From positions 41,426 to 105,425 of IMG/VR virus record IMGVR_UViG_3300045997_000112: DNA of 64,000 bases; one strand, 5' to 3'. The stretch comes from a virus. The notes beneath the pieces are model-generated. The model did no database searches, was not told the origin of the DNA, and was given only the letters and a program-made list of their open reading frames with translations. Numbering within the stretch: position 1 is the first letter of the stretch; each line of letters opens with the position of its first letter. The translations under genes and the position numbers were made by a program. This document shows positions 1-64,000 of this stretch, piece after piece.

Positions 1-530
1 AACTGCTGGGGCTGGAGCCCCAACGTTGCCTTGTCGATGGTGGGGAACCCGGTGGAGATGCCGAGGAGCCCGCCCGGCCGGTTCTTCCGGGCCGTGTAGT
101 CGTGGTACCGCTGCACCGGGTCATCGGTCAGGTTGACGATGCCGGTGTCGGTCATCGCGCCCTCGATCTCGGCGATCGTCTTCATCGCCACCGCGAGGAT
201 GTCGTCGGCCGACCCGCGCTTCTCCAGCAGGGCCACCTGCCGCTCCACCATCTGGAACACGAGGTGGTGCCGGTGGTCGGCAAGGCTGGCATCGACAACC
301 GCGTCGAGCCCGTCCTCAACCTTGACCAGCCGCAAGCTGGGGAACTCCCGCTTGATCATGGCGCCCGTGGGCACCTCGCTGTACTTGGCGTTGTGGCGAC
401 AGATGAAGTCGAAGGCGTCCCGGTAGTCCGGGCTCTTGAAGGTGTCCTTGGTGACGCCCCGGCGCAGGGGCGTGTCCACATCCCGCTCGAGAGCGATCCT
501 GCTGATGAGCCGTGCATCTTGATCCGACAT
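1..530 (-). CDS. Replicative DnaB-like helicase, N-terminal part (runs off left edge)
   Basis: The gene starts at an ATG at 530 with a good ribosome binding site (AGGAG about 9 bases upstream) and is still open at base 1, so only about 176 residues are seen. The N-terminal part is helical, as in DnaB N-terminal domains. It is followed near residue 160 by ISTGFPTIDKATLGLQP, which fits the STGxxxLDxxxGGLxP segment that opens the RecA-like motor of DnaB-family helicases. The Walker A motif should lie just beyond the window. By family it would unwind DNA ahead of the phage replisome. Three genes upstream, 542-2111, overlap or nearly abut and may include its loader. Partial only because of the window edge. 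Confidence 0.8.
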   Translation of the reverse strand, partial: MSDQDARLISRIALERDVDTPLRRGVTKDTFKSPDYRDAFDFICRHNAKYSEVPTGAMIKREFPSLRLVKVEDGLDAVVDASLADHRHHLVFQMVERQVALLEKRGSADDILAVAMKTIAEIEGAMTDTGIVNLTDDPVQRYHDYTARKNRPGGLLGISTGFPTIDKATLGLQPQQ

Positions 531-541
531 TGATCCAACTC

Positions 542-925
542 CTAGACGTTGAGCGACCGGGCCCCGAACGCTAACGGACGGCGGCGGTCGATGATGTGCC
601 GCACGTCGCTCTGCATGGCCACGTAGTGCATGGCCTGGGTCAGGTCCGCGAACACCAACCACTCATTGAACGGGTGGCTGTAGTGGTCGATGAACTTGAT
701 GACCTCCTCTGGGGTTACCGGGTCGTCCTCGTAGCCGAAGAGGACCATCTTCAAGCCTCGATCCCGCAGGTCGTTCACCAGGGCGATGTCCACGTCGTGG
801 AGCATCATCTGGTGGCCAACCTTGGGGAAGAACCTGCCGGTGACGGCGGGCATCGCATCCACCACGGTGCTGGAGTGAACCAGGCACCGTGGTGGAGCGG
901 TGTCGTCGAGGTCGTTGTGCAGCAT
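542..925 (-). CDS. Hypothetical protein, 127 aa, in the replication operon
   Basis: The ATG at 925 overlaps the TGA of the upstream gene (ATGA), so I prefer it to an upstream in-frame start at 976. No family is recognised. The sequence has alternating beta strands and helices, with a hydrophobic strand followed by an acidic turn (KMVLFGYEDDP near residue 70), resembling a small Rossmann-like fold, but no catalytic signature is clear. It lies 11 bases before the DnaB-like helicase gene, so a role in replication or helicase loading is a positional inference. Confidence 0.7.
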   Translation of the reverse strand: MLHNDLDDTAPPRCLVHSSTVVDAMPAVTGRFFPKVGHQMMLHDVDIALVNDLRDRGLKMVLFGYEDDPVTPEEVIKFIDHYSHPFNEWLVFADLTQAMHYVAMQSDVRHIIDRRRPLAFGARSLNV

Positions 926-1509
926 CAGTTGACGAAGATCGGGGCAATGCCCAGACCAAGGTCGATCCCATCCCACATCGAGTAGTTGCTCGGGGTGGCA
1001 TACAGGACCGTGATGTTCCGGTGAGCACGCTTGGACCGAGAGTCGATGAGTGCCCGCTGGGACGTGTAGTACATCCGGTCAGCGGGATCCCGAACCTCGG
1101 TGACCAGCACGCGAGCGGACTCCAACCACCGACGGACCTCCCGGTCATCCCGGTTGTCCCGACGATGAGCCGTCACCTGATTGGGATCGGTCCACGCGAG
1201 GTACTCCTCGAAGCCGTACCGGGCGTAGACGCCCTCCTGCCGGACGAGGTCCAGAACGAGGGCGGCCGCGTACTCGTCCGCGTGGTCGCCCACGAGGAAG
1301 ATGCTCTCGGTGAGGGACTGCGCGTTGGTGAGGACCCAGTCGTAGAGCTCGTCGGTCAGGTACTCAGAGCTGACCCACCGGCCCTTGTCCTTCCGGAGCA
1401 GGGTTGCGTTTCGGAGAGCGACCGGGATCTCCCAGTACCCCTGCCGACGGGCACCGGCCCAGTCCGACTCGGTACGGGCGAGCATGTCGCCGCGTGTCAT
1501 GGTGCTCAT
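925..1509 (-). CDS. Hypothetical protein, 194 aa, possible degenerate AAA+ helicase loader
   Basis: It starts at an ATG that overlaps the previous stop (ATGA at 1509-1506) and ends in an ATGA overlap with the next gene. The middle contains a hydrophobic strand with VGDHADEYAAA, in place of a Walker A loop, and later ESARVLVTEVRDPADRMY followed by a strand ITVLYATPSN. This order of strands (sensor-like VLVxEVRDP, then SN) is reminiscent of DnaC/IstB-type AAA+ loaders, but a P-loop lysine is not visible. Gene order beside a DnaB-type helicase makes a loader or loader-accessory role reasonable. This is inference, not a family match. Confidence 0.65.
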   Translation of the reverse strand: MSTMTRGDMLARTESDWAGARRQGYWEIPVALRNATLLRKDKGRWVSSEYLTDELYDWVLTNAQSLTESIFLVGDHADEYAAALVLDLVRQEGVYARYGFEEYLAWTDPNQVTAHRRDNRDDREVRRWLESARVLVTEVRDPADRMYYTSQRALIDSRSKRAHRNITVLYATPSNYSMWDGIDLGLGIAPIFVN

Positions 1510-2111
1510 GCTCCCTCCTCAATCCGCTGTCGTGTTCGATCTACGAGCAACTTTAGGGTAGCGATTGAGTTCTGTCCATGATTGGCCAAGTACAACTCTT
1601 CGTCTTCCAGAGCGACATCCAACCGGGTCTGGTACTCCTCCAACCTCAAACGGAGATCCTCCACGGATGGACCCTGGTTGGGGACAGGCTTCTCGGAACT
1701 CACCGAAGCGACATGCTGCTTCTCCTGCTGACGGACGTAGTCGTTCTCATCCTTGGGCCGAGTGTCCCGAACCTTCCAGAGCCACTTCTTCCACGCGGGG
1801 TACTCCCGCTTGCCGCGATCCAAGTGCTGAGCGTAGAAATCGTCGATCGCCCGCACCATGTGCTGGACGGTGACGCCCTCATTCCTCAGCTTGCCGAGGA
1901 TCTTCACCAGCGTGACGTAGTTTCCCAGTTCATCCGGGCTGTGCTGCGGGTACTTGTTCCGATACCGCTCGCGGAACTCGTCCACCGCGTCCTTGACCGA
2001 CCACTCTGACACAGGAAGGTCCTTCCGCCGAATGGACCTGAGACGTTTCCCGGCCGCCGCATCCCTGTCTCTGGCATAGCGCGGATCGTCCTTGAACACG
2101 TCGTAGGGCAC
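1506..2111 (-). CDS. Hypothetical replication-operon protein, 201 aa
   Basis: The chosen start is the GTG at 2111, because GGAGATGGAGGGG lies immediately upstream. An in-frame GTG at 2132 would add seven residues but has a weaker site. The protein is charged and helical, with a basic, tryptophan-containing centre (PAWKKWLWKV near residue 110) and a probable coiled coil near the C-terminus (LRLRLEEYQTRLDVALEDEELY). No catalytic motif is seen. It is coupled by an ATGA overlap to the candidate loader gene, so DNA binding or helicase loading is possible. The function is unknown. Confidence 0.65.
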   Translation of the reverse strand: MPYDVFKDDPRYARDRDAAAGKRLRSIRRKDLPVSEWSVKDAVDEFRERYRNKYPQHSPDELGNYVTLVKILGKLRNEGVTVQHMVRAIDDFYAQHLDRGKREYPAWKKWLWKVRDTRPKDENDYVRQQEKQHVASVSSEKPVPNQGPSVEDLRLRLEEYQTRLDVALEDEELYLANHGQNSIATLKLLVDRTRQRIEEGA

Positions 2112-2148
2112 TTCCCCTCCATCTCCTGACACCTCTGGCCAAACACCG

Positions 2149-2169
2149 GGGGTGAGCTTCGCTCACCCC
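2149..2169. terminator. GC-rich hairpin with TTC loop
   Basis: GGGGTGAGC, a TTC loop and GCTCACCCC form a 9-bp perfect stem between the HARP-like gene and the next gene downstream on the minus strand. There is no T tract on either strand. It could be a rho-independent terminator of the actinobacterial type or a leader structure in front of the 2111 start. Confidence 0.45.
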
Positions 2170-2380
2170 GCTTCGCCTACCCGCTCCCGAAGGATCCGAC
2201 CAAGTTCACCACCCCCGTAACCGAAGGGCCCTCCGCCGCAGGCGGGGGCAGGTTTTCTTGGCGGGAGAGGACATAGCTCTCCTGCCGCGAGGTGGTGAAC
2301 TGAATCAGCGCCGTGCCAGCGTCCCGGGTTAGTTGACTCGCAGCGCCTTAGCTGGCCCAGGGGGAACACGGAGGCATCCT
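2170..2380. other. Non-coding stretch between replication genes
   Basis: I see no convincing gene, tRNA or repeat here. The minus-strand open frame that crosses it is an out-of-frame shadow of the HARP-like gene and has no ribosome binding site. It may carry leader or promoter signals for the 2111 gene, but no clear -10/-35 pair is visible. Confidence 0.4.
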
Positions 2381-2716
2381 TCAGAACCGGGTAGGCCCCC
2401 CATCCCTCGCAGCGGGCTTCGCGCTGTAGCCCGCCTTCGTGGGAAGCAAGTCTCGATCCCCCACCTGTACGGGGTATCCCGCGTCCAGAAGGATGGTGAC
2501 GATCTTCCGGGCATGCAGAACCGAGAGACTCACCTTGGCCTGCTTCAGCAGGTACTTGACCTGCGGAGTGGGGGCGGGTGCGCGGACCACCCATGTGTGC
2601 TCTTTCTTGTCCCACCAGCAGCCGTGCTGCTTCAACAGGGTGTTCACGTTCGGGTCGTAGGGGAAGTCCACCACCACTCGACCCATGTCATCCCGAAGGA
2701 TTCGTACTTGAGTCAT
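2381..2716 (-). CDS. HARP-like domain protein, 111 aa
   Basis: Residues 5-45 read ILRDDMGRVVVDFPYDP, then GCWWDKKEHTWVV. The pattern of a short acidic beta hairpin, FPYDPxVNxxLK and then WDxxxxxWxV matches the HARP fold known from SMARCAL1-type annealing helicases and from N-termini of some phage helicases, where it binds DNA structures. No helicase motor follows, so this is a free-standing HARP-like protein. It probably acts on branched or single-stranded replication intermediates. The start is an ATG at 2716 with GGAG 10 bases upstream. The C-terminal 25 residues are basic and probably disordered. Confidence 0.6.
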   Translation of the reverse strand: MTQVRILRDDMGRVVVDFPYDPNVNTLLKQHGCWWDKKEHTWVVRAPAPTPQVKYLLKQAKVSLSVLHARKIVTILLDAGYPVQVGDRDLLPTKAGYSAKPAARDGGPTRF

Positions 2717-2749
2717 GTACTATTGCTCCATTCAATCTTCGCGGATTGA

Positions 2750-2799
2750 GAAGAGGGACCCCGTCGGCGTGATGACCCGACAGAGTGGGGTCCCTCTTC
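2750..2799. terminator. Strong hairpin terminator
   Basis: GAAGAGGGACCCC (2750-2762) pairs perfectly with GGGGTCCCTCTTC (2787-2799), and a second 5-bp stem GTCGG/CCGAC lies inside the loop. It begins about 20 bases past the stop of the DUF7352-like gene on the minus strand. There is no long T tract. Its place suggests it ends the virion operon before the replication genes. Confidence 0.75.
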
Positions 2800-2821
2800 A
2801 TTTGTGCGGGTGAGACTACAC

Positions 2822-3097
2822 CTACTGGTCGTCCCGATCGAAGACGTGCCAGACCAGTGCGCCGCCGAAGGCGATCACGGTGCCCAGGAACGTCCCCAGA
2901 GGGCCGTCCGGGATGGGGTTGCCCGTCCCGAAGATGCTGATGTGACGGGTCTCGAGCTCGGGCTCATTGGTCTCGCAGCCGAACCAGAGGCAGATGGCCT
3001 CCCGCTGCTCGCCGACGGAGAGGATCACCGAGCCCTTGGGGATGGTGATCCACTGGTCGTCCACCACGTTCAGCACGATCTTGTGGATAGTCCTCAC
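2822..3097 (-). CDS. DUF7352-like conserved phage protein, 91 aa
   Basis: The sequence KIVLNVVDDQWITIPKGS, then ILSVGEQREAICLWF and a GTGNPIPD turn, is the hallmark of a widespread small phage and actinobacterial protein family that I know as DUF7352. Its function is not established. The last 15 residues (FGGALVWHVFDRDDQ) complete the usual family length. It starts with GTG overlapping the TGA of the upstream collagen-like membrane gene (GTGA). It is the last gene of the small membrane-protein cluster and is followed by a strong hairpin. Confidence 0.8.
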   Translation of the reverse strand: MRTIHKIVLNVVDDQWITIPKGSVILSVGEQREAICLWFGCETNEPELETRHISIFGTGNPIPDGPLGTFLGTVIAFGGALVWHVFDRDDQ

Positions 3098-3306
3098 TGC
3101 TGCTCCCCCATGACCTTGCGGACGACCCGCTCGATGTCGGCGTCAGAAGGCATGGGCCCCACGATCCCTACAGGTCCGGGAGGGCCCTGTGCCCCCGTGG
3201 CGCCCGCCTGCCCGATGAGCCCGACAGGTCCGGTCTTGCCCTTCCAGATCACGTACCCGCTCAGGACGATCAGCCAGAGCAACATCAGGGCTACCAGCGC
3301 GTCCAC
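3094..3306 (-). CDS. Small membrane protein with collagen-like stretch, 70 aa
   Basis: The GTG start overlaps the upstream TAG stop (TAGTG). Residues 3-21 (ALVALMLLWLIVLSGYVIW) are one transmembrane helix. A short Gly-X-Y run follows (GKTGPVGLIGQAGATGAQGP), then a charged C-terminal tail. A single N-terminal helix with an extended tail resembles the layout of holin-like or spanin-like proteins, but collagen repeats are not usual there. The neighbours are a lipoprotein and a soluble small protein in overlapping order, which suggests a membrane or lysis-related unit. The function is inferred only. Confidence 0.6.
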   Translation of the reverse strand: MDALVALMLLWLIVLSGYVIWKGKTGPVGLIGQAGATGAQGPPGPVGIVGPMPSDADIERVVRKVMGEQQ

Positions 3307-3545
3307 TAGAACCACACCCATTCCATCTTGACCCAGTTGAACCGCTCTGGCTGGAGCATGGCGTAGGTGGCCCATGCGCTCGCCTTCCCAGCGAGGTCGG
3401 ACAGCAGGTGCGCCTGATCCTCTCCGTCGTTGGCGTACCACTCCTCGCTGGTGATGAACCACTGGCGCGACCACTCCGGCTCCGGGGAACCGGGAACCAC
3501 GCCGACCATCACGTCCACTCCGCAGCGCGCTGTTGCCTCCGTCAC
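3306..3545 (-). CDS. Hypothetical protein, 79 aa
   Basis: I chose the GTG at 3545 because it gives the GTGA overlap used by the neighbouring genes; GTGs at 3554 and 3557 are alternatives. The protein is tryptophan-rich (SRQWFITSEEWYAN, NWVKMEWVWF at the end), with a small beta-rich N-terminus and one helix, HLLSDLAGKASAWATYAML. No family is recognised. It sits between a lipoprotein and the membrane collagen-like peptide. Confidence 0.6.
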   Translation of the reverse strand: MTEATARCGVDVMVGVVPGSPEPEWSRQWFITSEEWYANDGEDQAHLLSDLAGKASAWATYAMLQPERFNWVKMEWVWF

Positions 3546-3823
3546 TTGCCGCACCACCCGTCAGCGGAGGCGTCCCACTCCGGGACGCGCTGGAGGGCTG
3601 CCTGGGAGGCGTCGCGGGTCGTGGCCGCGAACCCGGCCCCGTGGACGCAGATCGCCACGATGTTGGGGAACTGGTCGACGTTGACGAACAACTCGACCTT
3701 CTCCGGGTCCTGCACCGGCACGCCCTCAAGGTCGCGCACGGTCTGGTTGCTGCACCCGGTGAGCTGAACCGTGAGGAGCAGCCCGGCGACGGCGGCGATG
3801 CCAATGCGATCTCGACGCCTCAC
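3542..3823 (-). CDS. Small lipoprotein, 93 aa
   Basis: Residues 1-24 are a classic lipoprotein signal: a basic start (MRRRDR), a hydrophobic core and the lipobox L21-T22-G23-C24. The mature part (NQTVRDLEGVPVQDPEKVEL, then NVDQFPNIVAICVHGAGFA) belongs to a small lipoprotein type that I recall from many actinobacteriophages. It would be anchored on the outer face of the cytoplasmic membrane. Such phage lipoproteins may act in lysis or superinfection exclusion, but this is not proven. GTG start, overlapping the stop of the 1-kb gene before it. Confidence 0.75.
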   Translation of the reverse strand: MRRRDRIGIAAVAGLLLTVQLTGCSNQTVRDLEGVPVQDPEKVELFVNVDQFPNIVAICVHGAGFAATTRDASQAALQRVPEWDASADGWCGK

Positions 3824-4857
3824 TTGATCACGCCCCGAACGGACGCGGCGATCTGCCAGAGCTGGTCCTCGTCGGCCATCTCCAGCATGACGCCGATCAG
3901 GTCCCGAAGGATGGCGTCGATGCCCCGCTGCGGGCGCCAGGCGGGATCCCCGAAGTTGTACGTGACGTACCCCTCGGGGCGCACGCTCTCCGTGATGGTG
4001 GTCTCGATGACCACGTCCTTGGCCTTGTCGGCGATGCGCTCGGCCTCAACCATGCCGTCCACGTAGCCCTCAAGGTGGGCCTCCATGTAGACGTCGGTGG
4101 AGACGGGCAGGCGGCCCTTCTCGTCGCGGGTCTCGGCCTTGGCGGCTGCAGCGGCGGTCGTTCCACTGTCCCGGAACCCGACCTTGCCCTTCTCGCGGAT
4201 GCTGTCCACGGTGATCGCCTTCTCGACGATCGCCTGCGTGACCGGGAGGGTCTCCGGCTCCATCATCTCCTTGGACAGGGTGACGGGCTCGGCAACCTTG
4301 AGGGCCTCATCCACCGCCTTCTCGAACTCGGGGTTGGCCTCCTCGACCACCTTGGGCGCGGCCTTCTTGCGCGGCGCTCGGCGCTTCGGGACAGCGGGGA
4401 CTTCGGGCAGCACTTCGGCCACGGGGGGCTCCTCTTCCTTGGGGATGTCCATGTGCTCGGGACCATCGCTGTGGTCCCCCTCCTGGCCGACATCGGACGG
4501 GATGTCGGGGACGACCTCGACCTCCGGCTCGTCGGGGACGATCTCGAGCTCCATGAGCCCGTCGTCGAGGGCGAGGTAGGTGGCACCAACCTTGGTGGCC
4601 TCCTTGACCAGGTCCTCATCAGTGGGGCCGAGGACGACCCAGCCCTTCTCCAGGGTGTCGAAGTCGGTGACGACCGGGACGTCGATGACGTCGAAGATCT
4701 CCTGGGCCCAGGAGTCCAAGTTCTCGCCGTCGTAGTTGAAGAAGACGATCTCGTGACTCTCGCTCCAGAGGGAGGGATCTCCCAGCAGGTCGAACAGGGT
4801 AGCCGTGGCCAGTGCGCGGTCCACGGTCTGGGGTGCGCCAACAATGCAGTACTTCAT
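3820..4857 (-). CDS. Hypothetical protein, 345 aa, with acidic-proline linker
   Basis: The start is the ATG at 4857 preceded by AGGAGACC. Residues 1-105 look like a compact alpha/beta domain (MKYCIVGAPQTVDRALATAT, later WVVLGPTDEDLVKEATK), possibly nucleotide-binding-like but without a P-loop. Residues 110-180 are a low-complexity linker rich in E, P, V and D that ends in a lysine/arginine patch (PKRRAPRKKAAPK). The C-terminal 100 residues are helical. No family is recognised. It lies between the baseplate-fibre genes and the membrane-protein cluster. Confidence 0.7.
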   Translation of the reverse strand: MKYCIVGAPQTVDRALATATLFDLLGDPSLWSESHEIVFFNYDGENLDSWAQEIFDVIDVPVVTDFDTLEKGWVVLGPTDEDLVKEATKVGATYLALDDGLMELEIVPDEPEVEVVPDIPSDVGQEGDHSDGPEHMDIPKEEEPPVAEVLPEVPAVPKRRAPRKKAAPKVVEEANPEFEKAVDEALKVAEPVTLSKEMMEPETLPVTQAIVEKAITVDSIREKGKVGFRDSGTTAAAAAKAETRDEKGRLPVSTDVYMEAHLEGYVDGMVEAERIADKAKDVVIETTITESVRPEGYVTYNFGDPAWRPQRGIDAILRDLIGVMLEMADEDQLWQIAASVRGVIK

Positions 4858-4865
4858 TGGTCTCC

Positions 4866-4892
4866 TATGGTGGGTTGGACTAGCCCACCATA
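4866..4892. terminator. Inverted repeat TATGGTGGG/CCCACCATA
   Basis: A 9-bp perfect stem with a 9-base loop lies just downstream of the fibre gene stop (4914) and immediately upstream of the ribosome binding site of the 4857 gene. It may be a weak terminator or a structure that limits translation of the downstream gene. Confidence 0.5.
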
Positions 4893-4913
4893 CACCCACC
4901 TATCCCATAGGCA

Positions 4914-6074
4914 TCAGACCGCGAGCCAGTTCACCTCGACCGTCTCAGCCTGGGATCCGATGTTCTCCAGGACCAGCACGAACCCCTGCGAGGTCACCTT
5001 GCGGACCCCGGCGAGCACCGGACGGGAGTTGACCTCCTGGGTGGAACCCGGCGTGGTGAGCGTGTAGGTGAGGGACACGGACACCGAGGCACCCACCACA
5101 CCGCCGTAGTTGGCCTCGTTCGCGGTGTCGTTGGGACCGAAGGCGATGGCGTTGTAGGTCCCGGCTGCGAACCCGGCCGCCCACTCGAGTGGAAGATCCA
5201 CGGTATGCGTGGTGCCCGACGCGAAGTTCTTCACCACGTTGAGCTTGGGCGTGGCTGCCGGGTTGAACGACCCGGGAAGCCCTGCCGCGACGTTGTTGTA
5301 CGGCCGGAAGGTGATGGAGTCCAGCGCATGCCCGGCCGCCGAGCCGATCTTGAACGTGACCTGGAGCTTGGTGGGCTGGGCTCCCGCAGGCAGGGCGAAG
5401 CCCCCGGGAAGGAGCACGAGGCCCCTCTGGTTGCCGTTGGACGTGGAGAACTGGCCGACGAGGAAGGTGGTCTTGTCGCCCTGCCAGGTGGTCGAGGCGC
5501 TCTCCCCGTAGGGCGAGTTGCCCGAGTAGCACCGGAAGGACCCCGCCGTGGCCGTCTTCACGCTGGAGGTGGTGCCCCCAGCGGACTGACCCACAGTCTT
5601 CTGCACCGGGGAGACCAGCACCTTGGGCGGCGTGGTGAACGATCCGGCTGGGAAGGAGACGTCGATGCCCTGAGGGCCAAGGTTGGGCGCCAGGAGGCGC
5701 TCCGCCAGTACCCCGGAGACGATCGATGCATCCTTGCCCGGGGCTCCGTTGGTGCCATCCCGACCTCGAGGGATCTCGAAGGTGAGCTGCCCCGTGGCTC
5801 CGTCCCAGAGGGCCTTCGCCGGGGAGGTGGCCTCAACACTGGTGGCCGACGCCCCATTGATGGGAGTGGCGGCCGCCTTCTCCAGCGCGTCGATGCGGAG
5901 ACGCAGGGAGCCCGTCTTCTCGCCCGCGATCTTGATGCCGATGTCCCGCTGTACAGCCAGGACCCAGTCGATCGCGTTCTGGTGCAGCGTGGTGTGCTGA
6001 GACGCGTCCAGCGTGGCGCTGGGAAGGAGTGCTGCCCCAGTCGGATCCAGGGCGTCGGGGAACCGGCTGGCCAT
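4914..6074 (-). CDS. Tail or baseplate fibre protein, 386 aa
   Basis: The N-terminus (MASRFPDALDPTG, then DASQHTTLHQNAIDWVLAVQ) is a start that I associate with minor tail proteins of actinobacteriophages. A short collagen-like hinge (RGRDGTNGAPGKDA) follows at about residue 105. The rest is glycine-, threonine- and serine-rich beta structure, ending in a strand-rich tip (LVLENIGSQAETVEVNWLAV). It is the last gene of the baseplate cluster, so it probably forms a short fibre attached to the baseplate and binds the cell surface. Confidence 0.7.
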   Translation of the reverse strand: MASRFPDALDPTGAALLPSATLDASQHTTLHQNAIDWVLAVQRDIGIKIAGEKTGSLRLRIDALEKAAATPINGASATSVEATSPAKALWDGATGQLTFEIPRGRDGTNGAPGKDASIVSGVLAERLLAPNLGPQGIDVSFPAGSFTTPPKVLVSPVQKTVGQSAGGTTSSVKTATAGSFRCYSGNSPYGESASTTWQGDKTTFLVGQFSTSNGNQRGLVLLPGGFALPAGAQPTKLQVTFKIGSAAGHALDSITFRPYNNVAAGLPGSFNPAATPKLNVVKNFASGTTHTVDLPLEWAAGFAAGTYNAIAFGPNDTANEANYGGVVGASVSVSLTYTLTTPGSTQEVNSRPVLAGVRKVTSQGFVLVLENIGSQAETVEVNWLAV

Positions 6075-6077
6075 GTC

Positions 6078-6281
6078 TTACCCGCCTGCGGCTGCAGCCT
6101 TGAGGGCCGCGACGTCCGTCTTGAGGGTCTCGATCTCGGCGTTCATGGCCGCGATGTTGTCGTTGGCCTGGGTGACCCCGGCCTTGAGCCAGACCACGTA
6201 CTTGAAGTGGCCCGGCTGCCCGGCGACGGGGTCGGTACCGTCAGGGCTGCCCTTGTCCCAGGTCAGAGTGAGTGCTGCCAT
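6078..6281 (-). CDS. Small baseplate-cluster protein, 67 aa, with C-terminal coiled coil
   Basis: It starts at an ATG behind AGGAG and stops 3 bases before the fibre gene. The first half has a small beta motif (HFKYVVWLKAGVTQAND). The second half (IAAMNAEIETLKTDVAALKA) is a clear heptad coiled coil. It may help to trimerise or anchor the following fibre. No family is recognised. Confidence 0.65.
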   Translation of the reverse strand: MAALTLTWDKGSPDGTDPVAGQPGHFKYVVWLKAGVTQANDNIAAMNAEIETLKTDVAALKAAAAGG

Positions 6282-6300
6282 GGAGTCCTCCTAGATTGGA

Positions 6301-8172
6301 TCAACTGTATTCGACCTCGCCCACCCAGAGTTGGCTGAACTCCGGGTCGTCTGAGGTGATCATCTGAGCGCCCACCCCACTGGGGAGGTAGGCCGGGAGG
6401 GTCCCGTACAGCTTGGCGATGAGGACCCGCTCGAACGAATCCAGCGAGGACTCCCCCGAGGGGTCGCGCTCCCGAGCCTCCATGGTCACGTTGGGGTCGT
6501 CCATGACCGCGGTGGTGTCATCCATGACGACCATGCCGGACACCAATGTTGAGACCCCGGTGTCCATGACGACGGCAACCGACCGAGGGTCCCGGAACGC
6601 GTAGGGGCGCCCCGTCGACAGCGAGATGCACCCCAGGCTGACGACTGCGTCCCCGGTGACATTGACGCTCCACACCACGTACCGGCTGCCTGCCGGGGCG
6701 AGCACCGGCTCGAACAGCGCGCCATCCCAAAGGCCGTCGTGGACGGTGTCCACCGCCAGGTTCTCGCTGTACAGCGGATCTCCCTGATCATCGAGGAACC
6801 CGATGTCGGCCGAGATGGTGCACGGTGCCGAGGCGTAGTAGCGGAACCGGAACTGGTACAGCTGCCCGGGTGTGGCCTTGGCGGCGAACTCCGGGACGAA
6901 CTGGCCATTGATCTTCTTGGACCCGAACCGCAGGGTCTCCCCGGAACGGGGCTGGAGTCGGTGGACCCACCCCACCGCAGGCGACGGGAACCGGGAGTCC
7001 CACCACGGGTCGTCCACCCCGGGGATCAGCGGGGGATTGAGGAGCACGCCCATCGCGGGGCTGGAGTCGAACGAGTCCCACTCGTCGAACCACACGCCCT
7101 CGCCGTCGTAGACGTCCTCCCAGACGTCCACCCATTCATGCAGCCGGTTGATGGGCCACTGGCTCTGGAAGTTCTCCTCGTACCCCACGCACGGGATCGA
7201 GGTCCATTCCCCGCCCTCGGCCGAGACGCTGTACTCGTCTGCCGGGGTGTTGGACGGGATGTTCCACGGGTTGTCCGGGCAGGTGTCCGATCGGTCGAGG
7301 AGCAGGTTGAGCGGCCCCACCACCTGGGTGGGGAACCCGGTGACGGTCTCCACGTACCGCTCGAGCCCGGCGTAGCTGCCCTTGGCCATGGTGATCTGCC
7401 GGTAGTTGGCCAGGATGTGCTTGAGCCGGTGGCTGACCACCCGGTCGGTGAAGAACGCCTCCTCGGTGGGGCCCATGCCGAAGGACCTCAACAATGGGAG
7501 CACCATGTTCGGGTGGATCCGCTCCGGGGTGTCCACCATGAGCTCGCCATCGGTGATGATCGTGTCCAGGACGTACCCGACATCGGCCATGAACGAGGTC
7601 TGCGGGTTCATCATGTGCTCGCCGTAGATCATCCCGCCGGTCATGACGCCACGGGGCAGTGCGTCCATCCCGTTGATGATGCCGCCGTAGTTGCCGGGGA
7701 TGACCTTCCACCCACGCCCCCGGTAGTCCCAGGGGAGCCACTTCACGAAGTCGCCGGTGGCCGGGTCGAGCAGCGGCTCCGACACGTAGACGGACAGGTA
7801 CAGGACCGTTCCTGGCGCCACGGGTCCCAAAGACGCGTCACCGGAGCGGAAGGAGAAGGTGCGCCCCGACGGCAGCTCCTCGTCCACCAGAACCGGAGTC
7901 CGGTCCTCGAAGACCAGCTTCAGGTCCCCACCCTCGTCGGTCCAGTGAGCGAACCGGTCCGGGTTGGGCGGGAAGTACGTGGAGCTCTTCAGCACCACCA
8001 CGCGGGAGTTGCCCGGGTAGTCCCAGGAGATAGGGCCAACCTGAACCAGGACGTCGGCGCCGTTCAACCCCTCGGGGTCGTACCCAAGGTTGGTGATCTT
8101 GACCGCCACCTCAGGACGGACGCGGTCGCCATAGACGTCCTCGCCGTATCCGAAGTCCTGGTACTTGGCCAT
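6301..8172 (-). CDS. Baseplate protein with tail protein I-like region, 623 aa
   Basis: The ATG at 8172 is preferred over an upstream TTG because it follows the previous stop directly. Residues about 215-310 contain HPNMVLPLLRSFGMGPTEEA, then VVSHRLKHILANYRQITMAK and GSYAGLERYVETVTGF. This matches the P2 gpI (tail protein I) pattern of short helices and a conserved KGS/KGT before a helix. The rest is beta-rich, with two large jelly-roll-like segments after residue 330. It follows the gp6/J-like wedge gene, as gpI-like proteins usually do, so it should be a wedge or fibre-connector of the baseplate. Confidence 0.65.
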   Translation of the reverse strand: MAKYQDFGYGEDVYGDRVRPEVAVKITNLGYDPEGLNGADVLVQVGPISWDYPGNSRVVVLKSSTYFPPNPDRFAHWTDEGGDLKLVFEDRTPVLVDEELPSGRTFSFRSGDASLGPVAPGTVLYLSVYVSEPLLDPATGDFVKWLPWDYRGRGWKVIPGNYGGIINGMDALPRGVMTGGMIYGEHMMNPQTSFMADVGYVLDTIITDGELMVDTPERIHPNMVLPLLRSFGMGPTEEAFFTDRVVSHRLKHILANYRQITMAKGSYAGLERYVETVTGFPTQVVGPLNLLLDRSDTCPDNPWNIPSNTPADEYSVSAEGGEWTSIPCVGYEENFQSQWPINRLHEWVDVWEDVYDGEGVWFDEWDSFDSSPAMGVLLNPPLIPGVDDPWWDSRFPSPAVGWVHRLQPRSGETLRFGSKKINGQFVPEFAAKATPGQLYQFRFRYYASAPCTISADIGFLDDQGDPLYSENLAVDTVHDGLWDGALFEPVLAPAGSRYVVWSVNVTGDAVVSLGCISLSTGRPYAFRDPRSVAVVMDTGVSTLVSGMVVMDDTTAVMDDPNVTMEARERDPSGESSLDSFERVLIAKLYGTLPAYLPSGVGAQMITSDDPEFSQLWVGEVEYS

Positions 8173-8173
8173 G

Positions 8174-9757
8174 TCAGGTCGCAATCTCCCCAGTGACCAG
8201 CGAGGTCATGAGCGGCTTGATGATGACGCGGCACCCGGACGCCTGGATCCACCGGAGGTTCCGCTCCGAGTACCCGGGGTCCGCAGCACGGCAGACCACC
8301 CGCAGCTGGTACTCCCGGCCTGGGGTCAGGCCGCCGACGACGTGGAAGTTCGCCGACCGGACCTGATCCACGTCCGTCTGCTCCGCCACTGCCCGGGCGC
8401 CATTGTTGACGCACCCGTGCCGATCGTTGGCAGCCAGGATGACGTTGGTGGGAGTGGCCTTCTCGAAGATCTCGTAGGACACCCAGGTGGGCCTCGAGAA
8501 CGAACGGATCTCCACCGACAGCTGGATCTCGACGGCACCAGTGGCCGGACCGACGAAGTCCATGACGATCTTGCGCCGGTAGTTGACGTTGCTGTTCTCC
8601 CGATCGGACGGAGACGCGTACCGGCCCTCGGCTGCAGCGGTGTGCCCGCCCGGGTTGTACGGCGGCACCGGGATGAACATCGTGCCCCCAACGTTGTAGA
8701 GCCACGTCTTCATGCCCCGGGCGATCATCCCGCCGGAGAACTCCGCGAGCGCGGTGTCGACGACGAGGTTCTTGTTCTTCGAGGTGATGCTGCCACCCTC
8801 GAGGGTCAGCGTGGTCGGGCTGAGCCCGCCGCCATCCTTGAAGACCAGCCCGTTCGGGCGGTACTCCCCGCCCGCGTGGAAGACCAGCCCATTCTTGTCC
8901 AGGGTCAGTCCATCGAACTCGATCGGCCGGTCGAGGGTGTCCCCGTTGATGCTCTTGCAGGTGACGTTGCCCTCGGAGTCGATCAGGAACACCGTGCTGT
9001 CCGACGCGTCGGCGATGCGGAACACGTTCCGGGCCCGACCCTTGATCAGGGCGTTGTTGAGGTAGATGGTCTCGTCGGTGCCGATCACCAGGGACAGGAC
9101 CGGAGCCGCCGTCCCAACCGTGAACGAGCTGCCGCCAACCCCGAGGGACCCCGGGGAGAGCAGGATCTCGTGCCCCACCCGGACGATCCCGGTCTTGGAG
9201 TCCAGGGAGATGGTGTGCTCGGAGTCGAGGACCACGGACTGCGCCGTGATCGCGCCCGAGCTCCACAGCGCCACCGCCGAGCTGGCGGACCAGTTCTTGT
9301 CCGAGGACCACCTCTTCGCATCCAGGATGGCGAGGGCAGGCTGGGCGTCCGCTGCCGACTGGAGGATGGCCACCCCACCGGTACCCGGAGGGCGGAAGTC
9401 GTTGCGAGTGGGATCCACCACCCCGGCGCCGAGGAGGGAGACGTAGTTCTGGTCCAGGTCCCTCAGGGCCGCCCGCTCAATGTTGGTGATCCGCTCGTGA
9501 AGAGAGGGCCACACGAGCGGGTCGCTGGTGCCGTCGTAGGAGATGAACAAGTTGGGCGTGCCCACCGGGTGGGCGCTCGTGCTGCCGTACCAGACCCGCT
9601 TGGCATCCTGCGGGGTCTCGTTGACGAACAGCCCGAGCGTGAACTGGGTGGCCTCGAGCTCGTACTGGAGCTTGTTGACGTGATCGGACTCGACCACCTC
9701 ACCCTGAATCTTGGGCTCCCACCGGGGGAACGCACCGGGGTACAAGGAGTTGGCCAT
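8174..9757 (-). CDS. Baseplate-associated fibre/appendage protein, 527 aa
   Basis: The start ATG overlaps the stop of the J-like wedge gene. The protein opens with MANSLYPGAFPRWEPKIQGE. A long run of short beta strands with repeated D-G-L/S-K turns follows (IEFDGLTLDKNGLVFHAGG, GLVFKDGGGLSPTTLTLEGG), typical of intertwined fibre shafts. A C-terminal domain of about 150 residues has mixed beta structure. It has no enzyme motif. It sits between wedge proteins, so I read it as a structural appendage. Confidence 0.65.
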   Translation of the reverse strand: MANSLYPGAFPRWEPKIQGEVVESDHVNKLQYELEATQFTLGLFVNETPQDAKRVWYGSTSAHPVGTPNLFISYDGTSDPLVWPSLHERITNIERAALRDLDQNYVSLLGAGVVDPTRNDFRPPGTGGVAILQSAADAQPALAILDAKRWSSDKNWSASSAVALWSSGAITAQSVVLDSEHTISLDSKTGIVRVGHEILLSPGSLGVGGSSFTVGTAAPVLSLVIGTDETIYLNNALIKGRARNVFRIADASDSTVFLIDSEGNVTCKSINGDTLDRPIEFDGLTLDKNGLVFHAGGEYRPNGLVFKDGGGLSPTTLTLEGGSITSKNKNLVVDTALAEFSGGMIARGMKTWLYNVGGTMFIPVPPYNPGGHTAAAEGRYASPSDRENSNVNYRRKIVMDFVGPATGAVEIQLSVEIRSFSRPTWVSYEIFEKATPTNVILAANDRHGCVNNGARAVAEQTDVDQVRSANFHVVGGLTPGREYQLRVVCRAADPGYSERNLRWIQASGCRVIIKPLMTSLVTGEIAT

Positions 9758-11235
9758 CAGAATCGAGTCCTTCCAGTGGTGACGTTCTTGGTGACCGTGA
9801 CGACGACCGAGGATGGATCGGGCAGCACGGCGATCTCGTTCCGGTCGGGATCGATCTCCGCCACCGAGGACGTTCCGGTGGAGAACCCGATGACCCGGGC
9901 GAACTGGACCACCGACGTGGGAATGGCCTCACTGATCGCACGAATGATGTGGTCCGCCGACACAACCTCGCCGAACACCCCACTCTCGTAGGAGAACTTC
10001 GCGTACAGGGCCTCCTGGACGGCAAAGGCCACGTAGTCCACATCCACCGACGGGGCGGCGATGACCTCCACCTCCACCCCGAAGTCGAGGGTCCTGCCCG
10101 CCCGGACCACGGGCTCCACTCCCGCCAGGGCAACCTTGGTGAGGGAATCCTCTGTCACCCGGACCAGCTCCTCCAGCATCTCCGGAGACCCGTACAGGGA
10201 CTGGTCCCGAGGCGCGATCCAGATGGTGGGCCGGGACCACACCGAGGACTCGCACCGCGCGTCGAGGATCCGGGAGTCGGCACGAGCGATCGCCTCGTAG
10301 TCCCCGGCCGTCACCGCGCGACGCTGGGTCTTGGTCAGGTTCACCGTGCCGGAGCGGATGGAGTCCATCGACTCCAGGTCCCGTCCACCCGATGGGGAGG
10401 ACAGGGAGTGCACCGTGACGTCGGAGTACTGGGCGAGCGCCGGGTCGTCCCAGGAGACGAGGAACCGGGTGAGGTCTGCTCCTGGGGCGTTCCCAGCCGA
10501 GCCATTCGTGATCCGGTACATCACCCCGACGGTCCACCCCTTGATGGGCACCCGACCGGCCACCCCATCCCCGAACGCGATGTACGTGGTCCCATCCGGA
10601 TCCACCACCGCGCTGAACACGTAGTCCCCGGATGGGCTGTCCAGAAGTAGCTCGGTATGAGTCCAGAACTCGCGTCGGGTGGCGTCGTCGGGGTGCTGGG
10701 TGAGCACAGCGAGCGCGCCGAGGCGCCCATCCACCCCGGTGTCCTGAAGGAGGAACCGCTGGTTGCCGGTGCCATCGGACACCCCGAGCTCGACGTAGCG
10801 GGTGTTGCCCTCCCAGGCATCCAGCACCCGGGAGTCGCCCGGCTCGAGCGTCACCTCGGACTGGAGCTCATAGGCGAGGCCACCGGACTGCGCGCCCACC
10901 ATGGTGTGCTCGGCAACCGTGACGGTCTGGGTCCCATTGTTGGTGAGCTCCACCGGGCACCACGCGCTGACGGCCAGACCGGGGGAGTACCCGAACAGCC
11001 TGGCGAGGGCGTAGATGTTGCGCGGGCTGTTGGCCGTCAGGATGTTGGACTCCTGGGCCGCCCGGTCGACGTAGTAGCTCATCATGTCGCCGATGTAGGA
11101 CATGCCCTCGACCAGGGAGTAGGCGAAGTCCGAGGGATCCGGGCTCCACCCGGGAACCCGGTCCTTCAGGAAGGTGATCATCTGGTTGCGGAGGGACACG
11201 TAGTCACGGTCCGTGTAGTCGAAGGGGTTACTCAT
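9757..11235 (-). CDS. Baseplate wedge protein, gpJ / T4 gp6-like (Baseplate_J), 492 aa
   Basis: NPFDYTDRDYVSLRNQMITF followed by DFAYSLVEGMSYIGDMMSYY is the conserved N-terminus of gp6/J-type wedge proteins. The middle has the strand-rich segment with AFGDGVAGRVPIKG, and the C-terminal half has RRAVTAGDYEAIARADSRIL, another family hallmark. In myoviruses these dimers form the iris around the hub. The ATG at 11235 overlaps the stop of the gp25-like gene by eight bases, giving translational coupling. Confidence 0.88.
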   Translation of the reverse strand: MSNPFDYTDRDYVSLRNQMITFLKDRVPGWSPDPSDFAYSLVEGMSYIGDMMSYYVDRAAQESNILTANSPRNIYALARLFGYSPGLAVSAWCPVELTNNGTQTVTVAEHTMVGAQSGGLAYELQSEVTLEPGDSRVLDAWEGNTRYVELGVSDGTGNQRFLLQDTGVDGRLGALAVLTQHPDDATRREFWTHTELLLDSPSGDYVFSAVVDPDGTTYIAFGDGVAGRVPIKGWTVGVMYRITNGSAGNAPGADLTRFLVSWDDPALAQYSDVTVHSLSSPSGGRDLESMDSIRSGTVNLTKTQRRAVTAGDYEAIARADSRILDARCESSVWSRPTIWIAPRDQSLYGSPEMLEELVRVTEDSLTKVALAGVEPVVRAGRTLDFGVEVEVIAAPSVDVDYVAFAVQEALYAKFSYESGVFGEVVSADHIIRAISEAIPTSVVQFARVIGFSTGTSSVAEIDPDRNEIAVLPDPSSVVVTVTKNVTTGRTRF

Positions 11236-11584
11236 GAGGACTCTCAATCCCGACCGTGGTCGTCAAGAGGCTGCTGTCCGGTGTCGTGTAGATGACCTCA
11301 ACCTCGTACGTGTCCTGGACCTGGTTCACGGACACCGACTCCACCTTGATGTGCGGGAGCCACTTCTTCAGCGCCTCCCGGACGGACTCCTCGGGCTGGA
11401 TCAGCGCGTTCTCGAACAATGAGGCGACGAGGTTGGTCCCGTAGTCGTCCCGCATGACCCGCTCACCCATGCGCGCACAGAGCACCTGGCTCACTCGTCC
11501 GGCCCACACCTCATCGGGAGTTCGGGCCACGACGAAGCGCCCATCAGGACCCAACTGCATGGGCCACTTCAGGTACGTCGCCAT
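11228..11584 (-). CDS. gp25-like baseplate wedge protein, 118 aa
   Basis: The true start is the ATG at 11584. The pattern KWPMQLGPDGRFVVARTPDE, then VSQVLCARMGERVMRDDYGT and LFENALIQPEE belongs to the T4 gp25 / P2 gpW family (the GPW_gp25 domain), including the RxMRxxYG signature. These proteins staple wedge components to the sheath end. Usual length and usual place directly before the J-like gene. Confidence 0.88.
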   Translation of the reverse strand: MATYLKWPMQLGPDGRFVVARTPDEVWAGRVSQVLCARMGERVMRDDYGTNLVASLFENALIQPEESVREALKKWLPHIKVESVSVNQVQDTYEVEVIYTTPDSSLLTTTVGIESPHE

Positions 11585-11603
11585 GGCGCCAATCCTCTCG
11601 TAC

Positions 11604-11861
11604 TCATGGGGCCCTCGTCCCATAGAACCCGACCCACACCGGGTACGCCCGGTCCCCGCCCTCGAACATGATCCAGACCCCGTCCCCGGTGCGTACCTCA
11701 GGTCGCTTCTTCGGATCGGGGTCCGAGAAGCACGGGAACGCCCACACCGATCCCGTCCCGGTGATGAGCGGGATGCTGACCTTGAGTCGGGCCAGACCGG
11801 AGTCATCCCGAGCGTCGGTCACGACCCCTCGATACAGCCCGGTCAGCGCTGTGCTCGCCAT
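11604..11861 (-). CDS. OB-fold baseplate spike-type protein (gpV/gp5 N-terminal-like), 85 aa
   Basis: The ATG at 11861 has a strong GGAGGGGG site. LTGLYRGVVTDARDDSGLAR, then KVSIPLITGTGSVWA and RTGDGVWIMFEGGDRAYPVW follow the pattern of the gpV/gp5 OB fold: GxVxxxxDPxxxGRVKV, then PxxGxxVxVxFExGDPxxPV. The protein is only the OB domain, with no beta-helix needle. It may act as a hub adaptor with the spike tip on another protein. Confidence 0.8.
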   Translation of the reverse strand: MASTALTGLYRGVVTDARDDSGLARLKVSIPLITGTGSVWAFPCFSDPDPKKRPEVRTGDGVWIMFEGGDRAYPVWVGFYGTRAP

Positions 11862-13000
11862 CGCGCCCCCTCCCGCCACATGGTCGCGCCCCGGACCCGC
11901 TGGGGCGGCACGTACAGGACCGGCTCGTTCTCAAGGTTGACGGCCTCCCCGAAGTCGCCCACCCGGTGAATGTTGCGCTCAGGTGCGAAGACCTCCGGGC
12001 TCAACCTCCGGAGGTCCTCGGCCCGGTGCAGCTCGAGGCTCATGTCGTAGGCGTTCTGCTCCATGTCGTACTCGTGGCAGACCGAGTTGACCAGCCACCA
12101 CGGTCCCGGATCCGATCCCCGGACGAACACCGGCTTCCCGGCCGTGATCCCGATGTGCCCGGTGCCCTGAGCCTGAGCCACATGCGTGACCGTGGATCCG
12201 GACAGACGATCGACCACGTTCCCATAGGACTGGGCGACGTATCCCGGGTACCGGGAGAACATGGAGTCGCCCTCCTCCCGCTGGGTCACTCGTGCGGTGT
12301 GCGGATCTACCCCAAAGGCAATGCGGTGATCAGGAACTACCCCAAGGGCACCGGTGTTGTCCGTGGTCGGGATCTTGAACTGGCGCAGCACGAACTGGTT
12401 GGTGGAGTGTGCGGCCCCGCCCATCCACACCAGCGTCACGGCCTCCTGCCGGTACATGTCGATGATGTCCTTGAGCTGCATCGCATGGACCGTGGTCCCG
12501 GTGGTGAACAGGTACTGGCTGTACTCCTTGGCCGTCTCGGCGAGCACCTCCCACTGGGAGCGCCCACCCAAAAGCATCTGCCGCTCGGAGTCCGGGCCCC
12601 GCACGATCGGCACCAGTCCGTTCCGGCGGATGATCTGACGCTGGCCATCCCGCACCTTGCCCGCCACAACATTGGTGGGCTCCTTGAGCGGGTAGGTGAG
12701 CCCCACCCCGACGACCCGGGTGTACGGGGCGTTCGATCCCGGCTCCTCGTAGGGCGTCACCGAGTCCACGTACCCGTGCCACCGGCGCCGCCCCTTGCGC
12801 GACGTGATCGAGACCGTCATCGGGGCGCCAGAGCGGAGGCTCTCCTGTGCGTACTTGGCGTGCCCGGCATGCCTGACCACGAAGATCGTGTGCTTGCCGC
12901 ACTCCTCCAACACCTGCAGATGGGTCGCCCCGCCCAGGAACCCGGTGGTCACTGAGGCGGGATAGCGAACCTCGCTGCGGAGATGAAGGCTGGGGATCAT
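11843..13000 (-). CDS. Probable baseplate hub protein (gpD/gp27-like position), 385 aa
   Basis: The gene overlaps the LysM gene upstream (ATGA) and the OB-fold gene downstream. Residues 45-100 contain a basic beta segment (PMTVSITSRKGRRRWHGYVD) followed by VGVGLTYPLKEPTNVVAGKV, then a helical ILAETAKEYSQYL-like segment, which is the arrangement of late-control-D/gp27 hub proteins. It has no enzyme motif. Position between LysM and OB-fold spike genes strongly supports a hub role. Direct homology is inferred. Confidence 0.65.
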   Translation of the reverse strand: MIPSLHLRSEVRYPASVTTGFLGGATHLQVLEECGKHTIFVVRHAGHAKYAQESLRSGAPMTVSITSRKGRRRWHGYVDSVTPYEEPGSNAPYTRVVGVGLTYPLKEPTNVVAGKVRDGQRQIIRRNGLVPIVRGPDSERQMLLGGRSQWEVLAETAKEYSQYLFTTGTTVHAMQLKDIIDMYRQEAVTLVWMGGAAHSTNQFVLRQFKIPTTDNTGALGVVPDHRIAFGVDPHTARVTQREEGDSMFSRYPGYVAQSYGNVVDRLSGSTVTHVAQAQGTGHIGITAGKPVFVRGSDPGPWWLVNSVCHEYDMEQNAYDMSLELHRAEDLRRLSPEVFAPERNIHRVGDFGEAVNLENEPVLYVPPQRVRGATMWREGARWRAQR

Positions 13001-13266
13001 GTGACGATCCTCGGGATCTTGATCACGTCACCCGGCCGGATCATGGTGGGGCACCGAAGGGTGGGGTTGGCGTCGAGCACCATCCACCACTTCAGGCGTG
13101 GGATCCCCAGGGCCTGGGAGATCCAGTCGATGCGGTCCCCGGCCTTCCACCGGTACAGCAGGAAGTCTCCCTGGATGGGGAACTCCCGATCCACGGTGTA
13201 GACCACCTCACCGTTGAGGTCAGCAGACCTGACCGCCCCGGTCACGTAGCGCGAGTTCAGGTACAT
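12997..13266 (-). CDS. LysM-domain baseplate protein (gp53/gpX-like), 89 aa
   Basis: The C-terminal half reads YRWKAGDRIDWISQALGIPR, then WWMVLDANPTLRCPTMIRPG and DVIKIPRIVT. This is a LysM-type fold (GDxxxxIAxxxxGxxxxWxxIxxANP, then PGxxIxIP). In contractile phages, small LysM proteins (gpX, the gp53 C-terminus) bridge hub and wedges rather than binding peptidoglycan in the wall. Correct place beside the hub gene. Confidence 0.8.
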   Translation of the reverse strand: MYLNSRYVTGAVRSADLNGEVVYTVDREFPIQGDFLLYRWKAGDRIDWISQALGIPRLKWWMVLDANPTLRCPTMIRPGDVIKIPRIVT

Positions 13267-13267
13267 G

Positions 13268-14773
13268 TCATCTCCTCAGGGCGTGCGGGCTCTTGTTGGT
13301 CCAACCTTGGGAGCTCTTGTTGAGCAGCCACATGGCCGGATCCTGGAACACGGACCAGGACTTCCTCCAGGCCACCTCGTTCCGGACCTCGAAGTGCAGA
13401 TGAGCTGCAGCTCCGGAGGACATCCCGGACTTGCCCACGAACCCGATGTGGCGCCCCTTCGTCACCGACATCCCAACCTTGATGCCCGATGCCACCCCCT
13501 GCATGTGCCCATAGCAGGCGTACGGGCCCGCCTTGGTCTTGAGCACGAGCTCGGTTCCCAGGGCCCCACCCTGGTGGATGGCCGCGATGGTCCCGTCATC
13601 GACGGCGTACAGGAGACCACCTGAGGAGTCGGCATTCTTGGGAGCCCAGATGTCGATCCCGGTGTGCGCCCCGAGGGCATAGTTGGTGGCGCCCCGGGTC
13701 TTGAACCCGAGGTAGACCAGCCAGTCCGACTTGGTCGGCATCGCCCAGTTCTGCCGGACTACGCCCGGGCCCTGGACCTGCCCCGCTCCGGTGCCCTGCG
13801 GGCCACTGTTGGGATCACCCGGAATGTTGCCCGCAACCGCGCTGTCTGATCCGGCGCCAACGGTGGTGTACCCGGCCAGGCCATACATGTCCGTGGTCCG
13901 GAGGAAGTTGATGGACAGGAAGGAGTAGACCGGGATCATGCCCGGCGCGTACTGCTGGTGCTGGACGCTCATGCTCGCCACGATGCCCCGGTACTTCCGG
14001 CAGCCCTCCGAGTCGCCCACGCTCATGATCACCGGGGTGGCCATGAGCATGCCCCAGTCGGACGTCTCCTCCCGCCAGGTGTTCACCGGGTCGAGGTTGA
14101 TCACCCGGAACAGGTACTCGATGTCGTACTGGGTGCCCCGCGCCAGGATCTCGGCCCGGTCCTCCTCCGTGGGCCGGTCCAACAATGGGTACTGCTGCTG
14201 CCAGTCGTCCCGGAGCAGGACGCGCATGTCCTCAGCTCGAGACAGCAGCAGCTTGACGGTGATCGTGGCCCCGGTGTTGCACGACATCAGCAGCAGGGGG
14301 TTGGCTGCGATGTCCCGGATGAAGTCGGCGTACGCGATGTCCATCGGAGCCGTGAACGACTCCTGGATCTCCGACGGGTTGTAGTGGAACTGGAAGCCCC
14401 ACCTACCTGAGGTGCTGGCCCATCCGGAGTCCGCCGCCTTGAGGCGCTCGTTCATGTTGAAGTCGCGGACGATCATCCCACGCTCGTTGAACCCGGCCTC
14501 CCGGTAGATGGGCTTGGCCCCGTTGCCGTAGGGGACCCGGCCCTTGTAGAGCGACTGGGAGTGCAGCTGCGTCGGGATGGCGGCGTTGAACTTGAGGTAC
14601 GCCCCGTCCTGCCTGCGAAGGTTGGTGTCCCCGGGGAGCGGGTACGCCTCACCCTCCACGGGCGCGGTGGGACTGGTGCCCGGCTGAGTGACCTCACCCG
14701 TCGGTGGATTGGCCCAATCGGGCGTGTTGATGGGATAGCTGGGCGCTGGTGTGTCCGGGAGGAAGTTGACCAT
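13268..14773 (-). CDS. Baseplate protein with C-terminal M23 peptidase domain, 501 aa
   Basis: Residues about 125-310 form a domain (GFQFHYNPSEIQ, later TQYDIEYLFRVINLDPVNTW, YAPGMIPVYSFLSI) that is also present in the neighbouring 633-aa protein. Residues 355-490 are a LytM/M23 zinc endopeptidase: H370-TGI-D374 and H458-L-H460 are the zinc ligands, with YGH in between. M23 enzymes cut peptide cross-bridges in peptidoglycan, here presumably for local wall digestion during infection. The linker (about 315-350) is Gly/Pro-rich. It starts 2 bases after the stop of its paralogue. Confidence 0.85.
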   Translation of the reverse strand: MVNFLPDTPAPSYPINTPDWANPPTGEVTQPGTSPTAPVEGEAYPLPGDTNLRRQDGAYLKFNAAIPTQLHSQSLYKGRVPYGNGAKPIYREAGFNERGMIVRDFNMNERLKAADSGWASTSGRWGFQFHYNPSEIQESFTAPMDIAYADFIRDIAANPLLLMSCNTGATITVKLLLSRAEDMRVLLRDDWQQQYPLLDRPTEEDRAEILARGTQYDIEYLFRVINLDPVNTWREETSDWGMLMATPVIMSVGDSEGCRKYRGIVASMSVQHQQYAPGMIPVYSFLSINFLRTTDMYGLAGYTTVGAGSDSAVAGNIPGDPNSGPQGTGAGQVQGPGVVRQNWAMPTKSDWLVYLGFKTRGATNYALGAHTGIDIWAPKNADSSGGLLYAVDDGTIAAIHQGGALGTELVLKTKAGPYACYGHMQGVASGIKVGMSVTKGRHIGFVGKSGMSSGAAAHLHFEVRNEVAWRKSWSVFQDPAMWLLNKSSQGWTNKSPHALRR

Positions 14774-14774
14774 G

Positions 14775-16676
14775 TCAGTACCAGTGCGGCTTCCGTGAGA
14801 GCCAGGTCGAGTAGGCGCGGGACGGGCGCCCGTACGGGGTGCCCTTGTTGGACTCGCGGGACTTCACCCGGATGTACTCCAGGCCCCAGGCGATCTGCTT
14901 GGCCGGGGTCTTCCTCCACGCGTCATTGTTGGTCTCCGGGTGCCACCGGGGAATGGCCTGCGGGATCCCGGTGGCGTTGGAGGACGGGTTCTTGGCCAGG
15001 TGGTTCCAGCTCGACTCCCCGTCCCAGAGCTTGATCAGGGCCGTCCAGTCGGCGTCGTTCCACCCGTACTTCGACCGGTAGGTGTCGAAGATGGGCTTGG
15101 CGATCGCAATGTTCTGGTCCCGACGGGATCCCGGCTTGCTGGATCCGTACCCGGGGACGTTGTCCGGCGTGGGCGCGGGGATGTGCACGCCTCCTGCGGG
15201 GCCCTCGACACCCGGCACCGTGACGCTGCCCGAGGACCCGGCGGCCGAGTCGTCCTTGCTCTCGCCCTCCGTGCTCTCGTTGGTGTACCAGGAGTCCGAG
15301 TGCCGGGAGATGCCCAAGGACACCTGGGTGCGGATCGGGATCATCCCGGGCGCGAACATCGTGTGGTGGAACGACGCCTGCATGATCGAGCCACGGATGC
15401 GCCGAACCTTGGGGCCGTCACCGATGGACACCAGCACCGGGTAGGGCACGAGCACCCCGAAGTCGGACGTCTTCCGGCCGTGCCACATGGTCGCTCCGGG
15501 CGGCTGGCCGTTGACGCAACGGAACAGGTACTCGAGGTCCCACATGGTGCCGTACTTGAGCAGGCCCTCGTAGTCGTCCTCGTTCCACCCCTGGATCCCG
15601 ATCGCCTCGTAGAACTTTTGAGTCCGTGCCCGGTCATTGATCCCGTAGAGGGAGAACATCTTGTGGTCCATCTGCCGGTCCAGCAGAAGGTTGAGCGTCA
15701 TGGAGGACCCGGTGTTCTGCACCACAGGTGGCGCGTCAGCTGCTGCCACGTCCGCGAGGTACTGGCCCGTGTCCACCCCGGACGGGGTGGCGTAGTTCTC
15801 CGAGTTGGTGCCCGGGTTGAACAGGAACCGGAACCCATACAAGGGCCCGGCGCTCGGTCGGTAGTTGTCGACGTGGATCACCTCGGTGCGGATGGTGCTC
15901 GGCGCGAACTCCTCCACCTCTCCGGTCTCCGGATCGATCGGGCCCTCGTAGTGGTCGTGCTCGGGGAGCCCCGCCACGCTCTCGAGCGCGGCCGGGTCAC
16001 GGGTGATCCACCCCTTGCCGAACGCCTCAGGACCGTGGATTCCGCTCCACCAATCTTGGGAGCCCTGACCCTCCTTGAGCTGGGCGTTGTACATCCGGGC
16101 CTGCCGGAGGTTGTCCCACAGCGGTGGGTTGAACACGGTCTGGCGCCGGAGGTGCTGGATGTCGATCAGGTCCCGAACCGCGTCGAAGTTCCCGGCCGCC
16201 TCGCTGGATCCCGCAGAGCCAGAGCCAGAGGACGACCCCGTGGACCCGGAGGCCGACCCGTCCTCCTCCGGAGGCGGCGGCAGGACCATGCCCTCCCGCC
16301 ACTTGATCGCACCGGCCGGGTTCACCGATCGACCGTTGATCTGGACCTCGAAATGCAGGTGGTTGCCCGTGGAGTTGCCCAGCGTGCCGACCTCACCCAG
16401 CTTCTGCCCGGCCTGCACCCGCTGCCCGGCGGAGACGGTCTTGGACCTCATGTGGGCGTAGATGTCCTTCTGACCGCCGCCAACATTGACGATCACCATG
16501 TTGGGTCCGGCCCACCCCTGGGGCTTGATCTCCACGATGCCCGGGCGCGCGGCCACCACGTTGCGACCTGCGGGCGCCGCGAAGTCGCACCCCGTGTGGT
16601 ACCCGGACGACCATGACGAGCCCTTCTGCCCGTACGGCGTGGTGATCCTCGTCTGGGAGGGGACCGGGGCAACCAT
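14775..16676 (-). CDS. Baseplate protein with N-terminal M23 and C-terminal transglycosylase-like domain, 633 aa
   Basis: Residues 1-125 are an M23 peptidase with all ligands visible: H27-TGC-D31, H75 in IYAHM and H106-L-H108. A Ser/Gly linker (140-160) leads to the structural domain shared with the next gene (YGFRFLFNPGTN, YGTMWDLEYLFRCVNG, FAPGMIPIRTQVSL). After a second linker, residues 530-630 resemble an SLT-type transglycosylase: WTALIKLWDGESSWNHLAKN then TGIPQAIP, with E554 the likely catalytic acid. It could therefore cut both peptide and glycan bonds during penetration. ATGA overlap with the tape measure gene. Confidence 0.85.
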   Translation of the reverse strand: MVAPVPSQTRITTPYGQKGSSWSSGYHTGCDFAAPAGRNVVAARPGIVEIKPQGWAGPNMVIVNVGGGQKDIYAHMRSKTVSAGQRVQAGQKLGEVGTLGNSTGNHLHFEVQINGRSVNPAGAIKWREGMVLPPPPEEDGSASGSTGSSSGSGSAGSSEAAGNFDAVRDLIDIQHLRRQTVFNPPLWDNLRQARMYNAQLKEGQGSQDWWSGIHGPEAFGKGWITRDPAALESVAGLPEHDHYEGPIDPETGEVEEFAPSTIRTEVIHVDNYRPSAGPLYGFRFLFNPGTNSENYATPSGVDTGQYLADVAAADAPPVVQNTGSSMTLNLLLDRQMDHKMFSLYGINDRARTQKFYEAIGIQGWNEDDYEGLLKYGTMWDLEYLFRCVNGQPPGATMWHGRKTSDFGVLVPYPVLVSIGDGPKVRRIRGSIMQASFHHTMFAPGMIPIRTQVSLGISRHSDSWYTNESTEGESKDDSAAGSSGSVTVPGVEGPAGGVHIPAPTPDNVPGYGSSKPGSRRDQNIAIAKPIFDTYRSKYGWNDADWTALIKLWDGESSWNHLAKNPSSNATGIPQAIPRWHPETNNDAWRKTPAKQIAWGLEYIRVKSRESNKGTPYGRPSRAYSTWLSRKPHWY

Positions 16677-18574
16677 CAGACGCTCGCAAGCGCGTTGAGG
16701 GACTGGGAGGTCTCCACAGCCTCCTTGACCGTCTGCACGAGCCGCTGGGCCTCACCCCAGGAGGCGTTCTTGAGCTCGACGTACACGTTGACCTGACCGG
16801 ACCGCTGCTGCTGGTCTCCACCGCCCATGTGCTTCTGGACAGAAGAGCGGAAGCTCTCGGCGACATCAGCGGGCAGGATCGTCTCGCCCTCGTGGATCTT
16901 GGCCAGATGAGCACGGGAGACGTTCCACACGCCCTCGGCATGGCGCTGGGTGCCCATGCCCGTGCCGTCGGAGGCCGCCGAGTAGTCCGCCCCGCCGTTG
17001 AACAGAGATCCGGCCGCGTAGCCCGCGCTGTGGCTGACGAACCCACCCGCCGCGCCACCGAGGGCACCCAGGGCCATGCCTGCGGGCCCGCCGGGGATCC
17101 CCAGGAGCATGCCGCCGAGCGCCCCGCCGAGGGTGGAGCCCAACGCCCCGCCCCAAAAGCCCTCCCCATTCTTGGCGTCCATGAAGCCGAACCCGCCGCT
17201 GACCAGGGCGCCCAGGCCGGGGATGGCCCGGGATCCCAGCTTCCCAGCTGTCTTCCCCGCTGCCTTTAGGCCAGCTCGACCGCCAACTTTGGCACCAATC
17301 TTGGACACGAGGCTGCCTGCCGCCTTGCCCGCCCGGCCGCCGCCCTTCCCCTTCATCATGGAGCGAAGCATCATCACGTCGGCCACGTCCCCGGCAGCGT
17401 CCAGCAGGTTGCCTCCTGCACCGCTGAGCGCGTTGCCCATGAAGGAGTTGTTCCACCCCACGCCCGCGCCATTCAGCTGCTGCAGCAGGGCCGTGGCCGG
17501 ACCCAGCGCCTGGTAGAACGCGGTCAGCCCCTCGGTGGCTGTCTCGAGCGCCCCGTTCATGATGCCGAAGCCCGCCACAGCGTCCTTGGTGCCCGCCTCG
17601 ACGTACTTGTCCTCCGCAGTCACCCGGGACAGAATCCCGGCCAGCGGGTTGACGTTCCGGTCGGTGGCCTCCTTCCCCGGGGTGGCCATCGAGTAGCCCG
17701 TGCCCTGGGAGCGGCGGTTGAGCATGTAGGTCTTGGCCATCTCCAGGTCCTCGCCCTGGAAGACCTGCGAGAGGGAGTAGTGGCCCGCGCCACCCACCTG
17801 CAGGGAGCGGCGCATCTGCTCCGGCGTCATGTTCTCGAAGCCGAGGCGCCGGTACCAGCTGGCGTATGCCTGCTCCCCAACGATGCGGTTGCCCTGAGCG
17901 TCGGTGGTCCGCACGCCTGCCATCAATGAGGCGTTCTGGTACTGCGCGCTGCTCACCGAGTTCAGGTGGGCCTGAGCGGCGGCGCTGTTGTCGTACCCGA
18001 GGGTCAGCGCAGCCCATCCGCCGAAGTTGCCCAGGTTCTGAGCCTGGGAGCTGCCGAGGAACGCTCCGGAGGCGACGGCCGCTGTCCGCTGGATCTCATT
18101 GATCCCGCTGACCCGGTTGCCGATGCCCGCCTGCACTCCGGACTCGTACCCGAGGCCCGCCTGGTAGCCCCCGGCCATGACCCCGGTGTGGTACCTGATC
18201 TGCTGCCGGTTGATCCCGGACACCGCGTTGGGCAGGAGACCGACCCCGGCCGCCACCGCGTTGGCGCTCGCCGACATGATCCCGGCGGCCATGGATGCCC
18301 GATACGCGCCCGGCGACATCCCGGCGGCAGCCGGTCCCACCGGGGGTGGCATCGCGGGGCCCCCACCATTGGGGCCGCCCATGATCATCTGGGGAGTGGC
18401 GAACCCGCCGCGCCCGCCCGCGCTCTGCCCGAGCATCCGCTGGACTTCGCGCGCGTCCTTCTTGGCCTGCGCGAGGTTGTCCTTGACCTTCTCGGAGTTG
18501 TTCACCAACCCCGTGGTGCTGTTGATGGGCTGCATGGCGGAACTGGCCCGAGCGGCTGGGAGGTTGTCAGCCAT
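16676..18574 (-). CDS. Tape measure protein, 632 aa
   Basis: The protein is long, alanine- and glycine-rich and helical. It has several hydrophobic glycine-zipper segments (about 455-525, GALVSGGFGFMDAKNG to GALGGAAGGFVSHSAGYAAG). Near the C-terminus is the typical tape-measure end motif AEGVWNVSRAHLAKIHEGET followed by ILPADVAESF. It is placed directly after the tail-assembly chaperone-like gene with its frameshift region. It sets tail length and probably enters the cell envelope during DNA ejection. At this size a tail of roughly 90-100 nm would be expected by the usual scaling. This is an estimate. Confidence 0.85.
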   Translation of the reverse strand: MADNLPAARASSAMQPINSTTGLVNNSEKVKDNLAQAKKDAREVQRMLGQSAGGRGGFATPQMIMGGPNGGGPAMPPPVGPAAAGMSPGAYRASMAAGIMSASANAVAAGVGLLPNAVSGINRQQIRYHTGVMAGGYQAGLGYESGVQAGIGNRVSGINEIQRTAAVASGAFLGSSQAQNLGNFGGWAALTLGYDNSAAAQAHLNSVSSAQYQNASLMAGVRTTDAQGNRIVGEQAYASWYRRLGFENMTPEQMRRSLQVGGAGHYSLSQVFQGEDLEMAKTYMLNRRSQGTGYSMATPGKEATDRNVNPLAGILSRVTAEDKYVEAGTKDAVAGFGIMNGALETATEGLTAFYQALGPATALLQQLNGAGVGWNNSFMGNALSGAGGNLLDAAGDVADVMMLRSMMKGKGGGRAGKAAGSLVSKIGAKVGGRAGLKAAGKTAGKLGSRAIPGLGALVSGGFGFMDAKNGEGFWGGALGSTLGGALGGMLLGIPGGPAGMALGALGGAAGGFVSHSAGYAAGSLFNGGADYSAASDGTGMGTQRHAEGVWNVSRAHLAKIHEGETILPADVAESFRSSVQKHMGGGDQQQRSGQVNVYVELKNASWGEAQRLVQTVKEAVETSQSLNALASV

Positions 18575-18743
18575 TCCGCCACTCCCTCTCTGCTATCCGG
18601 TAGGCAGCCCATGCCACCCACTCCCTGCGCTCCCTGATGGTCAGGGCCTTGCACTCACTCGGTGTCCAGCGGTAGATCTTGGTGATCGCCTCGATCTCCT
18701 CGAACAGCGACCCGTACTCAGAGTGGAAACAGATCTCCGACCG
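18567..18743 (-). CDS. Frameshift extension of the tail assembly chaperone-like gene
   Basis: A frame that opens at 18743, after a TGA in that frame at 18746-18744, runs to a TGA overlapping the tape measure start. It has no usable ATG, GTG or TTG start near its beginning. The peptide, CFHSEYGSLFEEIEAITKIY then RWTPSECKALTIRERREWVA, looks like real protein. It could be reached from the 18718-19485 gene by a +1 (or -2) shift before that gene's stop. The last sense codon and stop, CTC TGA G, resemble the prfB +1 site (CTT TGA C). GT-type chaperones before tape measures commonly use frameshifting, so this is a likely extension. Confidence 0.6.
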   Translation of the reverse strand, partial: RSEICFHSEYGSLFEEIEAITKIYRWTPSECKALTIRERREWVAWAAYRIAEREWRNG

Positions 18744-19485
18744 TCAGGACGGCGGAGACCTCCTTCCCGCAGGACGGACAGTTCGCCGTCGTGAGGTCGA
18801 ACCGGGGTCCCACCACGTTCTTCTGGATTGCCTCCACCAGCTCCTTCCGGTCCCGCACCGACAGGGTCCGAGCGGCATCCCCCAACAGTGGGATCCCATC
18901 CAGCTCATCGACGCACCGGTTGATCAGCACCGTCCGGAACTCCGCCTGGTTGTCCATGTCCGCGTGCGCCAGGGCCTCCTGCACATCTCCCTTGGGCCAG
19001 TGGCACGAGGCCAACTTCCCCGACTTGAGCCGGATGTCGAAGTACCCCTCCCTCGGTGACCCCAGGACGACGGACAGATCGTTGAGGTCGTAGTCGATCT
19101 CGTTGTTCTCCGAGCAGAAGGGACAGGCCAGGTCGATGACGACATTGGCGCCCCAGGTGCACCGACTGATCCCCACGAGGATGGCCAGACGATCGCCGAG
19201 GAACAGCTCCCGGAGCAGCGCCGGAGATGAAGGCTCATCCCCGATCCGAACAGTGGCGCGCTCCAAGATTGTGAGCAGCGCGGCCCCGATGGTCTTGGAC
19301 CGCGCCACCGCCTCCTCGTCGAATCCGTTCAGTTCCCTCACCTGCACTCGAGTGACAACCCCGGCCGGTGTCTGAAGCCCCACGGGGAGCTCGAGCCAGT
19401 CCGGCTCGGGCGCCATCGGGATGGGGGTCTCAGGCTTGGTTGCCGCTTCGATCGCCTGCAGGTCCTCTTCAATGCCAGTGGACAA
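18718..19485 (-). CDS. Tail assembly chaperone / T4 baseplate-protein-like, 255 aa, zinc-binding
   Basis: The TTG start at 19485 is supported by AGGAG six bases upstream. After an acidic, disordered N-terminus the protein reads LPVGLQTPAGVVTRVQVREL then NGFDEEAVARSK, which resembles T4-type baseplate assembly proteins (gp26/gp51 group, Pfam T4_baseplate). Two Cys pairs (CPFC near 140 and CPSC near 235) suggest a zinc site. It is the gene immediately before the tape measure, so it may act as the tail assembly chaperone. Its reading frame appears to be extended by a programmed frameshift (see 18567-18743). Confidence 0.7.
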   Translation of the reverse strand: MSTGIEEDLQAIEAATKPETPIPMAPEPDWLELPVGLQTPAGVVTRVQVRELNGFDEEAVARSKTIGAALLTILERATVRIGDEPSSPALLRELFLGDRLAILVGISRCTWGANVVIDLACPFCSENNEIDYDLNDLSVVLGSPREGYFDIRLKSGKLASCHWPKGDVQEALAHADMDNQAEFRTVLINRCVDELDGIPLLGDAARTLSVRDRKELVEAIQKNVVGPRFDLTTANCPSCGKEVSAVLTVGDLFPL

Positions 19486-19504
19486 CGGATTCTCCTAGAT
19501 GTGG

Positions 19505-20143
19505 TTAGACATCCCCACGCGGAATGGCATTCCATGTCGGGTCTGTTGAGCTGATGGGCTTTGCCCATTCAACACTAAGCCCCTCGTGGACCAGCGTGAT
19601 CTGCTCGACCAGCACGGCGTTGTCGGCCGCGTTGAGGTCGGAGTAGGAGATGTTCGTGATCCAGGAGTTCATGAGGTAGAACTTCTGGACCACCGGATCG
19701 TTGCCCCGGCCATCGTTGTAGCCCCGGTCATTGATCAGCGGCTGTGGGTGCCCGAGCACCGAGATGCTCACCGTGCACCGGAAGTTGCCGGTCAGCACCC
19801 CGGAGTCGGCCTTCTTGCCGTAGCCGACGTCGAAGAGCTGCTGGAACCACTTCCAGTTCTGGGCGCTGCCAAGGTTGACGCCGCGCTGGAGGCTGACCGG
19901 GGAGAAGGTCTGCTGACCCGGGAGGTAGTGGACCGTGGTGTTGAACCCACCCTCGCGGTACGGGATCGCCTCCGTGGTCATGGCCAGACCGGAGACCGCC
20001 ATGAAGCCCAGCGTGGCGCTGAACTTCACCGCGTCCTTCAGGGCGTCGTCCGGCGGGGTGAACTTCACGATGAACCGGAAGTTCCGGATGGGGTCAGACG
20101 CCGCGTGCGACCTCTGGTTCAAGTAGAGCTGCTGAGTGGCCAT
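19505..20143 (-). CDS. Tail tube protein (T4 gp19-like), 212 aa
   Basis: DPIRNFRFIVKFTPPDDALK at the start, then SGLAMTTEAIPYREGGFNTT and QTFSPVSLQRGVNLGSAQNW, is the standard signature of contractile tail tubes (FxVxF, SGLxxxxExxxYREGG, LKRG). The length is normal. It is coded directly after the sheath gene, with a good AGGAG site. Hexameric rings of this protein form the inner tube through which DNA passes. Confidence 0.92.
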   Translation of the reverse strand: MATQQLYLNQRSHAASDPIRNFRFIVKFTPPDDALKDAVKFSATLGFMAVSGLAMTTEAIPYREGGFNTTVHYLPGQQTFSPVSLQRGVNLGSAQNWKWFQQLFDVGYGKKADSGVLTGNFRCTVSISVLGHPQPLINDRGYNDGRGNDPVVQKFYLMNSWITNISYSDLNAADNAVLVEQITLVHEGLSVEWAKPISSTDPTWNAIPRGDV

Positions 20144-20153
20144 TCGCTATCTC

Positions 20154-21740
20154 CTAGTCGACTCGGACCGAGGTCTGGTTGTGGGTGAGCTTGATGACGA
20201 TGAACTCGGCCGGGTACTCGATGGCCACGCCCACCTCGATGTGCACCTCGCCTGCCGCGATGGTGTTCGAGTTGTTGTTGGTGCCGTCGCAGAGGACATA
20301 GAACGCCTCGTACTCCCGCGCGCCCCGGAGCGCACCCTGCTGGTAGTACAGGCCGAGGAAGTTCTCGAGCCGAATGTTGATGGTCTCCCACAGGTCCGGG
20401 CCATTGACCTCGAACACCGCGAACTCGGTGAGCGCCTGCAACCGCGAGCGGATGTAGGAGAACGACCGGCGCACGCCCACGTACCGATCGGCGTGGGTCT
20501 GGTCCAGCGTGCGGCCGCCCATGATGCACGGGCCGACGCCGGTGACCACCCGGATCGGGTTGACCGGGTGGATGAGCGTGTTCAGCTCGTCCAGCTGCGG
20601 GTTGGTGAACCGGTAGGCCGGGGTCACGATGCCCCGGATCCCCGCCGTGACCCCGGCCGGGGTCTTCCACATGCCGTAGCTGGCGTCGTTGGAGGCGAAC
20701 ACCCCGAGCACCGCACCGCCGCAGGGAGCCTGGCGGCGAATGTTGTTGGGGCCCGCTGCCGGGTCGTTGATGATGACCGGCGGGTAGTACGCGGCCGAGT
20801 AGGCGTTCTTGTCGTTCAGGTCGTTGACCCAGTCCGCCACGTTGCTGACGCTGGAGCCCAGGTCAGGGGTGTCGATGACGTGGAACGAGTCGCCCCGCTC
20901 CTTGCAGTACTGCGAGACCAGCGCCAGGTCGGCCTGGTTCCAGTGGCCGGAGTACGAGATGGCCAGCGCGCCCTCGTAGAAGTCCAGGGAGTGCAGCGTC
21001 TCGGCCAGGTCGGCCGGGTTCTGTCCGTCGCTGCCGCCCCGGAGGACGACCTCACGGTTGTCCGTGATCTCCAGCTTCCCGGCCCCAACCTTGAGGTCGA
21101 TGTACGACGAGGCGCCGGTGACGACGAACTCGGCGTAGCGCCGATCGGTCTGATCCAGGCTCAGCCCGGGGAAGCGCTCGACGACCTGGTCGACGCCGTA
21201 CTTGTCCTTCAGCGAGACGACGACCTCCAGCGTGCCCACGCCATACCCGGACGGGGTCTTGAAGTCGGCGTTGGTGAAGTCGGCCGGGTCGAACGGACCG
21301 GCGACGCCGTAGTTGCCCGACAGCGTGACCTTCAGCCGGTCTCCCCACAGTCCGGGGGCGATCGCCGTCGCGCTCACAACCACCTGACCAGTGGTGTCGA
21401 GGATCTCCCCACGGGAGAACTCGGCGTCCCGGTTGGCCACGCGGAGCACGGTCAGCGGGGAGCCCCCGGCCGAGCCGTTGGCGAAGAACAGGAACGCGGC
21501 GTCCACCGAGGCGTTCCGTCGATGCCCGAACGCAGTCCGGGGCTGGTTGTCGACCCAGTCCCCGAAGATGGTGCGGAACTCGTGCCACGACCCCACCGTG
21601 GTGGGGATGACGGGACCCCGGTCGAGGTCGGCCAGCAGCACGGCCCGGGAGGCGAGGTTGGAGGTGAACCCGGTGTCACGAGGAGCCTGAACCTCCGTGA
21701 TTGTGACCCCGGGACGCCCGTAGGTGTTGGTCATGTTCAT
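20154..21740 (-). CDS. Tail sheath protein, 528 aa
   Basis: The N-terminus YGRPGVTITEVQAPRDTGF then SNLASRAVLLADLDRGPVIP is the conserved sheath start (PGVYxxE). The C-terminal part contains YVGVRRSFSYIRSRLQALTE and the NNNSN-type handshake region followed by HIEVGVAIEYPAEFIVIKLT, as in T4 gp18-type sheaths. An insertion domain occupies about residues 85-330. The ATG overlaps the upstream stop (ATGA). The sheath contracts to drive the tube through the wall. Confidence 0.93.
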   Translation of the reverse strand: MNMTNTYGRPGVTITEVQAPRDTGFTSNLASRAVLLADLDRGPVIPTTVGSWHEFRTIFGDWVDNQPRTAFGHRRNASVDAAFLFFANGSAGGSPLTVLRVANRDAEFSRGEILDTTGQVVVSATAIAPGLWGDRLKVTLSGNYGVAGPFDPADFTNADFKTPSGYGVGTLEVVVSLKDKYGVDQVVERFPGLSLDQTDRRYAEFVVTGASSYIDLKVGAGKLEITDNREVVLRGGSDGQNPADLAETLHSLDFYEGALAISYSGHWNQADLALVSQYCKERGDSFHVIDTPDLGSSVSNVADWVNDLNDKNAYSAAYYPPVIINDPAAGPNNIRRQAPCGGAVLGVFASNDASYGMWKTPAGVTAGIRGIVTPAYRFTNPQLDELNTLIHPVNPIRVVTGVGPCIMGGRTLDQTHADRYVGVRRSFSYIRSRLQALTEFAVFEVNGPDLWETINIRLENFLGLYYQQGALRGAREYEAFYVLCDGTNNNSNTIAAGEVHIEVGVAIEYPAEFIVIKLTHNQTSVRVD

Positions 21741-22543
21741 ACTCCTTCGTAGGGGTCGATTTCCTCAGGACGCTCATTGATCCACCCGCCCTTGATGACG
21801 GTGGGTCCGTACTCCGGGTCACGCTCGCGCATGAACAGGGTGCCGAGGACCCGCAGGACGTCTGCGCCCTCGACCACCAGCACGTCACCGGCGGGCATGA
21901 ACGAGTCCACCCGGACGGTGAACACGCTCATGAACAGTCGCTTGCCCATCTCCATGGTCTCGGAGTGGCCAACATTGAGCAGCTCCATCCGGCGGTTGGT
22001 GCCGTCGATGTCGGCCATCGGCAGCCACGAGTACCTGTAGTTGAGCTTCCGGCTCAGGAACTGGCCGATGATCTCCCGGTCATGACGGGGGTGCCTCGAG
22101 TACGCCCGGACGGTGTAGTCGATCTGCACCGGGATGGGCTTCTCCGCGAACATCTTCAGCGGGTAGGAGCTCTTGTCGTACCAGATGTCGTTCCAGAGCC
22201 CAGCTCCGTTGTAGACCTGCCCGTCCTCCCCGACGAAGGCACTCTCCGGGAGGGCCCAGAGCGGGACGCTCGCGTTCTCCCAGGTCCGCACGCCGGACAT
22301 GGTCCGGTTGCTGGCCTCGGTGATGTCGATGAGCGAGATGATCATGTACGGGTAGCGCTGCTCCCGGATCTCCCGATCAGGATGGCCGAACCAGACCCCA
22401 ACCTTGCGCGGGTTGCCCGTGGCATCCCAGACCTGCAGGGCGGGCTCCTTCAGGTACCGATGCAGTGCCCGGTCCTCATCGAGGACGAAGCCCTCGGACA
22501 GGTTGGGGTACAGCGGCGCCTGGAACTTCTCGGGGATCCTCAC
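21737..22543 (-). CDS. Probable tail terminator or neck protein, 268 aa
   Basis: The GTG start overlaps the upstream stop (GTGA). The protein is mixed alpha/beta: REQRYPYMIISLIDITEASN near 60-80, IPVQIDYTVRAYSRHPRHDR near 135-155 and a C-terminal helix-strand pair. Soluble beta sheets with an xxQIDYTVRAYS strand are seen in tail terminator proteins (gp15/gpU-like). It lies directly before the sheath gene, where terminators are usual. The call rests on position and secondary-structure pattern. Confidence 0.55.
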   Translation of the reverse strand: MRIPEKFQAPLYPNLSEGFVLDEDRALHRYLKEPALQVWDATGNPRKVGVWFGHPDREIREQRYPYMIISLIDITEASNRTMSGVRTWENASVPLWALPESAFVGEDGQVYNGAGLWNDIWYDKSSYPLKMFAEKPIPVQIDYTVRAYSRHPRHDREIIGQFLSRKLNYRYSWLPMADIDGTNRRMELLNVGHSETMEMGKRLFMSVFTVRVDSFMPAGDVLVVEGADVLRVLGTLFMRERDPEYGPTVIKGGWINERPEEIDPYEGV

Positions 22544-22956
22544 ATCATCACCGCCAACTGGGAGTCGACGAGTGCCTGATCCTCAGACAGCCGGTCGAGC
22601 TCGAGCGCGTGGGCGTTGGTCCACCGCTGGATGGCGCCCTTCAGCTCTGACTCGTACTCGTAGAACGCGACCTTCTCGTGCAGGTACCGAGGAGCCATCG
22701 GGACGTAGCTCAGGCCGTCGAACATGATCCGCACCCGGAAGGCGATCTCCGAGGGCCAACCGTTGGCGACGAGATGCCCGAACAGGCTGTGCTCGAGACG
22801 CTGGTCCTCCCGAATGTTGGAGAGCCGGTCGAGCGTGCTGGTCTGGGACATGGACCGGAACTCACGGATTCGGTCCTGGATGAGCAGGTAGTCGGAGCCG
22901 TCGGGGACATCTTCAGGCACGAGCTCGGGCGCGCTACCGCCGAAGTCCTGTGCCAT
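22540..22956 (-). CDS. Neck-region hypothetical protein, 138 aa
   Basis: I prefer the ATG at 22956, with GGAG seven bases upstream. It is helical and charged, with a conserved-looking stretch TLDRLSNIREDQRLEHSLFG and FRVRIMFDGLSYVPMAPRYL. It ends in a possible coiled coil. It is coupled by GTGA to the terminator-like gene. A head-tail joining role is inferred from position only. Confidence 0.6.
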   Translation of the reverse strand: MAQDFGGSAPELVPEDVPDGSDYLLIQDRIREFRSMSQTSTLDRLSNIREDQRLEHSLFGHLVANGWPSEIAFRVRIMFDGLSYVPMAPRYLHEKVAFYEYESELKGAIQRWTNAHALELDRLSEDQALVDSQLAVMM

Positions 22957-23043
22957 GGCCACGCTCCGCATCTACAGCGATGGGCCGACCGCAGTGCCCG
23001 CCCAACGAGATCAGCGTATTGGCCCAACAGTGGGATGTCAGGG

Positions 23044-23751
23044 CTATCCCTCGTAGATGTCGTGCTCGTAGACCACATGGGCGCCCCAGCGCGGGATCTG
23101 CTCCACCACGTCGATCTCGCGCCTCGTGGTGTCGAAGTCGTCCGGGTCGAAGTCCTGGCTGAACTCCGATGGAGGCGGGAACACCTCGGACTCGAACTCC
23201 CGAGGAGCGAACTCGTCCGAGAACGGTGCCGGGTACACCCGGGTGCCATTGAACTGCGGATCGTTGACGACCTCTTCGTCCTTGATCTGCTCGGCCTCCA
23301 CCTGGATGACCACCATGTCGTGCTGGACGTGGCCTTTGGGATAGATCGTGGTCGGCTGGAACAGGGCGCCCCGGTACTCGATGCGGTCGAGCAGGTGCTT
23401 GTCCGGCTCCATCACAATGTTGGGCAGGTACGGCAGGACCTCCGGGGTGTTGATCACCAGGCGCAGGAAGTCGACCGTGTACATGCCCCGCTCGTTGTGG
23501 CCGCCGGGGCCCTGCTCGATGGTGGCCAGCACGACGGGGAGCTCGATCGGCGTGAACCAGACCCGCCCACGGTTCCAGTAGTCGCCCACGTCATAGGTGG
23601 GATCGACATGGGTGCCATCGGGGTTGAACACCCACCACAGCACGGACTGCCCCACCGGGTTCTGCAGATCCTGGGTGATGCCCTGCCCGATGGACTCCAC
23701 CTCGAAGGTCGTGGTGAAGCGGCCCGTCAGGTTGCCGCCGCCGCCCCTCAC
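23044..23751 (-). CDS. Neck-region hypothetical protein, 235 aa
   Basis: The start is the GTG at 23751, which overlaps the TGA of the upstream gene. The N-terminal 20 residues are glycine-rich. A beta-rich domain follows (VGQSVLWWVFNPDGTHVDPT, VWFTPIELPVVLATIEQGPG), and the C-terminus is acidic (SEFSQDFDPDDFDTTRREID). It resembles head closure or completion proteins in size and place but carries no motif that I can name. Confidence 0.6.
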   Translation of the reverse strand: MRGGGGNLTGRFTTTFEVESIGQGITQDLQNPVGQSVLWWVFNPDGTHVDPTYDVGDYWNRGRVWFTPIELPVVLATIEQGPGGHNERGMYTVDFLRLVINTPEVLPYLPNIVMEPDKHLLDRIEYRGALFQPTTIYPKGHVQHDMVVIQVEAEQIKDEEVVNDPQFNGTRVYPAPFSDEFAPREFESEVFPPPSEFSQDFDPDDFDTTRREIDVVEQIPRWGAHVVYEHDIYEG

Positions 23752-24947
23752 AGCCCGGGCCCTGCGGGCTGGGGAACCCACGAGGCACCGGTACTGATCG
23801 GCGTCACACCCGGCTCGATGGCCAGGCTGGGCTCGTCGTAGTCGGTCATGCGCGGGACGGTCACATCCTTGGGCACGTACAGCCACCCGCCCACCAAGGT
23901 TGTGATCACCCGCTTCTCGAAGTCATCCCCGAAGTCAGAGCTGAGTCCTCCGCCATCGGGCGGGAGCTCCATCTGCAGGTCCCAGACCATGTTCTCCGGG
24001 AACTGCTCGGACCGGTTGGCCGGGAGGGTGAGCACGACGTTGTGCTCGTCCACCCGGGTGACGCCGAACTCAGCCACGATGACGCTCGAGCCCCGGTAGC
24101 GCTTGATGTGCGCGCGCAGCCGGGCCTTCTCGGGGATGTAGGTCTCGATCTTGATGGGCTCCACCACGGTGTCGCCCCGCAGCATGGTGATGTCGTGGTT
24201 GGGGATCCCGTCGTCCACGATCTTGCCGCCGTACGTCGGGATGGGCAGCCGCACCCGCTGAGGCATCGAACGGTCGTCGATCTCCTGCGGCCGGAAGACG
24301 GGCACGTACCGGTTGGTGCGCTTGGAGATCCGCCGGAAGGTGAAGACCTCCAGCGCGTACATCCCAACATTGAGGTTGGAGGAGAGGTCCCGGTAGCGGG
24401 CCTCCAGCAGCTGGAGCAGCTCGTACAGCTGGCGGTACCGCTCGGACCGAGGGATGTTGACGCCGTCGGGAGCGTTGATGTCGATGTCGTATGAGGCATC
24501 GGTGAGCAGCACGTACAGGCACTGGATGGCGCAGAGGATCTGCAGCGGGAGGTCCTCGAGCGGCTCAAGGTTGTACAGGGTGAGCGTCCGACCCAAAACG
24601 TCCGTCCGGTTGGCCGTGTGCATCTCGAACGAGTCCTGGCAGATCTTCTCCAGCTCACTGTCGGTGAAGAACCGGGTGTGCACTCCAGCAGCGGCGATCG
24701 TCACGCCCTTCTTCGGCGGGTGATCAAAGATCAGGGTTCCGGTGTGCTCCTCGACTGCCACATCCTCGGAGACTTCAACCCCATCCAGGTGCACTGCCAC
24801 CGAGTTGGCGCGGACGGGCGAGTAGTCCAGGGTGTACCGGTTGGTCCCGCCAACGGCAACGATCGTCTGCAGGAACGACTTCTCCGGATCGGAGATCTGG
24901 CGCCGCACGGCGAACAGCAGGTCTGACATCTCCATGCCGCCCATCAT
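23748..24947 (-). CDS. Neck/head-tail connector protein, about 399 aa
   Basis: Several in-frame ATGs at 24947, 24944, 24935 and 24929 are possible starts; the longest is given. Residues 35-100 contain a beta motif (TNRYTLDYSPVRANSVAVHL, then FDHPPKKGVTIAAAGVHTRF) followed by FTDSELEKICQDSFE, a pattern seen in adaptor-like proteins of actinobacteriophages. The middle is helical (YRQLYELLQLLEARYRDLSS). The C-terminal third is beta-rich. It is encoded just after the capsid cluster and before other neck genes. Confidence 0.6.
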   Translation of the reverse strand: MMGGMEMSDLLFAVRRQISDPEKSFLQTIVAVGGTNRYTLDYSPVRANSVAVHLDGVEVSEDVAVEEHTGTLIFDHPPKKGVTIAAAGVHTRFFTDSELEKICQDSFEMHTANRTDVLGRTLTLYNLEPLEDLPLQILCAIQCLYVLLTDASYDIDINAPDGVNIPRSERYRQLYELLQLLEARYRDLSSNLNVGMYALEVFTFRRISKRTNRYVPVFRPQEIDDRSMPQRVRLPIPTYGGKIVDDGIPNHDITMLRGDTVVEPIKIETYIPEKARLRAHIKRYRGSSVIVAEFGVTRVDEHNVVLTLPANRSEQFPENMVWDLQMELPPDGGGLSSDFGDDFEKRVITTLVGGWLYVPKDVTVPRMTDYDEPSLAIEPGVTPISTGASWVPQPAGPGL

Positions 24948-24987
24948 CCCTCAGACGACGGGCCCCATGGGGGCCTTACATGGATGA

Positions 24988-25013
24988 GGACCCGGTGCGT
25001 CAACACCGGGTCC
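24988..25013. terminator. 10-bp hairpin, GGACCCGGTG/CACCGGGTCC
   Basis: A perfect 10-bp stem with a 6-base loop lies about 80 bases past the stop of the Acb2-like gene on the minus strand. A second small hairpin (GGCCCC ATG GGGGCC, 24961-24975) follows. Together they probably end transcripts from the Acb2-like gene or separate them from the neck operon. There is no long T tract. The rest of 24948-25094 shows no gene. Confidence 0.65.
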
Positions 25014-25094
25014 TGCCCAAGGGCCTCGTCTATCCAACTCGCCAAAGTCCGACCCCGGGCTTTCACCCACCCTTGTCTAGAAGGCGGACACAGC

Positions 25095-25328
25095 CTACTC
25101 CCGGTAGGCCACCGCTGCGTTGAGCCACATCATTGACTCCTGCAAGGCAGTGAGCGCGAGGCTCCGCTCCCGGCAGTCCGGGATGTTCTCCAGGATCCAC
25201 GCGGCGAACTGCCGGGACTCCGCGCGCACCGCGTCATGACGCGGACCCGTCTGGGGTGTGGCCGGATGGAAGGTGAAGCGCTGCAGCACCTCGAAGCCCG
25301 GGTTCAGCGGGGAGAGCCTCTCCTCCAT
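25095..25328 (-). CDS. acb2: Acb2-like anti-CBASS cyclic-nucleotide sponge, 77 aa
   Basis: The C-terminal half reads IPDCRERSLALTALQESMMW then LNAAVAYRE. This closely fits the hallmark of the Acb2/Tad1 hairpin family (RExSLALTxLEExxMWANAxIAR). The N-terminal RFTFHPATPQTGPRHDAVRA also fits the family's xRFxYHxPxxxQ...RYxAIR. Acb2 proteins form hexamers that bind cyclic di- and trinucleotide signals and so block CBASS defence. The length (77 aa) is normal. It starts 2 bases after the stop of an HNH gene. Differences from the usual motif (LNAAVA for ANAxIA) could alter ligand preference. Confidence 0.82.
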   Translation of the reverse strand: MEERLSPLNPGFEVLQRFTFHPATPQTGPRHDAVRAESRQFAAWILENIPDCRERSLALTALQESMMWLNAAVAYRE

Positions 25329-25329
25329 G

Positions 25330-25911
25330 TCATGTTCCTCTCGTCAGGAGAGCTTGATGAATGGCCCGATGCGTGACCCCGAACTCACGTCCGAGCGCCC
25401 GCAGGCTCATCCCACCTTCTCTCAGTTCTCGGAGCCGAGGTAGGTCCTCGTCCCGAATCTTGGTCGCATGGTGCTGGTTGCCCCTAGGGACGTTGCCGTC
25501 CTTCTCACGATCGTCCATGTTGTCCTGTGGAGTGCCCGCCCGAAGGTGGTCCGGGTTCACACATCGGCGGTTGTCCTTGCACGAGTGCAGGACCATCTTG
25601 CCCTCAGGTACCTCACCCTTGTGAAGCCGATAGGAGTAGACGTGCGCGCGTTTGGACTGTCCCGCGCCCGCCGCGAACTCACCGTACCCGGAGGGCGTCA
25701 GCCGCCCGGTCCAGTTCCAGCAGGTTTCCGTCTTGTCGACTCGAACCCAGAATCGCTCCTCCGTGGAGAGCTTGGCGTAAGGGCGCTGAGAGGGAGGGGC
25801 ACCCGCAGTCCCGTACCGACCCCGATGCTTGGGGCACATCCCCCGGTTCAGTCTCCATGAACCGGGGGAAGAGCAGTCACCGTCGTCTTCGTGGATACAT
25901 ACCCTAACCAT
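25330..25911 (-). CDS. Free-standing HNH endonuclease with C-terminal HTH, 193 aa
   Basis: Residues 1-35 contain cysteine/histidine pairs (CIHEDDGDC, MCPKHRGRYG). Residues 55-130 form the HNH fold: CWNWTGRLTPSGYGEF, then VLHSCKDNRRCVNPDHLRAG and a downstream N. The C-terminal 45 residues (LRELREGGMSLRALGREFGV then THRAIHQALL) are a resolvase-like helix-turn-helix. This is the layout of homing HNH endonucleases. It is inserted between a capsid-cluster gene and the Acb2-like gene and has its own AT-rich promoter region, typical of a mobile intron-less homing gene. Confidence 0.85.
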   Translation of the reverse strand: MVRVCIHEDDGDCSSPGSWRLNRGMCPKHRGRYGTAGAPPSQRPYAKLSTEERFWVRVDKTETCWNWTGRLTPSGYGEFAAGAGQSKRAHVYSYRLHKGEVPEGKMVLHSCKDNRRCVNPDHLRAGTPQDNMDDREKDGNVPRGNQHHATKIRDEDLPRLRELREGGMSLRALGREFGVTHRAIHQALLTRGT

Positions 25912-25945
25912 GAGGTATGTATATCACATCCTACATACGACCTAA
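25908..25945 (-). promoter_or_regulatory. Probable promoter and inverted repeat upstream of the HNH gene
   Basis: On the minus strand TTAGGT is followed 16 bases later by TATACA, close to the ATG. This is a plausible -35/-10 pair in an unusually AT-rich stretch. GTATGTA and TACATAC form an inverted repeat over the same bases, so an operator is possible. The -35 lies inside the end of the upstream gene. Confidence 0.5.
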
Positions 25946-26314
25946 GAGGTACCCGCACTGGTCCAGATGGTCGGCGACATGCTTGTCGACCTTGTACTTC
26001 TGGCCCGCCTTGAACGTGTAGTGGTTGCCGACACCGAGGACCATGTCATCGATGTCCTCGATGACGCGAATGATCACCTGACCGTCCTCCTTCTTGCCGG
26101 TGACCGGAGACATGATCTCCATCTCCACCACCTCGAAGGCACCGAGGCTCTCGTTGGTCTTGGGGTCGAACACGTCGGTCTCGATGATCTCCATCTCGGC
26201 CTGCTGGGCGAGGGCGATCTGGTCCTTGCGCGCGAGCAGCTCTTCCTGCGCGGCAGCGGCCGCCTGCTCCGACTGACGCCCGGTGAAGTCTCCAGGGGAC
26301 TTACGTGTTGCCAT
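25931..26314 (-). CDS. Capsid-cluster hypothetical protein, 127 aa
   Basis: The N-terminus is helical and alanine/glutamine-rich (QSEQAAAAAQEELLARKDQI). The C-terminal 70 residues are a beta domain ending YTFKAGQKYKVDKHVADHLD then QCGYLLGRM. That final pattern (FxxGxxYxVxxxVAxHLxxxGY) is common in a small protein encoded near major capsid genes of actinobacteriophages. A head decoration or completion role is possible but unproven. The start has a GGAG site, and the tRNA lies just upstream. Confidence 0.65.
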   Translation of the reverse strand: MATRKSPGDFTGRQSEQAAAAAQEELLARKDQIALAQQAEMEIIETDVFDPKTNESLGAFEVVEMEIMSPVTGKKEDGQVIIRVIEDIDDMVLGVGNHYTFKAGQKYKVDKHVADHLDQCGYLLGRM

Positions 26315-26372
26315 GCGTTTCTCCTCTATTGGGGGGACAAGAGGATGCTACATGGGTCCATAGAGCATTGGG

Positions 26373-26445
26373 CTCCCCCGCATGGACTCGAACCACGCAC
26401 CTCTCCCGTAACAGGGGAGCGCTCTGCCAGATGAGCTACAGGGGA
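26373..26445 (-). tRNA. tRNA-Asn (GTT)
   Basis: On the minus strand the cloverleaf is complete. The acceptor TCCCCTG pairs with CGGGGGA with one G-T wobble. The D arm contains GCTCATCTGGCAGAGC. The anticodon stem CTCCC/GGGAG holds the loop CTGTTAC with anticodon GTT. The T arm contains GGTTCGAGTCC. The discriminator is G, and CCA is not encoded. It lies between the capsid gene with its terminators and the 127-aa gene, so it is probably processed from the structural transcript. Confidence 0.95.
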
Positions 26446-26470
26446 TCAGGGTAGGCACACCATACACATG

Positions 26471-26502
26471 AAGAAGCCCCGAGGGCCGCCTCGGGGCTCT
26501 TC
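26471..26502. terminator. Hairpin terminator after the capsid gene (second of two)
   Basis: AGCCCCGAG (26475-26483) pairs with CTCGGGGCT (26490-26498), with additional flanking A/T pairs. On the minus strand it is followed by CTTCTTCAT, so it looks like a usable intrinsic terminator. It lies between the major capsid gene and the tRNA. Confidence 0.7.
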
Positions 26503-26521
26503 ATTGGGGAAAGTGGTCCCC

Positions 26522-26567
26522 CGCTCCCCGTCCGGACTGGCGATCAACCCAGTCTCGACGGGGAGCG
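26522..26567. terminator. Long branched hairpin directly after the capsid gene
   Basis: CGCTCCCCGTC (26522-26532) pairs with GACGGGGAGCG (26557-26567), and a second stem, GACTGG with CCAGTC, sits inside. It is 20 bases past the capsid stop on the minus strand. With the next hairpin it forms a tandem terminator or a 3' stabiliser of the capsid mRNA. Confidence 0.7.
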
Positions 26568-26587
26568 TTCCCGGCGCTACCGGGGGG

Positions 26588-27562
26588 CTAGTTGGTCTTG
26601 ATCCGGACGATCGCGTCGTCGGTGATCTTGCCCAGACCCCAGATGCTGTACCAGGCGAGGGCATGCTCTCGGCCGAAGTCGAGGATCCCGCCGTCGCGCA
26701 GCTCCACGGGGAGGCTGATCGCGTGACCGAACGCGTTGTCACCGATCACGATGGCGTCGTAGACGCCACCATTGTTGGCGACCTGGGTGGTCTCGATGAA
26801 GACCACGTCGTAGAGCCGGCCGATCTCGCCGATCATGAAGTTGCCCGGGGCCGCGTACTTCGAGACCTCGATGAACTCCGGCGTGTCGCGCAGGCGGCGG
26901 GACTGGTGCGGGTGCACGAAGCACACGTAGGTCTCGCCCAGACGCGGCATGTTCTTGCTGGCCAGGGTCTCCACGGCGTCCTTCACCGCGTGAGTGGTCA
27001 GGTTGAACGGATCGGTCGCCGTCCCGACGACCGTGGTGGCATCGCCGACCTCACCCGGGTCGTACCAGTTGTTGACGGCACCGAGCCCCTTGCGGTTGTA
27101 GCCGTAGACGACCGAGGTGCCGGTCATCAGCGTGTCGCGGGCCTGGGTGTCCAGGTACAGCGCCATGTTGCGGCCGAGCAGACGGGAGGCGGAGGCCATC
27201 ACGTCGTCGAACGAGGCGTTGAGCAGGAGCTCCGACACCGAGACGGCGAAGCCGTGCTCCGAGACCGTGATGCTGTACTGCGAGGCAGTCAGCGCCGAGG
27301 TCTGCATGCGGATGCCCTCGACCAGCGGCGTGGCGCTGGGGAGGTTGTTGTACCGCATGAAGTTGACGGTGAGGCCGGGGGCGACGCCGAGTTCGGTCTT
27401 CTTGACGGCGAACTGCTCGAACCGAAGGATCGGCATCGCCTGGAAGAGGATCTCCTTGGACCAGATGGTCTGGATCGCCTGGGTGAGCTGTGCGTTGGCG
27501 CCTGGGTAGGCGGTGGGGGCAGCGGCGAGATTGCCGGTACCGGTGATGGCTGAACCTGCCAT
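26588..27562 (-). CDS. Major capsid protein (N4-gp56-like family), 324 aa
   Basis: The pattern IWSKEILFQAMPILRFEQFA, then PGLTVNFMRYNNLPSATPLV, SQYSITVSEHGFAVSVSELL and LLGRNMALYLDTQARD fits the N4-gp56 group of HK97-fold major capsid proteins. The C-terminal half has VCFVHPHQSRRLRDTPEFIE and a beta-rich A-domain. It follows the scaffold gene, as expected, and is the only gene in the window followed by two strong terminators. It forms the icosahedral shell. Confidence 0.9.
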   Translation of the reverse strand: MAGSAITGTGNLAAAPTAYPGANAQLTQAIQTIWSKEILFQAMPILRFEQFAVKKTELGVAPGLTVNFMRYNNLPSATPLVEGIRMQTSALTASQYSITVSEHGFAVSVSELLLNASFDDVMASASRLLGRNMALYLDTQARDTLMTGTSVVYGYNRKGLGAVNNWYDPGEVGDATTVVGTATDPFNLTTHAVKDAVETLASKNMPRLGETYVCFVHPHQSRRLRDTPEFIEVSKYAAPGNFMIGEIGRLYDVVFIETTQVANNGGVYDAIVIGDNAFGHAISLPVELRDGGILDFGREHALAWYSIWGLGKITDDAIVRIKTN

Positions 27563-27600
27563 GAGGGACGACTCCTATGTCGAAGGAAGAAGAGTGGGGT

Positions 27601-28374
27601 CTAGCTGAACATCCCCCGCCCGCCTCCGGACATCCCGAAAGCTTGGCGGTATTGCGCGTACTCTTCGACCGACATGGCCCGGATCTGCTCCGGTGTGAAC
27701 GACTGCTGCCCCGAGTAGTTGTCCAGTGGATCTGTGGCGGGAGGTGCGGTCACCCGCGCTCCCGTCGCCTCGCGCCGAACACTACCGGTCGCCTGGCGAG
27801 TCGCGTCAAGGATACGGGCACTGCGCTCCTTGAGTCCATTGATTGAGGCATCGATCTGCTCGGGTGTATCCCCGGCTACGAGGTCCAACAGCTCTGGCAG
27901 GATGTCATCGCGTGCCAAGTCGATCTGCTGGGCCCGGTATTGCTGCACGGTGGTGTACTGCCGCTCCTTCTCGAACAGGGCGAAGGCGCGCTCCCGCTCC
28001 TCCTGCTCCGCGCGCAGCTTCTGCTCCCACTCGACCTCCTTCTTGGCGAGGAGGGCACGCACGTCCATCTCCTCCTCCTCCTTGCGCCGGGCCTCCTCGG
28101 CCTCGCGCTGGGCGGCCTCCTGGGCCTGACGCTCTGCCTCCTCGCGGACCTTCCGAAGCTCGGCAACCTCTTCACGAAGCTTGGTGATCTCGGGGTAGAG
28201 CTTGTCCTTCTCCTGCTGACGGGCCTTGGTCACGTCCTCGCGGGTGAAGGTCTTGACGGGCTTGGGATCCGCTGGAGGCTCCTCCGTGGCTTCGAGCTGC
28301 AGCTCGGCCTGGAACTCCGGGGGAAGGGACTGGTCGTTCTGGGCGTCAAGCGCGGCCTGAAACTCTGGAGGCAT
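27601..28374 (-). CDS. Scaffold protein, 257 aa
   Basis: A short repeat, PPEFQA, occurs twice near the N-terminus. A long charged helix follows (residues about 50-150, rich in E, K, R and A: EEAERQAQEAAQREAEEARR), typical of phage scaffolds. The C-terminus is short and glycine/methionine-rich. Immediately upstream of the capsid gene and downstream of the portal. It guides shell assembly and is then lost or cleaved. Confidence 0.85.
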   Translation of the reverse strand: MPPEFQAALDAQNDQSLPPEFQAELQLEATEEPPADPKPVKTFTREDVTKARQQEKDKLYPEITKLREEVAELRKVREEAERQAQEAAQREAEEARRKEEEEMDVRALLAKKEVEWEQKLRAEQEERERAFALFEKERQYTTVQQYRAQQIDLARDDILPELLDLVAGDTPEQIDASINGLKERSARILDATRQATGSVRREATGARVTAPPATDPLDNYSGQQSFTPEQIRAMSVEEYAQYRQAFGMSGGGRGMFS

Positions 28375-28377
28375 TAG

Positions 28378-28445
28378 TCATCCTTTGTCCGTTGGGTTTC
28401 TCCAAGGGAGACTATATGACCCAACATTGGGGATCGCCATACAGG
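28378..28445 (-). promoter_or_regulatory. Candidate promoter before scaffold/capsid genes
   Basis: In this short gap the minus strand carries CCCCAATGTTGGG followed by CATATAGT (TATAGT as -10) and then AAAGGA before the scaffold ATG. A clear -35 is not seen. The CCAATGTTGG word sits in the place of the -35/spacer and could be an operator or activator site. Extra transcription of capsid genes would be sensible here. Confidence 0.45.
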
Positions 28446-30188
28446 TCAGGACGTGGCGCCGCGATCGTCCTGCCCCGGGGACTGCCGTGCAGGGAGCTTG
28501 GTTCCGTACGCCTTGGTGACCAGCGTGTTCCGAATGTTGGCCTCGGCCTCGAGATTGATCATGGCGGCCTGATCCTGGACGCCGTACGCCGGGTTGCCCA
28601 CCATGCCGTCGCCGAGCACGTCGCCGTCTCCGGTCATCGCCATCGTCGGGTCCAATGGCATAGCGGGGCCGCCTTCGAGCCCCGGCATCATCCCGGTGAT
28701 GTCCATGACCTCCTTCTGGATCTGCGTCTTGAGCAGGTCCAGGGCACCGTCGGCCAGGGCGTCGTCCATCATCTCCTTGCGGATCTCGTTCAGCTTCTGC
28801 TCGGGGAACTCCTCACCCAATGTTCGGAGCGCCCCCTCACGAGACTCGAGCCCCATCTGCATCTTCATCTGGATCTCGTTGAGGAGCACGAGCTTGTCCA
28901 GGGGCAGCGGCGGCGGGAAGTGCACGGTGGACTGGTAGGAGATCATGTCCGCCGGGTCGAGCTTCGGAACCTGGCCCTCCTCCAGTGGGAGGTCCCGAGT
29001 CGGATCCCAGACCAGGATCTCGGGCTCCTTCACCACCAGGGTGAGCAGGATCATCTCGTTGATGCGCTGCAGGCCCTCGGCGTACTGGGCGATCTTCTGC
29101 TGCCAGCGGTTCATCAATGGCTGGAACTGGATGCTCAGCGCCACGCCGGAGGTGTTGGAGATGGGCTGTGCCTGACCGAGTGCGGTCTCAGGGACGCCCA
29201 CCATCTCGTGCATGGAGCGCTTGATCATCTCCAGGTACTTCAGCGCGCCCTCGAGACCGGGCCCACCACCCTCAAGGTTGAAGACCTGGGCCTCCTTGGG
29301 GAGACCACCCCAGACCTTCTTGGCGCCCTTCTCCAGCTGGGACGCCTTGGCGCCGACGATGACCGTGATCGGCGCCGCGTGGTAGTTCACGATGTCGGCC
29401 ACGTCGGTGGCGACCTCGTTGTAGTGCATGTTCAGGTTGATGATGTCCTGGCAGTCGCTCAGACCCCACGGGCTGTTGGGCACCGGAATGTTGGGGATGT
29501 GCACCACCGGGATCCGACCCAAAGGATTCGGGCGGCTGTCGATCAGCTCGTCGTTGACGTACTCCTCGATCGCGTTCTCGGTGAGGATCTCGACGTAGGT
29601 GTAGACCGACCGGGTGCCCTGGGGGCTGGTGCCGTAGAAGCGGTACTTGATCTTGAACCGGATCAGCCGCGACCGATCGTGCGGGTGGTACTCCGGGAAG
29701 CAGTAGGCCGCGTTCAGCGGGAGCAGGCGCACCCGGCCGGGGTGGGTCATCCCGACCGAGTCCTCCCAGGCTTCCTCGTAGGCGATCTTCACGAAGCAGT
29801 CGCCCGAGACGGCACCCGAGGTGCCCATCTCGAAGAGCACCTTCATCTTGTCGTTGTCGGTCTCCCACACGCGCTTGAGCGCGTCGGGCACGATCGCGTC
29901 GGTCTCCTTGGGGCTGGAGAACTGCACGCCCCTGCCGAAGGTGAACCGGGTGATGAAGTCCGTGAAGGCCCGGTAGTAGTTGTAGGTGTTCTGACTCTCG
30001 CCGGTCTCCCGCCGGTACCCGAAGTGGTGGCCGAGGTACATCGACCAGTTCAGGCTGTACCGGTTGAGCCGGGGCCCGTGGATCTCGAACTCCTCATCGG
30101 CCAGCTCGACGAGCCCCAATGGTGAGATGGAGACCGTCAGGTCCTGAGAACCGGCCCTGAATGATGGAGACGCGAAGTCAATGGACAT
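28446..30188 (-). CDS. Portal protein (SPP1 gp6-like), 580 aa
   Basis: The protein shows the portal pattern: an N-terminal wing (NYYRAFTDFITRFTFGRGVQ), a middle part with DCQDIINLNMHYNEVATDVA and DIVNYHAAPITVIVG, and GVPETALGQAQPISNTSGVA then LSIQFQPLMNRWQQK, a hallmark of SPP1 gp6-type portals. A long acidic helical C-terminus follows (KEMMDDALADGALDLLKTQI). It forms the dodecameric DNA gate at the capsid vertex. ATG start, terminase two genes away. Confidence 0.9.
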   Translation of the reverse strand: MSIDFASPSFRAGSQDLTVSISPLGLVELADEEFEIHGPRLNRYSLNWSMYLGHHFGYRRETGESQNTYNYYRAFTDFITRFTFGRGVQFSSPKETDAIVPDALKRVWETDNDKMKVLFEMGTSGAVSGDCFVKIAYEEAWEDSVGMTHPGRVRLLPLNAAYCFPEYHPHDRSRLIRFKIKYRFYGTSPQGTRSVYTYVEILTENAIEEYVNDELIDSRPNPLGRIPVVHIPNIPVPNSPWGLSDCQDIINLNMHYNEVATDVADIVNYHAAPITVIVGAKASQLEKGAKKVWGGLPKEAQVFNLEGGGPGLEGALKYLEMIKRSMHEMVGVPETALGQAQPISNTSGVALSIQFQPLMNRWQQKIAQYAEGLQRINEMILLTLVVKEPEILVWDPTRDLPLEEGQVPKLDPADMISYQSTVHFPPPLPLDKLVLLNEIQMKMQMGLESREGALRTLGEEFPEQKLNEIRKEMMDDALADGALDLLKTQIQKEVMDITGMMPGLEGGPAMPLDPTMAMTGDGDVLGDGMVGNPAYGVQDQAAMINLEAEANIRNTLVTKAYGTKLPARQSPGQDDRGATS

Positions 30189-30197
30189 GGCTGGAGG

Positions 30198-30569
30198 CTA
30201 CCGCTTCTTCTTGTGGGAGCGGCTGGGATTCTTGCGCCCGCTGGCCCTCTCGTCCTTCGTCTTCTTGTCCGCGTCGCCGCCGTCGTCCTTGGCCTTCTCG
30301 ATCTTCTGATGGGAGGCCAGCTTCTTGGCCCTCTCATCAGTGTCGTCGTCACCGGACTTGAACCGGCCGCCCATCTGCTTGTACTTGTCGTGGGCCCAGT
30401 GCGACGCAGCCGGGGATGGCCACTTGTGGAACTTGGCCTTCGCCTGCATGACGACGATGTTCCACAAGCGCGGATTGGTGGGCGTCAGCTCCTTGTGCTT
30501 CTGCCCCACACCGGTGACCCCCGGCTCCGGCTGGCGGATGGAGGAGTTCCGGGTGTTGACCATTGCCAT
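30198..30569 (-). CDS. Conserved phage protein with DUF6321-like segment and basic tail, 123 aa
   Basis: The ATG at 30569 follows the upstream stop closely; an ATG two codons later is also possible. TNPRLWNIVVMQAKAKFHKW then PSPAASHWAHDKYKQMGGRF matches a small conserved domain (TNPxLwxxVxxxAKxKFxxyPSxxAxxWaxxxYKxxGG) that I recall as DUF5872/DUF6321. The C-terminal third is very basic and charged (KKTKDERASGRKNPSRSHKK), suggesting nucleic-acid binding. It is encoded next to portal. The function is unknown. Confidence 0.65.
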   Translation of the reverse strand: MAMVNTRNSSIRQPEPGVTGVGQKHKELTPTNPRLWNIVVMQAKAKFHKWPSPAASHWAHDKYKQMGGRFKSGDDDTDERAKKLASHQKIEKAKDDGGDADKKTKDERASGRKNPSRSHKKKR

Positions 30570-30583
30570 GGCCAACGCCCCTG

Positions 30584-30982
30584 TCAGTCGCGGACGACGT
30601 TGGGCGCGGCGCGGTGCAGGCGGGTCTCGGAACCCATCTCGAGCTCCCACTGCGGGGAGTCGTAGTTGGTGAACGACCCCTGCACGAACTCCCGCAGGAA
30701 CGTCGGGGCCTCGACCCAGGACGCCGAACCTGCGTGCGCGCGCTGCTTCATCGTCTCAGCCGGGGGCTTGATGAAGACCGGGGCGTTGCGGTTGGGGCGG
30801 CCGGGAGCCGGGGTCTCGCCCTGGCGGATGCCGGTCACGAAGTCGGCCGGGATGTCCGGGTCAGACCCGAGACCCTCCTGGAACAGGTGGGGACCCTCGT
30901 TGCCGGGGATGGACTCCCCGACCTTCTGGTCGAAGAAGGTGGGGGTGCGCTCGGGGAAGCTGGGGACCGGAGCGATGGCCAT
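30584..30982 (-). CDS. Conserved hypothetical protein near portal, 132 aa
   Basis: The ATG start is followed by a proline-rich, extended N-terminus and then VFIKPPAETMKQRAHAGSAS and WVEAPTFLREFVQG. That second stretch looks conserved and recalls a protein found near portal/terminase genes in other actinobacteriophages. It is probably a virion component. No motif points to an activity. Confidence 0.65.
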   Translation of the reverse strand: MAIAPVPSFPERTPTFFDQKVGESIPGNEGPHLFQEGLGSDPDIPADFVTGIRQGETPAPGRPNRNAPVFIKPPAETMKQRAHAGSASWVEAPTFLREFVQGSFTNYDSPQWELEMGSETRLHRAAPNVVRD

Positions 30983-31039
30983 TTGGTACTCCTTGGACGT
31001 AGGGTCTCCGCCCCATTCTGGCGCAGACGACTGGATGTG

Positions 31040-31192
31040 TCAGCCCTTAGCCCCAACCTTGGCAGCAGCGATGCACTCCTCGCAGAGCCGACCCGCGTGT
31101 TTCTGGTCGATATCGACGTACCCGCACGCGGGCCACTTGCCGCACGACCTGCAGAACGCCGACCTGGATGGTTGGTTCACCACTGCCTGCAT
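31040..31192 (-). CDS. Small zinc-finger-like protein, 50 aa
   Basis: The ATG at 31192 has a strong GGAGAG site and lies 10 bases after the terminase stop. The translation has two Cys pairs: CRSC near residue 14 and CEEC near residue 38. Additional Cys and His residues lie between (ACGYVDIDQKH). This fits a small zinc ribbon. The C-terminus is alanine/lysine/glycine-rich. It could be a terminase partner by position only. Confidence 0.65.
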   Translation of the reverse strand: MQAVVNQPSRSAFCRSCGKWPACGYVDIDQKHAGRLCEECIAAAKVGAKG

Positions 31193-31201
31193 CGTCTCTC
31201 C

Positions 31202-33538
31202 TCAGCTGAACCATGGGGCGACGGATACGTCCACATGGGGGATGTGCATCTCGGCGGTGCAGTAGGCCGCGATGGCCAGACTGTCCACGAAGTCGTCGTG
31301 GGCCCCGGTCTCATTGGGGGCCTCCACGGTGAAGTACTGCCCGGAGAACTTCTTCTCCGCGTCGAGCATCTGCTGCATGAAGCGCTGGTACACCTTCAGC
31401 CGCCGGGTCTTCGCGTGCGCGGGCCATCCGATAGAGCGTCGCTGGATGAGGGAGGTGAGGTGCTTCCAGCGCTTGGCCTGCTCCGCCTGGTTGGAGCCGA
31501 AGGACAGCACCTCCGAGCGGGGGAGCAGGAGCTTGAGGCGCTGGGCCACCGCATCGCCGACACCCGTGGAGTCCACGCCCACGGCAAGCACGTCGTAGGG
31601 CGCGAGGAAGTTCACGATCTGGAAGTACTGCTCCTCCCAGTCGTCACCCTGGATCTCGAGCCAGTTCAGGACCCGGTGGTCGAAGAAGCCGAACTCATCC
31701 GGGGCGTCCCAGTTCACCCACAGGACGGTCACCACTGTTGAGTCAACCTTGCGCGCGGGGTCCACGCCCACCACGACCGGGCTCTGGTTCCAACCCCGGA
31801 CGATCTGCTGGCTGGTGTCGCCCAGCGACTCGAAGGCCGACTGGCTGATGAACATGCCCCGGTCGAGCATCCACTTGCAGTTGTGAGAGGCGAGACCCTC
31901 GGCTATGAAGGTCTTGGTGGTGGTCTCCAGGGCGACCAGCTCGATCTCGCCCACGAACTCCTTCGACACGACGAGTGGGTGCTCAAAGCGCTGCGACACG
32001 TGGTCGTGCCTGCCGATGGACCCTAGGAGGTCGATGTTCAACTTGTCCAGCAGACGCTGCGGCCTGATCTGGCCGAGAAAGCGGAGAGCACCGGCGCGAC
32101 CGCCTGCGACAAACACGTTGTGGACGTCACCGTTGGTGCCGTTCGGCTTCACGCGGTCCCACGTCGGCACACCCTTGGCGGCGAGGTGCTCGCGCACATC
32201 GGCCAGCATGAGGTTGTCCTTCTGGGAGAACCCGATGACGGTCTGCCCCTTGCGCTGGAGGAAGTGGCCCTCCCCGTCGAACGCCGCCGCGAGGTACCCG
32301 GTCTCGTAGTCGTGGTCGTGTCCCCACACATCGACCAACTTGAAGATACGGTCGGTGGTGAGCAGGTCCTCGGTGGTCTTCCACTCGGTGCGCCTCCCAG
32401 CGGTGGAGACCAACCAGAGGTGTCCGCTGGATGACGTGACCTCGGTTCCGTCGTCCAACGTCACCTGGTAACTTGGCCGGATCACGCGAGCGGTGCTCGT
32501 CACGACCGACTCCCGAAACTGCCGATGGGCCCCCTTCTCGGGGCGCTCTTCGTCGAACCCAACGAGCCTGTCACCCACGACGAGGTCACCAGCAGGTACG
32601 TATCGTAGGTCAGCGGTCAGGACTCGGGTCTCAGCCACTACGCAATTGTAGGACATCTGGAACTCGTCCGAGTCCTCGCCCAGCTGCAGCATCTCCTTGC
32701 GGATGTACTTCTTGTAGTTGGGGTTGACCTTCACCACGTCCCGCCAGTTCCACTCGAAGTGGTTCCTGCGGCTGGCCTTGGCCACGGCGGTGCGCTTGTT
32801 GATCTGGATGCTCTTGTAGAAGTTGTTCTTCTTGGTGGTTGGCGTCCCGGTCTTCACCATGGTGGCGTTGTAGTAAGCGCCCATCGGGGAGATCGACTTG
32901 GAGACGATCAGGTCGTCGGCGTCCTGACACTCGTCGATGATGATCAGGTGGAACGACTTCGACTCAATCTTGGCGCGCGGGTTGGCGGTCATCATCATGA
33001 GCACCGAGCCGGACCTCTTGAGCTGCACGCCCCGGGTGACGCCCGGGTTCTTGGCCGTCACGTCGTCGATCTCCGGGTCCCCGAGAATCTCGAGGGCCCG
33101 CTCCGAGCTGAGCCGGGTGACCGTGCGGCCGAACAGCGTCTCGGCCTGGGCCTCGATCGGGGCGAACATGCCGACCCAAAAGCCAGTGGCGAACTTGCCG
33201 AGGAGGTCCGGGTAGATCTTGGCCAGCCTCGGGAGGAGCACCATGAGCGCAGCGACCACGTTGGCCAGGATCTCGCTCTTGCCCGACTGCCGGGCCGCCA
33301 GAGCGGTGAGGAGGCTCCCATCATTGATGACGACCGAGCGGATGATGCGCCGGGCGAACGGGACCTGGTAGGCGTGCAGCTGGTGCCCGGCCAGCAGGTA
33401 GGTGAAGGCGAGGATCTTGTCGATGAGGTCTTCGACGAACTCTTCGGAGAACTCGTCCAGATCCTCTTCGGAGGAGAATCCCTCACCCTCCTGGATGGTG
33501 GCCTCTTGGTCCGCGTCAAGAACGAGGGTCTCATCCAC
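31202..33538 (-). CDS. terL: Terminase large subunit interrupted by an in-frame intein, 778 aa
   Basis: Residues 81-88 (AARQSGKS) are the Walker A motif and 199-203 (IIIDE) the Walker B of the packaging ATPase. After residue 298 an intein of 255 residues intervenes, starting with C299 and ending HN before C554. The mature exteins join as FQMSYN-CKWMLDRGMF. The C-terminal nuclease has acidic residues in VVVGVDPARK, AVGVDSTGVGDA and HDDFVDSLAIA, as in RNase H-like terminases. Extein length is 523 aa, normal for TerL. GTG start, overlapping the previous stop by eight bases. Confidence 0.93.
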   Translation of the reverse strand: MDETLVLDADQEATIQEGEGFSSEEDLDEFSEEFVEDLIDKILAFTYLLAGHQLHAYQVPFARRIIRSVVINDGSLLTALAARQSGKSEILANVVAALMVLLPRLAKIYPDLLGKFATGFWVGMFAPIEAQAETLFGRTVTRLSSERALEILGDPEIDDVTAKNPGVTRGVQLKRSGSVLMMMTANPRAKIESKSFHLIIIDECQDADDLIVSKSISPMGAYYNATMVKTGTPTTKKNNFYKSIQINKRTAVAKASRRNHFEWNWRDVVKVNPNYKKYIRKEMLQLGEDSDEFQMSYNCVVAETRVLTADLRYVPAGDLVVGDRLVGFDEERPEKGAHRQFRESVVTSTARVIRPSYQVTLDDGTEVTSSSGHLWLVSTAGRRTEWKTTEDLLTTDRIFKLVDVWGHDHDYETGYLAAAFDGEGHFLQRKGQTVIGFSQKDNLMLADVREHLAAKGVPTWDRVKPNGTNGDVHNVFVAGGRAGALRFLGQIRPQRLLDKLNIDLLGSIGRHDHVSQRFEHPLVVSKEFVGEIELVALETTTKTFIAEGLASHNCKWMLDRGMFISQSAFESLGDTSQQIVRGWNQSPVVVGVDPARKVDSTVVTVLWVNWDAPDEFGFFDHRVLNWLEIQGDDWEEQYFQIVNFLAPYDVLAVGVDSTGVGDAVAQRLKLLLPRSEVLSFGSNQAEQAKRWKHLTSLIQRRSIGWPAHAKTRRLKVYQRFMQQMLDAEKKFSGQYFTVEAPNETGAHDDFVDSLAIAAYCTAEMHIPHVDVSVAPWFS
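31880..32644 (-). mobile_element. Intein with LAGLIDADG-type endonuclease in terL, 255 aa
   Basis: Block A begins CVVAETRVLTADLRYVPAGD. Block B has TSSSGHLWLVS. An endonuclease-like motif, ETGYLAAAFDGEGHF, resembles one LAGLIDADG helix. The C-terminal blocks are EIELVALETTTKTFIAEGLA then SHN, with the penultimate His and final Asn needed for splicing, and a Cys as first C-extein residue. Only one LAGLIDADG motif is visible and the central part is short, so the endonuclease may be reduced. Ordinary codon use suggests long residence. Confidence 0.92.
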
Positions 33539-33737
33539 GGGCCTTGACCTCCCTCACGATCACCACGAGCACCTCCGAGTAGAACTCGGCCTCGTCAACA
33601 TTGCCTGATCGAAGGTTACGGCTAACCGAGCTCATTGCACTCTGGGCAGAATCCAGAAGGTCCGAAGTCGACAATTTCTTCGCACGCCTCGCAGCGACGT
33701 CGTGTGTGACCTTCAGCGGCTTCTTCCTCCACCACAT
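33531..33737 (-). CDS. Small protein upstream of terminase, up to 68 aa (start uncertain)
   Basis: The part after residue 25, LLDSAQSAMSSVSRNLRSGN then VDEAEFYSEVLVVIVREVKA, looks like a real helical protein. The given ATG at 33737 makes the gene overlap the zinc-ribbon gene by about 115 bases, which is unusual here. A TTG inside the overlap or the ATG at 33635 would shorten it, to 34 aa in the latter case. It ends by overlapping the terminase start. It may be a small-terminase-like or accessory factor, but there is no motif for this. Confidence 0.45.
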   Translation of the reverse strand: MWWRKKPLKVTHDVAARRAKKLSTSDLLDSAQSAMSSVSRNLRSGNVDEAEFYSEVLVVIVREVKARG

Positions 33738-34023
33738 CGAAATCCTCCTCCGCCTGCTCCCGGCTGTAGTCCCTCGTGGGCGTGTACCCGATCAGCGCCC
33801 CACTGAGTGCGCGATCCATGGCCACATCCTCGGGCAGGCGGGGACCCCACCAGCCGAGGACGAAACCGTGGCGAAGCTTGGGCAAGCGGAAGACGAGAGG
33901 GCGGGACACCCGATACGGCCAGGTGACCTCCTGGGTCTTGCCCCGATCGATCAGCGGGAAGTCCGTGCTGGGGTAGCTGAACTTGTGCGTGAACAGCCGT
34001 CCAATGTTGTGGACCTCGGGCAC
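33622..34023 (-). CDS. Zinc-ribbon protein, 133 aa
   Basis: The GTG start overlaps the upstream TAG (TAGTG). The C-terminus reads CEACEEIVDFGPSGFCPECN, a clear CxxC...CxxC zinc ribbon. The preceding part contains a basic, hydrophobic segment (PYRVSRPLVFRLPKLRHGFV) and an acidic helix. It may bind DNA or a protein partner of the terminase, but the function is not known. Confidence 0.7.
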   Translation of the reverse strand: MPEVHNIGRLFTHKFSYPSTDFPLIDRGKTQEVTWPYRVSRPLVFRLPKLRHGFVLGWWGPRLPEDVAMDRALSGALIGYTPTRDYSREQAEEDFDVVEEEAAEGHTRRRCEACEEIVDFGPSGFCPECNELG

Positions 34024-34790
34024 TAGCTGACCCTTCGCCTCCGAGTCTGGCGAGGCACCTGAACAGTGCGCTTGCCGGACGCCCGTGGACGCTGCTTGTG
34101 CAGAGTCTTCTGGGCAACTCTAGCGGCCTTGTGAATGGATTGCTTTTGAGGCACGGAGCCAGCGTTGGCAATGCCACGCGTGTGACTGTCCAGGAACGTC
34201 CGGATGAACCGCCCCTTGGACGGTGCGGCCTTGAACGCCTGCCACGTCGTCACCGCCACGTCGTAGTAGTTGTAGAAGGTGCCGTCCCGGAAGATCACCG
34301 TCAGCTTGCCGTCCGACTGGCTGCCCGGGTTGAGGGTGTAGCCCGCCGCCACTGTTCGCGGCCGATCGGGATTGATGGTGGACGTGGGTGCGATCGAGAT
34401 GGGCGCCGGAGTCTCATCGACCGGGGCCGTGCCCGTCCAGGTGGCGGGCCCGGTGTCCGGGTTGTACTCCATGTTGTTGGCGTCGTAGTCGTCGCCGATG
34501 GTCACGTAGTCGGTCATGCCCTGCCGGTCGAGGCCCAACTCGAACGGGGTGGTGCGCGTGCCATCGGCATAGGTGTCGAACACCTGAGCGGTGTGCAGGT
34601 CCTGCAGCACCTGGGAGCCGTAGGACTTCTCGGGAGTGACCTTCTCGTTGGGGAAGAACTGCGCCTTGGAGACCTTGCCACCAGCTTGGCGCGCCTGCGC
34701 CTGCTTGAACGTCTCCCCACCGGGGGTGACACGCATACCGGGGCCCACATTGCGGGCCCCGGTCGGCGTGAAGGTGGCCTTGCGGGCCAT
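34023..34790 (-). CDS. KTSC-like domain virion-cluster protein, 255 aa
   Basis: The real start is the ATG at 34790, MARKATFTPTGARN. Residues about 165-225 (SDGKLTVIFRDGTFYNYYDV then TTWQAFKAAPSKGRFIRTF) follow the KTSC-domain pattern (L.V.F..G..Y.Y..V....W..F..A.S.G.F....), which may bind protein or nucleic acid. The C-terminal 35 residues are strongly basic (RPRASGKRTVQVPRQTRRRR). It lies upstream of the terminase group. A capsid- or DNA-associated role is possible. Confidence 0.65.
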   Translation of the reverse strand: MARKATFTPTGARNVGPGMRVTPGGETFKQAQARQAGGKVSKAQFFPNEKVTPEKSYGSQVLQDLHTAQVFDTYADGTRTTPFELGLDRQGMTDYVTIGDDYDANNMEYNPDTGPATWTGTAPVDETPAPISIAPTSTINPDRPRTVAAGYTLNPGSQSDGKLTVIFRDGTFYNYYDVAVTTWQAFKAAPSKGRFIRTFLDSHTRGIANAGSVPQKQSIHKAARVAQKTLHKQRPRASGKRTVQVPRQTRRRRVS

Positions 34791-34798
34791 CGGTACTC

Positions 34799-36088
34799 CT
34801 AGATCTCGGGAATGTCTTCCTTGATCTCGGCGTCGGAGTTGCCATCCCCGAGAACCAGGTTCCCACCGTCGTAGAGACCGAACGGCTTGATGTCCTGGAC
34901 AGGAGCGACCGCCCCACCCTTGAGATCGCCGGTCAGGCCGACGTCCTTGGCGATCGCAGACTCGGTCACGCCCGTGAGGTACACCGCTGCATCCCCGGCC
35001 TTGTTGAGGACCACAGCGTCGGGCCGGGCGTCCAGGGTCTCGTAGAACGCGGCGATGAGCGCGCTGACCGCCGAGGGATGGACGGTTCCCGGCTTGGCCG
35101 GGAACTGCGGAGAATCCGTTGTTCCAGTCCCGATCACGGCAGCCGTCTTGCCCTTGACGTACATCTGCTCGAACTTGGCCGCCCACTCCGCGTCCGTGTC
35201 GCACTTCTTCAGCGGAACCGCACCACTGACGAAGGTGGCATCCGTCGGGAGGAGACGCTTGGCCGCACCCGCCACCACAGCTTCATCCCACGATCCGAAA
35301 TTGGACGGGTCTGCCGGGAGGGTAACGGCCACCGAACGCGCCCCGACAGCGGTGAAGCTCTTGGTCGCCGCCGCCTCGTAGTCGAACGAGGGACCCTGCG
35401 GCGCCCAGACCTTATCCCAGTCGTCCAGGTTCTCCTTGACGACCGGGGGGTACGCCTTGAACTGCGGGAGGGTGCGGTTGGCGGTCCCGTCCTTGATGGG
35501 ATCCCCGGCAGTGGTGACGATCCAGTAGAGCCCGGTGGAGAGCTCGAAGAACGCGTCGTTCAGCTCCAGGTTCCGATCTCCGATGGCAGGCATCTGCGCG
35601 ATCTTGTGACCGACTCCGCTCTCGGTGGGAACTTGACCCTCCCGAACAACCCCGGACACCGTGTCGATGAATGGCACGTACGCCGTGTTCACGGCGGGCT
35701 TGAGCACGCGCTCCTTGGACTTCGCCACCGTCGCCACCGGGAAGTTGAGCACCGTGGCGAGAACGTTCACCAGCGCGGGATCGACTCCGTCCTTGGAGGG
35801 GAAGGACACGACCGCGTTGCCGACGATCGAGGGGCCATCAGCTGCGACAACCGCTGTCGGAGCCGCGACGGCCTTGCCGTCCTCATCCAGGATCTGACCC
35901 GTCGCGGTAACTTCCATGAGCTGGCCGAGAAGAGCAACGTCGGCGAGCTCCAGGTTGTCGTCGTCCACGAGGTCTGCCCCGGTGGCGTCCGCGCGCGCTT
36001 CGACCTTGGTCTCGAGCTCGTCGGCGGTGTCGGTGGCATCGGCACCGGCGTCCAGAGGAAGCTCGCCGCCACGCTTGGTCTGTGCCAT
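34799..36088 (-). CDS. Hypothetical protein, 429 aa
   Basis: The first 45 residues are acidic and low-complexity (DAGADATDTADELETKVEAR). Several alpha/beta segments follow, with the look of a repeated domain (FDYEAAATKSFTAVGARSVA; AVIGTGTTDSPQFPAKPGTV; VVLNKAGDAAVYLTGVTESA). No enzyme motif is seen. It sits between the fibre cluster and terminase and is likely a virion protein, by context only. Confidence 0.55.
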   Translation of the reverse strand: MAQTKRGGELPLDAGADATDTADELETKVEARADATGADLVDDDNLELADVALLGQLMEVTATGQILDEDGKAVAAPTAVVAADGPSIVGNAVVSFPSKDGVDPALVNVLATVLNFPVATVAKSKERVLKPAVNTAYVPFIDTVSGVVREGQVPTESGVGHKIAQMPAIGDRNLELNDAFFELSTGLYWIVTTAGDPIKDGTANRTLPQFKAYPPVVKENLDDWDKVWAPQGPSFDYEAAATKSFTAVGARSVAVTLPADPSNFGSWDEAVVAGAAKRLLPTDATFVSGAVPLKKCDTDAEWAAKFEQMYVKGKTAAVIGTGTTDSPQFPAKPGTVHPSAVSALIAAFYETLDARPDAVVLNKAGDAAVYLTGVTESAIAKDVGLTGDLKGGAVAPVQDIKPFGLYDGGNLVLGDGNSDAEIKEDIPEI

Positions 36089-36129
36089 GTCAGTCTCCTT
36101 GTTGAGGCGTTCTGCCGCTCATTGTTTCG

Positions 36130-36396
36130 TCAGTCGTCGTCATCTGTCTCGGCTAACCCACAATCATGGAAGGGGATCTCCGTCTCAGCGACGACCTCTC
36201 CACAGGAGTCACAGGAGAACAGCGGCACGCCCTTCATGCCGTTCTGCACCGTGGCCCCCGGAGGGAACCCCTCAGGTTGCGCGGGCGCCATGCGCTCTGG
36301 CCTATGGAATAGCTGGGGCTCCCAGGGAACCCCGGCCGACCCGATCACCTTGGGTACCGGGTGGGCCTGCACCGTCTGGATCCGCTGGAGTCCCAT
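36130..36396 (-). CDS. Small protein with a Cys pair and acidic tail, 88 aa
   Basis: The ATG overlaps the upstream stop (ATGA). The N-terminal part is proline-rich and extended (FHRPERMAPAQPEGFPPGAT). The C-terminal part has LFSCDSCGEVVAETEIPFHD then CG, giving a C-x-x-C...H-x-C possible zinc site, and ends in DDDD. No family is recognised. Confidence 0.6.
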   Translation of the reverse strand: MGLQRIQTVQAHPVPKVIGSAGVPWEPQLFHRPERMAPAQPEGFPPGATVQNGMKGVPLFSCDSCGEVVAETEIPFHDCGLAETDDDD

Positions 36397-36578
36397 CAGG
36401 ACTTGGTCACCGCCCCATCATTGGAGATGTTGCGATCACCATACGTGGCGGGCATCTCGAACTGTGGCGGAGGTGTGCCCACGTCCTGGGAGTCCTTGAG
36501 CTCGTGCACCCGGTAGCGCAGTGGATCCTCGCGGCCCCGCATCTCGGCCGCGTACGTCAGGAACTCAGCCCACTTCAT
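36396..36578 (-). CDS. Small protein, 60 aa
   Basis: The start is the ATG at 36578, which overlaps the end of the two-helix membrane gene; longer frames upstream are shadows. The sequence MKWAEFLTYAAEMRGREDPL is followed by a polar, flexible tail. No motif is recognised. Tight overlaps on both sides suggest that it is translated with its neighbours. Confidence 0.6.
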   Translation of the reverse strand: MKWAEFLTYAAEMRGREDPLRYRVHELKDSQDVGTPPPQFEMPATYGDRNISNDGAVTKS

Positions 36579-36819
36579 CCAGGGCCTCCGGTTCAGGCTC
36601 AGGATCGGGAGCCTTCTTGAGCACGCGGTCCATCCGGTACACCTCCACACCCGCCCACACCCCAAGGATGACCAGTCCCGCGCCAATGAGCGCGGCCGGA
36701 GCCGCACCGTTGACGGCGTCCTGCTTGTAGACGTAGGCACCCCCGAGCATGAGGAGCACTGCGAGCACCAATACCGGCAGGCTGCGGAGCCACCTCCAGC
36801 CTTCCTCGGAAATGGTCAT
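36565..36819 (-). CDS. Two-helix membrane protein, holin candidate, 84 aa
   Basis: Two transmembrane helices are clear: LPVLVLAVLLMLGGAYVY (about 14-31) and AALIGAGLVILGVWAGVEVY (about 42-61). They are followed by an acidic, proline-rich tail. Two helices and under 100 residues fit a class II holin, but the family is not recognised, and the endolysin gene is about 6 kb upstream. The start overlaps the stop of the collagen-like fibre gene (ATGA). Confidence 0.6.
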   Translation of the reverse strand: MTISEEGWRWLRSLPVLVLAVLLMLGGAYVYKQDAVNGAAPAALIGAGLVILGVWAGVEVYRMDRVLKKAPDPEPEPEALDEVG

Positions 36820-39134
36820 AGTGCCGCCACCGCCGTCTGGAACGTGGCCCAGTCAGTCGCCCCAGCGACCAGGGCCTTGAACTCGGTCTTCGTGAGCGCG
36901 TTCAAGCTGGACCCAGCTGCTGTTGGCTGAGCGACCTTGTCCACCACGAGCACCGGGTTCGCCGGGTCGGTGTTGTTCTGGTGGACGGTCAGGACTGAAG
37001 CCCGACGGATCCACTCCTTGAGCGTGGAGCCGTACACATTGGCTCCGTCAGAGGTCTGCATGCGTCCCAGCTTGAAGTTGCCCGGTGAGCTCTCCATGCT
37101 GGCCCAGACCGCCGCGCCCCCGGAGATGGCTGCGAGATCCGGGTAGATCTGCCCATTCGTGCCTGGAGTGGTTGCCAGCGCCAGATCGATGTCCTGCGAC
37201 CCAGCCGGAAGGGCGTCCGCCCGGACACAGATGTAGTTCGGGTCGTACTTGTCCACGAACAGGTGCAGATCGGCGGCGATCTCAACCGTGGTCGCCTCGA
37301 CGGCCCCGACCCGGGCATCCAGCTCGCTGATGTAGCCCACAAGATCGGTGTGCACGGACACCGCACGCGGATCGCCGATCTGCTGCTGCAGCGGGGTGAC
37401 GATCTGCTCCTCGATGTACGCCAGTGACAGCGGCTCCCACACACCCTCACCGGACGTGCCCAGCACATTTCCCGCCGGGGTATCGGCCGGGGCCGCAACG
37501 TCGGTGAGCCAGTTCAACGGACGGGCGGGCAGCGGAGATCCGACCCAGTCGCCTTCCGTGTTCTTGCTCAGGAGCATCCCTGGCACAGCAGTCGAGACGT
37601 CGACGTCGGACAGGTCATCAAGCGCTCCGGCCACACCGGACGGCCCCTGCTCTCCAGGGACGCCCTGTGGTCCCTGCTCGCCGGGAGGCCCCTGCGGCCC
37701 GGTTCCCCCCGACCCTCCGGAGCCCCCAGAGGAGGCGGGGACGAAGATCAGGTGGTCGCTGCCGAGGATGGCAATGTTGCCCGGATCCGCACTGACCTTC
37801 TTGGCGGCCGCCGTCTCGAGATCCCGGACCTGGAGCTCGATCTTCTCGACCTTGGTGATCGCGGCGCCGGTCAGGTTGAGCACGTCCAGGCGGAAGGTGC
37901 TCAGATCCGTGTCCAGACGGACCTGGGTCTCGCCCTGAGCCTCGATGATCTTCTCGTCGACGTACTTCTTGTTGGTCAGGTGCAGTGGGGTGGTGGGCGC
38001 GGCGAAGCCAACAATGGGGCCCCGGGACTCCAGGCTGGCCTGGCCGGACACCGGGGCGGCCAGGGACCAGACACCGGTGCCCCCGTCCCAACTGAGTGCG
38101 CGATCGGGATCGTTGTCGGGGATCAGCGAGAAGGTGGCCTTGTCGGGAGCCGAGAGGACCACCGGCCCGAACTGGAACGTCCCCACGAGGGAGAAGCTGC
38201 CCTCGAGCTCGTCGCCGGAGTTGAGCACCCCGGTCTGGTCGGTGAGCATCCCCGGATGCGTGTGATCAATGGGAGAGAACACACCCTCGGCCTGTGCCAA
38301 TGGGATAGCGTCATCCGGAGCAGTGGCCTCCCGCACGCGCAGGGCCACGGGCTCCTCAACGTGAAGGGTCTGCACCTCCAGGCTGTCGGCCACCAGGGCC
38401 GCGTTGTCCTTGGGGAAGGTGTGCTCGTCCACGTAGCTCCGAGTCACCAAGGTGGTCTCGGGATCCTGCTTCGTGGTTCGGGGCGCCTGGACTGAGCCCG
38501 TGAGCGTTCCGCCGTACAGCGGCAGACGATCGGCGATCAGCTGCTCGAGCTGTGCCTGAACGGTCGCCGCGTCCAGCCTGGTCTGCAGCCCCTGGTGATC
38601 GGAGTCGGTGTGCAGCAGCGATGCGTCGTCGTCGACCTGGAGGACGTTGGCCGGATCCTCCGACAGCCTCCAGGTGTTGAGGCCGCCAATGTTGAGCCAG
38701 ACGCCGTCATGCTTGACGACCAGATCACCCGAGCCCGCATCTCCCGCCCAGCTCGGAGCGGGGCCCACCACGAGGTAGACCTTGTCCGCGTCAGCGGGCT
38801 CCGGGGATGCAGCTGCCACGATCCCCGAGATGGCGTCGGTGGCCAGACCCACCGGGCCCCGAGGCCCTGCCGGACCGGTGGGGCCCTGATCACCCTTGGG
38901 TCCGGGATCCCCGGGGTCGCCCTTGCCGTGGACACCCTGGGGTCCCTGGGGCCCCGTCTTGCCTTGCAGGCCGCGCTTGCCCTGCGGACCGGGCCGCCCG
39001 ACCCCAGGAGGGCCGGGCTGCTTGTCCGCGTAGATGAGCTCGACCATCTTCTGGAGGTCGCGGCGAGTGATGTACCCGTACTCCGGGTCACTCGGTGACT
39101 TGTCCAGGAGCGCGAGCGCGTCCTTCAGAGACAT
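36816..39134 (-). CDS. Collagen-like tail fibre, 772 aa
   Basis: Residues 1-38 are the docking-type N-terminus (DPEYGYITRRDLQKMVELIY). A Gly-X-Y triple-helix region follows (about 40-97). Beta-rich and helical shaft segments contain two YVDE motifs (TRSYVDEH; NKKYVDEK) and HTHPGMLTDQTG. A second short collagen block lies near 480 (PQGPPGEQGPQGVPGEQGPS). A LTDVAAPADTPAGNVLG module and a C-terminal helical/beta tip complete it. Collagen trimers in phage fibres act as flexible spacers. The role is probably host attachment. Confidence 0.8.
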   Translation of the reverse strand: MSLKDALALLDKSPSDPEYGYITRRDLQKMVELIYADKQPGPPGVGRPGPQGKRGLQGKTGPQGPQGVHGKGDPGDPGPKGDQGPTGPAGPRGPVGLATDAISGIVAAASPEPADADKVYLVVGPAPSWAGDAGSGDLVVKHDGVWLNIGGLNTWRLSEDPANVLQVDDDASLLHTDSDHQGLQTRLDAATVQAQLEQLIADRLPLYGGTLTGSVQAPRTTKQDPETTLVTRSYVDEHTFPKDNAALVADSLEVQTLHVEEPVALRVREATAPDDAIPLAQAEGVFSPIDHTHPGMLTDQTGVLNSGDELEGSFSLVGTFQFGPVVLSAPDKATFSLIPDNDPDRALSWDGGTGVWSLAAPVSGQASLESRGPIVGFAAPTTPLHLTNKKYVDEKIIEAQGETQVRLDTDLSTFRLDVLNLTGAAITKVEKIELQVRDLETAAAKKVSADPGNIAILGSDHLIFVPASSGGSGGSGGTGPQGPPGEQGPQGVPGEQGPSGVAGALDDLSDVDVSTAVPGMLLSKNTEGDWVGSPLPARPLNWLTDVAAPADTPAGNVLGTSGEGVWEPLSLAYIEEQIVTPLQQQIGDPRAVSVHTDLVGYISELDARVGAVEATTVEIAADLHLFVDKYDPNYICVRADALPAGSQDIDLALATTPGTNGQIYPDLAAISGGAAVWASMESSPGNFKLGRMQTSDGANVYGSTLKEWIRRASVLTVHQNNTDPANPVLVVDKVAQPTAAGSSLNALTKTEFKALVAGATDWATFQTAVAAL

Positions 39135-39144
39135 GGTGGGTTCC

Positions 39145-39411
39145 TCACGGAGCGGTGGTGGCGGCCTTCACGGCGTCAATGAACGCGGTGTCTGCGATCA
39201 GCGCATCCTTGACGGCGGCGATGGTGGTGGGATCTGCCGGATCCATCGGGGGACCGGTGGGACCGACGGCGCCCTGCACTGCCTGATCGAAGAGCGCCAT
39301 GAACAGGGCTCGGAGATCCTCCTTCGTGATGTACGAGTAGGACTCTCCTGGACCGGGCTCCAAGTACGCATCGAGCGTCTCGGTCCAGAGCTTGTCATTC
39401 TTGTCAGCCAT
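39145..39411 (-). CDS. Small docking-module protein with short collagen motif, 88 aa
   Basis: The N-terminal half has the same pattern as the fibre starts (YSYITKEDLRALFMALFDQA), followed by one short Gly-X-Y run (GAVGPTGPPM) and a helical tail (IAAVKDALIADTAFIDAVKA). It may be a stand-alone anchor or a remnant of a longer fibre. It lies between two long collagen-like fibre genes. Confidence 0.65.
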   Translation of the reverse strand: MADKNDKLWTETLDAYLEPGPGESYSYITKEDLRALFMALFDQAVQGAVGPTGPPMDPADPTTIAAVKDALIADTAFIDAVKAATTAP

Positions 39412-39419
39412 TGCGTCTC

Positions 39420-40874
39420 CTAGATCTGGAACCAGACGGAACCCTCGGCCGGTGCCGTGGGCTGGGTGGCTTGGACGACGATCCGGTCGTCGACGTACTT
39501 CTTGGTCGCGGCGTGATCGGCAGAGGTGGGCGCCGCCACCTGAAGGTTGCCGAACCCACTGTCCCCCACGTTCCGAACCGCCAGAACACCGACTCCCGCC
39601 GACTGAAGAAGGGCCACCCCGTCGAACCTGATGCGCCCACGCCCTCCGGGAGCCACCTGCAGGAACAGCTCTGCGGTGGGGTCATTGATGATCCGCAGGG
39701 CGGGGAACGAGGTCGTCCCGTCCGCCTTCGCCAGATCGGCGTGGCCGTGGTTCCCGGCCGCCACCTGAGTGCCGGTGGTGCCCACATCGACGGCGACCTT
39801 GTTGGCCACCAGCTTGAGACCGCCGCCGATGTCCACCCTGAGCTCGGGGTCGGTGGACAGCGCCCCTCCGCCCGCCAGACCAAGACCGGCTCGGACCTGC
39901 TTGACGCCCAGGTCAGCCACGTACAGCCGACCGGCAGAGATCTTGGCCGCGTTGGCCGCCTCGGACGAGAGCATGTCCTGAGGGAGCGGAACCACCGCAC
40001 CGGCAGGACCCTGCGCGCCCGTATCGCCCTTGGCGCCCGGCGCACCATCGACACCCTGGCGCCCGTCAGCACCCGGCTCGCCCTTGTCTCCCTTGGGCCC
40101 CTGGATGGCCCCAACATTCACCCAGTCCGGATCCTCGAACAGAAGCCCGTCGCCAGTGTTGGGAGTCAAGCCCCCCGGCCAACCACCCGCGGGGACAGTC
40201 GCCCCGGCGATGTACATGTCACCGCTCTTCGGAGCCGGAGGCACCGGACGTGTGGCGTCCAACGTGCCCTTGATCGTCACCCCAGAACCAGCAGGTCCCT
40301 GCTCACCGGTGAAGCCTCGGGGACCCTGAGGTCCGGTGGCGCCGGTGTCACCCTTGGGGCCGAGCGGGCCCTGCAACCCGGGCGCGCCGATCGGACCACG
40401 ATCACCCTGGATGCCCTGCGGTCCCGTAGGGCCAGCCACCCCGGTGTCACCCTTGGGCCCCTGAGAACCCTGAGGGCCGATCGGACCGACATCTCCCTTG
40501 GGGCCCTGCGGCCCGGCGGGTCCGTCAGGCCCACGTGCACCCGGAGGTCCCTGGGCTCCCAGGTCTCCCCGGTCTCCCTTGGGACCCTGCGGACCGATCG
40601 GGCCGATGGTGCCGCCCGCAATCATGGGCTGGAAGGAGGAGCCATCCCAGACGTAGGCCAACTTCGTCTCCGTGACGAAGATGATGTTCCCGAGGGCGTC
40701 ACTCGTGGGGATCTCAGACTCGAACTGGAACACCGGGATGATCTCGACGTGCGAGAGGTCGATGTCGTCGAAGACGAGGTCCATGGCCTGACGAAGGTCA
40801 TTGGCACTGAGGTACGCGACAGTCTCCCCGGACGTTGGCTTGAGAAGCCCGAGAGCCTTATCCCGATTGGACAT
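39420..40874 (-). CDS. Collagen-like tail fibre, 484 aa
   Basis: The N-terminus ([20 protein letters not shown]) is the docking module. A beta segment with [10 protein letters not shown] leads into about 100 residues of Gly-X-Y. A beta module ([15 protein letters not shown]), a second collagen block, an [17 protein letters not shown]-type shaft and the C-terminal [17 protein letters not shown] then SVWFQI follow. That last part is shared with the 814-aa fibre. Confidence 0.8.
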
Positions 40875-40904
40875 GCGCCATCCCTCCAGACTGATGGGCC
40901 CAGA

Positions 40905-41030
40905 CTAACGGCGCGGGCCCGCCTCACGAGGGCCTAAATCCTCGTCGTCCTCATCGAAGGGGAGGAACAGGACCCGAGACACAACATTGGCCGCCCCGAC
41001 GAGCAGGGCGGCCAACGCGCGGCGGAGCAA
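40905..41030 (-). CDS. Possible small membrane peptide, 41 aa
   Basis: A TTG at 41030 lies 7 bases after AGG. The peptide has a hydrophobic N-terminal half (RRALAALLVGAANVVSRVLF) and an acidic, then basic tail (DEDDEDLGPREAGPRR). It fills an otherwise empty gap between two genes, and composition suits a membrane-associated peptide. A competing frame beginning with a GTGA overlap at 41037 gives only 29 unremarkable residues. Modest confidence. Confidence 0.4.
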   Translation of the reverse strand: MLRRALAALLVGAANVVSRVLFLPFDEDDEDLGPREAGPRR

Positions 41031-41033
41031 GGG

Positions 41034-41474
41034 TCACCTGTCGCCGATGATCTTGACTTCCCTGGTCTCGAGCTCGACCTCGAAGTTCATCAGGTTCCCG
41101 TGAGCGTCGAAGGCGTAGAGCCGCAGGCAGAACTCCCAGTTGCTGCGGTCCACGGTGTGCGGCCAGGTGTGTGCGATCAGCTGGTGCTGGTCTCCGAACC
41201 GAGCACAGGGGATCGGACCGTTCAGCCCGGTGATGTCGTTCTCCGGGATCTGGTTGTACCAAGTGCGGATCCCGCCGTACCAGAGCGCGTCGCGCTGCGT
41301 CTGGTTGAGCATGTGCAGATCGACGTTGGCGTAGAGCGCCAGCAGGTGCCGCCCGCTGGGGACCTCGGCCTCCCAGTTGGTGTGCCCGGCGATGTCGATG
41401 TGCACGTCCGTGTTGGTGCGGATCTTGTGGACGCCGGTCTCCTTGAGGGAGATGAAGTCGTCGGTGGCGGTCAC
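41034..41474 (-). CDS. Hypothetical fibre-cluster protein, 146 aa
   Basis: The GTG start overlaps the upstream stop (GTGA). The protein is rich in beta strands and in W, H and N (IDIAGHTNWEAEVPSGRHLL, TWPHTVDRSNWEFCLRLYAF). It ends with a strand, NFEVELETREVKIIG. The composition suits a small beta-sandwich, perhaps carbohydrate-binding or a fibre accessory. No family is recognised. Confidence 0.6.
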   Translation of the reverse strand: MTATDDFISLKETGVHKIRTNTDVHIDIAGHTNWEAEVPSGRHLLALYANVDLHMLNQTQRDALWYGGIRTWYNQIPENDITGLNGPIPCARFGDQHQLIAHTWPHTVDRSNWEFCLRLYAFDAHGNLMNFEVELETREVKIIGDR

Positions 41475-42244
41475 ATCTTCTCCTTGCTCTGGGACGGGAC
41501 GTCCTTCTCGCCGGGGTTGGTGTCCTTGTCAACCACGGCACCCTCGGGACGGTCCTTGACCGGCGCGGTGAGGTAGCCCACGTCCGGATCCTGGTCCACG
41601 CGCATCGGAACATCCACGGGGAGGTTCGAGGGAGCAGGGTCGGACACCAGCTCGGGAGCGATGCGCCCGGGAACCAGCACCGGGGTGCTCTGCGGGTTCA
41701 CGATGGGCGGCGGCACCACGTAGGGCAGCGGGGGCACGTTGCTCGGCGGGACCACCCATGCGGCAGGCACGTTGTGGGACTGCTCCGGCCAGATGTACGG
41801 AATGGCCTCAGGAACTTCCGGGTTGGGAACCGGCACCTTCATCGGGACCAGCCCGGGAATCTGCTCCACCTGCTCCGGGGTCATGTACGGCACCAGCTGG
41901 GGCACCAACATTGGACCCGGAACCGGAACCTTGTACGGAGTCTGCTGTGGAACAGACACGGGTGCCACGGGGATCGTGTACGCGTATCCCGGAACGGCGC
42001 CCGGGACTGCCTGGGGCACTGGGTTGGGAACGGGGAACGGAATCGCCTGGGCGATCTCCGTCGGCGTGGGAGCTTCCTCCAGCAGCAGGGCGTGGATGCT
42101 GCCCAGGCGCACGGCAGCCTGGTCCTCGACGGGAAGCAGGATCACCTCGGCACCCTGGCCGGAACTGCGCTCGTAGGTGGCGAACATCTTGCCGTCAGAG
42201 GAGGTGAGGGACTTGGCGAGATACGTGGCGAGTACGGTGACCAT
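41471..42244 (-). CDS. Val-Pro-rich low-complexity protein, 257 aa
   Basis: After about 60 ordinary residues the protein becomes a long extended region dominated by VP and PxP steps (IPFPVPNPVPQAVPGAVPGY, YKVPVPGPMLVPQLVPYM, LVPMKVPVPNPEVPEAIPYI). It ends with a charged tail (DTNPGEKDVPSQSKEKM). Such a region would adopt polyproline-II or elastin-like structure. It may act as a flexible stalk or linker in the virion. An ATG at 42244 (or a GTG one codon earlier) with AGGA six bases upstream. Confidence 0.65.
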   Translation of the reverse strand: MVTVLATYLAKSLTSSDGKMFATYERSSGQGAEVILLPVEDQAAVRLGSIHALLLEEAPTPTEIAQAIPFPVPNPVPQAVPGAVPGYAYTIPVAPVSVPQQTPYKVPVPGPMLVPQLVPYMTPEQVEQIPGLVPMKVPVPNPEVPEAIPYIWPEQSHNVPAAWVVPPSNVPPLPYVVPPPIVNPQSTPVLVPGRIAPELVSDPAPSNLPVDVPMRVDQDPDVGYLTAPVKDRPEGAVVDKDTNPGEKDVPSQSKEKM

Positions 42245-42274
42245 CACTGTTCCTTGTCTTTGGGTGAGTTGTGC

Positions 42275-42970
42275 TCAGGTTACGTGCAGGCCCAGGGCCT
42301 GCGCTTGCCGAGGACCGACGTAGGAGTGGCCCTTTGGGTCGGCGGCCCAGCCACGGGAGCGCTGGTCGGCGCGAACCGCATCATCGGTCTGCGGCCCGTA
42401 GTACCCGTCGGCAGTGATGTGCAGCGCGTGCTGCAGGTCCTTCACGTCGTCGTTGCGCGCCCCGAACTTGAGGTTGGACAGCTTCACGGCCGCCCCCGAC
42501 GAGACATGCGTCGATGACGAGCCGCCCATCTCGAAGTGGTGCTGGGCGGGACGGGGGAACGGATCGTGGGCGTGGGACGCGAGGCCGTTCTGGCCACGGT
42601 TGTACGCCGCCACCTGATTCTTGGCGCCCGAGGACAACCCCGGCTCATCAGCCACGATGACGTGGATGTGCGGTCCCCCGAGATGGGACGGCCAGCCGTA
42701 CTTGGGAGAGCGGAACCAGGCATCCCCGAACCGCTTGCGAAACGCGGTGCACACCTTGATCGCGGTGGACTCACTCATCCCGTGGACGCTGACGTCGATC
42801 GCACCAGCTCCATCGTGGGTCCCAGCAGAGGCGGACGTGCCGGAGTGGTAGGACCCCTGGAGCACGGTCAGCTGCAGCCCGACCTCCTTCTCCACGTCCT
42901 CCAGCAGCGCCCACACGCGTCGGGACAGCGTCTTTCCGGACCGGGTGATCCGGTCATGCGGGCTACTCAT
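42275..42970 (-). CDS. Endolysin: M15-like peptidase plus peptidoglycan-binding domain, 231 aa
   Basis: The ATG at 42970 is the likely start. The N-terminal domain has QGSYHSGTSASAGTHDGAGA then IDVSV, and later GGPHIHVIV. This is the H...H-x(n)-D...H-x-H zinc pattern of M15/VanY-like D-Ala-D-Ala or L,D-peptidases used as actinophage endolysins. Residues about 160-231 (LKFGARNDDVKDLQHALHIT then ADGYYGPQTDDAVRADQ) are a PG-binding domain. It lyses the host wall at the end of infection. A Ser/Gly linker joins the domains. Confidence 0.85.
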   Translation of the reverse strand: MSSPHDRITRSGKTLSRRVWALLEDVEKEVGLQLTVLQGSYHSGTSASAGTHDGAGAIDVSVHGMSESTAIKVCTAFRKRFGDAWFRSPKYGWPSHLGGPHIHVIVADEPGLSSGAKNQVAAYNRGQNGLASHAHDPFPRPAQHHFEMGGSSSTHVSSGAAVKLSNLKFGARNDDVKDLQHALHITADGYYGPQTDDAVRADQRSRGWAADPKGHSYVGPRQAQALGLHVT

Positions 42971-43091
42971 CGAGGTCACCCTCCACGTCGGACTCGTGGA
43001 ACTCGTCCACGACGTCGTCACCCTCAGTGGTCAGGGGATCGAAGTCGTCCCAGAGGTCGTCCTTGACCTCCACCACGGTCTCGTCACTCAC
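42963..43091 (-). CDS. Small acidic protein, 42 aa
   Basis: The GTG at 43091 overlaps the upstream TGA (GTGA); longer forms would run through the upstream gene. It is strongly acidic (MSDETVVEVKDDLWDDFDPL, then DVVDEFHESDVEGDLDE). Its stop overlaps the endolysin start by eight bases, so it may be coupled to endolysin expression. No known family. Confidence 0.6.
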   Translation of the reverse strand: MSDETVVEVKDDLWDDFDPLTTEGDDVVDEFHESDVEGDLDE

Positions 43092-43303
43092 GGAACCTCC
43101 TCGATTCGGTCGGCCGACAGGAACAATGGTGAGTAGCTCTCCAACTCGGCATCCCAGAACTGGACGAACTGGTCGCCCAGAGGAACCCATAGGTCGTCCG
43201 GGCGGTCCGGGCTCTTGGACTGGATCACGTCCACCGTCATCGTGGAGTTCGACTCAGCCCACTGGACGACGACCCGGGTGCCGGGAGAGAACGGTGATGC
43301 CAT
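43088..43303 (-). CDS. Small beta-rich protein, 71 aa
   Basis: It starts with ATG behind GGAGG. The sequence (RVVVQWAESNSTMTVDVIQS, LWVPLGDQFVQFWDAELESY) suggests a compact SH3-like beta barrel. It lies in the endolysin group and overlaps the acidic peptide gene. The function is unknown. Confidence 0.6.
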   Translation of the reverse strand: MASPFSPGTRVVVQWAESNSTMTVDVIQSKSPDRPDDLWVPLGDQFVQFWDAELESYSPLFLSADRIEEVP

Positions 43304-43313
43304 CAGGGCCTCC

Positions 43314-43886
43314 TCATCGTGGTGCCACCGCGAAGTAGTCCACGAGGCAGTCCGTCGCGTTCGTGCGGTTGACGTGGGCTGTGAATCCGGCAGCGTCCAC
43401 CGCGCTCACAGTAGCGTTGACGTAGATGTCGCCGGGTGTGCTGGTCCTCATGCTGACGACGACGACGGGGACGCTGTTGAACGGACTGGAGAAGTTGACC
43501 CGCGCCTCTCGGTTACCAGCACCACCGTTGACCCATGCCATGCCTGCTCGGATCGAGTACGGGTGGTTCGGCCCAGCCGGACCCGTTCCTCCTGCTGGAC
43601 CTTGCCCGCCTGCTGGACCTTGCCCGCCTCCGGGGCCTTGAGGTCCCTGGGAGCCCACGGGACCTACTCCACCGGCAGCACCGCGATCACCTTCCGGTCC
43701 CGTCGGACCTTTGTCACCCGTCGGCCCTTTGTCACCCGTCGGACCCTTGATGGTCCCGCCACTGGGGCCAGTGGGACCGGTGTCACCCTTCGGCCCTATC
43801 GGACCCCGTTCCCCACGCGAACCGGGAGCCACAGGTATCGGGACCATCTGTCCCGTTGTTGGGTCGCGGTACTCAATGTTGGCCAT
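43314..43886 (-). CDS. Collagen-like fibre with lectin-like tip, 190 aa
   Basis: The ATG at 43886 overlaps the previous stop. A short N-terminus ([20 protein letters not shown]) leads to about 85 residues of Gly-X-Y ([20 protein letters not shown]). The C-terminal tip of 85 residues ([20 protein letters not shown], then [16 protein letters not shown]) has the V.F...F...P.V pattern of H-type-lectin-like domains. A short receptor-binding fibre is the natural reading. Confidence 0.75.
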
Positions 43887-44476
43887 CAGCCAACCCCAAT
43901 CGCAATCCAGTTGACCCGAGTGTTCGTGCCGTTCGTGCGGTACACCCACACGGTGCCGCCGGACACGGACGGGCCTGTGCTCACCCCGACCGCCTTCACG
44001 GTACCGGGCACCGTGGAACTGGCGCAGGCGATGAGCACGGGGGGCTGGGCGAATGGCGGGTTGAACGACACGTTGGCCGAGGTGGGGGTGTTCGCCGTCG
44101 GGTTGACGTCCACGTACCCCATGCGGAACGTGACGCCCTGCGGTTGCCCGGCCGGGCCTTGTGCCCCTCCCGGTCCTTGGATCCCTGTTGGCCCTGCACC
44201 ACCAGTCGGGCCCGCTGGCCCCTGATCCCCAGCGGGACCCTGCGGTCCCACGGCACCGGGAGCTCCGGTGTCGCCCTTCGGTCCCACATCCCCAGTCGGT
44301 CCCTTGTCCCCAGTGGGCCCCTTTGCTCCCGGCGTGTCACCAGATCCAGTTGCCGCATCCCCCGGTGGCCCGACGGGACCCTTGTCCCCGATCGGGCCCT
44401 CGATCCCGGGAAGCCCAGTGAGATCGATCTCCACGAAGTTCCCATTGACGTCCCGCGCCATGATGATGTTGGTCAC
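43886..44476 (-). CDS. Collagen-like fibre with beta tip, 196 aa
   Basis: The GTG at 44476 overlaps the upstream TGA (GTGA). The first residues ([20 protein letters not shown]) are a small cap. About 90 residues of Gly-X-Y follow ([20 protein letters not shown]). A C-terminal tip paralogous to its neighbour follows ([20 protein letters not shown]). Probably arose with 43314-43886 by duplication. Confidence 0.75.
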
Positions 44477-45753
44477 GAGATCGCCCCCCAGACCACCCAG
44501 TGAATCCACGTCGAAGTGTTGTTCGACCGCAGCACGCACACCCGGAACCCAGTCGCCCAGTGGGTGTCCACGCTGACACCCTTCACCGTGGAGCCCATGA
44601 CGGTGGACGCCCCAGTGATGACCAGCCCCGGGTCGCCGGACGGGTAGTTGTTGCCACCGTAGGACTCGTCCTTGTAGGTGTAGGTGTTGGCGATCGGGGT
44701 CACCATGGTCGAGCCCATGGCGATGCGGTACCGCTGGGATGCGTCGCCGGACGGGCCCTGCCCACCGCCCGGACCCTGCGGTCCCTGCGGACCGGCCGGA
44801 CCTGTCGGCCCCTGCGCTCCGGTCGGGCCCTTCGCTCCGGCCACCGTTCCGGTGGCACCGACGGCGCCCGTGGGTCCCTTGTCCCCGGTCGGTCCCTTGT
44901 CGCCGACGGGTCCCTTGTCGCCGTCCGGGCCGACACCGGGCGCGCCGGGAGGTCCCTTGTCACCCTGGGGCCCGGTCGGACCCTTCGGACCTTGGGCGCC
45001 CTGTTCGCCAGCGAGAGGGACCAACCGCCCAGTGGTCGGATCGAGATAGGAGGCGCGGATGCTTGTGGACTGCGGCTCTGTCGGTGGTGGCTCCACGGGC
45101 GGGGGTGCGGGCAGCCACGGAAGCAACGGTTCGGCAGACCCGATGTTGCACTGGAAGTCATCGAAGACGCTCGGGCCCGGGTCATAGGACACCGGGCGCA
45201 CGAACCTGAAGACCCTGAAGTCGGCGAAGGGCGGCGTGATGGCAACGGCCCCGGAGTCGTGCAGGGGGGCTCCGTCAGTGTCGTAGACCCTGAGCCGGGC
45301 GGTCCTCGCGTCGGTGTCCCAACCCATCGTGACCCAGTACCAGACCCCGGGCGGAAGGTGCGGTGACTGACCGGTGGCGAGTCCGGAGGATCCCTGCATG
45401 ATCCGGAACCGCTGGTTTGCCCCGGTGGTGTAGAGCACCCCGCCCACGGTCCCAGCGGAGGAGGAGTTGCGTATGTCGCACAGCCGCGCATCCACCGACG
45501 GTGCCGCTCCGGGCTTGAACCAGAACCCGATCGCCGTCTTGGTCACCGGGGCTGCCATGTTCCACTGGAGGAGCCCGGTCGCGTTGCCCTCGGCCTTGAC
45601 CCCGATACCGTTCTTGCCGTCCGCCGTGTACGGCACGAGGTTGGGACTGACCGTAGTCCACGGCGTCCCCGAACCCTGTTCGTCCGCGGTGACGAACTGC
45701 CCGGGCGTGCCGCCCTCGCAGTCGTTCCAGAGCGTCGTGGTCGGGGTGCTCAT
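44473..45753 (-). CDS. Collagen-like fibre with concanavalin-like N-terminal domain, 426 aa
   Basis: Residues 1-215 look like a jelly-roll/concanavalin-like lectin domain ([52 protein letters not shown]). A proline-rich linker, the motif [17 protein letters not shown] and about 85 residues of Gly-X-Y follow. The C-terminal tip is about 80 residues ([20 protein letters not shown]). It has two potential sugar-binding ends. It is one of three linked short fibre genes. Confidence 0.75.
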
Positions 45754-45754
45754 G

Positions 45755-46114
45755 TCAGACCTGCGGTGCCGCCGGTCCGGAGGGCTCCTCCACCGGGGCG
45801 GGTGGTGCGGCAGGAGCCGGGTTGGTGTCCATCGGGACCACGGTGGGGTTGCCCATGATCCCCTGCACCGCCGACAGGATCATCCCGTCGGTGATCACTG
45901 CGGGCTCCCATCCCGGGCGGTCCATCAGCGCGGCGACCGCCGATGCGTACGCCTCACCCCATCCCGGCTGTCCGGCACACTCCCACTGCACCCGATCGGC
46001 GAGCACCAGCGCGGGGATCCCCATCCGGGAGTACCCCTCCTGCGCCATGCACGCCGCGATCCTCGATCGCAGATCCATGTCAACCGCCGCAGCGGCGATC
46101 TCGTTGTAACCCAT
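45755..46114 (-). CDS. Small protein of the fibre cluster, 119 aa
   Basis: The ATG at 46114 has a strong GGAGGAG site. The sequence ([20 protein letters not shown], then [18 protein letters not shown]) recalls a conserved short actinobacteriophage protein of about this size encoded near structural genes; its function is unknown. The C-terminal 25 residues are proline/alanine-rich. It may be a virion accessory. Confidence 0.65.
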
Positions 46115-46122
46115 CGCTCCTC

Positions 46123-47907
46123 CTAGACCTTCCACAGCTCGACTGAGTCAACATAGATCCTGTAGCGAGCCGTCGGGGATCCAAACAGTCCACCGGGCAC
46201 CATCCATCCCAGGTCGATCCCGCTCCCGGACCCAATGATGCTGAAGGCCCCAACAGAGGTGATGAACACTGGTTGGGCTGCGAAGTCCCCCACCGCAATG
46301 GTGGTGGCGTTGCCCAGCATCATCGTCATGCTGGCATTGCCGTCCGCCGCTCCCGCGAACAGGTCGGAGCGCCATGTCACTCGCAACTCGTAGTCCCCAC
46401 CGGCATATGTCCCGCCCATCGCGGCAGCCAGAGCGTCGCCCGGAAGGTGGATGATCCCCGGGCCCCCCATGAACGATGCCTCGGGAGTGTCCACCTGTGC
46501 GTGCCCGTTCGGGTGCCACACGATGTCGGGGTAGGTCCCGCCCATGATCCCGCCGGACCCCTTGACCCATCCGTCGAGTCCGGTGTTGAAGTCCCAGGTG
46601 TGGACCAGCCGCCGTGGTGGGGGCAACTCGTACTCAAGGTCGATGGCCACGTACCCGGGGCTCACCGCCTTCGGGATCACGAACGAGATGTCGTGCCCGA
46701 TCGCTGTCTTGATCACGTCCACCCGCTGGGACCCGACATGGCCTCCAGCCCACTGGAACATGCCCATCGACTCCAGCAGGAACTGGGCCCCGTCATGGGG
46801 CTGCGGGTGGGTGACGTGGAAGAGGGTGTCAACCGTCCCGGCCAAGGCGCGGGTGGGCTGCACCAGCCCAGTCACCTGCCACCTGCGGAAGTCCTGTGAG
46901 CAGCGCCAGCGGGGCCCCACCCATCCCGGGTACGCCTGGAACCCGGGCGCGTACTCCATCTTGACCAGCGACCCGGCGATCGCCTCGGTCCCCACGTTGA
47001 TCCACGGCCCCCACGTTGGGTCATTCGCACATGACCGGTGAACCCGCGCCAGTGAGAACCACATCTGGTTCGGGATCGACGGGGCCCCGGTGGTCTCAAA
47101 GGCAAGATAGTGGTGAGCGCCCGGGGTGTCGTCACGCCCACTGTCGATCCGGAACACGTCGCCCCAGGTTGCAATCAAACCCAGACCGCTGATCCCCCAG
47201 TGCATCATCCCGAACATGATCTTGGGCAGCGCTGGACCTGGGTCCATGAAGCAGACGATGGTCTTCTTCGACCCAGCCGCCATGTCCTCAGCCGGTTGAC
47301 ACAGGCCCCGGTACTCGATGTACCCCAGATCCGGGTCATACCGCCACGCTGGACGCTGGAACCCACCAGCTCCGTGGTCGTTGAAGAACGCCATCTCGGA
47401 GACCACAAACCAGTTCATCCCCAGTGCGTTCGGGCCAGTCTGCCGGGCGCGCCAGAACCGGGCGGTGTGGACGGACCCGATCTCAAGGCTGACCAGCGCG
47501 GACGCCGCCACCTTCTCGGCGGGGACCGTCGTGGTGGCTCCCGGGATCCACGTCACGCCGTCGTCGGAGTGGTCCACGGTGACGGTCTTGAAGAAGTGCC
47601 CGTTGGACGGTCCGGCCTGGGCAGCCGACCGCTGCCGGAGCGTGAACCCGGCGATGGTCGTCGGAGCCCCGAAGTCGATCCCGATCCAGCGCTCCGGGCC
47701 ATCGTCGGAGTGCCACTCGGTCTCGATGCTCCCATCCCGGGCCAGCGCGGGCACGCGGTCCAAAGCGCCGGGATGGACGCCGTTCGACAGGGCGGTCCCA
47801 CCCGTGATCCCACTCGCGTAGGGCACCCACCCGGACACGAACGTGGCGTACGGCTTCTCCCCGACATACCCGGCGGGCTTGACCGCCATCCATGGGCTCC
47901 ACGTCAT
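46123..47907 (-). CDS. Receptor-binding-type protein with discoidin-like domain, 594 aa
   Basis: Residues about 55-175 follow the F5/8 type C (discoidin) pattern: a strand with RWIGIDFGAPTTIAGFTLRQ, then KTVTVDHSDDGVTWIPGATT and ARFWRARQTG. These domains bind glycans. Further beta-rich segments, with many Trp/Gly/Pro residues, fill the rest and end in a strand-rich C-terminus (LFGSPTARYRIYVDSVELWK). No collagen. ATGA overlap with the upstream gene. Probable adhesin at the fibre tip or baseplate rim. Confidence 0.7.
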   Translation of the reverse strand: MTWSPWMAVKPAGYVGEKPYATFVSGWVPYASGITGGTALSNGVHPGALDRVPALARDGSIETEWHSDDGPERWIGIDFGAPTTIAGFTLRQRSAAQAGPSNGHFFKTVTVDHSDDGVTWIPGATTTVPAEKVAASALVSLEIGSVHTARFWRARQTGPNALGMNWFVVSEMAFFNDHGAGGFQRPAWRYDPDLGYIEYRGLCQPAEDMAAGSKKTIVCFMDPGPALPKIMFGMMHWGISGLGLIATWGDVFRIDSGRDDTPGAHHYLAFETTGAPSIPNQMWFSLARVHRSCANDPTWGPWINVGTEAIAGSLVKMEYAPGFQAYPGWVGPRWRCSQDFRRWQVTGLVQPTRALAGTVDTLFHVTHPQPHDGAQFLLESMGMFQWAGGHVGSQRVDVIKTAIGHDISFVIPKAVSPGYVAIDLEYELPPPRRLVHTWDFNTGLDGWVKGSGGIMGGTYPDIVWHPNGHAQVDTPEASFMGGPGIIHLPGDALAAAMGGTYAGGDYELRVTWRSDLFAGAADGNASMTMMLGNATTIAVGDFAAQPVFITSVGAFSIIGSGSGIDLGWMVPGGLFGSPTARYRIYVDSVELWKV

Positions 47908-49004
47908 GTCGGCTCATCTCCGAAGTAGAAGACCGCGTCGATCCCCATCCACGCCCCGACAGGCATGTGCTCCTGGCCGTTGAACCACCGCAGGTGCACG
48001 TCATGGTGGATGTTGTACGAGAAGATCGCATCCGGAGCCGGTGGTGGAGACGGGACTGCGTCGAAGCGCACCATCACCCCGGAGAACAGCGCGGTCTTGT
48101 CCGGGGAGGCCACCCCATAGGACATCGCGTTGACCGTCGGCTTCGGGATCACATCCTCGTAATGCCCGTTCGGATAGGACCCGACGTAGTGGGTTGGGAT
48201 CGAGCAGGAGATGATGAGTGACCGGACCACGGTGGGATTCAGCAGATCCACCCAGTCCTGGGTGAACTGGGCCAACCCCTGGTACTGGATCTTCTGGCCC
48301 TTGATCGAGTACCGCCACTTCACCTTCTGGAAACCCTTGTCATAGTGGGTCACCCCGGCTGTGAACCACGCCGCTGGGGCGGAGAACGACGCCGATGACC
48401 CCACCGTCATCCAGTCAGACCAGTCCTCCTCGTAGTGGGTCTCGGGGGCCCCCACCCAGCGGACCCCGTCGTGAGCCGCGATCGGCTCCCACGAGTTGCC
48501 GTCCCAGCCCTTCGGCTGCGGGACCCACTGGACCCCGTCCCAACCCGCCGGGGTCGGCTCGTCCCAGAGCGTGAGGTTGCGGACCTCGACCCAGCAGCCG
48601 TCCTTGTTGACCCCATCAGTGCCCCACCACCAGAGTTGGATGCCACCATCCATGAATGCCAGCGGTGCCTGGAACGGACGCCACTTGCTGTCGGCGACCC
48701 ACATCGGCTTGCTGACCCCGGCCAACTCGGAGGCGAACACACCCCCGATCGAACCGGGCGCGTCCCAGTTGGTCCGGTACTCCCCGCGAGCCCAGATCTG
48801 CTTGCCGTTCGCCGTCCCGGTGATCACGTTGAGCGGGATCATGTAGCAGAAGTTGAACCCGCCGCCCTGCAGCGTCCAGCGGTGCGCCGGAGTGCCGTCG
48901 GCCTGCAGGAAGGACACGCACTGGGTCTGGCGCTCCGGTGGGGCGAAGAACCCCCCGTTGACCGCCCAGACCAGACCGTGGTTGTACCGGTGCAACAGCC
49001 GCAT
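47904..49004 (-). CDS. Beta-rich fibre-cluster protein, 366 aa
   Basis: Very rich in W, G, P and Y, with repeated patterns PTPAGWDGVQWVPQPKGWDG and WEPIAAHDGVRWVGAPE that resemble a short WDG-type repeat. It also shares the style of its neighbour (SYGVASPDKTALFSGVMVRF). No enzymatic motif. Overlaps upstream and downstream genes (ATGA). Probably part of the adhesion apparatus. Confidence 0.65.
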   Translation of the reverse strand: MRLLHRYNHGLVWAVNGGFFAPPERQTQCVSFLQADGTPAHRWTLQGGGFNFCYMIPLNVITGTANGKQIWARGEYRTNWDAPGSIGGVFASELAGVSKPMWVADSKWRPFQAPLAFMDGGIQLWWWGTDGVNKDGCWVEVRNLTLWDEPTPAGWDGVQWVPQPKGWDGNSWEPIAAHDGVRWVGAPETHYEEDWSDWMTVGSSASFSAPAAWFTAGVTHYDKGFQKVKWRYSIKGQKIQYQGLAQFTQDWVDLLNPTVVRSLIISCSIPTHYVGSYPNGHYEDVIPKPTVNAMSYGVASPDKTALFSGVMVRFDAVPSPPPAPDAIFSYNIHHDVHLRWFNGQEHMPVGAWMGIDAVFYFGDEPT

Positions 49005-51448
49005 CAGGTCACCTGTGGGACCCAGATCATCCCCGACTTGGGGGAGGCCGGTGCGGTTGGGGACACGACAGCCGCCGCCGCGTGGGAGTCCACGTACGCC
49101 TTGGTCGCGGCGTGCTTGGCGGCAGTGGGCTCGTTGACGAGGATCAGGTCCGTCCCGTTGAGCAGGCTGATGTGCCCGGTGCTCCGGTCGATCTGGAGGA
49201 CATCGACTTCCTTGCCGTTCGTGTAGATGCGGAAGCGCCGATTGGCGCCCGCACCGGTAGTGCCGAGCACGAAGTCCTGATTGCCGGTGTCCTTGCTGCG
49301 AAACTCGAACTGGGCAAGATCACCACCGTCGCCGCGCTCGATGGCGAAGAAGGCGTTGCCGTCGGAGTTGACCGTGATGCCGTGAGCGGCCACCGTCAAC
49401 TCGCCGGACAGTTCCCCACCGGTCAGTGGCAGGAAGCCGCCAGTACTGCCTGCCGCCGACGGGTTCACCCAGATCTTGATGTCTGGGCTCGTCGGCTCCG
49501 CGTCCTGGATCGCCACCTCTGCTGGGGTGAAGATCAGGCTGTCAGTACCCAGCTTCGACTGGTTCCCCGCATCAGTGGACACGGCCGTCGGGCCAGCGGG
49601 ACCCGTGTCACCGGTATCACCCTTCGGCCCGGTGGTGCCCTGCGGGCCCTGAGCCCCATCATTGCCCTGAGGTCCAGCCGGTCCCACTGCACCTGGGGCG
49701 CCAGCAGGACCAACGAGAGCACTCGTGTCGCCCCACACGGGCTGACCGTTGTCGAGGGTGAGCACAGAACCGTCGGGGACACCGCCGCTGAAGGTGACAT
49801 TGATCAGCGAGCTCGCAGGCGGGATCACCGTTGGCTTGGGCCGCGACGGGTCAAGGTAACTCGTCGTGGTCAGCGAGAAGTAGTCGCCAGACCCACCGCC
49901 ACTGATCCACGACACAGTGGCAGTAGCCACCTCGTAGGTGTCCATGCCGATGTAGTACGTCCACAGATGCTCGGTGCCGTCATCGGGGAACAGCGACTGC
50001 AACTCTGCTCGCGTCCAGATCCGACCATTCAGATCCTCCGAATGGAACGCGATGACACCGACCTGCGTACCTCCGCCGTGCAGTTCCAGCGTCGCCTCCC
50101 CGGGCTGACTGGGATTCTGGTTGGCGCTGATCCGCCACGTCCCCCCAAGCGGGCCGGGGATATCAGGCAGCCCGCTCGATGGTGCGTCCCACACGCTCGC
50201 GCCCGAGAGCGTCCACCACTGGTTGCTCACACCGTCAGCGGGCGGAAACTCCTGACCGTAAGAGCCATCAGCGATGCAGCGGTACATGCTCCGGGTGTCC
50301 CAGTCAACGACGTAATCCCCGACGGAGTAGCTGTTGGTGCTTTCCCAAATGCCGGGCATAGCCGCACTGAAGATTCCGTTGAGAGCCCTAGCGTTCTCAG
50401 CGGCGGTCTCCTCCAGGATGCTTACCCACTCGGCAAGCGAGTGGCCGGACAACTCGAACCAGATCGCACCGTAATCCGTGCCGGGCTCGGTGTCAGCGTT
50501 GTCGGACGAGAGGGCGAAGTAGTAGTCGCCGTTGTGCGTGACGATGGTGCCCCGGTCCACACCCGAGCCACTGACCCACGGGTCGATGGAGGTCTGGTCG
50601 AAGCCCATGCCGACGGGCATCCCGGAGACAGGCGGGTCGATCGGACCCCATGCGCCCTCTGCCGTCGTCCCGAGCACCTTGCCGGGCGGGGTGTCAGCCG
50701 GGGCGGTCACGTCGGTCAGGATGTCCAGCGGACCAGCGGGACCTGCAGGACCAGTGGCGCCATCAGCTCCAGGAACACCTTGGATGCCCTGAAGGCCCGT
50801 GGGGCCCTGTTCGCCCGTGTCACCCTTGGGACCTTGGGCCCCATCATTGCCAGGAGGGCCTTGGATCCCGGGGTTGCCCTGATCGCCCTTGTCGCCCTTG
50901 GGTCCCTGGGCACCCGTAGCGCCGTCGGCTCCGGCAGCTCCGGTATCGCCCTTGGGTCCCTGGGGACCGACTCCACCCGTGGCTCCCGATGGACCGACCT
51001 CGCCCTGGATCCCTTGGGCACCTGTGTCGCCCTTGTCGCCCTTCGGCCCGGCAGGGCCCTGAGCGCCAACCTCACCTTGGATTCCCTGGATCCCCGGGTC
51101 ACCCTTGTCGCCCTTGGGGCCTTGGAGTCCGGTGTTGCCCGTATCGCCCTTCGGACCGACAGGGCCCTGGCTTCCCTGAGGACCCTGGAAGTGGCCGATC
51201 GCCTGCCACTGGCCGTCGGTGTTCCAGATGTGCACATCACCAGTGGCCGTCACCAGATGGGCATCACCCGGCTGGTTCCCCGTGGTCGGAAGATCACCCG
51301 CTGTGGCGACCGCGCTGAGGATGCGGATGCCCTGACCCTGGATCCCTTGGGGCCCCTGAGGACCCGTGCCTCCAGGGGGGCCCTGGGGACCGGTGTCTCC
51401 GGTGTCTCCCTTGGGGCCCTTGATGTTGAGCTTCTGCTCCCATGCCAT
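49004..51448 (-). CDS. Large collagen-like tail fibre, 814 aa
   Basis: Gly-X-Y begins almost at the N-terminus (MAWEQKLNIKGPKGDTGDTG) and, after a GDAHLVTATGDVHIW beta module, runs for about 165 residues. The module LTDVTAPADTPPGKVLG then leads to a large central beta domain (about 275-545). A second short collagen block and a C-terminal AAKHAATKAYVDSHA region close the protein. The terminal and LTDV modules are shared with other fibres. Probably the longest flexible fibre of the virion. Confidence 0.82.
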   Translation of the reverse strand: MAWEQKLNIKGPKGDTGDTGPQGPPGGTGPQGPQGIQGQGIRILSAVATAGDLPTTGNQPGDAHLVTATGDVHIWNTDGQWQAIGHFQGPQGSQGPVGPKGDTGNTGLQGPKGDKGDPGIQGIQGEVGAQGPAGPKGDKGDTGAQGIQGEVGPSGATGGVGPQGPKGDTGAAGADGATGAQGPKGDKGDQGNPGIQGPPGNDGAQGPKGDTGEQGPTGLQGIQGVPGADGATGPAGPAGPLDILTDVTAPADTPPGKVLGTTAEGAWGPIDPPVSGMPVGMGFDQTSIDPWVSGSGVDRGTIVTHNGDYYFALSSDNADTEPGTDYGAIWFELSGHSLAEWVSILEETAAENARALNGIFSAAMPGIWESTNSYSVGDYVVDWDTRSMYRCIADGSYGQEFPPADGVSNQWWTLSGASVWDAPSSGLPDIPGPLGGTWRISANQNPSQPGEATLELHGGGTQVGVIAFHSEDLNGRIWTRAELQSLFPDDGTEHLWTYYIGMDTYEVATATVSWISGGGSGDYFSLTTTSYLDPSRPKPTVIPPASSLINVTFSGGVPDGSVLTLDNGQPVWGDTSALVGPAGAPGAVGPAGPQGNDGAQGPQGTTGPKGDTGDTGPAGPTAVSTDAGNQSKLGTDSLIFTPAEVAIQDAEPTSPDIKIWVNPSAAGSTGGFLPLTGGELSGELTVAAHGITVNSDGNAFFAIERGDGGDLAQFEFRSKDTGNQDFVLGTTGAGANRRFRIYTNGKEVDVLQIDRSTGHISLLNGTDLILVNEPTAAKHAATKAYVDSHAAAAVVSPTAPASPKSGMIWVPQVT

Positions 51449-51457
51449 CGGGTGTCC

Positions 51458-52171
51458 TTACGAGACGAGGTTGTAGACGTCGCCAGTGGCCGTGTCCAGG
51501 TAGAGGTCGCCGACAACCGCGTTGGGAACATTGGTGGGTATCCCGGCCCCGATGAACCACCCGTTGCCTCGAGCTCCCGGAGCTCCCTGCGGACCGACGT
51601 TGCCCTGAGGACCGGCCAACGACAGACCAGAGCCCCACGCCCCAGATGTTCCGCCCGTCCGGGGTCCGTACAGCGTCTTGCCCGACAGGTCCAGGTAGTA
51701 GTCACCGTCCCTGCCGATATCGGCAGCGGGGACACCTGCACCCGAGAGGATCGTGGACCCGGCGTCACCCTGCGGTCCCTGGATCTGTCCCAGGTTCTGG
51801 TGCCCTGCAGCGCCAGCGGCCGCAACATCCGTGGAGATCCACATATCGCCGGTGCTGGTGACGAAGTAGATGTTCCCCGGCACGGAGTCGGCGGGAAGGT
51901 CCTCAACATTGGTGACCGACCCTTCGATCGAAAGACCGGGGCCCCGATCACCGGTCTCGCCCTTCAGGGAGATTCCGGAGAGTGGCCATGCGGTTGCGCC
52001 TCGAGGCCCGAACAGCACCTTGGTGGTCTCGGAGAAGAAGTAGTCGCCCTCTGCCCCCAGATCATGCGGGGGGAGGAGGGCCACATCGGTGTAGATCTGG
52101 GAACCGGGAGCTCCCGCTTGTCCAGGATCGCCCTGTGGGCCCTTGATGTTTCCTGCCTTGGCCCACGCCAT
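51458..52171 (-). CDS. Collagen-like fibre with beta modules, 237 aa
   Basis: The start MAWAKAGNIKGPQGDPGQAG is very close to that of the 814-aa fibre. It alternates short Gly-X-Y blocks with modules of the type GDYFFSETTKVLFGP, GNIYFVTSTGDMWIS, GDYYLDLSGKTLYGP and GDLYLDTATGDVYNL, each followed by a GPQG restart. It probably forms a beaded trimeric stalk. Confidence 0.75.
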   Translation of the reverse strand: MAWAKAGNIKGPQGDPGQAGAPGSQIYTDVALLPPHDLGAEGDYFFSETTKVLFGPRGATAWPLSGISLKGETGDRGPGLSIEGSVTNVEDLPADSVPGNIYFVTSTGDMWISTDVAAAGAAGHQNLGQIQGPQGDAGSTILSGAGVPAADIGRDGDYYLDLSGKTLYGPRTGGTSGAWGSGLSLAGPQGNVGPQGAPGARGNGWFIGAGIPTNVPNAVVGDLYLDTATGDVYNLVS

Positions 52172-52172
52172 G

Positions 52173-53210
52173 TCAGTTCCCTCCGGTCAGCGAGATGATC
52201 TCGCGGGTGTACACGTCCCAGGTGGTCGTATCCAGGTAGGCGTCATTCTGATCCCCAATGGTGGGAGCAGGTGCGCCCCGACCGAAGATCCACTCGGATC
52301 CATCAACTCCGTCGACTCCCGGATCACCGGTGTCGCCCTTCTCTCCCCGAGGTCCTTGCTCCCCTTGTGGCCCGACGGGGCCTTGGGGTCCCCGGATGGG
52401 GCCGACGTTCTGCCACGCAGATCCGTCCCACACCACGCCATCGCCAATGGCGGCCGGATGATCCGGGCCCACTGGAGCGCCTGAGGTGTCGGTGAGGATC
52501 CACATGTCCCCGACAGAGCCCTGGAGCGTAGTGATGTAGGACCACGTCCCGGATCCCCGGATGGTGACCCCGGACCCGTCCGCACCGGGCGTGCCCTGGG
52601 GTCCGGTGGGGCCGACTCTCCCATCAAACCCACGGGGGCCCTGCGGTCCCGTGTCTCCCTTGGGCCCGGGAACACCCTGCTGGCCCTGGGGTCCCTCGGG
52701 ACCCACAAGGTTGGAGAGCATGTTCCACGCCGAACCGTCCGAGATGGCCAGCTCACCGGAGTCCGTCACCAGATAGGCGTCTCCGGCCGGGACGCCAGCA
52801 TTGGGCCACCCCGGGAGCATGGACTCGGACCGCACAACATTGGTGATGTGGATCCCCTGGCCCTGAACGCCTGGCGCGACCACGCCCTCGAGGGGAACCC
52901 ACCGACTTCCATCCCATACGACAACGGCATCGAACTTCGGAGCCGGGGACAGCAACGCCTTGTTGACGATCGCCATCACGCCTGCGGGGAGTCCACCCGC
53001 AGCTGCCTCGGCCTCCAGGCGCTCGTACTCCGGTCGGGTGCTGATCACTCGGACGTAGGGCCCGTACACCGCTGCGGCGTCCGGAACCAGCGCCATCAGG
53101 TCGAAGAGGACCCGGCGCAGGTCCACCACATCCACGTAGCCCTGATCCGGATCTCCCGGAAGAGGACCCAAGGGGATGAGTGCGACCTCAATCTTCCGAG
53201 GATCGATCAT
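52173..53210 (-). CDS. Collagen-like fibre with docking N-terminus, 345 aa
   Basis: Residues 1-40 are the docking module ([20 protein letters not shown]). A charged helix, a beta module ([20 protein letters not shown]) and two Gly-X-Y blocks follow ([40 protein letters not shown]) separated by another [11 protein letters not shown] module. The C-terminus is [17 protein letters not shown]. It probably anchors to the same virion site as the other docking-module fibres. Confidence 0.78.
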
Positions 53211-53222
53211 GGGTTACGCCTT

Positions 53223-53948
53223 CTAGATGATGACCAGTTCGAGATGAGCAAGGGTTGCGTTCCAACGGAATGCCTTGGACGCCCCCGTGACATCCTTGAC
53301 AGTGAAATCGGCCGAGCTGACCCCGCCCTGGAACCCGGCCCCATGGAGAACCTTGAGGTCGATCAGGTCCACATCGACGCACTGGAAGATGTCCCCGTCC
53401 TCCAGAGCCGTCGGGTCGCCCTTGTACTGCCCGGTCTCGGGAGCACCGGCGGGATCGACGATCTCGAATGCGACCCCGTTCCACCAGACGGTGGTGGGAA
53501 CGCCCGCGAGATCGAGGGTGGCCGTCCACGACGGATCCATGGTGGCCCAGTTGGTGGGGAAGTTCGAGCGCCGATCCGCGTTGAGCGCCCCGAGGCTGGA
53601 GTAGGCCGCACCCTCGCCCCGCTCCAGGAACGGTGCCGACGGGTTCCGGTATGCCGAGAGGACATGCACCAGCCGCGCCACCACCTCGTCGGTGGACAAC
53701 CCGGTGCGCGGCTGTCCGTTGGCGTCGGTAAAGGTCCGGATCAGCTCCCCGGTGATCTTCCGCTGGGCGGTCACGTAGTACTCGAGGATCGCCAGCTGGT
53801 CCCCGGTGGACGGGGCCGCTGCGAAGGTGTCGTAGAGGTCCCCGACGACCTTCTTGATGTCGGCGGCCGAGATGAACCCCGGGCCACTGCCGTCTTCCGG
53901 CTGCGGGTCCAGCGGCCGGAGGATCTCGATCTTGGTCAGGGCAGTCAT
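53223..53948 (-). CDS. Docking-module fibre-base protein, 241 aa
   Basis: The N-terminus (RPLDPQPEDGSGPGFISAAD then IKKVVGDLYDTF) is the same docking module as in the fibres. There is no collagen. The middle is helical (LAILEYYVTAQRKITGELIR) and the C-terminal half is beta-rich (VWWNGVAFEIVDPAG). It may be the base or collar to which the collagen-like fibres attach. It is encoded just upstream of them. Confidence 0.65.
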   Translation of the reverse strand: MTALTKIEILRPLDPQPEDGSGPGFISAADIKKVVGDLYDTFAAAPSTGDQLAILEYYVTAQRKITGELIRTFTDANGQPRTGLSTDEVVARLVHVLSAYRNPSAPFLERGEGAAYSSLGALNADRRSNFPTNWATMDPSWTATLDLAGVPTTVWWNGVAFEIVDPAGAPETGQYKGDPTALEDGDIFQCVDVDLIDLKVLHGAGFQGGVSSADFTVKDVTGASKAFRWNATLAHLELVII

Positions 53949-53956
53949 CTCTCTCC

Positions 53957-54913
53957 TCAGGTCATGCTGTTCGTGGACTCGGACTCGTTGACGGACTCAT
54001 CATTGGCGCTGCCCATCGGGCGGGCGTGCCAGTGACTGTCGTGGCCCCGAACCTTCGAGGTCACCTGGAACTGCTGCCCCTGGTGGGTCACCTGCTTGCC
54101 CCGGTGGGACCCCGGGCCCATGTTGAACACCTGGCCGCCAGAGCTGTTGGGACCGACGTGCTCCGGACCTTCCCGACCGGGCAGGGCGATCGGCCCTCCC
54201 AGCGCGATCGGTCCTCCCATGGGGATGGGACGCTTCGGACCCGGACCCACGCTGGCCGGGACCAGCTTCCCCTCCAGGGGTGCCCCGGTGTCCGAGCTGG
54301 ACAGGCCGCCGACCGGGCTGAAAGTGTTCCCCGGGCCCCTCGTGGGTCCCGGGTGCGCGCGAGCCTGCTGCTCCTGTCGGGCCTGGGCCCGCTGCTGGTT
54401 GCCCTCATCCACCCGCTCGGCGTACGCCCTCTGGGCCGTCTCCTGCAGGGGGCTCGTCTTCGGTGACCGGGATGCTGCTCCCGGCATGCCGAGGTTCACC
54501 TGGCCGAACGGCTCCGTGTTGCGCGGGCCGACATCAGCCGGGGCGTGGTACGTGTGCGGGTGCGGATCGAGGCCCTCAACATTGTGCGCCCCGGCCAGTC
54601 GTGCTCCCTGGGCATGCCGGGCTGCCTTGTCCACCCCGTGGCCCTCGGTGCTGGTGTAGTCCCGGTTCAGGTTCTGCAGCGCCTCGAACTGGTAGGCCCG
54701 GAGCTGCTGGCCCTGCTCGTGGGCGTGCTGGTTGCCCTGCATCGTGAGCGAGAGCTCCCGATCGGCCATCCGCTCCGCGCGTCCGCCCCGAGACGCCGCG
54801 AACCGCTGCAGGAGCCCCGCTGCGTCCGGCAGGGCGCTCTCCCGGAGCGTCGCCTCCTTGCCGGGGATCACCCGAGTGGGCCTACCGGACCCTGAACTCG
54901 CCGTCGCCGCCAT
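53957..54913 (-). CDS. His/Gln/Gly/Pro-rich protein, 318 aa
   Basis: The ATG at 54913 follows the previous stop directly. The N-terminal third is helical and charged (FAASRGGRAERMADRELSLT, GQQLRAYQFEALQNLNRDYT). The remainder is disordered-looking, rich in G, P, H, Q and S (GPGPKRPIPMGGPIALGGPI). No motif. Part of the set of long polar proteins at 54-60 kb, which may be packaged internal proteins. Confidence 0.6.
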   Translation of the reverse strand: MAATASSGSGRPTRVIPGKEATLRESALPDAAGLLQRFAASRGGRAERMADRELSLTMQGNQHAHEQGQQLRAYQFEALQNLNRDYTSTEGHGVDKAARHAQGARLAGAHNVEGLDPHPHTYHAPADVGPRNTEPFGQVNLGMPGAASRSPKTSPLQETAQRAYAERVDEGNQQRAQARQEQQARAHPGPTRGPGNTFSPVGGLSSSDTGAPLEGKLVPASVGPGPKRPIPMGGPIALGGPIALPGREGPEHVGPNSSGGQVFNMGPGSHRGKQVTHQGQQFQVTSKVRGHDSHWHARPMGSANDESVNESESTNSMT

Positions 54914-54914
54914 G

Positions 54915-55250
54915 TCAGTCCTTCCCGGCTTCGTGCTTGTTCCGCTTGGCCACATTCTTGCCATGGCTCATCGCCTGAAGGTTGGACTTCGAGTTGTTGT
55001 CCTTGTTGTTGTCCTTGTGGTCCACGTCGGTGTCCTTGTCGAGCTTGCCGTGGTCCTTCTCGTAGTCCGCCCGGGCGGAGTCCGTGGTCGTCGTCTTCTG
55101 AGTCTTCTTGTGGTACGTGACGTCCTGCTCGCGGCCGCCATTCTTGTCGGAGCCCTTGCAGCGGTAGACGATGATCTCGTCGGTCTCCCGGATCTTGCGG
55201 CAATGGCCGTGCGAGCCCTTGTGCCCCTGACGCGCCGCAACCTCACCCAT
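54915..55250 (-). CDS. Small HNH-like protein, 111 aa
   Basis: The C-terminal half reads DVDHKDNNKDNNSKSNLQAM then SHGKNVAKRNKHE. This is the HNH pattern (xxxDHxDxNxxNNxxxNLxxxxxxxN) of small phage HNH nucleases. The N-terminal half has two Cys and several His (GHCRKIRETDEIIVYRCKGS), which may form part of a zinc site. It is very polar. A nuclease role is likely by family, but its target is unknown. Confidence 0.65.
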   Translation of the reverse strand: MGEVAARQGHKGSHGHCRKIRETDEIIVYRCKGSDKNGGREQDVTYHKKTQKTTTTDSARADYEKDHGKLDKDTDVDHKDNNKDNNSKSNLQAMSHGKNVAKRNKHEAGKD

Positions 55251-55289
55251 GAGAGCGAGTCTAGAGAACGGCGCCCAACCTTGGGGTGG

Positions 55290-57758
55290 CTAAACCCGCT
55301 GGAAGCTCTGCCCCCGGCGCCCCATCGGGGTCCGCTCATGTTGGGCCATCTGGATGGGCGCTTCACGGGCTGCCCCCTCTGCTGTCACCTCCGCTGCGGC
55401 CTTCTTCTGGGCGTGGAAGGCGGCGATGCCACCGGTGTGCAACTCCCCTCCCCAGGCTGACTCCGGGGCGTAGGACTTGCCCTCCTCGCGCGCCATCGTC
55501 TCCCGGGGAAGGTTCTCCCGTGCCAATGAGTCAGGAGGACGCGGGGTGATGATCGGGAGCCCTCGCCGGGGGTTGGCCGCCTGCGGGTGGTGCAGCGGGA
55601 TGACCACATGCTGTTCGTGCGCCCCGGCCGCCTGGTTCCGGGCTGCGGCGTCCAAGGCGGCCTGGCGGGATATGAAGACGTGCGGCTCCTTGGTCTTCGG
55701 GTCGTGCAGCACCGTGTTCGTCATCGGGTGGTACACGCCGAACGCCACCTGGCCCCGGTTCTTCTTGGCTCGAGACGCCTCTCCCTTGTCGGGTCGGTAC
55801 TGGGTGGTGTTGGGGTTGCCGCTGAGGTGCAGGGTCTTCGGACCTTCGGGGGTGTGCACCGTGGCCTCGATCAGTGCGGAGTGCGGAGCGACCCCGCCCC
55901 GACTGCGCTCCTCCGGGCGCGCACCGGCCGCTTCCTTCATGACGAGGGCCGGGTTGACCACGCGGGTGGACTTCAGGGCCTCGTGGAGCTCGCCGATCGT
56001 GGTGGCTCCCAGGATCTCCGGGTGCGACTCGGTGATGTCGAACGGCTTCGAGACCCGCTTGCCGCCCTCCGAGTGCTGAACGCGCAGGGTGCCGCCGTGA
56101 ACGGTGATCGGGGTCTCGTGGGGGAACGGCTCCGTGGGCTTGCGCCCCGGGGTGGCCCGCTCCTTCATCGGCTCCTCGATCTCGGGGGAGGCGTTGCGCC
56201 GCGCGCTGTTCTGGATGCGCGCCAGCCAGCTGCGCCCAGTGGTCCGTTGGTGTTCCTGGCCGCCCTCTGCAGTGATCTTCCGGAGGGCATCATTGGCAGA
56301 GGCCACCGTGTCGGGGTCGTACTTGTCCGAGTGCTCGGGGTTGGTGATCCGCCGCAGGGATCCCATGATCTTCTGCCAGTGGTAGTTGAGGTAGGGCTCC
56401 TGATCCATCCGGTCAGGGTCCACCGACCAGCCGCCACCCTCGTTGAAGTTGTTCGGGTGGAAGTCCTGGTGCTGACTGACCAGCTCGGCCAGCTTCTCCG
56501 CCCCGGTCTTCATCTCGTTCCTGCCCACGACGTCTCCGGTGAGCTTCGCCAGCCCGCCCGCCTCGTAGGTGCCCTCACCCATCTGGACGCCATGCTGACG
56601 GAGGCGGTGCACCGGGAGCGCGGTCATGGCCTCGGGCAGGCCGCCGTAGTCGCGGGCCTTGTCGAACAGCTCGTTGACCGGGGCCTCGGCCTCCTGGCGC
56701 TTCACGTCGGCGGCGTACGCCTCGTCGTTGTACTCCAGCATCCCGCGCGCCCGGGCACGCGCCTGCGACTCCTCGTACCGGGCCGAGACCTGGGGCGCTT
56801 CCGTTCCCTCCCCGATGTCGTGGCTGTCCACGTCCGAGGAGTAGTCCTGGCCGTCCTCGCCCGTGATGGTGAGCTTGTGCTTCAGGCCCTTGATGAACGG
56901 CTGCCGCTGGTTCCGGTGGACGTGCTCCCGCTCGTAGGTATGCGCCTCTCCTGGCTGACCCACCAGGTGGGGGACGTGCACCTTCCACCCCAAGACCTTG
57001 TATCCGGAAGTCCCGGTCTCCTCATTGTTGTACGGCTCGCCGAGTCGGTAGGTGACCTCGGATCCGTCGTCGTAGGGCACCGTGTGCGTCGAGTTGGCCT
57101 TGCCCTCGCCCACGATGTCCGAGCCGACCAGCATGTGCGCGTTGGCCCGCTGACCCACCATGTCGTTCCACGCCTGGGACTCCACCAGGTGCCGGGCCGG
57201 TGTTGCCGGGGCTGCCGGACCCTCCTCCCGACCGAACTGCTGGCCATAGGGATCAATGGTGGGCTGCCCGGGCGTGGGCTCGGGGGCGTAGTCGATCGGG
57301 ACGGTCTTGCCGCCCCTGTACTGGATCCCACCGGCGGCGGGGGTGCCCTGGAGGTTCTGGAGGGCGTCACTCACCGCCCGATCCCGATCCGGCCCCGGTG
57401 GCATGTCCTGCGCGGCCATGTACCGCTGCAGCAGCCGGATGGGAGACATCAGCTCCTCGGTCGTCTTCCCGACCGCCTGGATCTTGTCGGCGCCAACATT
57501 GCGGGTGGCGTACGCCTGCTCGTCCACGATGGTGCCGGGGGGCAGGGGAGTCCCCGCGCTGTCCGTGAGCGTGTCCGAGAGCGTGTCGAAGGTGTAGTCG
57601 TAGCCATGCGTCGGGCTGACGATCTTGAACCGACCGTCCTGCAGGTCGACGATCTTCGACTTGTCCCCGAAGGTGGCGCCGTTCGGGTACGCGTTCACCA
57701 GAGCGTACCCGGGCAGGCCACTACGGGCGTGCTCGTTGTACGCCTGCAGAGCTTCCAC
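55290..57758 (-). CDS. Very large polar protein, possible internal virion protein, 822 aa
   Basis: The sequence is long and poor in hydrophobic segments. It has many G, P, E, R, H and Q residues and few repeats (EPTPGQPTIDPYGQQFGREE, KKNRGQVAFGVYHPMTNTVL). It contains a helical region near 330-380 (YEESQARARARGMLEYNDEA). No family or catalytic motif is seen. The size, composition and pairing with the next gene suggest an ejected or internal protein. This is inference. ATG start. Confidence 0.6.
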   Translation of the reverse strand: MEALQAYNEHARSGLPGYALVNAYPNGATFGDKSKIVDLQDGRFKIVSPTHGYDYTFDTLSDTLTDSAGTPLPPGTIVDEQAYATRNVGADKIQAVGKTTEELMSPIRLLQRYMAAQDMPPGPDRDRAVSDALQNLQGTPAAGGIQYRGGKTVPIDYAPEPTPGQPTIDPYGQQFGREEGPAAPATPARHLVESQAWNDMVGQRANAHMLVGSDIVGEGKANSTHTVPYDDGSEVTYRLGEPYNNEETGTSGYKVLGWKVHVPHLVGQPGEAHTYEREHVHRNQRQPFIKGLKHKLTITGEDGQDYSSDVDSHDIGEGTEAPQVSARYEESQARARARGMLEYNDEAYAADVKRQEAEAPVNELFDKARDYGGLPEAMTALPVHRLRQHGVQMGEGTYEAGGLAKLTGDVVGRNEMKTGAEKLAELVSQHQDFHPNNFNEGGGWSVDPDRMDQEPYLNYHWQKIMGSLRRITNPEHSDKYDPDTVASANDALRKITAEGGQEHQRTTGRSWLARIQNSARRNASPEIEEPMKERATPGRKPTEPFPHETPITVHGGTLRVQHSEGGKRVSKPFDITESHPEILGATTIGELHEALKSTRVVNPALVMKEAAGARPEERSRGGVAPHSALIEATVHTPEGPKTLHLSGNPNTTQYRPDKGEASRAKKNRGQVAFGVYHPMTNTVLHDPKTKEPHVFISRQAALDAAARNQAAGAHEQHVVIPLHHPQAANPRRGLPIITPRPPDSLARENLPRETMAREEGKSYAPESAWGGELHTGGIAAFHAQKKAAAEVTAEGAAREAPIQMAQHERTPMGRRGQSFQRV

Positions 57759-57795
57759 GGGCCCAGATTACTGACGACGCGGAGACGACACCGGG

Positions 57796-60003
57796 CTAAG
57801 CCCCGCGCCACCCCTTCGGCTTCTGGGAAGCGACCCGCTTGGCCGGGAGCTCCGTCACCGAACCCTCGGCCCGGATGCGCTCCTGGTTGGCAGCCACCCG
57901 CTCCTTGGCTCCGACCCCGCTCACAACCTTGGTGGCTCGGGTGACCCGCTTGGGCTCCGAGGTGGCCTGCTCCAGGCGCCCGGACAGCTCGGTGTGCAGG
58001 GCGAGCGCGTCCGTGAAGTGCTTGCTCCGCGACCCGTGCAGCGCCTGCGCGGTGCTCATGGCCGCCGATGCCGTCTCCACCTGCTCGGCCAGGGTGTCCA
58101 CTGCGTTGCGGCGCTGCACGTACCCGGCCTGGGCCCGGTTCTCCGCCGCCTCGGACATCTCACCGCGACGACGGGTGGTGAGCGCCCGGGACGTGTTGAT
58201 CGAGCCGAGGGCGTGCTTGGCCGCCACGCTGGCATTCTTGGCGTTGCGCTGGCTGAGCTCCACGGCCGCTGCCTGACCAGCTGCCCGGACATCGAGCTCG
58301 CGGGCCTTGTTGTAGACGTCCTCGTGCCCGGGCACGTCACCGGCGAGGAAGTCCTCCTCGTGGGACAGCGACCCGACCGCCTGCTCCCGGGAGACCCCGG
58401 AGCTGGCACCCGGCTTGACCTTCTTGCCCATCCGGCCCGCGCCCACGGTCTCCTCGACCGGGGAGAACCCCGGGACGAAGCCCTCGCCCTTGAGCGCCGC
58501 CCTGGGATCGCTGCCCTCGGCCACCGCCGTGGCCACGCGCGCGGACGCGGCACGGGTCTGCCCGCGCTGCACCCGCTTGGCCAGGTTCTCGTCCACCTGG
58601 CCCAGCTGGGCCTCCGACAGGTGCTCCTCGGCCTTGCTCGGATCCATGCTCCGGATCTCGTCCGGGGTGTAGACGGTCTTGCCGCCCTCCCGCTTGGCCA
58701 GGTCGGTGTCCTCGAACTCGCGGGTGTCGTCCAGGCTGACGGTGCGCCGCTTGCCGCCCGAGGAGGCCGCATCCGCGCCGCCGCGCAGGCCGGTGGCCGA
58801 CGTGGGGTACCCGGCGGGCATGCCCGACTTGCCGAACCGGCCGCTGCCCCGCAGCCCGCTCAGGTCGACCGGGGAGGCATGCGGGCTGGTCGGCCGGTCC
58901 TTGGCCGACTCGAGCAGTGCGGCAGCCGTGTCCCGGGACTCCATGGCGCCCCGGGTGCGGAGCAGCCGGTCCTTGACGGTCTGCTCCTTCTCGAAGGACT
59001 CCTTGCGCGCCGCCTGGGTGTTGGCGTAGTCCCAGGTGGTGGCGTGGCCCTCCTCGACCAGCGACCGGGTGACCGTGCCCAGGTGGGCCGGGGACAGGTA
59101 CTGCGGGCTGACCTTGAGCGCCCGGGCCATCTCGTGCGCGCGGCCGATGAACGCCCGACCCGCCTCCGGGGACTCGAAGATGTTGCCCGCCAGGCCCGCC
59201 AGGTGCTCGTTGGCCGGGTGCTCCGGGATGGGGTCACCCACCTGGTGGCTGAGGGTGCGGGTCTTGAGCTCCTCGTTGACCCGGTTGGCGATGGACGTGG
59301 CCATGCGCCCGGTGCCGCCCTTGGTGGGCTCCTCAATGTTGGCACGGGACGGGTTGTGCGCCAGGGCCTGCGCCCGGTCCGGGTTGGCCCGGGCCTCGAG
59401 CATGGCGTCGATGCTGGAGAACACCCGGCCGCCATGGGCCTCGCCCTCGGTGGGACGGATCTCCGCCCCCATGCCCGCCTTGCTGGCCAGGTCCAGCTTG
59501 CGCCAGTGCGGGGAGTCCATCGGACCACGGGCGCGCCGGGGCCCGGGGCCGGGCGAGAACGGCTCGGCGTTGAACCCGGCCATCTGGGTGGGCGACAGCT
59601 CTGAGATGGAGCCCGCCCGGTCGATGTTGGGCTCCGGGGGCTCCACCCCACGCAGATGCAGCGGAGTGGGACCCGTTGACCGAGCCCGCACCTGACCGAA
59701 CTCGTTCTCGGTCAGGTGGCTGGCCGACCGGGCGGGCTGGGCCGCCTGCGCCCCCGGGGACACCTTGAGCAGCGCGTTCTTGGCCCGGTCGTCCAACGCC
59801 ACCGCCGGGTGCAGGTGGGTGGGCGACGCGGTGGGTGGCACCTCGGGCTGGGACAGCGGCTGGTGGTGCAGCGGGCGCTCGGTGCCGGGCATGGCCAGCA
59901 CCGGGGAGGGACCCGAGGGGAGTGCGGGCGTGTTCTTGAACATCCGGGAGAACCGGTCCGTCTCACCCGCAGGGGCGTTGCCGCGCACGTTGGTGGTTGC
60001 CAT
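57796..60003 (-). CDS. Very large basic, alanine-rich protein, 735 aa
   Basis: The N-terminal 180 residues are proline/glycine-rich and disordered-looking. Helical segments with many A, R, E, G and S residues fill the rest (LSQRNAKNASVAAKHALGSI, TRRRGEMSEAAENRAQAGYV). The C-terminal 40 residues are basic. Parts recall a family of long proteins in Streptomyces phages that I know as DUF7178-like; this is tentative. With its neighbour it may be co-packaged or coat DNA. Confidence 0.6.
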   Translation of the reverse strand: MATTNVRGNAPAGETDRFSRMFKNTPALPSGPSPVLAMPGTERPLHHQPLSQPEVPPTASPTHLHPAVALDDRAKNALLKVSPGAQAAQPARSASHLTENEFGQVRARSTGPTPLHLRGVEPPEPNIDRAGSISELSPTQMAGFNAEPFSPGPGPRRARGPMDSPHWRKLDLASKAGMGAEIRPTEGEAHGGRVFSSIDAMLEARANPDRAQALAHNPSRANIEEPTKGGTGRMATSIANRVNEELKTRTLSHQVGDPIPEHPANEHLAGLAGNIFESPEAGRAFIGRAHEMARALKVSPQYLSPAHLGTVTRSLVEEGHATTWDYANTQAARKESFEKEQTVKDRLLRTRGAMESRDTAAALLESAKDRPTSPHASPVDLSGLRGSGRFGKSGMPAGYPTSATGLRGGADAASSGGKRRTVSLDDTREFEDTDLAKREGGKTVYTPDEIRSMDPSKAEEHLSEAQLGQVDENLAKRVQRGQTRAASARVATAVAEGSDPRAALKGEGFVPGFSPVEETVGAGRMGKKVKPGASSGVSREQAVGSLSHEEDFLAGDVPGHEDVYNKARELDVRAAGQAAAVELSQRNAKNASVAAKHALGSINTSRALTTRRRGEMSEAAENRAQAGYVQRRNAVDTLAEQVETASAAMSTAQALHGSRSKHFTDALALHTELSGRLEQATSEPKRVTRATKVVSGVGAKERVAANQERIRAEGSVTELPAKRVASQKPKGWRGA

Positions 60004-60046
60004 GGGTCCAAAGTTACTGGCCGCACCCCGTGCTTGTCAGGGCTGC

Positions 60047-60619
60047 TCAGACGAACATGCGGTCCCAGAACCTGCCCCAGGCATCCACCCGATCGCCCTT
60101 CTGGGAGTTGCACGACCGGCACATGGCCTGCAGGTTGTGCATCTCGTTGGACCCACCCTTGGAGAGGGGGATGATGTGGTCGATGCTCCAGTTGTCCTCG
60201 TGCAGCGGGGTGTCGCACCACGCGCACGCATACCCGTCCCGGCGCAGCACCACCGGGGCCACGGCATCCCGCATCCGGTTCCACTCGGACCGGGCCCGAT
60301 AGGCCAGCCGATGGCTGAGGCGCACCTCGGGAACGGGCACCACCACCGGCTGCCCCTTGAACGTGGGACGTGGCAGCTCCCGGGTCTTGGAGACGTGGTA
60401 TCGCAGCCGGTAGCGCCAGGTGGGCCGGAGCTTGCGGTAGCTGGGCGTGTCCCGACGGAACCGACGCCACTCCAGGCCCACTCGGTACATGCGGTGCCGC
60501 AGCTTGCGATGGGCCAGCGCCAGCACCAGCGCTATCCGTAAGACAGGGGGCAACAGCACCAGCCCCACCACGTAGGTGCCGAACACCGCACCCGCATACC
60601 AGTACCACGGCCAGCCCAT
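60047..60619 (-). CDS. Membrane-anchored HNH endonuclease, 190 aa
   Basis: The ATG at 60619 has a GGAGG site. Residues 1-35 are hydrophobic (WPWYWYAGAVFGTYVVGLVL then LPPVLRIALVLALA), one or two transmembrane helices. A very basic stretch follows. The C-terminal 70 residues are an HNH domain: VVLRRDGYACAWCDTPLHED, then SIDHIIPLSKGGSNEMHNLQ and AMCRSCNSQKGDR, with all His/Asn and the four zinc cysteines. An N-terminal membrane anchor is unusual for phage HNH proteins and suggests a role at the cell membrane. Confidence 0.8.
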   Translation of the reverse strand: MGWPWYWYAGAVFGTYVVGLVLLPPVLRIALVLALAHRKLRHRMYRVGLEWRRFRRDTPSYRKLRPTWRYRLRYHVSKTRELPRPTFKGQPVVVPVPEVRLSHRLAYRARSEWNRMRDAVAPVVLRRDGYACAWCDTPLHEDNWSIDHIIPLSKGGSNEMHNLQAMCRSCNSQKGDRVDAWGRFWDRMFV

Positions 60620-60670
60620 TGATCCTCCAGAGTGTAGGAGTCCAATGTACTCCAACTCCTGCGCTTTGGG

Positions 60671-60919
60671 CTAGTAGAGGAACGCGCGTCCGAGCTGTAC
60701 CTGCACTGGTTGACCCACCATGCGGAACACCACCACGCCATAACCCGAGGGAACGAATCGCCCTGGGTGCACCACATGCTCCTGATGCCCGTGGTTGCGC
60801 CCCGACAACCGCGCCATCACCACCGGACCGGGGGCCTTGAGGACATGGTCCACGCCCGCACGCAGCTCCCGAACCACGCGCCCCTCCCGGAGCACCTCCA
60901 TCTCGCCCCACTGGATCAT
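60671..60919 (-). CDS. Hypothetical protein, 82 aa
   Basis: The ATG at 60919 overlaps the stop of the upstream gene (ATGA). The protein is short and beta-rich (MEVLREGRVVRELRAGVDHV, PSGYGVVVFRMVGQPVQVQL). No motif is recognised. It is one of the first genes of the leftward operon. Confidence 0.6.
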   Translation of the reverse strand: MIQWGEMEVLREGRVVRELRAGVDHVLKAPGPVVMARLSGRNHGHQEHVVHPGRFVPSGYGVVVFRMVGQPVQVQLGRAFLY

Positions 60920-61095
60920 CGGAACTGCCTGGGGTTGAGGTTGCGGTTGCGCGCGATGAACCGTGCCCGGCGTTCCTCCGTGGTGTACCGAGGTGCCCGG
61001 CGACTCTCCCATTCCTCCTTGGGCGCCTTCTCGGTGAAGTCCATCTGCGACCCACTGCGTTCCCGAGCCACCCGATCCCAGTTCATCTTGGCCAT
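60916..61095 (-). CDS. Hypothetical charged protein, 59 aa
   Basis: The ATG at 61095 is chosen; an ATG six codons upstream is nearer to a GAGG site. It is charged and helical (MNWDRVARERSGSQMDFTEK, TTEERRARFIARNRNLNPRQ). It is the first gene of the leftward transcription unit visible here. No family. Confidence 0.55.
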   Translation of the reverse strand: MAKMNWDRVARERSGSQMDFTEKAPKEEWESRRAPRYTTEERRARFIARNRNLNPRQFR

Positions 61096-61316
61096 GCACC
61101 CAACATCCCACATCCTCTGCGCCCCTGTACCGGAGAACCACCTCGCGGTTCCGGGAAGCTGGAACAGTCCACTGGAACGTGCCCGTGTCAGCTGGGGTGT
61201 TTCCGAGGTGTGGTGGGTGCTGTGCCAATGTTCATATCGCTGGTTGGCGGGTGGGCGTGGTCTGTGAGTGGCTATCCTAAAGGCAACTGGGAGCGTGCAG
61301 GGCGCGGGCGTGGCCG

Positions 61317-61380
61317 GTATCGCGGCATACAGCTATACGAAAACGCATGTATCGCGGCATACACGGATCACGAAACGCAT
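61317..61380. repeat. Two tandem 32-bp direct repeats with internal inverted repeat
   Basis: 61317-61348 and 61349-61380 both begin GTATCGCGGCATACA and end with AAACGCAT, differing mainly in the middle. I count about 24 of 32 identical bases. Each start contains GTAT...ATAC as an inverted repeat. They abut exactly. Iteron- or operator-like. Confidence 0.75.
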
Positions 61381-61508
61381 TGAGCGTGGGTTCGCATTGG
61401 CAACACTCCAGCCAATTCTAACCTAATGGTGGGGGGTCCATACTGAATATTTATGGAAGGGGAGGGAGAGACTCCCACGCGGAGGGCATCCGTCATGCCG
61501 CGCGGGGG

Positions 61509-61521
61509 TTTCACCGTGAAA
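61509..61521. promoter_or_regulatory. Palindrome TTTCACCGTGAAA
   Basis: A perfect 13-bp palindrome around a central C in the control region. Identical or near-identical copies occur at 62275, 63057 and, degenerate, 61691. Probably a dimer-binding operator. Confidence 0.65.
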
Positions 61522-61690
61522 CTCTCACACTCTCCCCTAACAATGGGACAGCGGCACACACGCAACTATCCCATGCACAACACTGGCGGGCACACAGGGT
61601 GCTCGCGCAGTAACGCGTCTCCACACCGCGTGGGGCGCGCTGTGCTGTAGTGACCCCACAACAATGGGGGAACCTATGGCACAGCACCTG

Positions 61691-61703
61691 TTTCACTCTG
61701 AAA
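61691..61703 (+). promoter_or_regulatory. Degenerate palindrome TTTCACTCTGAAA before the 61712 gene
   Basis: The same word with two changed central bases lies directly before AAAGGG, the ribosome binding site, and the ATG at 61712. It has nearly the same spacing as the copy before the 63079 gene. This helps to place the start of the 61712 gene. Confidence 0.5.
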
Positions 61704-61711
61704 GGGTGATC

Positions 61712-62215
61712 ATGAACGACACCGTCCTCAAGGACTACGCCGTGGCGCGTGCTGCCCACACGGACAGCAAGAGCACGCTCCACACGCGGGAGGTCGCTGC
61801 CTTCCGCTACCTGCCCCAGTTCGCCACGGGCAACACCTTCACCACGGTGGAGCGCAAGCTCAAGGCGATTGACGAGTCGCTGCCCCGTCTGTTGGCTGCG
61901 AATCCGTCTGCCCTGACCCGGAACCTGCTTGTCGGTCTCGTGTCCACTGTGACCGATGCCGATGACCTGAGCCGGATCAAGTCGCTCACCAATCGCTACG
62001 CGAGCATGGGTCTGGGCATCCCCGCGCAGAAGGCGCTGCTCAACGGCTTCGCCGGTGATCTCGATGCGTGGGAGGACACGCTCAAGTCCCACGTCTCCGC
62101 TGACGATGAGTTGGATGCGCTCAAGGACAAGCTGGCCTCCCTTGCCAAGCAGGCCAAGAAGATCCGTGCGCGGATCGCCGAGCTGGAGGCTGGTGCCACC
62201 GAGACGGTGTTCTAG
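61712..62215 (+). CDS. First gene of the right arm, hypothetical, 167 aa
   Basis: I place the start at the ATG at 61712, which follows TGAAAGGG at the usual distance; an ATG at 61676 would give a longer form that reads through the palindrome. The protein is helical (NDTVLKDYAVARAAHTDSKS, TTVERKLKAIDESLPRLLAA) and ends in a coiled coil (LKDKLASLAKQAKKIRARIA). No family is recognised. It is followed by a strong terminator, so it is a single-gene unit, perhaps strongly expressed early. Confidence 0.7.
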   Translation: MNDTVLKDYAVARAAHTDSKSTLHTREVAAFRYLPQFATGNTFTTVERKLKAIDESLPRLLAANPSALTRNLLVGLVSTVTDADDLSRIKSLTNRYASMGLGIPAQKALLNGFAGDLDAWEDTLKSHVSADDELDALKDKLASLAKQAKKIRARIAELEAGATETVF

Positions 62216-62221
62216 TCGATT

Positions 62222-62249
62222 GGGTCTCTCCCCTACGGGGGAGGGGCCC
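62222..62249 (+). terminator. Intrinsic terminator, 12-bp stem with TACG loop
   Basis: GGGTCTCTCCCC pairs with GGGGAGGGGCCC (including G-T pairs) around a TACG tetraloop, followed by TTT. It is 7 bases after the stop of the 61712 gene. Good rho-independent terminator. Confidence 0.85.
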
Positions 62250-62274
62250 TTTCGCATGTCCTGTCTCAGTCGCG

Positions 62275-62287
62275 TTTCACGGTGAAA
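62275..62287. promoter_or_regulatory. Palindrome TTTCACGGTGAAA
   Basis: A perfect 13-bp palindrome between the terminator of the 61712 gene and the 62353 gene, flanked by CTCAG and CTGAG. Third member of the set; its place fits an operator in the promoter of the next unit. Confidence 0.65.
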
Positions 62288-62352
62288 CCTGAGTCGTGTG
62301 CGCGATGGCCAACCCAAAAGTCAGCCCAACAGCCCGCCCTAGGAGGCATCCC

Positions 62353-62523
62353 GTGTGTACCCGTAAGCCGTGGTCCTGTACCTGTGCCGATTGCGCCGAC
62401 AAGATGGCCCATCGGTGGGACGGTCGGTGGCCCAATCCCTCTCGCGTCATCCTGCGTCACATGGAGCACATCGAGCCGACCCTGCTCGAGTTGCGCGATT
62501 CTGAGTCGATCGCAGTCGGCTGA
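62353..62523 (+). CDS. Small protein with Cys motif, 56 aa
   Basis: The GTG start at 62353 has a strong AGGAGG site 7 bases upstream. The N-terminus has MCTRKPWSCTCADCADKMAH, giving four cysteines in a possible small zinc site. The rest is helical (SRVILRHMEHIEPTLLELRD). No family is recognised. Confidence 0.65.
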   Translation: MCTRKPWSCTCADCADKMAHRWDGRWPNPSRVILRHMEHIEPTLLELRDSESIAVG

Positions 62524-62532
62524 GTCGATCCC

Positions 62533-62787
62533 ATGGATCCCCTCGAAGTCGAACAGCTCCGCAACCATCGGAGACGTGACTTCAGGCGCGAGTACCTCAT
62601 AGCCGTCCTTGCTGATCAGAAGTACGGCACCAATGAGGCCGAAGCCGCTCTGGCTCGGTGGAAGTACGCCATGCACCTTGCTGGTCAGTCGGCACGGAGC
62701 ATTGAGCGCCAAGTCGCATCGCCAACCCAAAAGCCGCCCGTGTCCCTCACGGTGCTGCTCACCCTCAACACTCCCGATAGGAGATAA
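62533..62787 (+). CDS. Hypothetical helical protein, 84 aa
   Basis: The ATG at 62533 is only 9 bases after the previous stop, with a weak ribosome binding site. It is charged and helical (VEQLRNHRRRDFRREYLIAV, EAEAALARWKYAMHLAGQSA). It ends right before the next ATG. No family is recognised. Confidence 0.55.
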   Translation: MDPLEVEQLRNHRRRDFRREYLIAVLADQKYGTNEAEAALARWKYAMHLAGQSARSIERQVASPTQKPPVSLTVLLTLNTPDRR

Positions 62788-62789
62788 CC

Positions 62790-63053
62790 ATGCTGGACAC
62801 AGCGCCCCAGTCAACCTTGGGCAAGTGGTACCAGGAGAACGTCGTCATGCCCCCGGTCACCGTGGCCGAGGCCATCACGCGCATCGAGCGCCGCATCCGT
62901 CACCATGCCTGGCTCAAGGAGCAGGCTCAGGAGCGCGGCGATCAGCCCGAGGTCGACTGGCAGTCGGACCGCATCTGGTCCTGCGAGTACGCCATCGGCC
63001 GTCTGCGCCACCAGTTCCCCCATCCCGAGACCAGCTACCTCAGCGATCTCTGA
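62790..63053 (+). CDS. Hypothetical helical protein, 87 aa
   Basis: It starts at an ATG behind AGGAGA, 2 bases after the previous stop. It is helical with several Trp residues (VAEAITRIERRIRHHAWLKE, DRIWSCEYAIGRLRHQF). No family. The third palindrome follows directly after its stop. Confidence 0.65.
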   Translation: MLDTAPQSTLGKWYQENVVMPPVTVAEAITRIERRIRHHAWLKEQAQERGDQPEVDWQSDRIWSCEYAIGRLRHQFPHPETSYLSDL

Positions 63054-63056
63054 CGA

Positions 63057-63069
63057 TTTCACCGTGAAA
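63057..63069. promoter_or_regulatory. Palindrome TTTCACCGTGAAA before the 63079 gene
   Basis: Identical to the 61509 copy. It lies between the stop of the upstream gene and the ribosome binding site (AAAGGAG) of the 63079 gene, and overlaps the latter. A protein bound here could control transcription or translation start. Confidence 0.65.
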
Positions 63070-63078
63070 GGAGATGCC

Positions 63079-63309
63079 ATGAGGACGATGCTGCACAACC
63101 TCACCCATCGGCATGACCTGCTGAGCTCGCCCGATCGGGGCTGCTTCCAGTTCTGCACCAGCAAGCTGACGGGGAACACGTACATCTCGTACGCCCCGTA
63201 TGACGGGAGCAACTACCACCCGGTTCCGAAGCACCTGCTCCCCGAGATCATGAAGCTGAATCCCCTGACCCCAGAGGCCGTCATGGCCGTGATCCGGAGG
63301 ACACCATGA
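63079..63309 (+). CDS. Hypothetical protein, 76 aa
   Basis: The ATG at 63079 has AAAGGAGA upstream. The sequence (LSSPDRGCFQFCTSKLTGNT then YISYAPYDGSNYH) is rich in small beta turns, followed by helices. It ends by overlapping the next gene (ATGA). No family. Confidence 0.65.
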   Translation: MRTMLHNLTHRHDLLSSPDRGCFQFCTSKLTGNTYISYAPYDGSNYHPVPKHLLPEIMKLNPLTPEAVMAVIRRTP

Positions 63310-63449
63310 ACGAGAAGCTCACCTGGGTCAGCATCATGCTCGCCACGGTCATCGTGATGCTGTGCCTGGGCCTCTACTTCATCACTCAGAACCAGACGGT
63401 CGAGGAGTGCATGCGGAAGGGCTACACCTGGGAGTACTGCACCCGCTGA
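63306..63449 (+). CDS. Small membrane protein, 47 aa
   Basis: The ATG overlaps the previous stop. Residues 7-26 (WVSIMLATVIVMLCLGLYFI) form one transmembrane helix. A short polar tail with two Cys follows (ECMRKGYTWEYC). Possibly a membrane-active early peptide. Confidence 0.65.
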   Translation: MNEKLTWVSIMLATVIVMLCLGLYFITQNQTVEECMRKGYTWEYCTR

Positions 63450-63460
63450 TCCGGTCACCT

Positions 63461-63513
63461 GCCTTGGTGGAGGGCACGTCCCTCCACCTTGGGAGCCGAC
63501 CGGCTCGCCAACC
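63461..63513 (+). ncRNA. Structured leader module, copy 1
   Basis: GCCTT is followed by the stem GGTGGAGGG/CCCTCCACC around a CACGT loop, then TTGGG and the constant block GCCGACCGGCTCGCCAACC. The same layout with a different but complementary stem occurs at 63744-63796. It lies between the membrane peptide gene and the 63553 gene, so it could be a terminator-leader or cis-regulatory RNA. Confidence 0.6.
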
Positions 63514-63552
63514 GACTCCGATTGGGGTCACAACACAGAAAGGCCATCACCA

Positions 63553-63732
63553 ATGGCAAGTTCAAGCAGCAAGGGCGGCAACAGCCGTCCGTCCAGCGGC
63601 AAGGGTTCCGCGTCCTTCGGTCGTGGGGCCAGCCCGGCCCGCCTGAGCCAGCGCTCCGGCACCACCATGGGGGGCTGGACCAAGGTCAGCAAGGGTAGCG
63701 GCGGCTTCACCATGAAGAAGTCCGGCAAGTAG
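63553..63732 (+). CDS. Ser/Gly/Lys-rich basic small protein, 59 aa
   Basis: The ATG at 63553 lies after a GAAAGG site. It is highly basic and low-complexity (MASSSSKGGNSRPSSGKGSA, GGWTKVSKGSGGFTMKKSGK). It could bind nucleic acid. It is flanked by the two copies of the structured leader. Confidence 0.65.
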   Translation: MASSSSKGGNSRPSSGKGSASFGRGASPARLSQRSGTTMGGWTKVSKGSGGFTMKKSGK

Positions 63733-63743
63733 TCCGGCCGCCC

Positions 63744-63796
63744 GCCTTCGCACAGGGCATGTCCCTGTGCGTTGGGGGCCGACCGGCTCGCCAACC
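63744..63796 (+). ncRNA. Structured leader module, copy 2
   Basis: GCCTT is followed by the stem CGCACAGGG/CCCTGTGCG around a CATGT loop, then TTGGG and the same block GCCGACCGGCTCGCCAACC as copy 1. Differences in the stem from copy 1 are matched on the other arm. A further hairpin (63805-63827, GCCGCTGCC with GGGTAGCGGC) follows before the next gene. Confidence 0.6.
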
Positions 63797-63849
63797 CAAA
63801 AGTCGCCGCTGCCAATGGGGTAGCGGCATTGTCACAACGAAGGAGCACC

Positions 63850-64000
63850 ATGTACGTCAAGACCAGCAATGTCATCGAGGCCATCGAGGAGCGCCTCAAG
63901 ACCCGTGAGTCCAAGATCACGGAGCTCAACCTGCTCAAGGGCAAGGTTGCCGATCTCAGCGAGAAGGTCACGTCCAAGACCACTGAGGCGCTGGCCCGTG
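63850..64000 (+). CDS. Hypothetical helical protein, N-terminal part (runs off right edge)
   Basis: The ATG at 63850 has AAGGAG just upstream. The 50 visible residues are a charged helix, probably a coiled coil (VIEAIEERLKTRESKITELN then LLKGKVADLSEKV). The gene is cut by the window edge. No family can be named from this part. Confidence 0.7.
   Translation, partial: MYVKTSNVIEAIEERLKTRESKITELNLLKGKVADLSEKVTSKTTEALAR

Follow-up and report, generated by a model that had tools for sequence, protein, structure and literature searches.

A candidate +1 frameshift at a conserved UUU_C site in a gp26/gp51-related tail assembly gene preceding the tape measure of contractile-tailed phages

The tail assembly chaperones of the lambda type, G and GT, are reportedly produced with the aid of a programmed frameshift, as described by Xu, Hendrix and Duda. 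The G-to-GT frameshift is considered to be widely conserved in long-tailed phages with the exception of T4 (PMC5009743). In T4, gp26 and gp51 are known as hub assembly chaperones, gp51 being required for assembly and not present in the final particle (PMC3004832). Sullivan et al. (2010) found that gp51 of cyanophages and marine vibriophages lacks the first ~200 residues and matches the C-terminus of T4 gp51, and that Aeh1 lacks gp51, with no mention of a frameshift (PMC3037559); among the open-access papers on T4-like cyanophages that were listed, the term programmed frameshift is not used. Shifts in the +1 direction have been described in tail genes of the Listeria phages PSA, A118 and A500, and are likely in the haloarchaeal myovirus HSTV-2 (PMC5009743). 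Further +1 sites are UCC_UUU_CGU of influenza PA-X (PMC3498833) and UUU_CGN of amalgaviruses (PMC5052127), and in bacteria UUU_Ynn is an especially +1-prone tetranucleotide (PMC5009743).

Here we analyze a stretch of 64,000 nucleotides (the window) from a virus record of 105 kb, in which two overlapping frames, A and B, sit between a tail tube gene, assigned by Pfam, and a tape-measure-like ORF, assigned by position. As in the lambda-type systems, A lies before the tape measure, short and extended forms would be produced, and the second frame has no start codon. The differences concern the shift itself, usually at a -1 heptamer in lambda-type pairs and proposed here as +1 at UUU_C, and the protein, A being a zinc-ribbon T4_baseplate protein of 255 aa within a contractile-tail module. 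We consider it very probable that A and B encode a G/GT-type tail assembly chaperone pair, with the A-B product made by a +1 slip of tRNA-Phe at UUU_C. No published report of this frameshift was found in the open-access literature.

All features of the locus are on the minus strand. The tail tube gene (19505..20143; PF06841, Phage_T4_gp19, E 2.8e-24) is located directly upstream of gene A and is preceded by a gene at 20154..21740 encoding a probable tail sheath protein (PF04984, E 7.8e-6, under the curated cut-off), which points to a contractile tail. On the other side, the tape-measure candidate (16676..18574, 632 aa) is proposed from its position and Gly/Ala-rich sequence only, and has no Pfam match; its start at 18574 overlaps the end of frame B. 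In the relatives, the median distance from the stop of B to the start of a long tape-measure-like ORF is 0.5 nt, and the order tube, A/B, tape measure is shared by the window and its relatives. Elsewhere in the window, an HNH_3 endonuclease gene (25330-25911, minus strand) and a lone tRNA-Asn (GTT) gene (26371-26445, minus strand) are located between the head and tail genes. Additionally, the adjacent genes 13268-14773 and 14775-16676 (both minus strand) each carry a peptidase M23 domain, located in the C-terminal part of one and in the N-terminal part of the other.

Gene A (18718..19485) starts with TTG at 19485, has AGGAG upstream and terminates with TGA at 18720-18718. Its 3' end reads ...GGA GAT CTG TTT CCA CTC TGA G, in agreement with the original prediction, made from the letters of the window, that the gene ends in CTC TGA G. 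The protein contains two CxxC pairs and matches PF12322 (T4_baseplate) with 24.7 bits, just over the curated cut-off of 24.5; the family is matched by 21 of 21 aligned relatives, with a best E of 8.9e-14. A sequence search returned no solved structure. When the AlphaFold2 model of A (pLDDT 91.4) was compared with solved structures, YqbN (Z 7.8) and the HK97 tail assembly chaperone (Z 7.5) stood apart from the next match (2.5), a Z under 8 being no proof of a common fold. The HK97 chaperone also takes the top rank in Foldseek, but without significance (E 0.92), and the best BFVD matches of the model are T4-like baseplate hub assembly proteins. Taken together, the model matches to YqbN and the HK97 chaperone and the gene order make a G/GT pair the most likely reading of A and A-B.

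The relatives available for comparison include the Streptomyces phages BRock, LuckySocke, Alone3, pSt2308 and GiJojo, whose A proteins are 31-37% identical to that of the window. IMG/VR and GTDB contigs were scanned with single proteins and with alignments, yielding 277 usable loci with 140 distinct sequences, which were grouped by amino acid identity into 78 clusters at 70% and 38 at 50%; as the sequences are related and sampling is uneven, cluster counts given below are not fully independent events. A few loci come from bacterial assemblies (Saccharothrix, Actinomadura, Nonomuraea, Streptomyces and a Bacillota MAG). A blastn search of the 3.5-kb region against phage records gave no match, and single-protein scans from two distant members (L138 and L115) returned themselves only.

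Frame B (18567..18743) is open in +1 from 18743, 23 nt before the stop of A, to its own stop at 18569-18567, that is 58 codons, 50 of them past the end of gene A and reaching up to the tape-measure start. It contains no ATG, GTG or TTG. The extent of this second frame and its lack of a start codon, both stated in the original prediction, are thus borne out. The part translated after the shift, domain B, would comprise 53 aa (F-HSEYGSLFEEIEAITKIYRWTPSECKALTIRERREWVAW...), giving an A-B fusion of 305 aa when TTTC is read as one step. Beyond the stop of A, the +1 frame is open in each of the 78 clusters, over 34-80 codons (median 51); the -1 frame attains 42 codons in just one of them. This openness is well beyond chance. 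The predicted products share the core YxEYExL...GWxLxxIxxLxxRERxxW, for which Pfam holds no family and PHROG gives weak matches. For the part lying wholly past the stop of A, pN/pS is 0.19 in B, compared to 1.16 and 2.08 in the other frames, over 151 within-cluster pairs that are not independent of each other; with 17 clusters also counted singly, pN is lower than pS for B in every one. These values indicate that B is under purifying selection.

With regard to initiation, 34 of 73 clusters, among them that of the window, lack ATG, GTG and TTG ahead of the GW core of B; the other 39 do have some start codon there, at positions that are not shared. In deposited records, B is annotated from whichever start codon happens to exist, which for LuckySocke and Alone3 is one within the conserved core (L003 4833-4988 and L004 4833-4988); for pSt2308 the extension is left out (L005 4769-5027). 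The present comparison corrects gene calls in such sequenced phages.

The element conserved near the end of A is a phenylalanine codon. In the window, an in-frame UUU followed by C is found at 18726..18729 (CUG UUU CCA), its TTT, the only one of gene A, being placed two sense codons before the stop. TTT followed by C is present in 119 of the 140 distinct sequences, corresponding to 73/78 clusters at 70% identity and 37/38 at 50%; the stop of A, which may be TAA, TAG or TGA, comes 1 to 8 sense codons past it. Among the 73 clusters the next codon is CGN (42), CTY (20), CCN (6) or CAR (5), a variation which suggests that only the C is demanded after TTT. Every GC-rich cluster (39 of 39) uses TTT at the site, whereas only 10 of the 203 other Phe codons (4.9%) of the same genes are TTT, one of them followed by C; in the head and tail genes of the window, TTT likewise accounts for 6 of 194 Phe codons. 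The retention of TTT at the site despite its rarity elsewhere points toward a constraint acting on a synonymous position. The preceding codon is mostly YUG, defining the conserved context YUG_UUU_C, and tRNA-Phe (anticodon GAA) can re-pair fully when moving from UUU to UUC.

We infer that slippage takes place at this site. Most ribosomes would terminate at the UGA of the window gene and release A, of 255 aa; in a minority, the P-site tRNA-Phe would move forward by one base, from UUU to UUC, and these ribosomes would go on in the +1 frame to make A-B, of 305 aa. On the model of lambda gpG/gpGT, A would coat the tape measure while tube or hub subunits would be recruited by the B domain, both A and A-B departing before the virion is completed.

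In this regard, the proposed event resembles those of influenza PA-X, amalgaviruses and the bacterial UUU_Ynn sites, where P-site tRNA-Phe likewise passes from UUU to UUC and C follows; CGN, the commonest next codon here, is also the one found in the PA-X and amalgavirus UUU_CGN sites. Sites of the UUU_C type need no 3' structure (PMC3498833; PMC5052127; PMC5009743), and likewise none was detected downstream of the site in the relatives (mean z 0.42); Rfam gave no match. Upstream of the site, pairing with the anti-Shine-Dalgarno sequence is only slightly above that of control windows in the relatives. Since no clear stimulator was found, the efficiency of the shift may be low, and the missing 3' structure together with the slight Shine-Dalgarno tendency might be expected of a low-level shift. 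Unlike the influenza and amalgavirus cases, the window family concerns a structural gene of DNA phages translated by bacterial ribosomes, and its E-site codon is mostly YUG instead of the UCC of PA-X. The +1 direction is also common to the tsh genes of Listeria phages, whose sites are CCC_UGA, with a proline codon beside the stop, in contrast to the UUU_C found here. With its very well conserved minimal UUU_C sites, the family lends itself to the study of +1 slippage on bacterial ribosomes.

Frame B could also be read as a separate gene, translationally coupled to the end of A and initiated at a weak or non-standard start, such as the ATC behind GAGGAG in the window. In line with this notion, deposited genomes annotate B as a gene of its own, some relatives hold an ATG, GTG or TTG within B, and in the clusters with a start before the core separate initiation would be possible in given lineages. 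However, the absence of any standard start before the core in almost half of the clusters and the unshared position of those that exist, with no conserved start codon among the relatives, speak against it, as do the annotated starts of LuckySocke and Alone3, which fall within the core. Moreover, a separate gene leaves unexplained the invariant UUU_C, the choice of TTT for its codon and the openness of the +1 frame across the stop of A in every cluster. We therefore regard separate initiation of B as improbable.

A programmed +1 shift fusing the extension to a T4-baseplate-like zinc-ribbon protein ahead of the tape measure, as the original prediction had it, is supported by the relatives, none of which shows a stop codon in the extension frame. 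The site it had favored, a prfB-type CTC_TGA stimulated by an upstream GGAG, fares differently and appears very improbable. Both motifs do occur in the window, and a few relatives likewise end in CTC TGA; across the family, however, neither CTC nor TGA is conserved, and the distance from UUU_C to the stop varies; the conserved element is UUU_C. The re-pairing of tRNA-Leu from CUC to UCU would also be poor. The GGAG is indeed present at 18738-18735, 14 nt from TGA and 5 nt from TTT, but it is 11 nt from CTC as opposed to 3 nt in prfB, and it is not a feature of the family, in which Shine-Dalgarno strength is only slightly raised. The release factor 2 gene prfB shares with the UUU_C sites the +1 direction; unlike it, these sites neither place a stop codon in the A site nor have a Shine-Dalgarno sequence 3 nt upstream, and they involve no autoregulatory release-factor logic. 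Least probable of all, in our view, is that the frame is reached by transcriptional slippage or by a -2 shift, also raised in the original prediction. The former would need more than the three T of the site, which are too few for ordinary polymerase slippage. A -2 shift arrives in the same frame and is used by phage Mu (PMC5009743), but at the conserved YUG_UUU_C it is not supported, because two bases back the tRNA-Phe would sit on UGU. A single forward step of tRNA-Phe at UUU_C is thus the reading that we retain for the window family.

The 5 of 78 clusters without UUU_C form one freshwater clade (virus contigs L019-L059, e.g. L026 around 3640), in which B is still in the +1 frame. Here A ends in GCN TCC CTT YTA TTY RGT TAA. 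All 21 sequences retain the CTT, with T or C as the next base, though it makes up about one quarter of the Leu codons there, which makes CUU_U/C, similar to the CUU_U of prfB, the most plausible shift site of this clade, to which it has likely switched on losing UUU_C. The TCC is likewise kept in 21 of 21 sequences, and a shift at UCC_C is a possible alternative on these grounds.

The family relationship of A extends to T4, where both gp26 (208 aa) and gp51 (249 aa) match PF12322. The match of gp51 stops at residue 201, leaving an extension of ~48 aa that gp26 does not have. Compared directly by hhalign, B and the tail of gp51 are weakly similar (12%). The T4-like cyanophages provide the bridge between them: their B family aligns with the gp51 extension at a probability of 97.4% (E 1e-11) and with the B of the window family at 77.6% (E 2e-5). 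With the gp51 extension homologous to cyanophage B, and the latter probably to B, T4 seems to encode the two products, A (gp26) and A-B (gp51), on two genes and with no frameshift, whereas in the window family one gene would give both forms.

In these cyanophages, a single PF12322 gene was found at the locus, ending in NNT TTT TTC and followed, as in the window family, by a short overlapping frame, here carrying the gp51 tail. U_UUU_UUC is present in 45 of 45 distinct cyanophage sequences, and 44 of them have the short ORF, often annotated as baseplate hub assembly catalyst, in the -1 frame. The sole exception is Synechococcus phage S-SCSM1 (L306, about 1600-1804), where the ORF is in +1 and has its own ATG, U_UUU_UUC being kept. 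The same U_UUU_UUC layout is shared by Vibrio D484, Aeromonas Ah1 and Rhizobium IC12. A -1 frameshift, unannotated in these records (T4-like cyanophages L305-L308, L313, L315 and L316-L368, together with L304, L310 and L311), is probable where a PF12322 gene ends in U_UUU_UUC. Cyanophage B has no start before its NFAL motif in 14 of 44 sequences and an ATG-type start in the rest, so that the -1 shift is well supported only in part of them. The cyanophage and vibriophage pairs, annotated as separate genes, thus differ from the window family in frame (-1 versus +1) and in site (U_UUU_UUC versus UUU_C).

These findings lead us to propose, as a likely though less firm reading than the slip at UUU_C itself, that the gp26/gp51 family corresponds, in contractile tails, to lambda G/GT. 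Its A and A-B products would be made in at least four ways: by +1 at UUU_C in the window family, by +1 probably at CUU_Y in the freshwater clade, by -1 at U_UUU_UUC in T4-like cyanophages, Vibrio D484, Aeromonas Ah1 and Rhizobium IC12, and by gene duplication in T4. The direction of the shift would then have changed at one homologous position, and T4 would be no true exception. In this way the window family ties gp26 and gp51 to the G-to-GT rule and offers a reason for the apparent exception, namely that a duplication replaced the frameshift. The truncated gp51 proteins of cyanophages and vibriophages (Sullivan et al., 2010) would be explained as frameshift extensions, and the gp51 missing in Aeh1 would be explained too, given that another Aeromonas phage, Ah1, has an unannotated -1 extension. 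A short overlapping -1 frame after the PF12322 gene also occurs in Klebsiella 0507-KN2-1 (L312), with ATT TTC ATT in place of U_UUU_UUC and nothing annotated there, and in Vibrio K474 (L309), where the corresponding sequence is CTT TTT GCG.

What the first reader, a model, noticed from the sequence alone, without database searches (positions are those of the whole stretch)
25095..25328. Acb2-type anti-CBASS sponge in the capsid/neck region
The short protein keeps the RExSLALTxLxExxMW core and the N-terminal RFTFHP...RxDAVRA of the Acb2/Tad1 hairpin family, whose members bind CBASS (and some Thoeris) cyclic nucleotides. It differs in the last part (LNAAVA), near residues that line the pockets in the family, so ligand choice may differ. 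Its location inside the virion operon, next to a homing HNH gene, raises the question of timing: an anti-defence protein in a structural transcript would appear late unless it has its own promoter.
Basis: partly seen in the sequence, partly recalled or inferred. Interest (0 to 1): 0.8.

Follow-up and report, generated by a model that had tools for sequence, protein, structure and literature searches.

The report
Phage Acb2 immune-signal sponge gene
This is a small phage gene, wedged between capsid and neck genes, for a known kind of protein (Acb2) that soaks up the alarm molecules bacteria make during infection; the family call is solid and mostly ordinary, but the gene sits at a different place, and probably has a different origin, from the Acb2 gene of this phage's closest relatives.

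Summary
The ORF at 25095-25328 (minus strand, 77 aa) is real and belongs to the Acb2/Tad1 hairpin family: PF24729 63.8 bits, cut-off 27, close to the proven sponges PaP2 Acb2 (66.1) and T4 Vs.4 (71.4). A 53-sequence AlphaFold model (pLDDT 88) has the Acb2 protomer layout (short N-terminal helix plus two long helices) and no Tad1 beta domain. Positions equivalent to PaP2 Y11, K26, R67 and T74 are F20, R35, R53 and T60; R35 and R53 are invariant in 77 homologues. Against a near-identical phage the gene shows 6 synonymous, 0 nonsynonymous changes. All five isolated relatives (Streptomyces BRock group) and 15 related contigs also keep acb2 in the head operon, but right after the terminase-adjacent gene; here it sits between the gp146 and gp143 homologues, behind an HNH gene, at a junction that is empty in most relatives. 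A tree favours a separate acquisition (AU p = 0.096, not decisive). HNH adjacency is not general. Ligand, hexamer and timing are untested. New member of a known kind.

The parts
25095..25328 (-). acb2-type sponge gene, 77 aa
   Evidence: PF24729 63.8 bits vs cut-off 27; phrog_1454; AF2 model pLDDT 87.9 with helices 10-16, 28-48, 53-76; 6 synonymous and 0 nonsynonymous codon changes against L002
25330..25911 (-). HNH_3 endonuclease gene (homing-type), directly upstream; acb2's likely Shine-Dalgarno (GAGAGGAA) lies in its last codons
   Evidence: PF13392 38.9 bits, phrog_3593, weak PADLOC 'HEase' hit; junction sequence; GC3 0.71 vs 0.90 for acb2 and 0.81-0.92 for the head genes around it
25895..25922 (-). 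10-bp hairpin that encloses the HNH start codon (ATACATACCTCATGGTTAGGGTATGTAT)
   Evidence: hairpin scan
24987..25014 (-). 12-bp GC-rich hairpin downstream of acb2, no T tract; possible terminator or processing stem
   Evidence: folding z-score -2.4 for the intergenic stretch
25931..26314 (-). 127-aa head-region gene, homologue of BRock gp146
   Evidence: 34% identity to gp146; present in nearly all loci with this major capsid protein
23748..24947 (-). neck/adaptor-like gene, homologue of BRock gp143
   Evidence: 34% identity to gp143; weak DUF2460 below its cut-off
26588..27562 (-). major capsid protein
   Evidence: PF25209 and phrog_1357; 69-71% to BRock-group capsid proteins
30584..30982 (-). 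homologue of BRock gp155; in the BRock group acb2 follows this gene, here it does not
   Evidence: 50% identity to gp155; ORFs around it; only one PF24729 match in the whole record

Best explanation
The gene encodes an Acb2-family nucleotide sponge. By family knowledge, six copies would assemble into a compact hexamer that binds cyclic dinucleotides in pockets formed by the N-terminal aromatic and basic residues (here F20 and R35) of paired protomers, and cyclic trinucleotides at the three-fold ends lined by R53 and T60; this would hold CBASS alarm molecules away from their effectors and block host suicide. Shown here: family membership, predicted Acb2-like protomer, conserved pocket positions, purifying selection, location. 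Inferred: hexamer, ligands, anti-CBASS effect. It is an accessory gene probably gained independently of the BRock-group acb2, at the junction between the gp146 and gp143 homologues, behind an HNH endonuclease gene; being in the head operon it is probably made late, together with the capsid protein (inferred).
For: PF24729 63.8 bits, like PaP2 Acb2 66.1 and T4 Vs.4 71.4. Profile anchors put PaP2 Y11 / T4 Y8 on F20; alignment puts K26 on R35, R67 on R53, T74 on T60; R35 and R53 are 77/77, T60 73/77. T4 Y8A and F82C lose cyclic-dinucleotide function (PMC12657218). [quoted passage not shown] The best Foldseek viral hits are mostly Acb2/Tad1 hairpin proteins, probability 1.0. 6 synonymous, 0 nonsynonymous changes vs L002. 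Context: BRock group has acb2 after gp155; the gp146-gp143 junction is 45-132 nt in most relatives and about 990 nt in L002, which carries the same genes. Tree: sister to L111 (99/84), outside the BRock clade.
Against: No binding or infection data. Hexamer not modelled. Foldseek against PDB is not significant (Vs.4-cGAMP 7uq2 at rank 7, E 3.7). AU test does not reject one origin with the BRock group (p 0.096), and few columns are available. F20 replaces the tyrosine of the proven sponges; L69 and Y75 are unusual. No sigma-70-like promoter was found, but actinophage promoters may be missed, so timing is unknown.
Confidence: 0.85

Rival explanations
1. Same fold, changed ligand: the protein is a sponge whose main target is not a CBASS dinucleotide but cyclic trinucleotides only, or another cyclic nucleotide, because of F20 in place of tyrosine and the unusual L69 and Y75.
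For: L69 and Y75 each occur once in 77 homologues; Y75 is the neighbour of the position equivalent to T4 F82, which stacks on bound dinucleotides. The trinucleotide-site residues R53 and T60 are kept.
Against: F at position 20 is as common as Y in the family (41 vs 33 of 77), and R35 is invariant; PaP2 Acb2 itself has A at the F82 position.
Confidence: 0.3
2. A minor virion or assembly protein that merely shares the hairpin, since it lies among head genes.
For: Position between capsid and neck genes, same strand, close spacing.
Against: Absent from the same junction in most relatives; no PF24729 match in 43 records with this capsid type; homologues sit in nucleotide-metabolism regions of other phages; pocket residues kept.
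Confidence: 0.05
3. A single old acb2 of the BRock lineage moved within the head operon, rather than a new acquisition (this concerns origin only and is compatible with sponge function).
For: AU test does not reject one clade with the BRock group (p 0.096).
Against: Sister to L111 with 99/84 support, and two starred branches (95/87 and 98/90) separate it from the BRock clade.
Confidence: 0.25
4. HNH and acb2 travel as a linked module, the endonuclease driving spread of the sponge.
For: HNH gene 1 nt upstream in the window and next to it in L002; in Streptomyces phage Alone3 an endonuclease VII gene is inserted just upstream of its acb2 and is absent in LuckySocke.
Against: HNH_3 found in 13 of 50 acb2 records, and none of the matches lies next to acb2; endonuclease-like genes are inserted at a nearby junction without acb2 too (L053, L068); HNH GC3 0.71 and acb2 GC3 0.90 suggest separate arrivals.
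Confidence: 0.12

Closest known systems
Acb2 of Pseudomonas phages (PaP2 gp26 / PaMx33), PF24729
   Same: Same Pfam domain with similar score (66.1 vs 63.8 bits); aromatic at Y11, basic at K26, R67 and T74 kept as F20, R35, R53, T60
   Different: Shorter stretch between the long helices; Y to F and K to R at the dinucleotide site; little overall sequence identity
T4 Vs.4 (Acb2), PDB 7uq2
   Same: PF24729 71.4 bits; AKTKLKEASMW resembles ALTALQESMMW
   Different: T4 lacks the arginine at R53; F82 corresponds to A74; in T4 the gene lies among small non-structural genes next to regB and vs
Streptomyces phage BRock gp154 and relatives (UniProt name: Acb2/Tad1 hairpin domain-containing protein)
   Same: Same family, also in the head operon of a phage with a 70% identical capsid protein
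   Different: 36-40% identity; located after gp155; the isolates have G at T60, an extra residue and Q for W68
Acb2 homolog 43, PDB 9ptq
   Same: Best solved-structure match of the family profile, E 4e-10
   Different: No WANAA motif; source organism not given by the tool
Tad1 (8kbb, 7uav)
   Same: REN(A)xAxTxxxExxMW hairpin motif
   Different: Tad1 chains are 123-138 residues with an N-terminal beta-sheet domain; the window protein has 77 residues and none

Membership tests
Acb2 (Acb2/Tad1 hairpin, PF24729) | Match to PF24729 above the curated cut-off | tested here: met
   63.8 bits vs 27
[quoted passage not shown]
   AF2 with 53 sequences, pLDDT 87.9, helices 10-16, 28-48, 53-76; description in PMC10419184
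Acb2 (Acb2/Tad1 hairpin, PF24729) | Dinucleotide-site residues (PaP2 Y11 and K26; T4 Y8) | tested here: inconclusive
   Conservatively replaced by F20 and R35; R35 is 77/77 in the family. The role of K26 is from memory
Acb2 (Acb2/Tad1 hairpin, PF24729) | Trinucleotide-site residues (PaP2 R67 and T74) | tested here: met
   R53 and T60 identical; the assignment of R67 and T74 to this site is from memory
Acb2 (Acb2/Tad1 hairpin, PF24729) | Homohexamer | not testable with these tools
   Only monomer prediction was available
Acb2 (Acb2/Tad1 hairpin, PF24729) | Binds cyclic di- or trinucleotides and inhibits CBASS | not testable with these tools
   Needs purified protein and infection assays
Tad1 | N-terminal beta-sheet domain (beta1-beta4) before the hairpin | tested here: not met
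   Model has no strands; definition in PMC12043709
HNH homing endonuclease (neighbour gene) | HNH_3 domain | tested here: met
   38.9 bits vs 24.8
HNH homing endonuclease (neighbour gene) | Mobility: presence/absence between near-identical genomes | tested here: inconclusive
   The only near-identical genome (L002) also has it; more distant relatives lack it

The most novel reading that the evidence does not exclude
Sponges of this type have been gained repeatedly into head and lysis operons so that they are made at the same time as the capsid protein, which in some systems is linked to CBASS or other sensing; the window phage gained its own copy independently of its relatives, with a changed pocket that suits the host's signal.
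Probability: 0.2. Interest if true: 0.55.

Novelty: new member of a known kind. Interest (0 to 1): 0.3.

Why it matters
It adds a well-supported Acb2-family sponge in a lineage of large contractile-tailed phages (nearest isolates infect Streptomyces) where the gene is still annotated as hypothetical in GenBank. Every isolated relative examined keeps an acb2 in the head operon, yet the window phage's copy is in another place and probably of another origin, which suggests steady pressure from nucleotide-based immunity in these hosts. Placement in head or lysis modules in several unrelated phages makes a testable question: whether late sponges answer alarms that are raised late.

Tried and rejected
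HNH-acb2 as a general module: rejected by position of HNH_3 matches in 50 acb2 records. Search for host genomes that encode a close homologue: none confirmed by tblastn. Plasmid search: only distant homologues, one in a phage-like region. Own promoter: no sigma-70-type match, not informative for actinobacteria. Direct sequence comparison of the family with PaP2 Acb2: not significant by hhalign, so residue mapping rests on the PF24729 anchors and a MAFFT alignment. Single-sequence AF2 model: pLDDT 72, superseded. Foldseek against PDB: not significant. PADLOC and NCBIfam: no hit for the sponge. The primary Acb2 papers (Huiting 2023 and others) are not held in the library, so residue roles other than T4 Y8 and F82 are from memory. 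Long p127-p399 gaps in about ten relatives turned out mostly to be divergent N-termini of the neck gene, not cargo.

Full report
Observation. The ORF lies exactly at 25095-25328 on the minus strand, 77 aa, ATG start. It matches PF24729 (Acb2/Tad1 hairpin) with 63.8 bits, cut-off 27, and phrog_1454; it is the only such match in the 105-kb record, and 14 control genomes have none. The experimentally known sponges score alike: PaP2 gp26 66.1, T4 Vs.4 71.4.

Anatomy. Alone the protein is modelled at pLDDT 72; with an alignment of 53 sequences (the protein and homologues from IMG/VR loci) the model reaches 87.9 and shows a short helix (10-16) and two long helices (28-48, 53-76), the protomer described for Acb2 (PMC10419184). 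No strand is predicted, so the Tad1 layout is not met. In the viral structure library the best matches are mostly Acb2/Tad1 hairpin proteins, probability 1.0 with E near 0.005-0.04; in PDB nothing is significant, with Vs.4-cGAMP at rank 7. The hexamer could not be tested.

Pocket residues. Profile anchors (window 19-74, PaP2 10-89, T4 7-83) put PaP2 Y11 and T4 Y8 on F20. The alignment of 77 homologues plus references puts K26 on R35, R67 on R53 and T74 on T60. R35 and R53 are invariant, T60 is 73/77; position 20 is F in 41 and Y in 33. T4 Y8A and F82C are reported to lose function (PMC12657218); the roles of K26, R67 and T74 are from memory. At the C-terminus L69 and Y75 are each unique in the set, where A and R dominate; the rest of LNAAVA is the family consensus.

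Selection. Against L002, a contig about 99% identical over 9.7 kb, acb2 has 6 synonymous and 0 nonsynonymous codon changes; under a rough neutral expectation of 26% synonymous this has probability about 3e-4. Within the BRock-group sequences pN/pS is 0.06-0.16.

Context. The capsid protein is 69-71% identical to those of Streptomyces phages BRock, LuckySocke, Alone3, pSt2308 and GiJojo. All five carry one PF24729 gene, annotated as hypothetical, after the gp155 gene and before the portal. Fifteen metagenomic contigs of that group show the same gp155-acb2 order. In the window the gp155 homologue is at 30584-30982 and no sponge follows; acb2 instead lies between the homologues of gp146 (25931-26314) and gp143 (23748-24947), behind an HNH_3 gene. 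In most relatives that junction is 45-132 nt long; in L002, which carries the same genes, it is about 990 nt; the BRock group has gp144, with or without gp145, there. 43 other records with this capsid type have no PF24729 match, but many are fragments.

Origin. In a tree of 77 sequences the window protein is sister to L111 (99/84), in a group with NTR1, Zuko, L155 and L117 (90/88), several of which lie next to lysis genes; two starred branches separate it from the BRock clade. An AU test of one clade gives p = 0.096, so a separate acquisition is favoured, not proven. HNH GC3 is 0.71 and acb2 GC3 0.90, which fits separate arrivals.

Endonuclease. In Alone3 an endonuclease VII gene sits just upstream of acb2, with LuckySocke as the empty form, 99-100% identical on both sides. 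Still, HNH_3 matches in 50 acb2 records are not adjacent to acb2, so the pairing is most simply explained by frequent endonuclease insertions in head operons.

Late modules. In the records I opened, acb2 lies in head or tail modules in ChisanaKitsune, Quhwah, a Rhodococcus plasmid with phage genes and S-2L, left of terminase in SamScheppers, in lysis modules in NTR1, Zuko, Bing and PSonyx, and among replication or nucleotide-metabolism genes in Octobien14, Anthony, Mollymur, CRB1 and Ley. This is a small, non-random sample. CBASS escape through capsid mutations is reported (PMC10419184), which makes co-expression with the capsid an attractive but untested idea.

Verdict. A sound new member of a known family, with an interesting but ordinary history of gain. 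Acb2 in actinophages has already been noted (PMC13348362; PMC11953737).

Noticed in passing
window 26921-27097 (major capsid codons 156-214): Against L002 the capsid protein is identical except for 16 changed residues in codons 156-185 and one at 214, although flanking genes are about 99% identical; looks like a recombined patch in the capsid protein.
   Followed up: partly
window 31202-33538: Terminase large subunit carries an insertion of about 230 aa (residues ~319-550) with a LAGLIDADG_3 domain, absent in BRock terminase: very likely an intein.
   Followed up: partly
window 26371-26445: tRNA-Asn between the capsid gene and the gp146 homologue; L002 has a ~552-bp insertion exactly at its 3' end, with an ORF that begins like a signal peptide.
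   Followed up: partly
L092:3473-3988 vs L089: Endonuclease VII gene inserted at the very end of the gp155 gene in Alone3, with the last codons of gp155 re-coded and the original tail left downstream.
   Followed up: partly
L088, L089, L090, L091 acb2 genes: Isolated BRock-group phages have an Acb2 with T60 to G, W68 to Q and an extra residue, while their metagenomic relatives keep T; possible change or loss of trinucleotide binding.
   Followed up: partly
L104:4001-4192 (cyanophage S-2L): An acb2-like ORF between tail genes is not annotated in the record.
   Followed up: no
Hits H91, H102, H108 (Paenibacillus and Brevibacillus phages): acb2 homologues lie under features annotated as phosphomannomutase, apparently a misannotation.
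   Followed up: no
window 26474-26499: GC-rich hairpin after the capsid gene, a possible terminator.
   Followed up: no
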